Position numbers and translations under genes: made by a program. Of a stretch of DNA of 34,910 bases, positions 1 to 34,910 are shown in pieces. The notes beneath the pieces were generated by a model. It ran no database searches. It had not been told where the DNA came from and worked only from the letters and a program-made list of their open reading frames with translations. Each line of letters opens with the position of its first letter. Positions within the stretch are counted from its first letter, which is position 1. The DNA is from Actinomycetes bacterium (GTDB lineage: Bacteria > Actinomycetota > Acidimicrobiia > Acidimicrobiales > UBA8190): the NCBI GenBank assembly GCA_021819525.1, contig JAKAQW010000022.1:1-34910 (forward strand), given 5' to 3'.

Positions 1-47
1 ATCTCCGGGGATGGGACCGCGGGCCCGATCTCGGTCTCGGCTGACTG

Positions 48-767
48 CTACCGCCAGGTCACTGGCCCACCACCCTCCTCCTCGTCGAGCACCAGGGCCA
101 CGGCGAGCCCGTCGTAGCCCTTGGTCCCGACGGTCTGCAGTGCGGTAGCAGACACCCGGCGTTCGGCTGCCATGGCTTCGAAGAGGCGGCGGGTACCGAG
201 CACCCCCGGGTCGTCGTTCGACTCGTCGACGATTGCCCCGTGGCGTACCACATTGTCCACCACGATGAGCGCGCCGGGTCGGGTGAGGCGCATGGCCCAG
301 GCGAAGTACTCGGGGTTCGACGGCTTGTCGGCGTCGACGAAAACCAGGTCGAAGGGGTCCGATCCGTCGTCGACCAGCTTTGCGAGCACATCGACTGCCC
401 GACCCTCCCGCACCTCTACCACTTCGGCCAAGCCGGCCCGTTCGAGGTTGGCCCGTGCCACCTCGGCGTGTGCGGGTTCGAGCTCGATGGTGAGGACCTG
501 TCCGGTCGGCCCGACGGCTCGACCCAGCCAGATAGCGCTGTAGCCGCCGAGCGTGCCGATCTCGAGCACCCGTCGGCTGCCGTGCGCCCTGGCGAGCAGG
601 TGCAGGAGCTTGCCTTGGGTGGCGGAGACGTTGATGGCCGGCAGACCGGCGGCCTCGGCTCGCTCGAGCGCCTCGTCGAGCACAGGGTCGGCTCCGAGCA
701 GGTGGTCTGCGATGTAGTGGTCCACGGCGAGCCACTGCGGATCCTCCATGGGCAGGATGCTAGACAC
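48..767 (-). CDS. class I SAM-dependent O-methyltransferase (CCoAOMT/DUF-type)
   Basis: A 239-residue cytosolic methyltransferase of the catechol/caffeoyl-CoA O-methyltransferase fold (methyltransf_3 family). The SAM-binding motif I is visible as VLEIGTLGGYSAIWLGRA at about residues 67-84. The motif that carries the metal-binding acidic residues is FVDADKPSNPEYF, followed by a typical post-motif GALIVVDNVV. Length is slightly above the usual 215-225. The GTG start at 767 has a GGAG about ten bases upstream. An in-frame ATG at 749 (MEDPQWLAV) lacks a good ribosome binding site but would give the more usual N-terminus. The substrate cannot be read from the sequence. It diverges from the sigma-factor gene with a roughly 60 bp shared promoter region. 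Confidence 0.9.
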   Translation of the reverse strand: MSSILPMEDPQWLAVDHYIADHLLGADPVLDEALERAEAAGLPAINVSATQGKLLHLLARAHGSRRVLEIGTLGGYSAIWLGRAVGPTGQVLTIELEPAHAEVARANLERAGLAEVVEVREGRAVDVLAKLVDDGSDPFDLVFVDADKPSNPEYFAWAMRLTRPGALIVVDNVVRHGAIVDESNDDPGVLGTRRLFEAMAAERRVSATALQTVGTKGYDGLAVALVLDEEEGGGPVTWR

Positions 768-827
768 GAGGTGTGACTCCGGGAACCGTGCCGGGGTGTG
801 GTGCGTCTCAGAGATGTGGGAGCAGAT

Positions 828-1319
828 ATGTCAGGCAGGAGGAGCGCCGCCGGGGCAGGGTCGCCGTGGCCGGTCGACTTCGACGCGCTCTACCGCGAAC
901 GGTTCGACCCGATGGTCAGGCTCGCAGCGCTGCTCACCGGATCGGTGGCTGTCGCCGAGGAGATCGTGCAGGACGCCTTCGTCCGCTGCGCGCTCGCGCT
1001 CGATCGAGTCGAGCAGCCTCGAGCCTACCTGCGCGTCGCCGTGGTGAACGGCTGCCGGAGCTATCACCGGCGCCGGGTGCTGACGCTCGGCCTGCGGCCC
1101 CGTACCGGGGCGCTGTCGGAGGCCAGCGAACCCGAGCTGCACGAGCTGTCCGACGTCCTCGCCTTGCTCCCGGTGCGCCAACGCACCGTCTTGGTCCTGC
1201 GCTACTACGCCGATCTGAGCGAGGCGGAGATCGCGGAGGTCCTGGAGTGCCGACCCGGCACGGTGAAGTCGCTTGCCCATCGCGGTCTCGAGCGCCTCCG
1301 GGCACTGGTCGAGCTGTGA
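828..1319 (+). CDS. SigE-family RNA polymerase sigma-70 factor (ECF type)
   Basis: A 163-residue ECF-type sigma factor that would direct RNA polymerase to a small regulon. Region 2 covers about residues 12-75, with DFDALYRERFDPMVRLA at its start and EEIVQDAFVRCA in the middle. Region 4 covers about 105-160, with LLPVRQRTVLVLRYYADLSE and the helix-turn-helix EIAEVLECRPGTVKSLAHRG. The ATG at 828 is chosen because GGGAG lies at 818-822; an in-frame GTG at 798 has no such site. The TGA stop overlaps the GTG start of the next gene (GTGA), so the two are translationally coupled, as sigma factors and their regulators often are. The target promoters are unknown. Confidence 0.92.
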   Translation: MSGRRSAAGAGSPWPVDFDALYRERFDPMVRLAALLTGSVAVAEEIVQDAFVRCALALDRVEQPRAYLRVAVVNGCRSYHRRRVLTLGLRPRTGALSEASEPELHELSDVLALLPVRQRTVLVLRYYADLSEAEIAEVLECRPGTVKSLAHRGLERLRALVEL

Positions 1320-2824
1320 CAGACGAGCTGTTCGAGCAGCGTCTTCGCCGGGATCTCCGCCGCCTGGCCGACGAGCTGGTCGACGGCCCGGGCCACGGCC
1401 GGCCGCCTGGTCGGGTGGGGGCGGTGCGTAACCGGGGACCTGGTCGCCGGATCCCCTGGCGGCGAACCCGGCGGCTGCTGTCGCCCGCTGTGGGCCGGAC
1501 GCTGGTGGTGATCTGGCTGCTGGTGGGCGTCTGTCTTGTCGGATCGGGTGTGGTGGCCGGCCAGGTGCTCGCTCACCGCAGGGGCGAGGCGCCACTGCGC
1601 CACGCGCAGCAGGTGGCGGCGATGTCGAGCGTGCCGGGCCCGTACGCCTACTTCTCGCACGGGTCGCTGTGGACGGCCCAACCCGGTGAGACGCCGAAGG
1701 CGGTGGTCCGCGCGGCGAACCCGGGATCGGCCCCGCAGTGGTCGGCTGACGGGAACTGGGTCGCCTACCTGGGCGCTGGCGACCACCTGCACCTGGTGCA
1801 CCCCGACGGCAGCGGCGCTCATCTGGCTCTCGGCGCCACCGTGGCTGCGATGACCTGGTCACCGGTGACGGATCTGCTCGCGGTGGTGCCGAGCTCGGGG
1901 CCCGACCAGGGCGACCTGCTGCTGCTGACCGTTCCGCCCAGCCCGAGTGACGCGCCCGGCGCCGCTGCGGGCACCGGGCAGGCGTCGTTGCCGACGATGG
2001 TGGCCTCGTCGGTGTCCTCCTTCGTCTGGTCGGCGGATGGTACCCAGATCGCCTACAGCGTCGCCGGCACCGGCGCGCAGCCGGACCGGATCGTGGTCTA
2101 CGACGTGGTCACGGGGACGAGCCGGCCGCTCGCCTACGCAGCGCCCGCCGGTGACGGCATCGAGCTGGCAGGCTGGTGGCCTGACGGGGCTGGCGTGCTG
2201 TTCTGGGTGGATCCGGGTCGCTCCTTGGCGGCGGAGGCTACCGGACTGGTTCTGGAGAGCCTGGCGCTGCGGGCCTCGTCGGCAGCGGTGCTGGGCCGCA
2301 GCTTCGTCTACCTGCCCTGGCTGGCCTGGTCGCCGAGCGGGGACCGCCTGCTCATGGTCGAGATGACCGGCGCCTTTCCCTGGCGGGGCAGCCAGCTCGC
2401 ATTGTGTGAGCCGACGTCGGGCACGTGTCATCGGTTGCCCCAGCCGCCAGGGACGGTGAGCATCGACCCGACCTGGTCGCCGAGCGGCCACAGCATCGCC
2501 TTCGTCCGGGCTCCGGTGCTGCGCGCCTCGTCTGCGGGGTCCGGTCTCGACGCCTGGTACACGCAGCGCCGGTTGTGGGTGTCGGCACCCACCGGGGCAG
2601 ATGCCCACCAGGTGCCAGGAGCACTCGCCGGCGCGGCCGAGCCCCAATTCGGCGCGTCGGGGAAGATCATCGACTACGTCACGGGCCAGGCCATCGACAG
2701 CGTGGCCTCCTCGGGGGGCGTGTCCACGCCGATCGCCTCGGGGCTCACCGGGGCCCTCTACACGGCCGGGCCCGACGGCTACGGCAAGCTCCCCTGGGGT
2801 GGCACGGCGGCCTGGGGCCCGTAG
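1316..2824 (+). CDS. membrane-anchored TolB/WD40-like beta-propeller protein, candidate sigma-factor partner
   Basis: A 502-residue protein starting at a GTG that overlaps the sigma-factor stop. A basic cytosolic N-terminal region of about 60 residues is followed by one membrane segment (about residues 62-86, RTLVVIWLLVGVCLVGSGVV). A large extracytoplasmic domain contains repeated PD40/WD40-like blades, seen as APQWSADGNWVAYL, AAMTWSPVTDLLAVV, SSFVWSADGTQIAYS, LAWSPSGDRLLMVE and PTWSPSGHSIAFVR. This layout and the coupling suggest an anti-sigma or sensor role. However, no HxxxCxxC zinc anti-sigma motif is present, so that role is inferred from context only. The sequence after the stop still looks codon-biased in the same frame (see findings). 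Confidence 0.8.
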   Translation: MTDELFEQRLRRDLRRLADELVDGPGHGRPPGRVGAVRNRGPGRRIPWRRTRRLLSPAVGRTLVVIWLLVGVCLVGSGVVAGQVLAHRRGEAPLRHAQQVAAMSSVPGPYAYFSHGSLWTAQPGETPKAVVRAANPGSAPQWSADGNWVAYLGAGDHLHLVHPDGSGAHLALGATVAAMTWSPVTDLLAVVPSSGPDQGDLLLLTVPPSPSDAPGAAAGTGQASLPTMVASSVSSFVWSADGTQIAYSVAGTGAQPDRIVVYDVVTGTSRPLAYAAPAGDGIELAGWWPDGAGVLFWVDPGRSLAAEATGLVLESLALRASSAAVLGRSFVYLPWLAWSPSGDRLLMVEMTGAFPWRGSQLALCEPTSGTCHRLPQPPGTVSIDPTWSPSGHSIAFVRAPVLRASSAGSGLDAWYTQRRLWVSAPTGADAHQVPGALAGAAEPQFGASGKIIDYVTGQAIDSVASSGGVSTPIASGLTGALYTAGPDGYGKLPWGGTAAWGP

Positions 2825-2963
2825 CGCGAAGGTCTGGCCACGACGCCGGCGCAGGTCGCCCGGTACCACCACTCGCTCAAGACGTTTCGGGGGTGGCGGC
2901 TGACCGGCGGGCCGGGCAGCTGGCAGTTCGGGCCACCGCGGGCGGCCAGCCGGACGGCGCCTG
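2825..2963. other. short convergent intergenic stretch with coding-like composition
   Basis: This 139-base gap separates the propeller gene from the convergent valS. No hairpin with a T-run was found. Read in the frame of the propeller gene, it stays open past 2950 with mostly G or C at third positions, and would encode a Trp/Tyr/His-containing tail (for example ARYHHSLKTFRGWRLTGG). This looks like former coding sequence beyond a stop that may be secondary. Confidence 0.4.
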
Positions 2964-5585
2964 CTAGCCGGCGGGCACCTGCAGGTAGACCGCGACCGAG
3001 GGCTCGCCCGTCTCCAGCACCTCCCTGACCAGGCCACCTCTTGCGACGCCGCCGGCGTCGGCGACGTCGGAAGCCACCTGCGCGAGCAGCGCCAGTCGGT
3101 CGGCGCGTGCCCGGACGACCAGGCGCTGCACCGGGGCGCGCATCGACTGCTTGGCGTCGCTCTTCGCGCGGCGTACCTCGCCGAGCACCCACGCCGCCAC
3201 GTCGAGCGCGCCGGTGTCCTCGTCGGCTGCTCCTGCCAGCTCGGCGGCTATGGGCCACGGAGCCCGGTGCACCGAGGCCTCGGTGGCGTGCCACCAGGAC
3301 CAGACCTCCTCGGTGACATAGGGCAGCACCGGGGCCAGTAGCCGAAGGACCACCGACAACGCCAACCCCAGTGCGCCGCGCGCCGAGGCCGCGCCCGGGT
3401 CGAGAGGGTCTCCGTAGGCGCGGGTCTTCACGAGCTCGACGTAGTCGTCGCAGAACGACCAGAAGAACGACTCGGTACGGTCCAGCGCCCGGGCGTAGTC
3501 GAACGAATCGAAGGCGGCAGTGGCCTCGGCTACCACGACGCTCAGCGCGCCCAGCATGGCCCGGTCCAGCGGTGCGACGATCGCCTCGGATCCCGGCACC
3601 GGCGCCCCGCTCAGGCGCCCGAGCGCGAACTTCGAGGCGTTCAGCACCTTCATGGCCAGGCGCCGGCCCACTTTCATCTGGCTCTCGTCGAAGGCGGTGT
3701 CCACCCCCGGCCGCCCGCACGCCGCCCAGTACCGCACGGCGTCGGTGCCGTGCTTCTCGAGCAGGTCGATGGGGGTGACCACGTTGCCTTTGGACTTCGA
3801 CATCTTCTTGCGGTCCGGGTCGAGCACCCAGCCCGAGATGGCCACGTCGTGCCAGGGCAGGCTGCCGTGTCCGAGCTCGGCTCGCACCACGGTCGAGAAC
3901 AGCCAGGTCCGGATGATCTCGTGGCTCTGTGGCCGCAGCGACATGGGGAAGACCCGGGCGAAGAGATCCGGGTCGTCCTCCCAGCGGCCGGCGATCTGCG
4001 GGGTGAGCGACGAGGTGGCCCAGGTGTCCAAGACATCGGGGTCGCCGACGAAACCGCCGGGCGTGCCACGCTGCTCGGCGCGATACCCCTCGGGCACGTC
4101 GTCGGAGGGATCCACCGGCAGCGCGGGCTCCTCGGGCAGGATCGGGTGGTCGTGGTCGACGGTGCCGTCTGGGCGAAGCGGGTACCACACAGGCACCGGC
4201 ACCCCGAAGAACCGCTGGCGGCTCACGTTCCAGTCGCTGTTGAGCCCCTCCACCCACGCCTCGTAGCGGTGCACCATGTGGGCGGGGTGCCAGGCCAGCT
4301 CCCGTCCCCGCTCGAGGAGCCGTCGGCGCAGGGCAAGGGTCCGGACGTACCACTGCCGGCTCGACACGATCTCGAGCGGCCGCTCGCCGCGCTCGTAGAA
4401 CTTCACTGGGTGGGTGATGGGCCGGACGTCGCCGACGAGGTCTCCTGAAGCTTCGAGGAGCTCCACCATGCGGCGTTGGGCCTGCTTGACAGTGCGTCCG
4501 GCAAGCTCGGCGTAGGCTGTGGTCGCTGTGGCGGGGTCCTGGCACTCCCAGCCGGGCGAGCCCCACGGCACCGGCAGCAGTCGCCCGTCACGCCCGACGA
4601 TGGTGCGGGTCGGGAGCTCGAGCTCGCGCCACCACTGGACGTCGGTCACGTCGCCGAAGGTGCAGACCATCGCGATGCCCGACCCTTTCTCCGGGTCGGC
4701 CAGCGGGTGGGCCAGCACCGGCACCTGCACCCCGAACAACGGCGTACGCACCTCGCTTCCCAACAGCGGCTGGTAGCGGGCGTCGTCGGGATGCGCGACC
4801 AGCGCCACGCAGGCGGCGAGCAGCTCGGGGCGGGTCGTCTCGATCTCGACGTCGGCCCCGGTGCGCAGCGCGGTGAACCGGAGGCGGTGATAGGCGCCAG
4901 GCAGCTCCCGGTCTTCCATCTCTGCCTGGGAGACCGCTGTCTGGAAGTCGACGTCCCACTGGGTGGGCGCCACCGTCGAGTAGGCGTGGCCGTCGCGCAC
5001 CAGGCGCAGAAAGCCACGCTGGCTGGCGCGTACCGCAGCGGGGGAGATGGTGGTGTAGGAGTACTCCCAGTCCACCGACAGCGCCAGGCGCCGGAAGAGG
5101 GACTCGAAGACCTGCTCGTCTTCGACGGTGAGCTGTCGGCACAGCGAGACGAAGTCGGGTCGCGAGATCGCGACATGGTCCCGGGCCTGCTTGGCGGGCT
5201 CGGCAGGGGGTACGAAGTGAGGGTCGTGGTGCAGCGACGGGTCGCAGCGCACCCCGAAGTAGTTCTGGACCCGGCGCTCGGTGGGCAGGCCGTTGTCGTC
5301 CCAGCCGAGCGGGTAGAACACCGTGTCTCCGCGCATCCGGCGGTACCGGGCGATGGTGTCGGTGTGGGTGTAGGAGAAGACGTGGCCGATGTGCAGCGAG
5401 CCCGACACCGTCGGCGGGGGGGTGTCGATGGCGAAGATCTGCTCGGCCGGCGCGCTGCGGTCGAACCGGTAGGTTCCCTGGGCGTCCCAGCGCGCCGTCC
5501 ACTTCTCCTCGAGCCCCTCGAGCGCCGGGCGGTCGGGGACGACGGGTGCACGGGTGTCGTCTGTGGGTGCGGTGGCGTCGGTCAC
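2964..5585 (-). CDS. valS: valyl-tRNA synthetase
   Basis: An 873-residue class I aminoacyl-tRNA synthetase that charges tRNA-Val in the cytosol. The HIGH motif is exact (SGSLHIGHVFSYTHTD, HIGH at residues 65-68) and the KMSKS loop is present as DRKKMSKSKGN near residue 594. The stretch GWDDNGLPTERRVQNYFGV is typical of the actinobacterial/archaeal-like ValS form. The editing domain lies between the two halves of the Rossmann fold, and an anticodon-binding domain follows KMSKS. The protein ends without the long C-terminal coiled-coil arm of the E. coli type, consistent with its roughly 875-residue length. The start is a GTG. Only 20 bases separate it from the divergent cysS start, so promoter elements must overlap coding sequence. 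Confidence 0.97.
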   Translation of the reverse strand: MTDATAPTDDTRAPVVPDRPALEGLEEKWTARWDAQGTYRFDRSAPAEQIFAIDTPPPTVSGSLHIGHVFSYTHTDTIARYRRMRGDTVFYPLGWDDNGLPTERRVQNYFGVRCDPSLHHDPHFVPPAEPAKQARDHVAISRPDFVSLCRQLTVEDEQVFESLFRRLALSVDWEYSYTTISPAAVRASQRGFLRLVRDGHAYSTVAPTQWDVDFQTAVSQAEMEDRELPGAYHRLRFTALRTGADVEIETTRPELLAACVALVAHPDDARYQPLLGSEVRTPLFGVQVPVLAHPLADPEKGSGIAMVCTFGDVTDVQWWRELELPTRTIVGRDGRLLPVPWGSPGWECQDPATATTAYAELAGRTVKQAQRRMVELLEASGDLVGDVRPITHPVKFYERGERPLEIVSSRQWYVRTLALRRRLLERGRELAWHPAHMVHRYEAWVEGLNSDWNVSRQRFFGVPVPVWYPLRPDGTVDHDHPILPEEPALPVDPSDDVPEGYRAEQRGTPGGFVGDPDVLDTWATSSLTPQIAGRWEDDPDLFARVFPMSLRPQSHEIIRTWLFSTVVRAELGHGSLPWHDVAISGWVLDPDRKKMSKSKGNVVTPIDLLEKHGTDAVRYWAACGRPGVDTAFDESQMKVGRRLAMKVLNASKFALGRLSGAPVPGSEAIVAPLDRAMLGALSVVVAEATAAFDSFDYARALDRTESFFWSFCDDYVELVKTRAYGDPLDPGAASARGALGLALSVVLRLLAPVLPYVTEEVWSWWHATEASVHRAPWPIAAELAGAADEDTGALDVAAWVLGEVRRAKSDAKQSMRAPVQRLVVRARADRLALLAQVASDVADAGGVARGGLVREVLETGEPSVAVYLQVPAG

Positions 5586-5605
5586 GGTCGGATTACCGTA
5601 TCCGA

Positions 5606-7030
5606 GTGGCCCTTCCCCCTGTGAACGACCCGGCCGAGCAGGCCGGGATCCGGCTCTTCGACAGCGCCTCGGGAGCGGTCCGGCCGCTGCGCAGGCGAGA
5701 GCCGGGACGCGTGTCGATGTACGTGTGCGGGCCGACCGTCTACGACGTGCCGCACCTCGGGCACGGGCGGTTCTCCCTGGTCTTCGACGTGCTGCGCCGG
5801 TACCTGCGGTTCTCGGGGCTCGAAGTCCACTACGTGTCGAACATCACCGACGTCGACGACAAGATCCTGGCTCGCGCCGCGGCCGAGGGCCGCTCGCCGC
5901 AGGCGGTGGCCGAGGAGTTCGAGGCGATCTGGTGGTCGGTCATGGACGCTTTGGGCGTCGAGCGCCCCGACGACGTCCCCCACGCCACGGCCTGGGTGCC
6001 GGCCATGGTGGAGATGGTGCAAGAGCTGGTCGCCCGGGGTGTGGCCTACGAGACCGACGACGGGGTCTACCTGGACGTCGGCCAGGTTCCCGGCTACGGG
6101 CTGCTGGCTCTGCAGCCGCTCGACACGCTGCGCGCCGGCGCCCGGGTCGTCTCCACCGACGCCAAGCGCTCCCCCCACGACTTCGCCCTGTGGAAGAAGG
6201 CGGCCGACGGCCACAGCTGGCCCTCCCCGTGGGGGCCAGGGCGTCCCGGCTGGCACACCGAGTGCGTGGTGATGTCGCTCGGGCTGCTCGGGGAGGGCTT
6301 CGACCTGCACGGCGGCGGCCAGGATCTGCGCTTCCCCCATCACGAGAACGAGCGGGCCCAAGCGGTGGCGGCGGGGCGTGCCTTCGCCGGGCACTGGGTG
6401 CACAACGGCTTCGTCGAGGCCGGCGGTGAGAAGATGTCGAAGTCGCTCGGCAATTTCACCTCGCTCACCGAGCTGCTCGAGCAGGCTGATCCCCGGGCCT
6501 TTCGGCTGCTGGTGCTCCGCTCGCACTACCGACGAGGCATCGAGGTGAGCCCCGCGACGGTCGCCGACGCCGGTGACGCGCTGGCCCGCCTCGACGCGCT
6601 GGCCCGCCGGTTCCCCGACGCCGCTGGCCAGGGTCGCCAGATCACGTCGGTGAGCGAGCTGCGAGCCGAGTCCGAAGCCGAGGCCGCTACCTTCGTCGAG
6701 CGCATGGACGACGACCTCGACACGCCCGGTGCGCTGGCCGCGGTGTTCGACATCGTGCGCCGCGCCCATGGCGCAGCCGATGCCGGCGAGGTCGCCGACG
6801 CCGATCGACTGGCCCGCTGCGCGGTGTCGTTGTGCCAGGCCATGGGGCTCGAGCTCCACGGCGACGCGCTCGACACCCCCGACGCCGCCGCGGCCGAGCT
6901 GGTCACCCGGCGCGACGACGCTCGGGCGAAGCGGGACTGGCCCCTGGCCGACGCCCTGCGAGCGCAGCTCGAGGAGAGCGGCTGGGTGGTCGAGGACAGC
7001 CCTGCCGGCACGCGGCTGCGGCGCGCCTGA
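5606..7030 (+). CDS. cysS: cysteinyl-tRNA synthetase
   Basis: A 474-residue class I synthetase that charges tRNA-Cys. The zinc and HIGH region reads YVCGPTVYDVPHLGHGRFS. The further zinc ligands are in GWHTECVVMSLG and FPHHENERAQA, and KMSKS is in GEKMSKSLGNFTS. A C-terminal DALR-type helical domain follows. Length and the DALR tail separate it from the mycothiol ligase MshC, a shorter paralogue with a different YVCG context. The GTG at 5606 is taken as start because it gives the usual short N-terminus; a second in-frame GTG at 5621 is equally possible. It diverges from valS. Confidence 0.96.
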   Translation: MALPPVNDPAEQAGIRLFDSASGAVRPLRRREPGRVSMYVCGPTVYDVPHLGHGRFSLVFDVLRRYLRFSGLEVHYVSNITDVDDKILARAAAEGRSPQAVAEEFEAIWWSVMDALGVERPDDVPHATAWVPAMVEMVQELVARGVAYETDDGVYLDVGQVPGYGLLALQPLDTLRAGARVVSTDAKRSPHDFALWKKAADGHSWPSPWGPGRPGWHTECVVMSLGLLGEGFDLHGGGQDLRFPHHENERAQAVAAGRAFAGHWVHNGFVEAGGEKMSKSLGNFTSLTELLEQADPRAFRLLVLRSHYRRGIEVSPATVADAGDALARLDALARRFPDAAGQGRQITSVSELRAESEAEAATFVERMDDDLDTPGALAAVFDIVRRAHGAADAGEVADADRLARCAVSLCQAMGLELHGDALDTPDAAAAELVTRRDDARAKRDWPLADALRAQLEESGWVVEDSPAGTRLRRA

Positions 7031-7070
7031 CGGTGAGCGTCGAGGCAGCTGGCGCCTGCCCGCCTCGTAG

Positions 7071-7086
7071 GTTACTGTAGAGTAAC
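7071..7086. promoter_or_regulatory. perfect 6-bp inverted repeat, candidate repressor operator of the acyl-CoA dehydrogenase
   Basis: GTTACT and AGTAAC flank a four-base GTAG spacer, giving a perfect dyad 44 bases ahead of the acyl-CoA dehydrogenase start. The local AT-rich sequence also resembles a -10 element. Operators of this size and symmetry are typical of TetR-family regulators of fatty-acid genes, but no regulator gene is adjacent. Confidence 0.5.
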
Positions 7087-7129
7087 TACTTCGTACCGGG
7101 GCCGAGCTCGGCGCCAGGAGGAGACCACC

Positions 7130-8347
7130 ATGTCGCAACCGTTCTCGCTGGATCTCTCCGAGGACCAGCTGCAGATCCAGAAGTGGGTCCACGACTTCGC
7201 CGAGCAGACCATCCGGCCCGCAGCCCACGAGTGGGACGAGCGAGAGGAGTTCCCGTGGCCCATCGTGGAAGAGGCAGCGAAGATCGGTCTGTACTCCTTC
7301 GAGTTCGTGAGCCAGGGCTATCTCGACGAAGGCGGGCTGACCATGCCCATCGCCTGCGAGGAGCTGGCCTGGGGTGACGCCGGCATCGGCCTGGCGATCT
7401 TGGGCAGCACGCTCGGTCTGGCGGGCATCGCCTCGAGCGGCACCCCCGAGCAGCTCTTCGAGTGGGGTCCGCAGTGCTACGGCACCCCGGAGAAGATCCA
7501 GCTGGCCGCGTTCTGCGTGTCGGAGCCCGATGCCGGATCCGACGTGAGCTCGCTTCGGACCCGCGCCGTGTACGACGAGGCCAAAGACGAGTGGGTGCTC
7601 AACGGCACCAAGACGTGGATCACCAACGGCGGGATCGCCGACATCCACGTCGTGGTGGCCAGTGTCGACGCCGAGCTGGGCGCCCGTGGCCAGGCCAGCT
7701 TCGTGGTGCCACCGGGCACCGCCGGGCTCAGCCAGGGCCAGAAGTTCCAGAAGATGGGGATCCGCGCCTCGCACACCGCAGAGGTGGTCCTCGACGACGT
7801 GCGGGTGCCGGGGCGCTGCCTGCTCGGAGGCAAGGAGAAGCTCGACGAGAAGCTGGCCCGGGCCCGCGAGGGCAAGCGGTCGAGCTCCCAGGCAGCGTTG
7901 GCCACCTTCGAGGCGACCCGCCCGGCGGTGGGCGCCCAGGCACTGGGCATCGCCCGGGCGGCCTACGAGTACGCGCTCGAGTACGCGAAGGAGCGGCGGG
8001 CCTTCGGCCGGGCCATCATCGAGAACCAGGCCATCGCCTTCAAGCTGGCGGACATGAAGACCAGGATCGATGCCAGCCGGCTGCTCGTGTGGCGCGCCGC
8101 GTGGATGGCCGGCAGCGGCAAGCAGTTCGAGTCGGGCGAGGGCTCGATGTCCAAGCTGTACGCCGGGGAGACGGCGGTGGCGGTCACCGAGGAAGCCATC
8201 CAGATCATGGGCGGCTACGGCTACATCCGCGAGCACCCGGTGGAGCGCTGGCACCGCGACTCCAAGATCTTCACCATCTTCGAGGGGACCTCCGAGATCC
8301 AGCGCCTCGTGATCGCCCGGGCGATCTCCGGGGTGCACGTCCGGTAG
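7130..8347 (+). CDS. acyl-CoA dehydrogenase family protein
   Basis: A 405-residue FAD enzyme that introduces the alpha-beta double bond into an acyl-CoA. The N-terminal helical domain is followed by the middle beta domain with the FAD-binding signature (AAFCVSEPDAGSDVSSLRTR, then KTWITNGGIADIHVVV). A C-terminal helical domain ends in IFTIFEGTSEIQRLVIAR, where the Glu of FEGT is the usual catalytic base position. GGYGYIREHPVERWHRDSK is also a family hallmark. Length is normal. A strong AGGAGGAG site lies about seven bases before the ATG. The gene stands alone behind the inverted repeat at 7071-7086. Chain-length preference cannot be decided from the sequence. Confidence 0.95.
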   Translation: MSQPFSLDLSEDQLQIQKWVHDFAEQTIRPAAHEWDEREEFPWPIVEEAAKIGLYSFEFVSQGYLDEGGLTMPIACEELAWGDAGIGLAILGSTLGLAGIASSGTPEQLFEWGPQCYGTPEKIQLAAFCVSEPDAGSDVSSLRTRAVYDEAKDEWVLNGTKTWITNGGIADIHVVVASVDAELGARGQASFVVPPGTAGLSQGQKFQKMGIRASHTAEVVLDDVRVPGRCLLGGKEKLDEKLARAREGKRSSSQAALATFEATRPAVGAQALGIARAAYEYALEYAKERRAFGRAIIENQAIAFKLADMKTRIDASRLLVWRAAWMAGSGKQFESGEGSMSKLYAGETAVAVTEEAIQIMGGYGYIREHPVERWHRDSKIFTIFEGTSEIQRLVIARAISGVHVR

Positions 8348-8443
8348 CTCTGACCTGCTCTTGCACGTGCTGTGGCAGCTCACGGCGCGTGACCGTTGGC
8401 TGGTATCGCGCGGGATTGCTGGATAACGACTCCCCTCGGTCTC

Positions 8444-8910
8444 ATGACCGAGAGGCACGTGCGTCGTCGCTTACTCGAAGTCGCCTCCGCACGCCTGGCC
8501 GACGAGGCCGTGATCGTGCTGCAGGGGCCACGCACGGTCGGCAAGTCCGTGCTCCTCGCCGAACTGGCCGGCACGGCTGGCGCGAGGTGGTCGACCTCGA
8601 CGACCCAGCCACGGCAGATGCGGTCGCGGCAGGCTCGGCGCTGTTCGCCAGTGGCAGGGCGCCGGTGTGCGTCGATGAGCACCAGCACGTGCGCTGGTGA
8701 CAGCGTCGACCTTGTCGTCGAGCGCGACGACGGAGGCGTCGTCGCCTTCGAGGTCAAAGCCGGCATCTGCGCCGGCTGCGCGAGGCCGCTGGAGACGCGT
8801 TCGTCGCCGGCGCCGCCTTCTACAGCGGCAAGCGCAGCTACCGTGCCGGCGATCGGCTACTGGTGCTGCCCATGGACCGGCTGTGGGCCACCGTCCCCGC
8901 CGGGGCCTGA
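8444..8910 (+). pseudogene. remnant of an AAA/DUF4143-type ATPase, frameshifted and internally deleted
   Basis: Pieces of one protein family appear in order but in alternating frames. From the ATG at 8444 comes a P-loop segment (VLQGPRTVGKSVLLAELAG). Near 8584 the frame shifts to EVVDLDDPATADAVAAG and a Walker B-like VCVDEHQHV, then a stop at 8698-8700. Next, in the first frame, comes the C-terminal signature VDLVVERDDGGVVAFEVKAG. From 8767 another shift gives FVAGAAFYSGKRSYRAGDRL, ending at 8908-8910. Intact members are about 400 residues; here roughly 200 codons between Walker B and the C-terminal part are missing. These ATPases are common in bacteria and often of unknown role. It is clearly not functional. 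Confidence 0.8.
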
Positions 8911-8959
8911 TGGCCGGCCCGCAGCCGGGGCTGCCCGGGCCGAACAGCGTTCGACCGCG

Positions 8960-10015
8960 ATGGTCGGTGACGCTGAGGTGCGGAAAGATGGGCAGGTGCT
9001 CAGGGCCCGACCTGTGGTGCCAGCGACGGTGCCGCCGACTGCGTGTGGTGTCGCGGGCGAGAAGCTGGCCATCGCCACCAGTGGGCTCACCAAGCGCTTC
9101 GGGCATCGCATCGCGGTCGACGGGCTGGACCTGGCCGTGCCTTCCGGTGCCATCTGCGGGTTCGTCGGACCGAACGGAGCCGGCAAGACCACGACCATTC
9201 GCATGCTGCTCGGCTTGGTCCGACCTACAGCGGGCAGCGGCACGGTCCTCGGTGTCGCGCTCGGCGACCATCGCCGGTACTTGCCCCGCGTGGGTGCGCT
9301 CATCGAGGGCCCGACCTTCTACCCGTCGCTGTCCGGTCGCGAGAACCTGGCAGTGCTCGCCCGTCTGGGGGGGCTCGCAGCGTCACGCATCGACGCGGTG
9401 CTGAGCCGGGTGGGGCTCTCCGACCGGGCAGGCGACGCGCTGCGCACCTACTCGCTCGGCATGCGCCAGCGCCTCGGGATCGCCGCCGCGCTGCTGCCGG
9501 ATCCTGCGCTGCTCATCTTGGACGAGCCCACCAACGGCCTCGACCCCCACGGCATCGCCGAGATCCGCTGCCTGCTCACCTCGTTCGTCGACGAAGGCCG
9601 CACGGTGTTCGTCTCGTCGCACCTCCTGAGCGAGATCGAGCAGGTCTGCCAGTTCCTGGTGGTCATCGAAGACGGTCGGCTGGTGTTCCAAGGCAGCGTG
9701 CACGCCCTGCTGGCCTCCCGGCGCGCCCAGCTGCTGGCCTGTCCCGAGGATCCGCTCGACGCCGAGAAGCTCCTGGCCGTGGTGGTGCGGGCGGGGCACG
9801 AGGCCCGGATCGTCCACCACCGCACCGGGCCGGTGGTGGAGGTCGACGCGGAGCGCTGCTGGGCGGCTGGCCTGAACCGGCTGGCCATGGAGGCGGGCAT
9901 CACCCTGGTCCATCTCGCAGAGCGTCCGGTCAGCTTGGAAGAAGCCTTCTTCGCCATCACCGGGAGGATCGCCGGCGAGGATGTGCTCGCCGGCGGCGAG
10001 GACGGTGCTCGGTGA
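8960..10015 (+). CDS. ABC transporter ATP-binding protein (ABC-2 exporter type)
   Basis: A 351-residue ATPase subunit that powers an ABC-2-type exporter or efflux pump at the inner face of the membrane. Visible motifs are Walker A (GFVGPNGAGKTTTIRMLLG), signature (TYSLGMRQRLGIAAA), Walker B with D-loop (LLILDEPTNGLDPHG) and H-loop (VFVSSHLLSEIEQV). A C-terminal extension of about 110 residues follows the nucleotide-binding domain. The true family N-terminus begins at about IATSGLTKRFGHR. The ATG at 8960 therefore adds about 38 residues, and a later GTG such as 8978 is possible. Its stop overlaps the GTG of the permease (GTGA), so the two are coupled. The substrate is not evident. Confidence 0.92.
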   Translation: MVGDAEVRKDGQVLRARPVVPATVPPTACGVAGEKLAIATSGLTKRFGHRIAVDGLDLAVPSGAICGFVGPNGAGKTTTIRMLLGLVRPTAGSGTVLGVALGDHRRYLPRVGALIEGPTFYPSLSGRENLAVLARLGGLAASRIDAVLSRVGLSDRAGDALRTYSLGMRQRLGIAAALLPDPALLILDEPTNGLDPHGIAEIRCLLTSFVDEGRTVFVSSHLLSEIEQVCQFLVVIEDGRLVFQGSVHALLASRRAQLLACPEDPLDAEKLLAVVVRAGHEARIVHHRTGPVVEVDAERCWAAGLNRLAMEAGITLVHLAERPVSLEEAFFAITGRIAGEDVLAGGEDGAR

Positions 10016-10806
10016 GCGTGACCGGTTGGGGGCGGGCGTTCGCGAGCGAGTGGGTGAAGATGCGCCGGCGCCGGCTGTGGTGGGGGGCCTACGGCGCCAT
10101 CGTGGTCGTGGTCGCCATGACCACCGTGGTGGACGTGCTCGGCGCCCACTCCCGGCCCACCGCCGGCGGAGAGAGCATCGCGGCGCTTGCCGGACCCGGT
10201 GGGCTCGGCCAAGGGACCACCGGATCGGTGGTGCTGCTCGGGGCGGTGGCACTGTCCATCGCCGCCGCCCAGTTCGGCGGGGAGTTCACGTTGGGCACCT
10301 TGCGCTGCCTGCTGGTCCGCCAGCCCTCTCGCTCGAAGCTCATGCTCGGCAAGGGGCTGGCCGTGTTGAGCTTCCTGCTCGGCGCGGTGGTCGTGGCCTC
10401 GCTGTTCTCCATCGCGGTGGCGTTCCTCGCCGCCAGCGTCCGGGGGATCCCGACCGCGGCGTGGACCTCGGGAGACGGCCTGGCGCACTTCGGCGTCGAC
10501 CTCGGCGACCTGGCCATCGCCACCTGCGGGTTCGGCGTGGTCGGCATGGTCCTCGGGGTGCTCATGCGGTCATCGGTCCTGGCTATCGGCACCGGCCTCG
10601 CGCTCATGCTGCCGGTGGAGTCGATCCTGACCGCAGCCGCGCCGGGCTCCGCGCGGTGGCTGCCGGGCCAGCTCCTGCAGATCGTGGCACAGGGGGGCAG
10701 CGCCGAGGCCGGGTTCTCCGCAGCGCTCGTCACGGTGGGGGCCTACCTTGCGGGCCTGGTGGCTGTGACGCTCGTGCTCTTCGCCTGGCGGGACGTCACC
10801 AGCTGA
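10012..10806 (+). CDS. ABC-2 type transporter permease
   Basis: A 264-residue membrane protein with about six hydrophobic segments, for example YGAIVVVVAMTTVVDVL, VVLLGAVALSIAAAQF, VLSFLLGAVVVASLFSIAVA and TVGAYLAGLVAVTLVLFAW. The QFGGEFTLGTLRCLLVRQPS stretch between segments two and three is typical of ABC-2 permeases (EFxxGTxRxLLxxP). It starts at a GTG that overlaps the ATPase stop, so the two proteins form one exporter. Its last 11 bases overlap the convergent DMT-type transporter gene. Confidence 0.88.
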   Translation: MSVTGWGRAFASEWVKMRRRRLWWGAYGAIVVVVAMTTVVDVLGAHSRPTAGGESIAALAGPGGLGQGTTGSVVLLGAVALSIAAAQFGGEFTLGTLRCLLVRQPSRSKLMLGKGLAVLSFLLGAVVVASLFSIAVAFLAASVRGIPTAAWTSGDGLAHFGVDLGDLAIATCGFGVVGMVLGVLMRSSVLAIGTGLALMLPVESILTAAAPGSARWLPGQLLQIVAQGGSAEAGFSAALVTVGAYLAGLVAVTLVLFAWRDVTS

Positions 10807-11665
10807 CCGTGTCGTCGCCGCCGGCGATCGCCGGTGCGCGGCCCAGCACGAAGATCCCAGCCGTCGACGCGAGCAGGCCGAGGACCTCGCCGGCCAGCGC
10901 TGCAGAGGTGCTGGCCATGTGCTGATCGAACAGGCCGAGACTGATCCCGATCGCTGCCAGCGGCTGGGCCACGGTCAAGGTGGGGAGCGACCAGTGCAGC
11001 GCACCGGCAGCGAAGGCGCGTTGGGTCAGCACCAAGGCGGCAGCTCCGCCGGCAGCCAGCGCGTAGGGGGCAGGCGTAGCCAGTGTGTGCAGGGCACCGC
11101 GGTCGAGGACGTGCCCGGTGTGTGCGGCCACCGCGGCGACGTAGCCGAAAGCGGTGCCCGATCCGCCAGCCAGCAGCACCGCTGCGCGCGAGGGTGACCG
11201 AACGACCGCTGCTGCCCCAGCCAGGGCGGCGCACAGCGCGGCCACTGCCAGTGTCAACAGCGCCCATCCAGCTCTCGACGCGTCGGGCCTGACGTCGCCG
11301 GGCTGGGCTGCCACCAGGAACAGCGCCAGGCCTCCTGAGACCACCAGCGCCGAGACGACGGTCGGTGCCGAGACACGCTGGTGGTCGAGCCAGCTGGCGA
11401 TCGGGAGGGCGAACACCAAGCTCAGGACCAGCAGCGGTTCGACCAGCAGCAGGGATCCGCGACGCAGGGCCAGGAACTGGAAGACGAACCCGACGCCGTC
11501 GAGGGCGTTGCCGAGCAGCCACAGCGGGCGTCGCACCAGCCCGCTCAGAAGCCGGGTCCCGGCGCGCTGCGCCGCTGCCGCATGATGCTGGAGCGCGGCA
11601 GCCACGCCGTACGCCGCCGCCGCCGCGAGAGCCAGGGCGATCGCCGCGCTGTGGTGGTCGCTCAT
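10796..11665 (-). CDS. DMT-superfamily (EamA-like) membrane transporter
   Basis: A 289-residue integral membrane protein with about nine to ten hydrophobic helices in two similar halves. The first begins AIALALAAAAAYGVAAALQH; the second follows GWALLTLAVAALCAALAGA. The segment FVFQFLALRRGSLLLVEPLL in the first half and LHWSLPTLTVAQPLAAIGIS in the second are the paired motifs of drug/metabolite-type transporters. Actinobacterial proteins of this sort are usually annotated only as DMT family. The substrate is unknown. The gene starts with ATG and diverges from the acetoacetyl-CoA synthetase gene. Confidence 0.82.
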   Translation of the reverse strand: MSDHHSAAIALALAAAAAYGVAAALQHHAAAAQRAGTRLLSGLVRRPLWLLGNALDGVGFVFQFLALRRGSLLLVEPLLVLSLVFALPIASWLDHQRVSAPTVVSALVVSGGLALFLVAAQPGDVRPDASRAGWALLTLAVAALCAALAGAAAVVRSPSRAAVLLAGGSGTAFGYVAAVAAHTGHVLDRGALHTLATPAPYALAAGGAAALVLTQRAFAAGALHWSLPTLTVAQPLAAIGISLGLFDQHMASTSAALAGEVLGLLASTAGIFVLGRAPAIAGGDDTVSW

Positions 11666-11921
11666 GGGCCTCCTCGGTGGGCTGGACGCGCGGACGGTGC
11701 TTGGGCTGCCCCGGCCACACTACGGCTGTCCTGGCACACTACGGCTGAACCGGGCGCGAGGGGCAGGGATCGCAGGTGGTCCTGGTGGTGGTGGTCGCGC
11801 GGGTAGGGTGGGGCCGTGTCCAGCTGGTCTGCGTCGGAGGAGCAGTTGCGCTCGGGCCACCGCGCAAGTCGCACATGGCACGGAGCCGGTCGAGCGGTCT
11901 CCGGGTCCCTGGGGGTATCGG
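11666..11921. promoter_or_regulatory. divergent intergenic region with a 13-bp direct repeat
   Basis: This 256-base stretch separates the DMT-type transporter from acetoacetyl-CoA synthetase. CACACTACGGCTG occurs twice, at 11716-11728 and 11735-11747, with a 19-base period. Such spacing could place a dimeric regulator on nearly the same face of the helix, but no known motif was recognised. No other gene is seen here. Confidence 0.35.
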
Positions 11922-13910
11922 GTGCACGCTGATCGCGCGGAGGTTCCCCCCGTGCTGTGGCGACCATCGCCAGATGCAGATCGTGCCACGGTGATCGGCC
12001 GCTTCGCGCACTTCGTGACCGAGCGGGCCGGCGTCGACGTGGGCGCGCAGCGCGCCGACTACGACGCGCTCTGGCGATGGTCGACCACGGACATCGACGG
12101 GTTCTGGTCAGCGGTGTGGGAGCTCTTCGGTGTTCGAGCAGACGGCGATCCGACGCCGGTGCGGGTCGGTGACGACATGGCCAGCACCCGGTGGTTCCCC
12201 GGTACCGAGCTGAATTGGGCCGAGCACGCGCTGGGTGCGCAGTGGGCTGACGACCAGGTAGCGGTGATCGCTGCCAGCCAGACCCGATCGACCAGGTACC
12301 TCACTGTGCGAGAGCTGAGACGCGAGGTGGCCAGGGTCCGGGCCGGGCTGGTGCGCCTCGGGGTGGGTCGTGGGGACCGGGTCGCGGCCTACCTGCCGAA
12401 CATCCCCGAGACGCTCGTCGCTTTGCTGGCCACGGCCAGCCTGGGGGCGATCTGGTCGTCGTGCGCGCCGGAGTTCGGGGTGCGCTCCGTGGTGGACCGC
12501 TTCGCCCAGATCGAGCCGACGGTGCTCCTGGCGGTCGACGGCTACCGCTACGGCGACAAGGTGGTGGACCGCCGGGCAGAGCTCGACGCGCTGCGCCGGG
12601 CCCTACCCGCTACAGCCGTCACGGTCGTGGTCTCCTACCTCCATCCGCAGCATCCCCCGCCGCCAGGGACGCTGTCCTGGGACGAGCTGGGCGCAGCTGA
12701 GGGTCAATTGCGCTTCGAACGGGTGCCGTTCTCTCATCCGCTGTACGTCTTGTACTCGTCGGGCACCACCGGCTTGCCCAAGCCCATCGTCCACGGCCAT
12801 GGCGGGATCTTGCTCACGCACCTGCGAGACCTGGCCTTGCACCAGGACATGGGAGCCGGCGACCGGTTCTTCTGGTTCACCACCACCGGCTGGATGATGT
12901 GGAACTACCTGGTGTCGGGGTTGACCGTCGGCGCCACGGTGGTCCTCTTCGACGGCGATCCGGGCTACCCGGATCTGGGCACGTTGTGGCAGCTGGCCGA
13001 GGAGGAGGCGATCACCGTCTTCGGCGTCTCCGCCCCGTACCTGATGGCGTGCCGCCGAGCCGGCCTCGAGCCGGCACGCACCTTCGGCCTGCACCGGCTG
13101 CGGGAGGTGGCTTCCACAGGCGCGCCGCTGCCGGCGGCGGGCTACCAGTGGGTGGCCGAAGCCGTGGCGCCGGGACGCCCCCTGGCTGCCATCAGCGGTG
13201 GCACCGACATCTGCTCGGCGTTCGTGGGCCATGCGCCGACGGTGCCGGTGTGGGCGGGGGAGATGTCGTGCCGGGTGCTGGGCGCGGCGGTGGCGGCCTT
13301 CGATCCCGAGGGGCATCCGGTGATCGGAGCCGAAGGCGAGCTCGTGGTGACCGCTCCGCTGCCGTCGATGCCGGTCGGGCTGTGGGGCGACGACGACCGC
13401 AGCCGGTACCGGGACACCTACTTCTCCACCTATCCCGGCGTGTGGCGCCACGGGGACTGGCTGACGATCACCGAGCGCGGCTCGTGCATCATCAGTGGCC
13501 GCTCCGACGCCACGCTCAACCGGGGTGGGGTCCGCATCGGGACCGCCGAGATCTACGCGGTGGTAGAAGACCGTCCCGAAGTAGCCGACTCGCTCGTCGT
13601 CCACTTGGAAGATCCCGGCGGCGGCCCCGGGGAGCTCGTGCTGTTCGTGGTGCCCGCTCCGGGCCATGTCGTCGACGACGAGCTGCGCCGTGGCCTCGCT
13701 AGCGAGGTCCGCCGGTCGTTGTCCCCGCGCCACGTGCCGGACCGGATCGTGGCGGTGTCGGCGGTGCCGCGGACGCTGTCGGGGAAGAAGCTGGAGGTGC
13801 CGGTGAAGAAGATCCTCCAGGGGGCCGATCCGCAGACCGTGGCGTCGCCCGGCTCCTTGGCCAACCCCGGGTCGTTGGCCGAGTACCAGCGCGCCACCAT
13901 CGACCGCTAG
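11922..13910 (+). CDS. acetoacetate--CoA ligase (acetoacetyl-CoA synthetase)
   Basis: A 662-residue ANL-superfamily enzyme that activates acetoacetate with ATP and CoA. The family N-terminus (VLWRPSPDADRATVIGRF) is preceded by only about ten residues from the chosen GTG at 11922. AMP-binding motifs are LYVLYSSGTTGLPKPIVHG, the AACS-specific FFWFTTTGWMMWNYLVSG, and SGGTDICSAFVG. The C-terminal hinge and CoA domain contain GGVRIGTAEIYAVVEDRPE and LSGKKLEVPVKKIL, with the catalytic Lys in the last motif. Length matches the family (about 650). It links to ketone-body or polyhydroxybutyrate turnover. Its last 212 bases overlap the convergent YihY-type gene. Confidence 0.93.
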   Translation: MHADRAEVPPVLWRPSPDADRATVIGRFAHFVTERAGVDVGAQRADYDALWRWSTTDIDGFWSAVWELFGVRADGDPTPVRVGDDMASTRWFPGTELNWAEHALGAQWADDQVAVIAASQTRSTRYLTVRELRREVARVRAGLVRLGVGRGDRVAAYLPNIPETLVALLATASLGAIWSSCAPEFGVRSVVDRFAQIEPTVLLAVDGYRYGDKVVDRRAELDALRRALPATAVTVVVSYLHPQHPPPPGTLSWDELGAAEGQLRFERVPFSHPLYVLYSSGTTGLPKPIVHGHGGILLTHLRDLALHQDMGAGDRFFWFTTTGWMMWNYLVSGLTVGATVVLFDGDPGYPDLGTLWQLAEEEAITVFGVSAPYLMACRRAGLEPARTFGLHRLREVASTGAPLPAAGYQWVAEAVAPGRPLAAISGGTDICSAFVGHAPTVPVWAGEMSCRVLGAAVAAFDPEGHPVIGAEGELVVTAPLPSMPVGLWGDDDRSRYRDTYFSTYPGVWRHGDWLTITERGSCIISGRSDATLNRGGVRIGTAEIYAVVEDRPEVADSLVVHLEDPGGGPGELVLFVVPAPGHVVDDELRRGLASEVRRSLSPRHVPDRIVAVSAVPRTLSGKKLEVPVKKILQGADPQTVASPGSLANPGSLAEYQRATIDR

Positions 13911-14862
13911 CGGCACCATCCCCAGCAGGCTGCGGGCGGGCGAGCTCGGTGTCGAGCTCGGCGCCGAAGAGCACGGCGATCGCCGTGAGGTACAGCCACA
14001 GCGCCAGCACCGCCACCCCGGCGAAGGTGCCGTACGTGCGGCTCTCGTGGCCGAAGTGGTCGAGGTAGAACGCGAACCCGAATGATGCCGCGAGCCACCC
14101 GGCCCCGGCAGTGACCGACCCGACGGAGATCCACCGCCATCGCAGGTGCTCCCGGCGCGGTCCGAGGCTGTAGTAGGTGGACAGCAGGATCATGACGAGC
14201 AGCGCCGCCCCGCCGAAGCGCAGGAGATCCCACAGTGCGTCGAACGCCGGCTGCACGAGCGGCACATGATGGGGCAACAGCTGGCGCACCGGGTTGCCCA
14301 GCACCAGCAGGACCGTCGCCGAGCCGCCGAGGACCACGGTTGCCGCGACGAGCGGCAGGGCCATCAGGCGCCTGCCGACGAACCCCCGGTCCCTTTCCAC
14401 CTCGCAGGCGATGTCGAGCCCTACCTGTAGGGCGGCCGTCGCCTCCACCGTGCTCCACAGGGCCACGGCGACCCCGAAGATCAGCTCGAGGCGACTGGCA
14501 GCCTTCTGGTCGGGGTGACGGATCGCTTCGGACAGCACGGCCGATACCTGTTCGGGCAGCAGGACGCCGATGGCATGGAGCAGGTGGTGCAGATCGCTCG
14601 GGGACAGGTGCACCAGGCCTGCCAGCCCGATCGCAGCCACAGCCGCGGGGAACACCGCGAGGAACCAGTGGAAGGCCAGGCTGCCTGCGCTGGTGGTGAT
14701 CCGGTCGCGAATCGACTCGTGCAGGGCACCGGCTACCACCTGCCCAGCTCGCCGGGCCCGGCGACGCGTCCAGCACCAGATGGCCGGTAGCGCTGCTTCG
14801 ATGCGCTCGTCGATCGGAGTGGTCGGTTCTGCTGCTCCGGGGTCACTCGGCACCACAACCAC
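13699..14862 (-). CDS. YihY/virulence factor BrkB family membrane protein
   Basis: A 387-residue inner-membrane protein. After a cytosolic N-terminus, HESIRDRITTSAGSLAFHWF opens the YihY domain. Six hydrophobic segments follow, including FLAVFPAAVAAIGLAGLV, LIFGVAVALWSTVEATAA, LMALPLVAATVVLGG and YGTFAGVAVLALWLYLTAIA, and the domain ends at AVLFGAELDTELARP, a family hallmark. After that comes a low-complexity tail of about 70 Arg/Pro/Ser/Thr-rich residues, encoded opposite the end of acetoacetyl-CoA synthetase. It probably reflects loss of the ancestral stop rather than a real domain. The start is a GTG. The function of the family is not firmly known. Confidence 0.88.
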   Translation of the reverse strand: MVVVPSDPGAAEPTTPIDERIEAALPAIWCWTRRRARRAGQVVAGALHESIRDRITTSAGSLAFHWFLAVFPAAVAAIGLAGLVHLSPSDLHHLLHAIGVLLPEQVSAVLSEAIRHPDQKAASRLELIFGVAVALWSTVEATAALQVGLDIACEVERDRGFVGRRLMALPLVAATVVLGGSATVLLVLGNPVRQLLPHHVPLVQPAFDALWDLLRFGGAALLVMILLSTYYSLGPRREHLRWRWISVGSVTAGAGWLAASFGFAFYLDHFGHESRTYGTFAGVAVLALWLYLTAIAVLFGAELDTELARPQPAGDGAASGRWWRAGTRPTTRGWPRSRATPRSADRPPGGSSSPAPPASSPTASAAPPTPPRSGPARGAGTTTGGPR

Positions 14863-14895
14863 AGCGTGCCACCGATCGCCGAAGACGGGGAGCCG

Positions 14896-16275
14896 CTACA
14901 GGGCTTTGCCCGGGTTCAAGATGCCGAGGGGGTCGAAGAGGGCCTTGATCTGGCGCTGGATGCCGAGCACGTCCTCGCCGAGCTGGGTCATGAGCCACGG
15001 GCGCTTCAAGGTGCCGACCCCGTGCTCGCCGGTGATGGTGCCGCCGAGCGACTGAGCCAGATCCATGACTGCCCCGAACGCTGATCCGGCCCGCTTCACG
15101 GCGTCGGGGTCGTCGCGGTCGAAGACGACCAGCGGATGGAAGTTGCCGTCGCCGGCGTGGCCGACGGTGGCGATGACGGTCCTGTGCTGTGCCGACAGGG
15201 CGGCGACCCCCTCGACGAGGGCTGCCACCTGGGGGATGGGGACACCGACGTCTTCGATCAGCACGGTGCCGAGGCGCTCCACAGCAGGGATGGCCATACG
15301 CCGTGCCGCCATGAACTGCTCGCCTTCGTCCTCGTCCTCGGTCCAGTACGTCTCGGTGGCGCCTTCGGCCCGGCAGTGTGCCACCATGGCCTCGATCTCC
15401 TCGCTGCCGGCGTCGGAACGTCCGAGGAGCAGCGCTCCGCAGTCGGTGTCGAGGCCCATGTGGATCCGATCTTCTACCGCGCGTACCGACACCTGGTCCA
15501 TCAGCTCGAGCGCAGCGGGCCGGCTGCTCGCAGCGATGGCGGCCACCGCCCGCCCAGCTGCGCCGACATCGGAGAAGCCGGCCACCATGGTGATCGCCGC
15601 CGGTGGCGCCGGGCGCAGCCGCAAGGTGACCTCGGTGACGATCCCGAGGGTGCCTTCGCTACCTACGAACAGGCGCTTCAGGTCGTAGCCGGCCACGTCC
15701 TTCACCGTCCGGCCCCCCAGCTCGAGCAGCCGGCCGTCGGCCAGCACCACCTCGAGGCCGAGGACGTAGTCGGTGGTGACGCCGTACTTGACGCAGCACG
15801 CCCCGCCGGCGTTGGTGGCGACGTTGCCGCCGATGGAGCAGATCTCGAAGCTGGAGGGGTCCGGCGGGTACCACAGCCCTGCCGCGCTCGCAGCGGCTTT
15901 CACCTCGGCGTTCAGCGCGCCGGGCTGGGCCACGGCCACGCCGGCGGCCGGGTCGACGGTGATGGCCCGCATCCGCTCGGTGGACAGCACCACGCAGCCG
16001 TCGCAGGCGAGTGATCCACCGGCCAAGCTCGTCCCCGCGCCTCGGGGCACCACCGGGATCCGGTGGGCCGAAGCCCAGCGCATGGTGGTCACCACGTCGG
16101 CGACGTCGGCGGCTCGGACCACAGCGAGCGGCCATCCTGCGTCTGGGGCGTTGGACCGGTCGAACCGGTACCCGCCCACCACGTCGGGATCGGTCAGGAC
16201 GGTCCCCTCGGGCAAGGCGGCCCGTAGGCCTGTGACGACAGGGGGTGCAAGCGGCGGGTGCACTATCCCCAGCAT
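14896..16275 (-). CDS. FAD-linked 2-hydroxyacid oxidase (GlcD/D-lactate dehydrogenase type)
   Basis: A 459-residue flavoprotein of the vanillyl-alcohol-oxidase family that oxidises a 2-hydroxyacid such as glycolate or D-lactate. The PCMH FAD domain shows PVVPRGAGTSLAGGSLA, CSIGGNVATNAGGACCVKYG, TVKDVAGYDLKRLFVGSEG and TLGIVTEVTLRLRP. The C-terminal domain shows TVIATVGHAGDGNFHPLVVF and GTITGEHGVGTLKRPWL, where His residues line the active site, and it ends LFDPLGILNPGKAL. Length and order match GlcD. No GlcE/GlcF or Fe-S partner gene is adjacent, so the electron acceptor is unknown. It starts at ATG, 50 bases from the membrane-protein operon. Confidence 0.92.
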   Translation of the reverse strand: MLGIVHPPLAPPVVTGLRAALPEGTVLTDPDVVGGYRFDRSNAPDAGWPLAVVRAADVADVVTTMRWASAHRIPVVPRGAGTSLAGGSLACDGCVVLSTERMRAITVDPAAGVAVAQPGALNAEVKAAASAAGLWYPPDPSSFEICSIGGNVATNAGGACCVKYGVTTDYVLGLEVVLADGRLLELGGRTVKDVAGYDLKRLFVGSEGTLGIVTEVTLRLRPAPPAAITMVAGFSDVGAAGRAVAAIAASSRPAALELMDQVSVRAVEDRIHMGLDTDCGALLLGRSDAGSEEIEAMVAHCRAEGATETYWTEDEDEGEQFMAARRMAIPAVERLGTVLIEDVGVPIPQVAALVEGVAALSAQHRTVIATVGHAGDGNFHPLVVFDRDDPDAVKRAGSAFGAVMDLAQSLGGTITGEHGVGTLKRPWLMTQLGEDVLGIQRQIKALFDPLGILNPGKAL

Positions 16276-16326
16276 GGCACTTCGCCGGGCATGACGGCAT
16301 CGTGCGCGCCGTCTCGGTCGACGTCT

Positions 16327-17256
16327 TCACCGACGAGCCGGCGTCATGAGCGGCAGGACGTAGGCGAGGATGGCGACGATGGCGCCGGCGAGCATGAGCC
16401 CGATGCCGGCGATGCGCAGCGCACCGGGCTCGGCGGTCGCGATGCCGCCGAGGGCCGCGGCGGCGATGCCGACCAGCCCCATGGTTGCTGCCAGGCGGAC
16501 GTCACGGCCGATCTGGCGACGCACGGCTGAGAACACGCCCAGCGCACCGGCCGACAGCACCACCCCGATGCCCGCGTGCACCAGGTAGACGAGCTGCCCA
16601 CGATGGGGGAGCACCCCTGCTGGGCGTGACACCGGCACCGTCACCAACGCCACCACACCGACGGCCAGCTCCACGCTGACCAGGCATATCAGGGTGGCCC
16701 ACACCGCTTTGCCGACCACGAGACCCGCCGGTTCGCTGTCCGGCGGAGCTGCGGGTTCGGTCACTGGCTCCTCCGCCTGCGCGCTGGCGCCGAGCGGGCT
16801 CGTCGAGGCGAGCGGGGGCGCGGCCGGGGCGATGCCCACCAGCGCGAAGTAGGTGATCACCGCCACCGGCAGGTGCATGGCCATGAGCACGCCGGCGGCG
16901 TCGAGCGGCTCACCGCGGGCGAGCAGGTAGATGTCGGGCAGCCAGAGCACGACGGTGACGACGACCGCCATGCGGAAGAACAGCCAGCGTGGGGCCGAGG
17001 ACACCCGGGTGACGACGGACCAGGCGCCGCTGGCACCCGCCACGCCGATCGCGGTCAAGCTGGCGTAGTCGTAGAACCGGAAGTGGGAGAAGCCCCGGGT
17101 GGCGGGGAACACCGTCTCGCCGATGGCCACCAGCGCGCCGTCGGCCACCAAGGACCCACCTAGGGCCAGGGCGGCGGCGATCACCACCGACACCGCCAAC
17201 GGCGGGCGCGGCTCGGCGGGGAAGTCGACCCGGGCCCGTTCCAGCAGAGCGGGCAA
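16327..17256 (-). CDS. two-part membrane protein with DUF6069-like N-terminal half
   Basis: A 309-residue membrane protein. The first half has four helices with the pattern of DUF6069 proteins: LALGGSLVADGALVAIGETV, YASLTAIGVAGASGAWSVV, VVVTVVLWLPDIYLLARGEP and MAMHLPVAVITYFALVGI. A Pro/Ala/Glu-rich linker of about 45 residues joins a second half with four more helices (from VWATLICLVSVELAVGVVAL to AGAIVAILAYVLPLM). It starts at a TTG three bases after the stop of the ABM-domain gene, so it is read as the last gene of the operon that begins with the MFS transporter. The function is unknown. Confidence 0.72.
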   Translation of the reverse strand: MPALLERARVDFPAEPRPPLAVSVVIAAALALGGSLVADGALVAIGETVFPATRGFSHFRFYDYASLTAIGVAGASGAWSVVTRVSSAPRWLFFRMAVVVTVVLWLPDIYLLARGEPLDAAGVLMAMHLPVAVITYFALVGIAPAAPPLASTSPLGASAQAEEPVTEPAAPPDSEPAGLVVGKAVWATLICLVSVELAVGVVALVTVPVSRPAGVLPHRGQLVYLVHAGIGVVLSAGALGVFSAVRRQIGRDVRLAATMGLVGIAAAALGGIATAEPGALRIAGIGLMLAGAIVAILAYVLPLMTPARR

Positions 17257-17259
17257 CGC

Positions 17260-17592
17260 CTACCCGGCGCCGCCGCCAGCCGCGGCCAGCTCGACCTCGT
17301 ACGACCACAGCTCGCTCTGGGTCGACACCGGTGGGCGCTGCTCTCCGGCGCCGGCGCCAGGCTGGTGCCCGTGCCCGAAGGCGGGGGAGGCCACCCACGC
17401 CTCGAAGGCGGCCACGTCACGCCAGCGGGTCACCACCAGCCACGTCGAGCGGCCGTCGGTGGGGCGCAGCAGCTCGAACCCCTCGAAGCCGTCGGCTCGG
17501 TCGACGGCGCCGGCCCGTGCGGCGAAGCGCCGGGCCAGCTCGTCGCCGCCTTCTTCTGGCACGGTGATGGCGTTGATGCGGATCACGGTCAT
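17260..17592 (-). CDS. antibiotic biosynthesis monooxygenase (ABM) / HmoA-like protein
   Basis: A 110-residue single-domain protein with the dimeric ferredoxin-like fold of ABM and heme-degrading monooxygenases. Typical stretches are MTVIRINAITVPEEGGDEL at the start, the RAGAVDRADGFEGFELLRPT loop, and TWLVVTRWRDVAAFEAWV. The C-terminal 25 residues are Gln/Gly/Ala-rich and look non-essential. Its ATG overlaps the TGA of the MFS gene (ATGA), which fixes the start and shows translational coupling. A heme-degrading role is possible because the sequence resembles HmoA-like proteins, but no heme-ligand residue can be assigned with certainty. Confidence 0.85.
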   Translation of the reverse strand: MTVIRINAITVPEEGGDELARRFAARAGAVDRADGFEGFELLRPTDGRSTWLVVTRWRDVAAFEAWVASPAFGHGHQPGAGAGEQRPPVSTQSELWSYEVELAAAGGGAG

Positions 17593-19082
17593 GGCTCTAT
17601 TGTGGCCGCTCGCGCCGCAGAGGTGATCCTCGCCGATGGCGGCGACCGCCGGTACGAGCGAAGCGCGCTCGCGAGCAGCGATCCGAAAGCCACGACCGGG
17701 ATCTCCATGACCAGGTACATGTCCCGGTACCCCACAGCGCTCGCCAGCCAGCCACACGCGAAGGGCACCGCGATGGTGACCAGGTTGGTGCTGGCCATGA
17801 GCCGGGCGTTCGCCCGTCCGAGGGTGCCCAGCGGCACGCCGTCGGCGAGGACTGCCGACGCCATCGGGAAGGTGAGCCCGTGGGGAACCCCGAGCACGGC
17901 CATGCCGACGAGCAGGACCAGGAAGCCGCTGGCGCCGCCCAAGATGGCGATGCCGGCCGCCGTGGCCAGCACCGCTCCGCTCAGCACCGCTCGTTGGTGG
18001 CGGATCGGCGCCTTGACAGCGACCACGCCCCGCACGGCCATCGACACGGCGAAGAACACCCCGAAGGCCAGCGAGGCACCGGCGGCAGACGCGCCGTCGA
18101 CGTGGCGGGCCAGGAGCGCGCCGAAGGTGACCAGCGCGGCGAAGGGCGCCTGGTAGGTGAGCATGGTGGCAAGCGCCAGGCGGTAGGCGGGGAAGCTCAG
18201 CAGCCGAGTGCTCGGGCCCGGAGCACCGAAGTGGCCGGGGCCGGAGCCGTCGGGGAAGACGGCTGGTTCGCCGGACGGGCTCCGAGCGGGCGGGGCCGTA
18301 CCGAGCGCTGCGGTCGGGGATGGAACGTCGGTCGAAGGCAGATCAGCGGCGCGGGTCTCCGTCCCTGGTACAGCACGCCCAGGGGCTTCGGCCGGCCGGG
18401 TCACCGGATCGGCTACCGTCGGATCGCCAGGACCACCCGGCACCGCCCGATGCTGGTGGATCGCGGCGGCGATGCTGATGGCGGTGGCAAGCGCCGGCAG
18501 GGGCACCATGGCAGCGAACGCCCCACGTAGGGAGCCCGACAGCAGGTGGAGGACCTCCGCCTCGATGAGCGGCCCCAGCACCAGCCCGAACGACAGCGAC
18601 ACGGCGAACACGGCCAGTGCTCGAGCCCGGCGCCCCGCCGACGCCGCCCCGATCGACGTCATGGCGGCGGGGAACACGAGCCCACCGCCGACCCCGAGCA
18701 CGACGGCTGCCACCCACAGCCCGGCTCGGCCCGAGGGGATGGCGAAGAGCACGAACGAGGTCAGCACCAGGCACTGGCCCACGCTCAGCACCCGCAGCGC
18801 CGAGGTGGCGGTGGTCCGGGCGGCCAAGGTGGCGGCGGTGAGCACGCCGGCCAGGCCGGCCACCGCGGTGAGGGAGCCGAGCTCGGCGTTGCCGATGCCG
18901 AGCAGCTGGCGGGCGATGAGCGGGAAGGTCGTCTGCCCCATGTTCTGGGCGGCCCTCCCGAGCACGGCGATCGCCAGGAGGAAGGGTGCCACCGCGGTGA
19001 CCGGTCCTCCGACCCACCACCACCGTCGGCGCGCCGCCAGGTGCGCTTGGCCGGGCTGTGACGGTACCGTCACAGCCCGCAC
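17589..19082 (-). CDS. MFS transporter
   Basis: A 497-residue major-facilitator protein with twelve predicted helices in two halves. The first half runs from about residue 26 (VGGPVTAVAPFLLAIAVLGR) to a helix near AISIAAAIHQH. A Pro/Ala/Ser/Thr-rich central cytosolic loop of roughly 85 residues then leads to the second half (YRLALATMLTYQAPFAALVT onward). The loop after helix 2-3 (LAARTTATSALRVLSVGQ) is a degenerate form of the family motif A. The substrate is unknown. It heads a three-gene operon with the ABM protein and the DUF6069-like protein, so efflux or uptake of a redox-active or heme-related compound is conceivable. Confidence 0.87.
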   Translation of the reverse strand: MRAVTVPSQPGQAHLAARRRWWWVGGPVTAVAPFLLAIAVLGRAAQNMGQTTFPLIARQLLGIGNAELGSLTAVAGLAGVLTAATLAARTTATSALRVLSVGQCLVLTSFVLFAIPSGRAGLWVAAVVLGVGGGLVFPAAMTSIGAASAGRRARALAVFAVSLSFGLVLGPLIEAEVLHLLSGSLRGAFAAMVPLPALATAISIAAAIHQHRAVPGGPGDPTVADPVTRPAEAPGRAVPGTETRAADLPSTDVPSPTAALGTAPPARSPSGEPAVFPDGSGPGHFGAPGPSTRLLSFPAYRLALATMLTYQAPFAALVTFGALLARHVDGASAAGASLAFGVFFAVSMAVRGVVAVKAPIRHQRAVLSGAVLATAAGIAILGGASGFLVLLVGMAVLGVPHGLTFPMASAVLADGVPLGTLGRANARLMASTNLVTIAVPFACGWLASAVGYRDMYLVMEIPVVAFGSLLASALRSYRRSPPSARITSAARAATIEP

Positions 19083-19192
19083 CCGCTCAGGGCGCGCCGG
19101 TGGCAGGTTCGAGCTCGATCAATGGTCCCAGGCTACCGGCCGAGCCGACGTGCCGGCGCCGTCGCGCTCAGCTCGCTGGTCGTCTCCGTGGA

Positions 19193-19816
19193 CTACGCGG
19201 CTTCGACAGGCGCTTCGTCCCCGAGCCCCTGGATGTGCAGCGGGCCGATGAAGCCCACGGGGAAGATCTTCTTCCCGAAGGTGGCGTTGATCAGCCCGGC
19301 CGCCGCGTGGTACCAGGCCAGCACGGCGAAGACGATGGTCACCCACCCGCCGGCCTCGGTGGCCTTCAAGATGTTGTCGCCGCTACCGATGGCCAGCAAG
19401 ATGAGCGCTATGTCGATGAGCACGAAGACGACGACGAGCACCCAGTCGGTGCGGAAGGAGGCGATGACGAAGAAGAAGGTCAGCACCGCGAACATGGCCA
19501 GGAACAGCGCCACCGCGGTGGCGACCGTGTCCTTCGCCACGCTCGACGCGTAGAACTGGACGAAGAGCCCGTAGATGATCCAGAACGGTCCGTAGGTGCC
19601 GAAGACACAGGCGCCGAAGGTGTTCCCCCGAGCCACCTCCAGCATCGCCACCAACAACTGCGCCAGCCCGCCGAAGATGAGCGAGACCGGCAGCACGATG
19701 AACACCGCGCTCCCGCCGATCAGATGGGCGTTCACGAACCCGAGCATGAACGACGTGGTGGCGAACGCGAACACCGCCCAGTGCCCGGGATCGCACCAGT
19801 TGTCTTTTGCCGACAT
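19193..19816 (-). CDS. acetate uptake transporter of the GPR1/FUN34/YaaH (SatP) family
   Basis: A 207-residue membrane protein with six hydrophobic helices, matching SatP-type acetate/succinate transporters. Helix 1 is preceded by CDPGHWAVFAFATTSFMLGF, and the segment ARGNTFGACVFGTYGPFWII is characteristic of the family. LAWYHAAAGLINATFGKKIFP near the C-terminus is another. The ATG at 19816 has a strong GGGGGAG ribosome binding site five bases upstream. It is transcribed away from the LytS-type kinase gene, and that operon ends in an acetate-type symporter, so the region is probably devoted to sensing and taking up small carboxylates. Confidence 0.9.
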   Translation of the reverse strand: MSAKDNWCDPGHWAVFAFATTSFMLGFVNAHLIGGSAVFIVLPVSLIFGGLAQLLVAMLEVARGNTFGACVFGTYGPFWIIYGLFVQFYASSVAKDTVATAVALFLAMFAVLTFFFVIASFRTDWVLVVVFVLIDIALILLAIGSGDNILKATEAGGWVTIVFAVLAWYHAAAGLINATFGKKIFPVGFIGPLHIQGLGDEAPVEAA

Positions 19817-19902
19817 ATCTCCCCCTTCGTGGTGGCCTTGGTCTCCGCCTGCAGCTTGGTGGGCAGTGCCGGCCGGTTCAAGGACCGGTGGTCGGGATTC
19901 GA

Positions 19903-19939
19903 CGAGAGCACCGTTTCGAGCGACGAGCGGTGGCTCTCG
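19903..19939. promoter_or_regulatory. imperfect dyad between the carboxylate transporter and the kinase gene
   Basis: CGAGAGCACCG at 19903-19913 and CGGTGGCTCTCG at 19928-19939 are inverted repeats that differ by one inserted base, around a 14-base centre. The dyad lies in the 160-base divergent region, about 40 bases ahead of the kinase ATG. It could be a regulator site or an RNA hairpin in the kinase leader. Confidence 0.4.
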
Positions 19940-19976
19940 TGCGCCGAGTGGTGGCCGCGGTCTGCGCCCTGCCAAG

Positions 19977-21227
19977 ATGGCGCTGCACAGAGCGTGGGCC
20001 GCCAGCGTCGCTGTCGGGCTCGGGCTCGGGCTGGGGTGGAGGCAGGTGACCGAGGTGCTGTGGGTGGCTGTCGCGGGGGTGGTGCTCCTGCTCGTCGGCG
20101 TCCTGCGCTTCGCTGTGCGCGGTGAGCGGCGCCTGGGCACGCCCGCCCAGCGCGCCGGGTACGAGACGTTGCGTACGGCCAACCTGGTGGCCCCCGAGCT
20201 GCGCAGCGGCCTGCAGCAAGCCGGCAACAGCCGGGTCACCGGGCACCTGCGCTCGCTGCTCGGCACGCCGGGGGTGGTGCTGGCCGACCTGGCCGGGGTG
20301 CTCGCCTCGGAGAACGTCGACGAGGCGCACCGGCGGCTGCTCGAAGGGCCGGTCCAAGAGGCGATCGCGTCGGCTTCCCCCCAGGTCCTCGCAGCGAGCG
20401 ACCTGGCGTGCCGCTCCGGGCCGGCCTGCTCGTACCAGGCAGGGGTGGTGGTGCCGCTCGCCGTCGACGACGCGGTGGTCGGGGCGCTCGTCGCCCTGGG
20501 ATCCTCGGCACCCGCCGGCCTGTTGCGGCTGTGCAGCGAGGTGGCCCAATTCATCTCCACGCAGCTGGAGCTGGCCGAGCTGGACCGCTCCCGGCGCCGG
20601 GCCGCCCAGGCCGAGCTGCGGTTCTTGCGGGCGCAGATCTCCCCGCACTTCGTCTACAACGCCATCACCGCCATCGAGTCGTTCGTCCGCACCGACCCTG
20701 ACCGGGCCAGGGAGCTGCTGGTGCAGTTCGCCGACTTCATCCGCTACAGCTTTCGCGGCCAGGACCAGTTCGTGACGGTGGCCGAGGAGCTGCGCCTGGT
20801 CGACACCTACCTGGAGCTCGAGCGCGCCCGCTTCGGCGAGCGCCTGTCGGTCACCTTGCGGGTGGCCCCCGAGGTGCTGAGCGTGCGCCTGCCATCCCTG
20901 ATCCTGCAGCCACTGGTGGAGAACGCGGTGCGTCACGGGATCGAGCCGAGCGAGACCGTGGGGCATCTCGAGATCTCCGCCGAGGACGCCGGCGCCGACG
21001 CGTGCATCTGTGTGGAGGACGACGGGGCCGGCGCGGATCCCGAACGGGTGCGCCGGGTCCTCGCAGGGCGCGAGGACGGCGACACGGTCGGCTTGCACAA
21101 CGTCGACGAGCGTCTGCGGACCGTGTTCGGCGAGGCCTACGGGCTGGTGGTGGAGACGGCGCCGGGGGCCGGGACCAAGGTGTCGCTGCGGGTGCCGAAG
21201 TTCAATGCCGTGCTGCGGGCATCGTGA
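19977..21227 (+). CDS. LytS-type sensor histidine kinase
   Basis: A 416-residue membrane-linked kinase. Two short hydrophobic segments occupy the first 45 residues, followed by a GAF-like sensor region (about 60-205) containing a CRSGPACSY stretch. The His_kinase (LytS/PF06580-type) domain has its phospho-acceptor His in FLRAQISPHFVYNAITAIES (His224). The HATPase domain has the N-box LQPLVENAVRHGI (Asn316), then VEDDGAGADPERV and TVGLHNVDERLRTVFG. The ATG at 19977 is chosen as the first in-frame ATG before the hydrophobic start. The stop overlaps the GTG of the response regulator gene. The Cys pair in the GAF-like region might bind a ligand or metal, which is speculation. Confidence 0.9.
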   Translation: MALHRAWAASVAVGLGLGLGWRQVTEVLWVAVAGVVLLLVGVLRFAVRGERRLGTPAQRAGYETLRTANLVAPELRSGLQQAGNSRVTGHLRSLLGTPGVVLADLAGVLASENVDEAHRRLLEGPVQEAIASASPQVLAASDLACRSGPACSYQAGVVVPLAVDDAVVGALVALGSSAPAGLLRLCSEVAQFISTQLELAELDRSRRRAAQAELRFLRAQISPHFVYNAITAIESFVRTDPDRARELLVQFADFIRYSFRGQDQFVTVAEELRLVDTYLELERARFGERLSVTLRVAPEVLSVRLPSLILQPLVENAVRHGIEPSETVGHLEISAEDAGADACICVEDDGAGADPERVRRVLAGREDGDTVGLHNVDERLRTVFGEAYGLVVETAPGAGTKVSLRVPKFNAVLRAS

Positions 21228-21952
21228 ACGGCCTCACGGTGCTGGCCGTCGACGACGAGGCTCCCTCGCTCGACGAGCTGGTGTACCTGCTCGATCGCTG
21301 CGAGGTGGTGAAGCGCTCGGCCGCTGCCGCCACTGCCACCGACGCGCTGCGGATCTTGCAGGAGGAGACCTTCGACGTGGTCCTGCTCGACGTGCGCATG
21401 CCTGGGCTCGACGGCTTGGAGCTGGCCAAGGTGCTTCGTCGTTTCGCCCACCCGCCGGCGGTGGCCTTCGTCACCGCCCACGAGGAGCACGCCCTGGCCG
21501 CGTTCGAGGTGGGGGCGTGTGGCTACCTGCTGAAGCCGGTGACCAGCGAGCGCCTCAGGGCACTGCTCGACCGGGTGGCTCCGGCCCCGGAGCCCGACGC
21601 CGCGCTGGACGTCATCGCCGTCGAAGTCGGCTCGACCACCCGCATGGTGCACCGTCGCGAGGTGGCCTGGGTCGAGTCTGCCGGCGACTACGTCCGGCTG
21701 CACACCGACGAGGGCGAGAACCACCTGCTGGTGCGCGTCCCCATGGCGGCCCTCGAGGCGCAGTGGGTTCCCCACGGGTTCGTCCGGGTGCATCGAAGCT
21801 ACCTCGTCGACGTGGCGCGGATCCGTGAGCTGTCCACCGACGGTGCCCGCACCACCGTGCGCGTCGGCGAAGTCGAGCTGCCCGTGAGCCGCCGGCACGC
21901 GGCCGAGGTGCGGAGCCGGCTCATCGGCGGCGTCCACCGGCATCTGCGGTGA
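21224..21952 (+). CDS. LytTR-family response regulator
   Basis: A 242-residue transcription regulator. The receiver domain (about 4-120) has acidic residues in LAVDDEAPSLDEL, the phospho-acceptor Asp56 in VVLLDVRMPGLDGLELAK, and the signalling Thr/Lys in VTAHEE and YLLKPV. The C-terminal LytTR DNA-binding domain (about 135-238) shows REVAWVESAGDYVRLHTDEG and GFVRVHRSYLVDVARI. It starts at a GTG overlapping the kinase stop, and its own stop overlaps the GTG of the DUF485-like gene. It should activate the operon it sits in, and possibly the divergent transporter. Confidence 0.94.
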   Translation: MNGLTVLAVDDEAPSLDELVYLLDRCEVVKRSAAAATATDALRILQEETFDVVLLDVRMPGLDGLELAKVLRRFAHPPAVAFVTAHEEHALAAFEVGACGYLLKPVTSERLRALLDRVAPAPEPDAALDVIAVEVGSTTRMVHRREVAWVESAGDYVRLHTDEGENHLLVRVPMAALEAQWVPHGFVRVHRSYLVDVARIRELSTDGARTTVRVGEVELPVSRRHAAEVRSRLIGGVHRHLR

Positions 21953-22332
21953 GCGAGGGTGGCGGTGACCGCCCGGCGCGCCAGGTGGTCCGGGCGCCGG
22001 AGCGTCCCTCGGCGGCCCGAGGGCCTGCGCCCGGCACCGGCGACGTGCTGCGCCAGGACGAGTACGGCCGGGTGCTGCTCGGCTCGCTGATGCGAGCCCA
22101 GCTCGGGGTGACGGCGAGCATCCTCGGGCCGGCCGTCGTGCTGTTGGCGCTGTACCCGCTGCTGGCGGTGCTGGTGCCGGGGCTGGCGCGCGACGAGGTG
22201 CTGGGTGTGCCGCTCACCCTGGTGGTGCTCGGTGGGGGCATCTACCCGCCGCTGGTGCTGCTGGGCTTCTGGTACGTGCGTCGGGCCGAGCACGTGGAGC
22301 AGCGCTTCTCCGAGCTGCTCCAGGACCGCTGA
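21949..22332 (+). CDS. DUF485-like small membrane protein
   Basis: A 127-residue protein with a disordered N-terminus of about 45 residues, then two hydrophobic helices (LGVTASILGPAVVLLALYPL and GVPLTLVVLGGGIYPPLVLL) and a cytosolic end, RRAEHVEQRFSELLQDR. This two-helix plan is that of the DUF485 accessory proteins that accompany acetate-type sodium/solute symporters. The gene starts at a GTG overlapping the regulator stop and lies two bases before the symporter start, which supports that role. Confidence 0.75.
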   Translation: MSEGGGDRPARQVVRAPERPSAARGPAPGTGDVLRQDEYGRVLLGSLMRAQLGVTASILGPAVVLLALYPLLAVLVPGLARDEVLGVPLTLVVLGGGIYPPLVLLGFWYVRRAEHVEQRFSELLQDR

Positions 22333-22333
22333 G

Positions 22334-24265
22334 GTGGCCGAGCCGTACACCATCGGGGCTGTGGTGGCGGTGACGGTGGTGACCGCCGTGGTCGGCCTGC
22401 GGGGCATGCGAGTGGCCCGGACACCGGCAGACTTCATGGTGGCAGCCCGCCAGGTCCCACCGCTGCTCAACGCCTCGGCGATCTCCGGGGAGTACCTGTC
22501 GGCCGCCTCGTTCCTCGGGATCGCCGGGTTGGCGCTGCTCGAAGGGCTCGGCGCTCTGTGGTACGCCGTGGGCTACGCGGCCGGGTACCTGGTGCTGCTG
22601 GCCGCGGTGGCCGCCCCGCTGCGACGGTTCGGGGCGTACACCATCCCCGACTTCGCCGAAGGGCGTCTCGGGTCGCCGCGGCTGCGGCGCTGGGCCACGG
22701 TCATGGTGCTGGTCATCTGCGGCTTCTACCTGTTGCCGCAGCTCAACGGCGCCGGGATCACGTTGCAGCTGGCGGTGGGCGGCCCGTACTGGATCGGCGT
22801 GGTCGTGCTCGGCGTGGTGGTCTCCGTCGGGATCGCCAGTGGGGGGATGAAGGGCATCACCGTGGTCCAGGCCTTCTTGTACTGGCTGAAGCTGACGGTC
22901 ATCGCCGTGCCCGCGCTGGTCCTGCTGCTCGTGTTGCGCCACCCGCCGGTAGCTGGCATCGAGGGTCCCGCGCCGCTGCACTTCCTCCGCGCGACGCTGG
23001 TGCGCTTCCCCGACGCCGAGACGATATCGGTGCGCCACGCCGTGACGGTGCTGGCCAGGGGCGTGGTGGGTGGGCTGCGCCGGTCGGGCCCGCTGCTGCT
23101 CCACCCCGGCCGCAGCACGGTGGGCGCGGGCTCGGCGCTGCGGTTCCCGGCCGGATCTGCCGCACCGGCGGTGCAGCCGGGCAGCGTGGTCGGCGACCGC
23201 GCCTGGGCGTCACCGCTCGTGCAGTTCGGCGGCCGGGCGGACCATCCCTTGGCTGCCACCTACGGGGTGCTGGTGGCCACGGTGTTCGGCGCCATGGGCC
23301 TGCCGCACATCCTGGTGCGCTTCTACACCAACAGCGACGGCCGCTCCGCCCGGCGGACGACCGCACTGGTGCTGCTGCTGGTGTCGGTCTTCTACGCCTT
23401 CCCGGCGGTCTATGCGGTTCTCGGACGGATGGAGGCTCCGGGGCTGTACGTCTCGGGGCAAGCGGACTCGGTGGTCCTTGCCCTTCCGAAGATGGTGGCC
23501 GGCGGCCTGGGCGGAGACGTGCTCGGTGCGCTGGTGGCGGCGGGGGCCTTCGCCGCCTTCTTGTCGACGTCCTCGGGGCTGCTCATCGCCATGGCCGGCG
23601 CCCTCTCCCACGACATCTTGGGGCGCGGTGTGCGGGCATTTCGGCTGAGCGCGCTGGGAATCGGGGCGGCGGTGACGGCGGGCGGCTTGGCCGTGGCCGC
23701 CGTGCCGATCAACGTGCTGGTGGGCTGGGCGTTCGCCATCGCCGCCTCGTCGTTCTGCCCGCTGCTGCTGCTGGGGATCTGGTGGCCTCGGCTCACCCGG
23801 GTCGGAGCCAAGTGGGGACTGGCGCTCGGCGGCGGGGCCTCGTCGGCAGCGGTGGTAGCCGATCTGGCCGGGGCCGCACAGCGTGGCTGGCCGGCCCTGC
23901 TGCTCGGCGAGCCGGCCATCTGGACCGTGCCGCTGGCCTTCGGCGCCATGGTGGTCGGGTCGCTGGCCACGCCCCAGGCGGTGCCGGCGAACGTGACTGA
24001 CCTGCTGGTCACCTTGCACCTGCCTGAACGGCTGCAGCTGCGCCACGGCCAGCCGCCGGGCGCGCAGCGGCTCGAGACGCTCAGCGCGCCGCCTGGTCCC
24101 CGAACACCCGCCGGTACACGTCCTCGCCGTACCCGGTCCGCCTGGGAGGCGCTTCGACCAGATGGAACGGGCGGCTCCCCTCGACGCCGCGCTCGGCGCG
24201 CAGGAAGCGCACCGGTGTCGCCGCCTGGCGGGCGAAGCCGTCTGCCAGGTCGAAGAAGTGGGTGA
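22334..24265 (+). CDS. sodium/solute symporter, acetate-permease (ActP/MctP-like) type
   Basis: A 643-residue symporter with about thirteen helices that probably imports acetate or another monocarboxylate with sodium. Family features are ADFMVAARQVPPLLNASAIS, GEYLSAASFLGIAGL, FGAMGLPHILVRFYTNSDGR and FLSTSSGLLIAMAGALSHDI. It starts at a GTG two bases after the DUF485-like gene. The domain ends near PANVTDLLVTLHLPERLQ; beyond that, about 61 residues of Arg/Pro/Gly-rich tail are encoded opposite the 3' end of the convergent MutS-like gene. The middle segment around LLHPGRSTVGAGSALRF is unusually polar for the family. The kinase-regulator pair upstream should control it. Confidence 0.9.
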   Translation: MAEPYTIGAVVAVTVVTAVVGLRGMRVARTPADFMVAARQVPPLLNASAISGEYLSAASFLGIAGLALLEGLGALWYAVGYAAGYLVLLAAVAAPLRRFGAYTIPDFAEGRLGSPRLRRWATVMVLVICGFYLLPQLNGAGITLQLAVGGPYWIGVVVLGVVVSVGIASGGMKGITVVQAFLYWLKLTVIAVPALVLLLVLRHPPVAGIEGPAPLHFLRATLVRFPDAETISVRHAVTVLARGVVGGLRRSGPLLLHPGRSTVGAGSALRFPAGSAAPAVQPGSVVGDRAWASPLVQFGGRADHPLAATYGVLVATVFGAMGLPHILVRFYTNSDGRSARRTTALVLLLVSVFYAFPAVYAVLGRMEAPGLYVSGQADSVVLALPKMVAGGLGGDVLGALVAAGAFAAFLSTSSGLLIAMAGALSHDILGRGVRAFRLSALGIGAAVTAGGLAVAAVPINVLVGWAFAIAASSFCPLLLLGIWWPRLTRVGAKWGLALGGGASSAAVVADLAGAAQRGWPALLLGEPAIWTVPLAFGAMVVGSLATPQAVPANVTDLLVTLHLPERLQLRHGQPPGAQRLETLSAPPGPRTPAGTRPRRTRSAWEALRPDGTGGSPRRRARRAGSAPVSPPGGRSRLPGRRSG

Positions 24266-25652
24266 CGAAGAACACCCGGACGTCACAGTCCACCAGCGCC
24301 TGGACGACCTGGCGCCCGATCTCCGATCCCTCGGACTCGTTCGTGGCGGAGAACGACTCGTTGCACAGCACTACCGAACCCGGTGCCACCTGGTCGACGA
24401 TGGCCCGCATCCGGTACAGCTCCTCGTCGAGCTTGCCGTGGGTCATAGAGGTGTCCTCCTCCCGCTTGAAGTGGGTGAAGCACCCCTCGGCGATACTCAG
24501 ACGCAGCGAGGTGGCCCCGGCGAAGAGGCCGCACTGGGCCATCAGCTGGGCCTGGCCCACGCTGCGCAGGAAGGTGGACTTGCCGCCTTGGTTCGCCCCG
24601 GTGACCATGACCAGCGGCACTGCGTCCGCGTCGACGTCGTTGCCGACGACAGGCTCGGTGGTGGTGAGCGACAGGCAGACGTCCACCAGGCCGCGGGCGG
24701 ACCAGGCCTGTGCTGTCGTCGGAAGGACTTCGGGCACGCAGACCGGCTCGCCCTTGCTGGCCAAGACGCGGTGCAGCTCGGCGGCGCCGAGGTAGAAGCC
24801 GATCTCCATGCGTAGCAGGCGGAAGAAGGCGAGGATGTGGTCGACCGAGCGGGCCAGTGCGTCGGCCACCAGGTTCACGCCCCGGTCGCGCAGCTGCCCG
24901 AGGGTCTGCAGCCCGGCTTCGTCGCGATCGGCGACCACGACCGTGTGGGCATGTCCGGCGCCGAAGAGGTCCCGGAGGTGGCGGCGGCCGGTGGGCTGGT
25001 TGGGGGCACGCAGCACGTAGCTCGCACCGTGCGCGCCGCCGCCCAGCTCGGCGCTGACCAGCACGCCGCCGGAGAACCGGAGGCGCTTCAGGTGAGCGTC
25101 GACCTCGGCGAAGTAGTCGTCGCTGAGCTCCTTGGACAGCATCGAGAACAAGGTGGTGAAGGCCTCTGATTCGAAGCGGTCCGCGTGGTGCTCGGCCAGG
25201 GACCGAAGCTGGCGCAGCACGCCCACGAAGAACGCCATCACCTCCGACGACCGGTGCAAGATGGACTCCGGGGAGCGGGTGAACAGGCCGAAGAAGTTCC
25301 GCCGCTCGCCGTCGATGGCTCCGACGACGAGATCGTAGATGGCCTGCACCGCGTCGCGATGCACCAGGGTGTCGTGCAGGGCGGCCTGGCGGTAGCCGAT
25401 GGTGTCCAAGTCGCCGAGCGGGGCCAGCACGACCTGGCGAGCCACGGCACCGAGGAACGCGTCGCCACCGGCCATGGCCGCGAACAGCTGCTCCAGGCCC
25501 AGATCCGCTACCAGGTCGACCGGTGCATCCAAGCGCGCGGGGCTGTTCGGAGAAGCACCATCGCCGGGGCGAACGCCCGGTCGGGCGCGGCCGTCGACGT
25601 CGGGGTAGACGATCTCCGCGTCGCGGTCACGGAACAGGAGATGGGCTTTCAT
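24081..25652 (-). CDS. MutS-like ATPase, subtype 1 (MutS domain III/V only)
   Basis: A 523-residue protein with the MutS ATPase domain at its C-terminus and a helical core before it. Walker A is VMVTGANQGGKSTFLRSVGQ with Lys358. The strand with the catalytic Glu is VVLCNESFSATNESEGSEIG, with Asn431 where MutS normally has Asp, followed by Glu432. CFTHFKREEDTSMTHGKLDE corresponds to the conserved Q-loop/ABC-type region, and VFFVTHFFDLADGF carries the His switch. No N-terminal mismatch-binding domain is present, so ordinary mismatch repair is unlikely. It lies 13 bases after MutS-like subtype 2 and should share its fluoride riboswitch. Its last 185 bases overlap the symporter tail. Confidence 0.88.
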   Translation of the reverse strand: MKAHLLFRDRDAEIVYPDVDGRARPGVRPGDGASPNSPARLDAPVDLVADLGLEQLFAAMAGGDAFLGAVARQVVLAPLGDLDTIGYRQAALHDTLVHRDAVQAIYDLVVGAIDGERRNFFGLFTRSPESILHRSSEVMAFFVGVLRQLRSLAEHHADRFESEAFTTLFSMLSKELSDDYFAEVDAHLKRLRFSGGVLVSAELGGGAHGASYVLRAPNQPTGRRHLRDLFGAGHAHTVVVADRDEAGLQTLGQLRDRGVNLVADALARSVDHILAFFRLLRMEIGFYLGAAELHRVLASKGEPVCVPEVLPTTAQAWSARGLVDVCLSLTTTEPVVGNDVDADAVPLVMVTGANQGGKSTFLRSVGQAQLMAQCGLFAGATSLRLSIAEGCFTHFKREEDTSMTHGKLDEELYRMRAIVDQVAPGSVVLCNESFSATNESEGSEIGRQVVQALVDCDVRVFFVTHFFDLADGFARQAATPVRFLRAERGVEGSRPFHLVEAPPRRTGYGEDVYRRVFGDQAAR

Positions 25653-25665
25653 CGGAGGTGGGTCC

Positions 25666-27246
25666 TCACGAGGCGAGCCGGGCTTTCATGTGCTCGTAGG
25701 TGAGACCGTAGCGCTCGGCGATGGCCAGCGCATAGGCCCGGCCGTCAGCCGGGCGCCGGAGGATGCGGAACGTGCGCACTGTGGGGTCGTCGGGGACGAC
25801 GCTCGAGACCATGCTCACCGTGGACGGGCGCAGTCGCGAGAGCTCGTCGATGAACGTGACGCACACGCAGAGCATGTCGCGATCGAGGATCTGCTCCAGG
25901 ATGCGCCGGCCGAGCAGGCGGGCGTCGTGGAGGGTGGTCGAGGCGAACAGCTCGTTCATGACGACCAGGCTGCGTTCGGTGGCCACCTCCAGGATCCCAC
26001 GCATGCGCTCCAGGTCGTCCTGGAGCTTGCCGCTGTGGCTGGCCATGTCCTCCTGTCGCTCGAACTGGGTGAAGACACGGTCGCACAGGAACAGCCTCGC
26101 GGACGCGGCGGGAACCGGCACGCCCAGCCCGGCCAGGAAGTGGATCTGGCCCACCGCCCGGGCGAAGGTGGTCTTGCCGCCCTGGTTCGGCCCCGAGATC
26201 ACCAGCGCCCGCTCGGGCCCGTCGAGCTCGTAGTCGTTGGCGACGACAGGCCGGGCGCTGGCCGCCAGCTTGCCCGCGAGCGCCGCGTCGAACATGCCTC
26301 GGACCGACTCCGCCTTCGACGTCACGGAGACCGCCGGGTGGCAGAAGGTCAGCCCGGCGCGCTCCAAGGCGCGTTGCCAGTGCCGAAAGGCCAGGTAGAA
26401 CTGGATCTCCCGGTCGAAGCGGGCGATGGTCGGGTCGAGGAAGTCCTGATGCTCGGCGGGATGGCGCACCAGCAGGGCGAAGGTCTCGGCGTGCAGCTGG
26501 GCCACGTGGTCGAGGATGGCCGCCTCGACGTGGTCGAGGTCGGGGTACGAGCGAAAGCCGACCCGACGGTCGGTCACCTCTCCCTGGGCGAACTTCTCGA
26601 AGGTGGTGGCGACCATCTGGCTGTAGTCGGCCTCACCGTCGTAGAGGCGGACCTCGATGCGAGATCCGTGGATCCTCAGGCAGTACTTCACGGTACCGAG
26701 CGCGGCCCACAGCCGGTCCTGGTGCTCGGCCAGGGTGGAGAACCGAGGGCTCGCTCGGTACCCCTGCACGAAGTGCCGCAGTCCGCAGAGCCCTCGTGAC
26801 GCCAGCTCGACGCCGGCCAGGTCGCCGTCGAGGTGCTCGATGGCTCGACGGTACGTCGTGGTCGCCGCGAGGTACCACCATGCCTGCTGGTAGCCGTTAC
26901 GCAAGGTACGAGCTTGCGCCAGCTGCCGGCGCATCGCACGCATCTGCTCGGCGAAGCGCTGCACGGTCTCGACCAGCTCCGGCTGCTCGAGGTCCTCGAA
27001 CACCTCGTGGCGGTACGCGACGGCGTCTTCGCTCGTGAGCCGGTCCCAGAACAGCGGAGCCAGGTCGTACTCCTCGAAGTCGGCGACGATCGACGCCACG
27101 AGCTGGTCCAGGTTGAGGTCGGTGAAGCAGGCCGGCTGCTCGTGGCCTCGGTCGCCGCCACCCGCGCCGTGGAGCGCCGTGCCGTGCCCGAAGAGGACGC
27201 TCGAAAAGTCGGTGATCACCGCACCGTGCGCCCAAGTCGCCGGCAC
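25666..27246 (-). CDS. MutS-like ATPase, subtype 2
   Basis: A 526-residue protein homologous in plan to the next gene but distinct in sequence. The N-terminal part shows FTDLNLDQLVASIVADFEEY and a long helical core. The ATPase domain has Walker A ALVISGPNQGGKTTFARAVG with Lys358, the Q-loop-like RVFTQFERQEDMASHSGKLQ, and VVMNELFASTTLHDARLLG with Asn431-Glu432 instead of Asp-Glu. Both key residues fall at the same numbers as in subtype 1, so the two probably form a heterodimer. The GTG at 27246 is taken as start; another GTG at 27219 (VITDFSSVLFG) is possible. The riboswitch at 27494-27554 lies upstream on the same strand. Confidence 0.87.
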   Translation of the reverse strand: MPATWAHGAVITDFSSVLFGHGTALHGAGGGDRGHEQPACFTDLNLDQLVASIVADFEEYDLAPLFWDRLTSEDAVAYRHEVFEDLEQPELVETVQRFAEQMRAMRRQLAQARTLRNGYQQAWWYLAATTTYRRAIEHLDGDLAGVELASRGLCGLRHFVQGYRASPRFSTLAEHQDRLWAALGTVKYCLRIHGSRIEVRLYDGEADYSQMVATTFEKFAQGEVTDRRVGFRSYPDLDHVEAAILDHVAQLHAETFALLVRHPAEHQDFLDPTIARFDREIQFYLAFRHWQRALERAGLTFCHPAVSVTSKAESVRGMFDAALAGKLAASARPVVANDYELDGPERALVISGPNQGGKTTFARAVGQIHFLAGLGVPVPAASARLFLCDRVFTQFERQEDMASHSGKLQDDLERMRGILEVATERSLVVMNELFASTTLHDARLLGRRILEQILDRDMLCVCVTFIDELSRLRPSTVSMVSSVVPDDPTVRTFRILRRPADGRAYALAIAERYGLTYEHMKARLAS

Positions 27247-27262
27247 GGGATCGATCTGGGGC

Positions 27263-27472
27263 TCAACGGCCCTGGACGGGAGGGTAGCTGCCCCCCGAGC
27301 ACGTGTCGCGCAGGACGTGCACGTGACGAGGCTGCTGGCGCTGCGCGTCGACTCGAACGAGCTGGAGACGCCCTGACACCGATCGCCTGTCGGCCCTGGC
27401 GGTGCTGGCTCCCTTGGAGCTGCTGGCTCCCCAGCGTCTCAGGCGTGCGACCACTTCGTGCCACCGTGCCAT
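27263..27472 (-). CDS. small ORF between riboswitch A and the MutS-like pair
   Basis: A 69-residue ORF, mostly polar and basic, beginning MARWHEVVARLRRWGAS. It is not recognised as a known family. It is supported by a very strong GGAGGTGA site (27476-27483 on the other strand) four bases before its ATG, and by ending 16 bases ahead of the MutS-like start. The site lies in a CTCCG/CGGAG hairpin right after the aptamer, so this ORF is the one the riboswitch would control directly. An overlapping GTG ORF at 27216-27479 is the alternative, but it fits the ribosome binding site less well. Confidence 0.5.
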   Translation of the reverse strand: MARWHEVVARLRRWGASSSKGASTARADRRSVSGRLQLVRVDAQRQQPRHVHVLRDTCSGGSYPPVQGR

Positions 27473-27478
27473 CGGTCA

Positions 27479-27494
27479 CCTCCGTAGCATCGGA
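27479..27494 (-). promoter_or_regulatory. ribosome-binding-site hairpin after riboswitch A
   Basis: On the minus strand, CTCCG-atgcta-CGGAG forms a five-base-pair hairpin directly behind the aptamer. Its 3' arm contains the GGAGG of the ribosome binding site of the small ORF at 27472. A CCTC in the aptamer 3' strand can also pair with GAGG of that site. It is a candidate expression platform. Confidence 0.5.
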
Positions 27495-27554
27495 GTAGAG
27501 GCCATCAGCATGGTCGCGGTTCGGGCCCGACGCCCACCGGGAGCCTCATCCCGG
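27494..27554 (-). ncRNA. fluoride riboswitch A (crcB motif), MutS-like operon
   Basis: On the minus strand the element opens with the stem-loop CCGGG-ATGAGGCT-CCCGG and closes with CTGATGGCCTCTACT. The loop GAGGC pairs with GCCTC to form the pseudoknot that defines the fluoride aptamer. An internal hairpin of about 25 bases lies between. The 3' strand CTGATGGCCTCTAC is the form seen in well-studied members. The -10 box TAAACT is at 27562-27567. Confidence 0.9.
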
Positions 27555-27561
27555 CGAAGCA

Positions 27562-27567
27562 AGTTTA
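27562..27567 (-). promoter_or_regulatory. -10 box of the MutS-like operon
   Basis: TAAACT on the minus strand lies seven bases before the first base of the aptamer stem. It matches the TANNCT pattern shared by all five riboswitch units. No convincing -35 box was found. Confidence 0.5.
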
Positions 27568-27589
27568 GCAGGCCGGGTCGGCTGAAGGC

Positions 27590-27595
27590 TACGCT
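27590..27595 (+). promoter_or_regulatory. -10 box of the PP2C-enolase operon
   Basis: TACGCT lies exactly six bases before the first G of riboswitch B, so transcription should start at or near that G. The promoters of riboswitches A and B are back to back within about 50 bases. Confidence 0.5.
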
Positions 27596-27601
27596 GCGTG
27601 C

Positions 27602-27640
27602 GGCGATGGGGCTCGCCGCGACCGGCCGACGGCTCCTCGA
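27602..27640 (+). ncRNA. fluoride riboswitch B (crcB motif), PP2C-enolase operon; somewhat degenerate
   Basis: GGCG-ATGGGGCT-CGCC forms the first stem-loop, and GGCTCCT is the pseudoknot strand (GGGGC with GCTCC, one G-U pair). The conserved TGATGG before it reads CGACGG, and the middle hairpin is very short, so this copy departs most from the family. TCCTC at 27634-27638, overlapping the pseudoknot strand, can pair with GAGGA at 27653-27657, the ribosome binding site of the leader ORF. Confidence 0.8.
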
Positions 27641-27662
27641 GAGCGCGAACGAGAGGAACGAC

Positions 27663-27701
27663 ATGGGACCAACCGGCCCGTGGGCGAGACCATGGCGGTA
27701 G
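27663..27701 (+). CDS. 12-codon leader ORF overlapping the PP2C start
   Basis: ATG at 27663 opens a 12-residue peptide, MGPTGPWARPWR, that stops at TAG 27699-27701, inside the start region of the phosphatase gene. GAGAGGA ends five bases before it, a far better site than any at the phosphatase starts. It may couple phosphatase translation to the riboswitch. The peptide itself is probably without function. Confidence 0.45.
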   Translation: MGPTGPWARPWR

Positions 27702-28366
27702 GCGCGGTGGCTGAGTCGTGGGTCCGAGCCGGGCGCGGCCGGTCTCCTGCCGACGCGGTGTGGGTCACAGACCGCATCTTCGCCCTGGCCGACGGCACCG
27801 ACGATGATCATCGGTCGGGGACGGAGGCTCTACGCCAGGTTCGGCGGCTGCTTCGCCCGATGGCCAACCCTCGCGACGTGGCCGGGACTTTACGGGCAGT
27901 GAACTTCGCCCTGTGGTCCGAAGGCAGTGGTGGGGTTGCCTCGACCATTACCTTGGCGGTATGGCTCGGCAGCTACCTCGTCGTCGGTCATATCGGCGAT
28001 TCGCGGGCATACCTGGTCCGCGGCGGCGAGGTGCATGTGTTGACGACCGACCACGGAGACGGCATGGACGACGACAGGGTGCTCCGGGTCGGCATGCGCC
28101 AGGCGTCCCCGGTGCCTCAGTTGATGCTGCGCCGAGTCCTCGCCGGAGACCGTTTGGTGTTGTGCACCGATGGCCTGTGGCGATCAATTGTGCACCGCGA
28201 CCTGCTCAGGGTCGCCAGGTGCTCGGCGAAGGTGGCGGGCTCGATGCTCCGGCGCCTGGTACCGGCGGGCGACGAGGACGCGGCCGCGGTGGTCGTCGCG
28301 TTCGACGACGACCGCGATACGAGCGATGGTACGGCCACCGCTCACCGTTCCCGGGAGGCGTCGTGA
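27692..28366 (+). CDS. PP2C-family protein phosphatase (compact)
   Basis: A 224-residue cytosolic Ser/Thr phosphatase of the metal-dependent PP2C/SpoIIE fold. Metal-ligand Asp residues are visible: Asp34 in FALADGTDDD, Asp103 in VGHIGDSRAYLVRGG, Asp160 in LVLCTDGLW and Asp196 in DEDAAAVVVAF. The usual DGMGG is replaced by DGTDD, and the protein is shorter than the typical 240-250. The ATG at 27692 is preferred; a GTG four codons upstream is possible. The stop overlaps the enolase GTG (GTGA). Behind a fluoride riboswitch, it is a candidate fluoride-response phosphatase; its substrate is unknown. Confidence 0.85.
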   Translation: MAVGAVAESWVRAGRGRSPADAVWVTDRIFALADGTDDDHRSGTEALRQVRRLLRPMANPRDVAGTLRAVNFALWSEGSGGVASTITLAVWLGSYLVVGHIGDSRAYLVRGGEVHVLTTDHGDGMDDDRVLRVGMRQASPVPQLMLRRVLAGDRLVLCTDGLWRSIVHRDLLRVARCSAKVAGSMLRRLVPAGDEDAAAVVVAFDDDRDTSDGTATAHRSREAS

Positions 28367-29622
28367 CGATCACCGTGCGCGACGTGCATGCGCTGGAGAT
28401 CCTCGATTCGAGGGCCCGGCCCACCCTATCGGTGGCGGTCACCGTCGAAGATGGTTCGACATGGGCCGCCGGTGTCCCCGCCGGTGCCTCGACGGGTTCG
28501 GGAGAGGCTGTGGAACGCCGGGACGGAGACCCGGCACGGTTCTCCGGTCATGGCGTGCTCGCAGCGGTGGCAAGTGTGAACGAGGAGATCGCCGGTGCGC
28601 TCGGTGGACGGCGTTTCGAGAGCCTCGCCGCCTTGGACCAGGCACTGATCGATCTCGACGGCACGAGTGACAAGTCGAGGCTCGGTGCGAACGCCATCGT
28701 AGGCGTGTCGATGGCGGCAGCACGTGCATTTGCTGCAAGCGCCGGCGTCGCACTGTGGCAGAGCTTCGCCGGGCTGATCCGTGAGCCACGTCTACCGGTT
28801 CCTCACTTCAACGTGGTGAACGGTGGGGTTCACGCGCCCAACGCGCTGGACTTCCAGGAGTTCATGATCGCTCCGCTCGGGGCGCCGAGCGCGGCTGAGG
28901 CGTTGCGGGCCGGTGCCGAGGTCTACGGCGCGCTTCGCAGACGCCTGGTCGACCGAGCGCTGACGACCGGTCTCGGGGACGAGGGAGGGTTCGCGCCCGA
29001 GATCGCCCAGCCCGAGGAGGTCCTCGCCCTGCTGGTCCACGCGATCGAGGATGCTGGCTACCGACCAGGACGCGACGGCGTCGCACTGGCGATCGACCCG
29101 GCGTCGAGCGAGTTGTACGACGAAGGCATCTACCACGTGGCCGGCGAGCGGTTCTCGAGCGACGAGATGATCGAGCGCTATGTCGCCATGGTCGACCGGT
29201 TCCCCATCTGGCTGATCGAGGATGGGCTGGCCGAGTCGGACTGGAGCGGCTGGGTCCGGCTCACGGACCGGTTGGGGGACCGCATCGAGCTGGTGGGTGA
29301 CGACATCTTCTGCACGAACCCCACCACCATCGCCGATGCCGTCGGCCGAGGGGTGGCGAACGCCGCGCTCATCAAGGTGAACCAGGTCGGCACGGTGACC
29401 GAGACCCTCGAGGCCATGGCGGTCTGCCGAGGTGCAGGCTATGGCCAGTTCGTGTCGCATCGCTCGGGTGAGACGTGCGACGATTTCATCGCCGACCTGG
29501 CGATCGGCACGGGCTGTGGTCACATGAAAGCAGGGGCGCCCGCTCGCGGCGAGCGGGTGGCGAAGTACAACCGCTTGGTGCAGGTGGAAGATGCCGAGCG
29601 TCTGGATTACGGCCTCGGCTGA
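28363..29622 (+). CDS. eno: divergent enolase, second enolase likely fluoride-induced
   Basis: A 419-residue enolase (2-phosphoglycerate to phosphoenolpyruvate). Catalytic and metal residues are in place: Glu207 in GDEGGFAPE, Asp245 in LAIDPASSE, Glu286 in WLIEDGLAESDW, Asp313/314 in VGDDIFCTN, Lys338 in LIKVNQVGT and Lys389 in GHMKAGAPARGER. Near-invariant spots are changed: SRGNPT reads SRARPT, PSGAST reads PAGAST (Ala40), and GGAHADN reads GGVHAPN. Enolase is the classic fluoride target, since fluoride with phosphate and magnesium blocks it, so a fluoride-induced variant with active-site-loop changes fits a resistant enzyme. Resistance itself is inferred. It starts at a GTG coupled to the phosphatase gene. 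Confidence 0.92.
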   Translation: MTITVRDVHALEILDSRARPTLSVAVTVEDGSTWAAGVPAGASTGSGEAVERRDGDPARFSGHGVLAAVASVNEEIAGALGGRRFESLAALDQALIDLDGTSDKSRLGANAIVGVSMAAARAFAASAGVALWQSFAGLIREPRLPVPHFNVVNGGVHAPNALDFQEFMIAPLGAPSAAEALRAGAEVYGALRRRLVDRALTTGLGDEGGFAPEIAQPEEVLALLVHAIEDAGYRPGRDGVALAIDPASSELYDEGIYHVAGERFSSDEMIERYVAMVDRFPIWLIEDGLAESDWSGWVRLTDRLGDRIELVGDDIFCTNPTTIADAVGRGVANAALIKVNQVGTVTETLEAMAVCRGAGYGQFVSHRSGETCDDFIADLAIGTGCGHMKAGAPARGERVAKYNRLVQVEDAERLDYGLG

Positions 29623-29929
29623 TCGCACCGGGTTCGATCCGCTCGGCGATCGTGTGGAGGTGGTGCTCGCAGGGCTCGGCTCGATCCTGGGGGAGAACCT
29701 CGTCGGCGCCGATGACGTCACCGTCGGTGTGTGCCGATCGGCGATCCTCCGGAGCCGGCGCAGGCGTTTGGTGAGCGCAGGGAGGACTTTCACCGCCCGT
29801 CGGAGCATCCGTCGCGCTCGGTCCGCTCACCGCGAAGCCGAGGCGTTCGGCGGTGACCCAGTGGGGATGTCGCCATGCTCGAACATTGCATTGCTTGGCG
29901 GCCAGCGTTGTGAGGCATGTTCCGGAGCG
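29623..29929. other. 307-base stretch after enolase, no assured gene
   Basis: A plus-strand reading frame from an ATG at 29591, inside the end of enolase, stays open through here (ASADRTGFDPLGDRVEVV onward) with fairly coding-like third positions to about 29830. It then runs on opposite the convergent crcB. It lacks a ribosome binding site with good spacing and matches no family I know. It may be the stub of a lost third operon gene. The last 60 bases are less GC-rich. No T-run terminator was found. Confidence 0.3.
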
Positions 29930-30307
29930 TCACAGATGGAGGCCGACTGCCACGCCGGCAGCTGCCGCGGCCAGGCCGCCGGCGACGCTCACCGCGACGT
30001 TGGTGGCCGCTTCGAGCAGGTCGCCGTCTTCGACCAGGCGGACCGTCTCGTAGGTAAAGGTGGAGAAGGTGGTGTAGGCGCCGCAGAACCCGTCGCCGAA
30101 CAGGGCACCGGCGGTGATGGGCAGGTGGCGGGCGAGCGAGAGGCCGGCGAGCAGCCCGAGCAGCAAGGAGCCCGATATGTTCACGATGACCGTCCCCCAC
30201 GGGCGCTCCGTGGCGATGCGGGCGGTGATGGCTCGGTCGACCAGGTACCGTGTGGGTGCGCCGATCAGGCCGCCGACGGCCACGGCGACGAGCAGGCCGG
30301 CGGTCAA
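29930..30307 (-). CDS. crcB: CrcB/FEX fluoride channel, copy 1
   Basis: A 125-residue four-helix membrane protein of the Fluc fluoride-channel family, which lets fluoride leave the cytosol. Hallmarks are AVGGLIGAPTRYLVDRAI, VNISGSLLLGLLAG with the conserved Asn, and GDGFCGAYTTFSTFTYE with the TTFSTF motif. It begins at a TTG that overlaps the DUF190 stop (TTGA). In many actinobacteria and firmicutes two CrcB proteins form the dimer, and the second copy lies 0.3 kb upstream in the same operon. Confidence 0.95.
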   Translation of the reverse strand: MTAGLLVAVAVGGLIGAPTRYLVDRAITARIATERPWGTVIVNISGSLLLGLLAGLSLARHLPITAGALFGDGFCGAYTTFSTFTYETVRLVEDGDLLEAATNVAVSVAGGLAAAAAGVAVGLHL

Positions 30308-30627
30308 CGGTCCACCACATCGACGTCGTGCACGGTGACGAGCACGTGGTCCAGGATCTGACCGAGCTCCGCGAGGAAGCGGTCGACGCGTTCGGTGTCG
30401 TCGACGATCACGAACGTGAGCGGCGCGCTTCCGCCGACCAGGTGGTGGCGCTGCGTGCTCCCGCTGCTGCCGTACCCCTCGACGGCCTCGAAGACGGTGG
30501 CGCCGGCCATTCTGGCTCGACGGGCCCGTTGGACCAGCTCGATCAGGAGCGAATGGTGATGGGCGTGGTCGTGGGTGTTGAGGTGGATGGTGAGCTGGCT
30601 GGCTCGGTGTCTGGGAGGTCCGGCCAT
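30304..30627 (-). CDS. DUF190 protein, copy 1, between two crcB genes
   Basis: A 107-residue protein of the DUF190 family, which has a PII-like fold and often accompanies CrcB. Visible family features are QLTIHLNTHDHAHHHSLLIE, RARMAGATVFEAVEGYGSSG and PLTFVIVDDTERVDRFLAEL. The ATG at 30627 is set by the family N-terminus and lies one base after the crcB copy 2 stop. The N-terminal THDHAHHH run is His-rich. It may regulate or sense at the channel. This function is inferred from neighbourhood only. Confidence 0.9.
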   Translation of the reverse strand: MAGPPRHRASQLTIHLNTHDHAHHHSLLIELVQRARRARMAGATVFEAVEGYGSSGSTQRHHLVGGSAPLTFVIVDDTERVDRFLAELGQILDHVLVTVHDVDVVDR

Positions 30628-30628
30628 C

Positions 30629-31177
30629 TCAGGCCATCTCCGCCAGCCAGCGTTCTGCCCGTATGGCCAACCGGCCGATGGCGATACCACTGGTCACGGC
30701 CACCAACCCGCAGACCACGCTGAGCACCACGTACAGCGCCGCCGCAGCGAGATGTCCGGCGCGAGCCACGGTGACTGCTCCGACCATGAAGGTCGAGAAG
30801 GTGGTGTACGCACCGATGATGCCCGTCCCGAGCACCGAGCGAGCCAACCGGCCACGGGGGAACTGCTCGACGAGGATCACCAGCAGCAGGCCCAGCAGCG
30901 CGCTGCCGGTCACGTTGATGGCGAGCACGACCCAGGGTATCTGCCCGGGTCCCGGGGGAAAGGTCTGTTCCAGGACGTAGCGGCTCAGTGCCCCGACGAC
31001 ACCGCCGACGCCGGTCGCGCCCACGATGACCAGCTGGGGTCCGTGGCGGCGCCGGGCTTGGCGGTCACGAGGGCGACCGGGTGCTCGCGGCGGCTCGCTC
31101 GGGACGGCGCTGGTGCCTGCATCGGGCGCGTGTAGATGTACCGGCAGCGTCGCCGGTACCGTGACCTCGTCGGACAT
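30629..31177 (-). CDS. crcB: CrcB/FEX fluoride channel, copy 2, with long N-terminal extension
   Basis: A 182-residue CrcB. A Pro/Arg-rich cytosolic extension of about 47 residues precedes the four helices. The channel part shows GVGGVVGALSRYVLEQTF, LAINVTGSALLGLLLVILVE and GTGIIGAYTTFSTFMVGA. The ATG at 31177 has AGGAG eight bases upstream, and this AGGAGCC is perfectly complementary to the GGCTCCT pseudoknot strand of riboswitch C. It heads an operon of crcB, DUF190 and crcB. With copy 1 it probably forms a heterodimeric channel. Confidence 0.95.
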   Translation of the reverse strand: MSDEVTVPATLPVHLHAPDAGTSAVPSEPPRAPGRPRDRQARRRHGPQLVIVGATGVGGVVGALSRYVLEQTFPPGPGQIPWVVLAINVTGSALLGLLLVILVEQFPRGRLARSVLGTGIIGAYTTFSTFMVGAVTVARAGHLAAAALYVVLSVVCGLVAVTSGIAIGRLAIRAERWLAEMA

Positions 31178-31226
31178 CGATGGGGCTCCTCGTCGGCCGT
31201 AGCCGCGTCGTCTCGTGCTGAACCGA

Positions 31227-31288
31227 GGTAGGAGCCATCAGCCGTCCGGCGGCGGTCGCATCTGAGGTACGCGGCGAGCTCCATCGCC
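31227..31288 (-). ncRNA. fluoride riboswitch C (crcB motif), crcB-DUF190-crcB operon
   Basis: On the minus strand GGCG-ATGGAGCT-CGCC opens the aptamer and CTGATGGCTCCTACC closes it. GGAGC of the loop pairs with GCTCC. The middle hairpin GCCG-CCGGA-CGGC is well formed. The pseudoknot strand GGCTCCT is the perfect complement of AGGAGCC at 31184-31190, the crcB ribosome binding site, giving a simple on-switch. The -10 box TAGGCT is at 31295-31300. Confidence 0.95.
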
Positions 31289-31294
31289 TCGAGC

Positions 31295-31300
31295 AGCCTA
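31295..31300 (-). promoter_or_regulatory. -10 box of the crcB operon
   Basis: TAGGCT on the minus strand ends exactly six bases before the first G of the aptamer. It fits the TANNCT pattern. Confidence 0.5.
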
Positions 31301-31341
31301 CCATCGGCGGTGCCGACCGGCGCCAATTGGCGGGCACAGAG

Positions 31342-31347
31342 TATGCT
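31342..31347 (+). promoter_or_regulatory. -10 box of the dynamin-like GTPase operon
   Basis: TATGCT lies exactly six bases before the first G of riboswitch D. The promoters of riboswitches C and D are back to back within about 65 bases. No -35 box was recognised. Confidence 0.5.
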
Positions 31348-31353
31348 TGGTTC

Positions 31354-31399
31354 GGCGATGGAGCTCGCCGGTGCTCGCCGACGTGGCTGATGGCTCCTG
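31354..31399 (+). ncRNA. fluoride riboswitch D (crcB motif), dynamin-like GTPase operon
   Basis: GGCG-ATGGAGCT-CGCC opens the aptamer, and GGCTGATGGCTCCTG closes it with GCTCC pairing to the loop GGAGC. A short middle hairpin lies between. Immediately downstream, CCTGT at 31396-31400 pairs with ACAGG at 31404-31408, and CAGGT-gcgag-ACCTG forms another hairpin just before the leader ORF. These are candidate expression-platform elements that would compete with the aptamer. Confidence 0.93.
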
Positions 31400-31439
31400 T
31401 GCGACAGGCTTCCTGCAGGTGCGAGACCTGAGGTGCACG

Positions 31440-31463
31440 ATGAGAGCTGGTGCGAGCAGATGA
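31440..31463 (+). CDS. 7-codon leader ORF overlapping the GTPase start
   Basis: ATG AGA GCT through AGA TGA encodes MRAGASR. It has GAGGTG four bases upstream, and its TGA overlaps the ATG of the GTPase gene (ATGA). This matches the leader ORF in the riboswitch B operon and suggests translation coupling through a short ORF. The peptide is probably without function. Confidence 0.45.
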   Translation: MRAGASR

Positions 31464-33178
31464 GCGACATCGGACGTCTGCAGGTGGCGATCGAGTCGGT
31501 GGCCGATATGGCTTCAGGCCCCCGGCCCGACGTCGCGCGGCGCGCCGAGGCGTTGGCAGAGCGGGTCGGGTCGGGCCGCTTCCACGTGGCGCTAGCCGGG
31601 GATTTCAAGCGGGGCAAGTCGACCGTGCTGAACGCGCTCGTGGGCGAGGACCTGCTTCCGTCGGGTGTGGTGCCGGTGACTGCCATCGGCACCGAAGTGC
31701 GTTTCGGGCGGGGGCCGATCGTCGTCGTCGGGACCGATGGGACCGAGCGTCCGCTCGGGGCTGGCGAGACCCTGGCCGACTACGTGACCGAGGCCGGGAA
31801 CCCCGGGAACATCCGTAACGTGCGGCGGGTGGTGGTGCAGCGACCGGCGCCATTGCTCGCATCGGGCCTGGTGCTGGTGGACACCCCGGGTCTGGGCTCG
31901 GTCCACGGGCACAACGACGACGAGGCACGACGTCAGCTCGACCACGCCGACGGGGCGATCGTGGTGCTGTCGGCCGACTCGCCGCTGTCGGAGCGCGAGC
32001 GCGCGGTGGTGGCTACCGTGGCCGCCCGCCAGGCTCGGCTGTTCATCGTCTTGAACAAGGTCGATCATCTCACCGCCGGCGAGCGTGACGAGGTCATGGG
32101 GTTCGTGCGTCAGGCGTTGGGCCCGGTGATCGGTCGCGAGCCGAAGATATGGTGCGTGTCTGCCCGCGCCGCGCTGTGGGCCAAACGCGACGGGCGCCCG
32201 CCGAGCCCAGAGGCTGGAGACTTCGTCGACCTGGAGGGAGCGCTGGCGCACTTCGTCGACGAGGAGCTGGCCGCCGCCCGGCTACAGTCCGCCCGGGTCG
32301 GGCTGACCGCCCTGCTGGGCCAGCTGGACGACGAGCGCGCGGTGGAAGCGGCTGCGGCGGACCTGGACGACGAGCGGTTGGCCAGCGCAGTGGCTGATCT
32401 GCGTGCGGCAGTTGCCGGCGTGCGCCAGGCGGTCCACGACGATCGGATCCTCTTGCGGCGCGAGGTCGATGAGCTGGCCGAGCAGGTGGCAGCCGACTTC
32501 CAGCGGGCGGCAGTCGAGGTGACGGGGCGCTGGAGCGAGCATGCAGAGCAGGTGGAGCAGGTGGTGGACACCACGGCCCGGCGTCGGGTGATGGCAGCGC
32601 TCGACGCAACTGTCGAGCAGCTGGTGGCGAGTAGCTTCGAACCTGTCCGCCAGAGGGAGCTGGCGCTCGTGGCCGATCGGTGGCAGCAGCTGACGGCCGG
32701 CGCCCGTGCACGGGCCGAGTCCCGGCTCAATGCCCTCCGGGCGACGGCGGCATCACTGTTCGACGTGTCGCTGGCACCCGTCGAGCTGCCTGAATTGGCC
32801 GCCGGCCGCCACGGGTTCTCCTACCAATTCACCTACGTCGAGGGATCGGCGTCGTTCGCGGTCGACATCGCGAGAATGGTGCTGCCGGCTCGGTGGTTGC
32901 GGCGGCGGCTGCTTCGCCGGGCCCGAGCCCGGTTCGCCGACGAGATCGACAAGCACGCCGGCCGGGCGCGCGCGGACCTGGCCGACCGGCTGCAGCAGGC
33001 CCAGGCGCGTTTCGAGTCGAACCTCGCAGAGCATCTCTCGGACGCGATCGATGCGATCGTGGGGGCAGCAGAGCGCGGGGAGACCCTGCGCCGGGAGACG
33101 GCAGCCGACCGCGAGCGCCGGCAGCGAGCCGACGACGAGATCCGCCGGCTGTTGGGCTCGGCGCTCGCGTTCGGGTAG
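31460..33178 (+). CDS. dynamin-like GTPase
   Basis: A 572-residue large GTPase of the bacterial dynamin type, which remodels or seals membranes. The G1 motif is LAGDFKRGKSTVLNALVGED (Lys53), G2 the Thr in VPVTAIGTEVRFG, G3 VDTPGLGS (Asp141), and G4 LNKVDHL (199-202). A long helical stalk of about 300 residues, rich in Glu, Arg and Ala, follows. The segment VDIARMVLPARWLRRRLLRR near residue 475 could bind membrane. The ATG at 31460 is chosen because it overlaps the leader stop; a GTG at 31433 is possible. It is coupled to a DUF190 gene. Behind a fluoride riboswitch this is unexpected; membrane protection under fluoride stress is a guess. Confidence 0.85.
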   Translation: MSDIGRLQVAIESVADMASGPRPDVARRAEALAERVGSGRFHVALAGDFKRGKSTVLNALVGEDLLPSGVVPVTAIGTEVRFGRGPIVVVGTDGTERPLGAGETLADYVTEAGNPGNIRNVRRVVVQRPAPLLASGLVLVDTPGLGSVHGHNDDEARRQLDHADGAIVVLSADSPLSERERAVVATVAARQARLFIVLNKVDHLTAGERDEVMGFVRQALGPVIGREPKIWCVSARAALWAKRDGRPPSPEAGDFVDLEGALAHFVDEELAAARLQSARVGLTALLGQLDDERAVEAAAADLDDERLASAVADLRAAVAGVRQAVHDDRILLRREVDELAEQVAADFQRAAVEVTGRWSEHAEQVEQVVDTTARRRVMAALDATVEQLVASSFEPVRQRELALVADRWQQLTAGARARAESRLNALRATAASLFDVSLAPVELPELAAGRHGFSYQFTYVEGSASFAVDIARMVLPARWLRRRLLRRARARFADEIDKHAGRARADLADRLQQAQARFESNLAEHLSDAIDAIVGAAERGETLRRETAADRERRQRADDEIRRLLGSALAFG

Positions 33179-33183
33179 TAGCC

Positions 33184-33552
33184 ATGGTGCCAGGGGTCCG
33201 GATGACGATCTTTCTGACCGAGGACGACCGGCTCGGTCACCGGGCGCTGTGGTCGGTCGTCTTGGACCGTGCCCGCGAAGAGGCGATGGCTGGTGCCACC
33301 GTCTGGCGGGGGATCGAGGGGTTCGGCTCATCAGGCCTCCTGCGCAGCGGCCGGTTCCCCGACGCGGCGCAGGGGATGCCCGTGGTGGTGGAGATCGTGG
33401 ACAGCGCCGAGCGGATCGATGCCTTCGCGGCGGTGGTGGCTCAGACAGCCCCAGGTGCGCTGGTGGTGCTGGCGGGCGTCGACGTGTCTCGCCGGGGTGC
33501 GGCGCGTGTCTTCCCGCTGGATGACCCAGTCGAGCGAACCGTGCCGTCCTGA
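33184..33552 (+). CDS. DUF190 protein, copy 2, in the GTPase operon
   Basis: A 122-residue DUF190 protein. Family features are RMTIFLTEDDRLGHRALWSV, AMAGATVWRGIEGFGSSGLL and MPVVVEIVDSAERIDAFAAV. It starts at ATG five bases after the GTPase stop. Compared with copy 1 it has a longer C-terminal tail and lacks the His-rich N-terminus. Pairing with a GTPase rather than a channel is unusual, and suggests DUF190 senses something about fluoride or nucleotides rather than acting only at CrcB. Its last 112 bases overlap the convergent SLOG-like gene. Confidence 0.88.
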   Translation: MVPGVRMTIFLTEDDRLGHRALWSVVLDRAREEAMAGATVWRGIEGFGSSGLLRSGRFPDAAQGMPVVVEIVDSAERIDAFAAVVAQTAPGALVVLAGVDVSRRGAARVFPLDDPVERTVPS

Positions 33553-33968
33553 TCGACGATCGTCACGACCTTGTCGGACGTGGCCGCACGGCCTGCAGCC
33601 GCCCACGGTCCTGCAGACGGGCCGGGCTCGTGTCCGTCGAGCACGATGATCAACGCTTCGGTGGCATCCACGATGCTGCAGAGACAGTTCGCATATGTCG
33701 TCACAGGGTAGACGGCGTCCAGCAGCAGTCCGGCTCGCTCCCCGTGGTCCGACGCCGGATGCACGAACCGCCAGAGACCGAGGTAGTCGGCGAGCCGGTG
33801 GACCTGCACATCGGCTCCGGGGGTGTCACCGTGATGGACCTGGGTTGCCGCGTACCCGAGGAGCAGGTCCCGGACTTCGCGGTACTGGGCTGGGCTCATC
33901 GGAGAGCCGGATCCGACGAACCCGACTCTTGGTACCGTCAAGCGGAGCTGCTGCCAGGGCGGGGTCAT
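33441..33968 (-). CDS. SLOG-like (Rossmann-type) nucleotide-binding protein
   Basis: A 175-residue protein. PRVGFVGSGSPMSPAQYREV is a Gly-rich Rossmann start (about residues 13-32). TQVHHGDTPGADVQVHRLAD (43-60) is the HHGDxxGAD signature of SLOG-type proteins, and VDATEALIIVLDGHE (100-114) and SDKVVTIVDQDGTV are the following strands. Such folds bind nucleotides or nucleotide-derived signals in DprA, LOG and several defence or stress systems. The ATG at 33968 overlaps the stop of the small upstream gene (ATGA). The C-terminal 35 residues lie opposite the DUF190 end and are low-complexity. It should be expressed from riboswitch E. Confidence 0.75.
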   Translation of the reverse strand: MTPPWQQLRLTVPRVGFVGSGSPMSPAQYREVRDLLLGYAATQVHHGDTPGADVQVHRLADYLGLWRFVHPASDHGERAGLLLDAVYPVTTYANCLCSIVDATEALIIVLDGHEPGPSAGPWAAAGRAATSDKVVTIVDQDGTVRSTGSSSGKTRAAPRRDTSTPASTTSAPGAV

Positions 33969-34297
33969 CGGTAGCCGAAGTGTGCGACGTCGGGGTCGAG
34001 AAGGTCGAGAAGCCGGCTGCACGGCCACGACGCCCGGCGGCGCTCGGTCGCGTCGAGATCCTCGTCGAAGCTCGACGTCCGGTCGTCAGCCTGCTGCCAC
34101 CGTGGACATCGCCCCGCGAGCGGGCAATCGCTTCGCGCGGAGCGTCCCCGTGGGGCGCAGGCCGGGTTCTTCGGAGAGCGGAAGCGTGACACTGCCCGCC
34201 ACAGGAGCAGCACCTCCTCTGCGCTGACCGGTGCGGTGACTGTCGCACGGCGAGCGAGGTGCCGCGGCGACAAGGCGTCGGTGCGTCTTCGGTCCAC
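33965..34297 (-). CDS. small Cys-containing protein of unknown function, first gene after riboswitch E
   Basis: A 110-residue basic protein not assigned to any family. Its central part has three clustered Cys in PACAPRGRSARSDCPLAGRC, which could bind a metal, followed by an acidic and helical C-terminus (SFDEDLDATERRRASWPCSR). The GTG at 34297 is favoured because AGGAG lies at 34303-34307, five to six bases upstream; a GTG at 34315 is within the aptamer. Its stop overlaps the SLOG start, so the two are coupled. The ribosome binding site is complementary to the pseudoknot strand of riboswitch E, so this gene is the direct target. Confidence 0.6.
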   Translation of the reverse strand: MDRRRTDALSPRHLARRATVTAPVSAEEVLLLWRAVSRFRSPKNPACAPRGRSARSDCPLAGRCPRWQQADDRTSSFDEDLDATERRRASWPCSRLLDLLDPDVAHFGYR

Positions 34298-34314
34298 AGT
34301 CGCTCCTCTCGACA

Positions 34315-34363
34315 CCAGGAGCCATCAGGTCGACTCGGACCACTTCTGGCGAGCCCCATCGCC
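34315..34363 (-). ncRNA. fluoride riboswitch E (crcB motif), SLOG operon
   Basis: On the minus strand GGCG-ATGGGGCT-CGCC opens the aptamer and CCTGATGGCTCCTGG closes it. GGTC-cgagtc-GACC is the middle hairpin. GGGGC pairs with GCTCC through one G-U pair. GCTCCT in the aptamer is complementary to AGGAGC at 34302-34307, the ribosome binding site of the small Cys-containing protein. Confidence 0.92.
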
Positions 34364-34369
34364 AATTCG

Positions 34370-34375
34370 AGTATA
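34370..34375 (-). promoter_or_regulatory. -10 box of the SLOG operon
   Basis: TATACT on the minus strand ends exactly six bases before the first G of the aptamer; it is the best match to the -10 consensus among the five units. Confidence 0.55.
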
Positions 34376-34442
34376 GGCCTCACGACGCACGCGCAGCACG
34401 TAGGAGCGGTGCGCCACGTCCAGGGCGGGTGACACGGCCGGC

Positions 34443-34455
34443 GGCTCGAGGAGCC
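34443..34455 (-). other. short hairpin directly after the MutS-like gene
   Basis: GGCTC-gag-GAGCC forms a five-base-pair stem with a three-base loop just beyond the stop codon. It has no T-run, so terminator function is uncertain. Confidence 0.25.
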
Positions 34456-34910
34456 TCACGTGGTCGCCGGGTGGCTATGGCTGTCTCGCTCGCCGAGCCA
34501 GCCACCGTGACGAAGGTAGAGGTCTTCGCCGAAACTGGTGGGAAGCGGCTCGGCCGCCGCCAGCTTGAAGCTCCGCTCGCCGTCGAGCTGGCGTTCGGCT
34601 CGGAGGAACAGGGTGGTGTCGGCACGCTCACGGTAGAAGCTGTGGGCGAAGTCGAATTGGTGGGTGACGAAGAAGACCTCGATCTCCGCCTCGAGCAGGG
34701 CACGCACGACCTGGCGCCCGATCTCTGATCCCTCACGTTCGTTCGTTGCGGCAAATGACTCGTTGAAGAGGATGAGGGAGTGCGGGCTGATCTGGTCTGC
34801 AATGGCGCTCATGCGCACGAGCTCCTCGTCGAGGCGTCCACTGGTCATGGTGGCGTCCTCCTCGCGAATGAAGTGCGTGAAGACTCCTTGGCACACCCTC
34901 GCGCGATATG
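34456..34910 (-). CDS. MutS-like ATPase, second copy of subtype 1, C-terminal part only (runs off the window)
   Basis: The last 150 or so residues of a MutS-like ATPase, with the start beyond the right edge. Order and motifs match MutS-like subtype 1: VFTHFIREEDATMTSGRLDE, then LILFNESFAATNEREGSEIG with Asn-Glu in place of Asp-Glu, and EVFFVTHQFDFAHSFYRERA. It is clearly a diverged paralogue of the gene at 24081-25652, not a copy made recently, because many positions differ. It ends in GERDSHSHPATT. The Walker A part and any riboswitch lie outside the window. A partner of subtype 2 is expected beyond the edge. Confidence 0.88.
   Translation of the reverse strand, partial: YRARVCQGVFTHFIREEDATMTSGRLDEELVRMSAIADQISPHSLILFNESFAATNEREGSEIGRQVVRALLEAEIEVFFVTHQFDFAHSFYRERADTTLFLRAERQLDGERSFKLAAAEPLPTSFGEDLYLRHGGWLGERDSHSHPATT

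Follow-up and report, generated by a model that had tools for sequence, protein, structure and literature searches.

A candidate fluoride-responsive operon encoding a small four-cysteine protein and a SLOG-fold protein with an altered pocket

The window analysed here is a stretch of 34,910 nucleotides and makes up contig C336 entirely; the host genome (4.0 Mb in 341 contigs) is 87.6% complete. Close to its end a fluoride riboswitch, designated E, is followed on the minus strand by two open reading frames, P0002 and P0001, which converge on a DUF190 gene. The features are as follows.

34456 to 34908, minus strand: second MutS-like protein of the window, MutS_B type, C-terminal part (Pfam MutS_V, E 4.8e-5, below cut-off)
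34370 to 34375, minus strand: -10 promoter box TATACT, directly 5' of aptamer E, its last three bases inside the aptamer match
34309 to 34372, minus strand: fluoride riboswitch aptamer E (RF01734, 31.6 bits; order-specific model, 43.5 bits, E 4e-10)
34317 to 34322, minus strand: GCUCCU, 3' strand of the aptamer pseudoknot and also anti-RBS (pseudoknot conservation; complementary to AGGAGC)
34302 to 34307, minus strand: AGGAGC, ribosome binding site of P0002 (sequence; 6-bp complement of the pseudoknot strand)
33965 to 34297, minus strand: P0002, four-cysteine protein, 110 aa, GTG start (codon usage; homologue in genome G289, 50% identity)
33441 to 33968, minus strand: P0001, predicted SLOG-fold protein, 175 aa, ATGA overlap with P0002 (AlphaFold2, Foldseek, profile search)
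33202 to 33552, plus strand: DUF190 gene, downstream of the GTPase gene in the convergent operon (Pfam PF02641, E 1.7e-25)
31297-31222 (minus), 34372-34309 (minus), 31345-31406 (plus) and 27562-27489 (minus): RF01734 aptamers of the window (Rfam)

Riboswitch E matched RF01734 over its full length with 31.6 bits (E 1.2e-5, 10.9 kb searched), below the Rfam gathering score of 34 bits, and ranked second among all RF01734 matches in the 4-Mb host genome. A covariance model specific for the order, built from 31 riboswitches in other genomes of the same order, gave 43.5 bits (E 4e-10). Because of this score we classify riboswitch E, by its sequence, as a real member of the fluoride riboswitch class despite its sub-threshold Rfam score. 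The aptamer can form a GGGGCU/GGCUCC pseudoknot between loop and 3' strand, and across the 31 relatives 99.5% of the cells of this helix hold standard pairs, with double changes present. The initial annotation had placed the locus at 33441-34363, which is the right locus but omits 9 bases of aptamer E at the 5' end. A further fluoride riboswitch was seen at 27593-27645 on the plus strand (35.4 bits with the order model, 13.5 bits with Rfam), where it precedes a PP2C-type phosphatase and an enolase.

Riboswitch E starts 83 bases downstream of the MutS-type gene. TANNNT occurred at the place equivalent to the -10 box in 55/68 fluoride riboswitches, compared with 12.4 (maximum 21) in shuffles, and since the boxes are so frequent, E very likely heads its own transcription unit. 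Fluoride riboswitches throughout the order strongly share this arrangement, in which the -10 box is placed for transcription to begin at the aptamer or slightly upstream of it.

The aptamer leads directly into P0002, whose GTG lies at 34297. As the initial annotation had it, the ribosome binding site of this first gene can pair with the aptamer: AGGAGC (34307-34302) and GCUCCU (34322-34317) form a perfect 6-bp helix, computed at -10 kcal/mol as an isolated hairpin. The crcB riboswitch in the same window has an equivalent anti-RBS layout with a longer helix than E. Any ribosome binding site resembles the complement of CUCCU. Across the order, such complementarity was found in 31/68 riboswitches and in 19.3 of the shuffled set. 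This excess is only modest, so competition between strands is a likely, though unproven, mode of translational control for E. For the longer leader, the minimum-energy fold shows other structures in place of the RBS hairpin.

P0002 extends from the GTG at 34297 to a stop at 33965. It had been described as a small protein with a three-Cys cluster; it is indeed small and Cys-containing, but it has four cysteines (C47, C58, C64 and C93), and 4/4 are conserved in its homologue. By codon usage, with 14 genes of the window as reference, P0002 and P0001 were each the best of six frames, although weaker than typical genes. Pfam, NCBIfam, PADLOC and PHROGs yielded no family match to P0002 apart from one NCBIfam match at chance level, and plasmids and viral contigs yielded no convincing match. 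Weak matches, for example L133, L138 and L139, were rejected as low-complexity or chance, and UvrB-like matches (E 0.6-1.5) were also rejected. The structure prediction (pLDDT 46) was too poor for use.

One clear P0002 homologue was found among 397 genomes of the phylum. It belongs to G289, which is from a different class, and matches P0002 with 50% identity (E 6.6e-16); a profile of the two sequences found no further convincing homologue in 395 genomes of P0002's own class. The two proteins share all four cysteines as well as CPL, RCPRWQ, TERRRA and WPC. Weak codon bias and the missing family match could mean that the P0002 reading frame is spurious or a mere leader peptide, yet a half-identical protein in another class, in a similar genomic setting and with the four cysteines kept, makes this scarcely credible. 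A WhiB-like iron-sulphur regulator is suggested by CPLxxxC followed by ERRR, which resembles the WhiB spacing. We regard that assignment as very improbable: there is no C-x2-C and no Pfam or NCBIfam WhiB match, and hhalign against one WhiB-like sequence returned a probability of 3.7%. P0002 would belong to a new family, outside all known ones. Metal binding is plausible from the sequence, and the four-Cys site would most likely hold zinc or an iron-sulphur centre.

In G289 (6.5 Mb) a fluoride riboswitch is followed by one gene and then by the homologue, and a further riboswitch with a MutS_A-MutS_B pair comes directly after it. All fluoride riboswitches of this genome (6/6) fall within 11.2 kb around the homologue. 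With 11 kb making up roughly 0.2% of the genome, chance linkage of the homologue to fluoride is, by our own estimate, unlikely. The two class mates of G289 yielded no fluoride riboswitches, and the island looks horizontally acquired. The homologue is split over two frames, with MANVSDDEVLLLWRALSTFRG in one and the half containing the cysteines in the other. Since a nearby Na+/H+ exchanger is also broken across frames, assembly errors and decay are both possible. The small reading frame is thus conserved outside the window, fluoride-linked and with its four cysteines kept, where a lack of conservation would have spoken against the annotation. Because the homologue sits in the fluoride-resistance island of a distant bacterium, P0002 probably is a true fluoride-response gene, and a new one. 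Another fluoride-linked family in the same island consists of two proteins, 154 and 183 aa long (L141:8912-9376 and 15238-15789; 35% identity, no Pfam match), each with a fluoride riboswitch of its own upstream.

The stop of P0002 and the start of P0001 share the ATGA at 33968-33965, and P0001 carries the motifs VGFVGSG and HHGDTPGAD; both had been read correctly at the outset, and the SLOG-like call was also upheld. AlphaFold2, run with 22 sequences, predicted a confident Rossmann-like core (block means of 94-97 pLDDT for residues 21-70 and 81-110), with residues 151-175 at low confidence and without structure. Foldseek matched the model to the Moco carrier protein 6y01, to LOG (5its and 5zbl) and to DprA, and among viral models to DprA-like, YAcAr and DUF2493 proteins. 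Profile searches added weak DprA and ShosA matches (E 0.006-0.007). On these models P0001 is predicted to have a Rossmann-like SLOG fold. Curated Pfam and NCBIfam SLOG models gave no match at E ≤ 1, and PADLOC and PHROGs gave none; its relatives matched YAcAr and cpYpsA models weakly. A scan of viral contigs for HHGDTPGAD returned two stretches, with weak matches only.

Remote relatives of P0001 occur here and there in phages, in plasmids and in unrelated bacteria. Within this family P0001 stands apart, keeping 22/33 conserved positions compared with 77-100% in its relatives, a count that is biased since the relatives were retrieved by patterns with conserved stretches such as HGDC. The one scan that took in all genomes also used HGDC, which P0001 itself does not fit, and could miss HGDT relatives. 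The HHGD-x2-GAD motif is kept. Three changes, C49T, R95C and T124A, replace residues that are invariant in 21/21 relatives, the near-invariant pocket residues N96 and T121 have become L and P, and the family GTR motif is GSG.

The literature describes SLOG domains as enzymes acting on nucleotides or as sensors of them (PMC9503650). An active LOG-type phosphoribohydrolase, or a DprA-type nucleic-acid binder, that cleans damaged nucleotides under fluoride could explain why AMP-bound LOG (5zbl) and DprA are among the best Foldseek matches and why HHGD-x2-GAD is retained. It is improbable given that the LOG catalytic motif PGGxGTxxE is absent from P0001, that the RN and SGTW-x-T residues of the family are replaced (C95, L96, P121, A124) and that GTR is GSG. 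The changes argue against a LOG-like enzyme and would leave a binder or a drifting passenger. The SLOG gene had been proposed as a new signal or nucleotide-repair branch of the fluoride response; the fold is retained, but with invariant pocket-motif residues replaced this proposal is weakened.

Fluoride riboswitches were found in 44/248 genomes of the order. The 69 riboswitch records, which include a second locus of the window genome, show recurrent cassettes of CrcB/DUF190, dynamin-family GTPase, MutS_A-MutS_B pairs, PP2C, enolase, MFS transporter and Hyf-like membrane protein. Relatives of P0001 or P0002 were not found at these 69 records, and about 940 genome samplings (248+397+296, overlapping) contained no SLOG relative near a fluoride riboswitch. 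Conservation of the set of P0002, P0001 and riboswitch is accordingly not supported by these samplings. Both genes of the annotated fluoride-controlled pair do lie behind riboswitch E, but only P0002 is fluoride-linked elsewhere. The fluoride link of P0001 comes from this single operon, and the protein is so far unique to the host genome.

It is therefore possible, although we lean against it, that P0002 alone responds to fluoride and that the SLOG gene is a phage or plasmid passenger, captured behind the riboswitch and drifting. The scatter of its relatives, the lost conserved positions and the missing fluoride linkage elsewhere all fit such a passenger. So does its tail: the 3' ends of the P0001 and DUF190 genes overlap by 112 bases (33441-33552), which places the last ~36 codons of P0001 (residues after about 139) antisense to the plus-strand gene. 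A passenger is harder to reconcile with a frame open over 175 codons that has the best codon usage of six, with a fold predicted at high confidence and with the exact ATGA overlap, and the count of conserved positions carries the retrieval bias.

Several neighbouring loci were recorded alongside. The window holds two tandem MutS_A-MutS_B copies, at 24081-27246 and 34456-34908 (both minus strand), the latter lying immediately 5' of E and truncated where the contig stops. This fragment is 69% identical to the MutS_B of the G289 island and 58% identical to the window's own MutS_B. Pairs of this kind are found repeatedly downstream of fluoride riboswitches, both in the order and in G289. Behind the riboswitch at 31345-31406 lies a dynamin-family GTPase (31433-33178, plus strand; Pfam PF00350, E 1.7e-24). 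In the order, the first gene matched downstream of 9/69 fluoride riboswitches is of this family, which makes it a recurring fluoride target that the crcB-motif papers examined do not mention. The second fluoride-riboswitch locus of the host genome (G000 contig C34, L130:2925-3994; 23.1 bits) leads into a membrane protein that, judged by eye, resembles formate hydrogenlyase/NuoH subunits.

We favour, with a probability of about one half, a two-gene operon that fluoride switches ON and that forms part of a fluoride-resistance island; on this reading P0002 is a fluoride-response protein and P0001 a SLOG protein with a remodelled pocket. Without fluoride, GCUCCU of the aptamer would pair with AGGAGC and block translation of P0002. 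With fluoride, GCUCCU would be held in the pseudoknot, and P0002 would be translated from the freed AGGAGC. P0002 would act as a small protein of metal-binding type with a predicted zinc or iron-sulphur site, perhaps assisting the MutS-type ATPase pair next to it. P0001 would be made by translational coupling to P0002, and as its pocket appears remodelled, a binder or sensor is more likely than a LOG-type hydrolase. This fluoride-ON reading is weakened by a P0002 homologue in one other genome only, with its frame broken there, by the lack of a fluoride-linked SLOG relative in the genomes sampled, by RBS complementarity only modestly above shuffles and by a longer-leader fold without the hairpin. 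A bolder version, in which the four-Cys metal protein and the redesigned SLOG together sense or repair a fluoride-caused lesion of nucleotides or metal cofactors with the MutS-type pair, is unlikely.

What bacteria express in the presence of fluoride shows which cell components it harms. A Cys protein found in the fluoride islands of two classes, next to MutS-type ATPases in both, may open a way to study fluoride damage that export and enolase inhibition do not cover.

Compared with known systems, P0002 shares with WhiB-like iron-sulphur proteins the C-x5-C spacing and the Arg-rich stretch that follows, but it lacks the C-x2-C of the C-x2-C-x5-C cluster and a significant profile match. P0001 shares the Rossmann-like SLOG fold of the cytokinin-activating LOG phosphoribohydrolases (5its, 5zbl) and differs in lacking the PGGxGTxxE motif. 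With DprA/ShosA and with the phage DprA-like and DUF2493/YAcAr single-domain SLOG proteins it shares fold, size and motif order (HGD..GAD, Y..RN..IV, SGTW), although its RN and SGT residues are replaced (C95, L96, P121); unlike DprA it has no additional domains and sits behind a fluoride riboswitch. Literature joining a fluoride riboswitch with SLOG or mutS was not found by our search. Reported targets of the crcB motif (RF01734) include mutS, K+/Cl- transport and formate hydrogen lyase genes (PMC2864571), enolase and Na+/H+ antiporters (PMC11139923), and crcB itself (PMC2864571, PMC7266159, PMC11139923). Riboswitch E shares with this motif the aptamer, the pseudoknot and the position in the 5' leader. 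It differs in an apparently translational rather than terminator-type platform, and in the two genes that follow it: PMC2864571 and PMC11139923 list neither the small Cys protein nor the SLOG protein among the targets.
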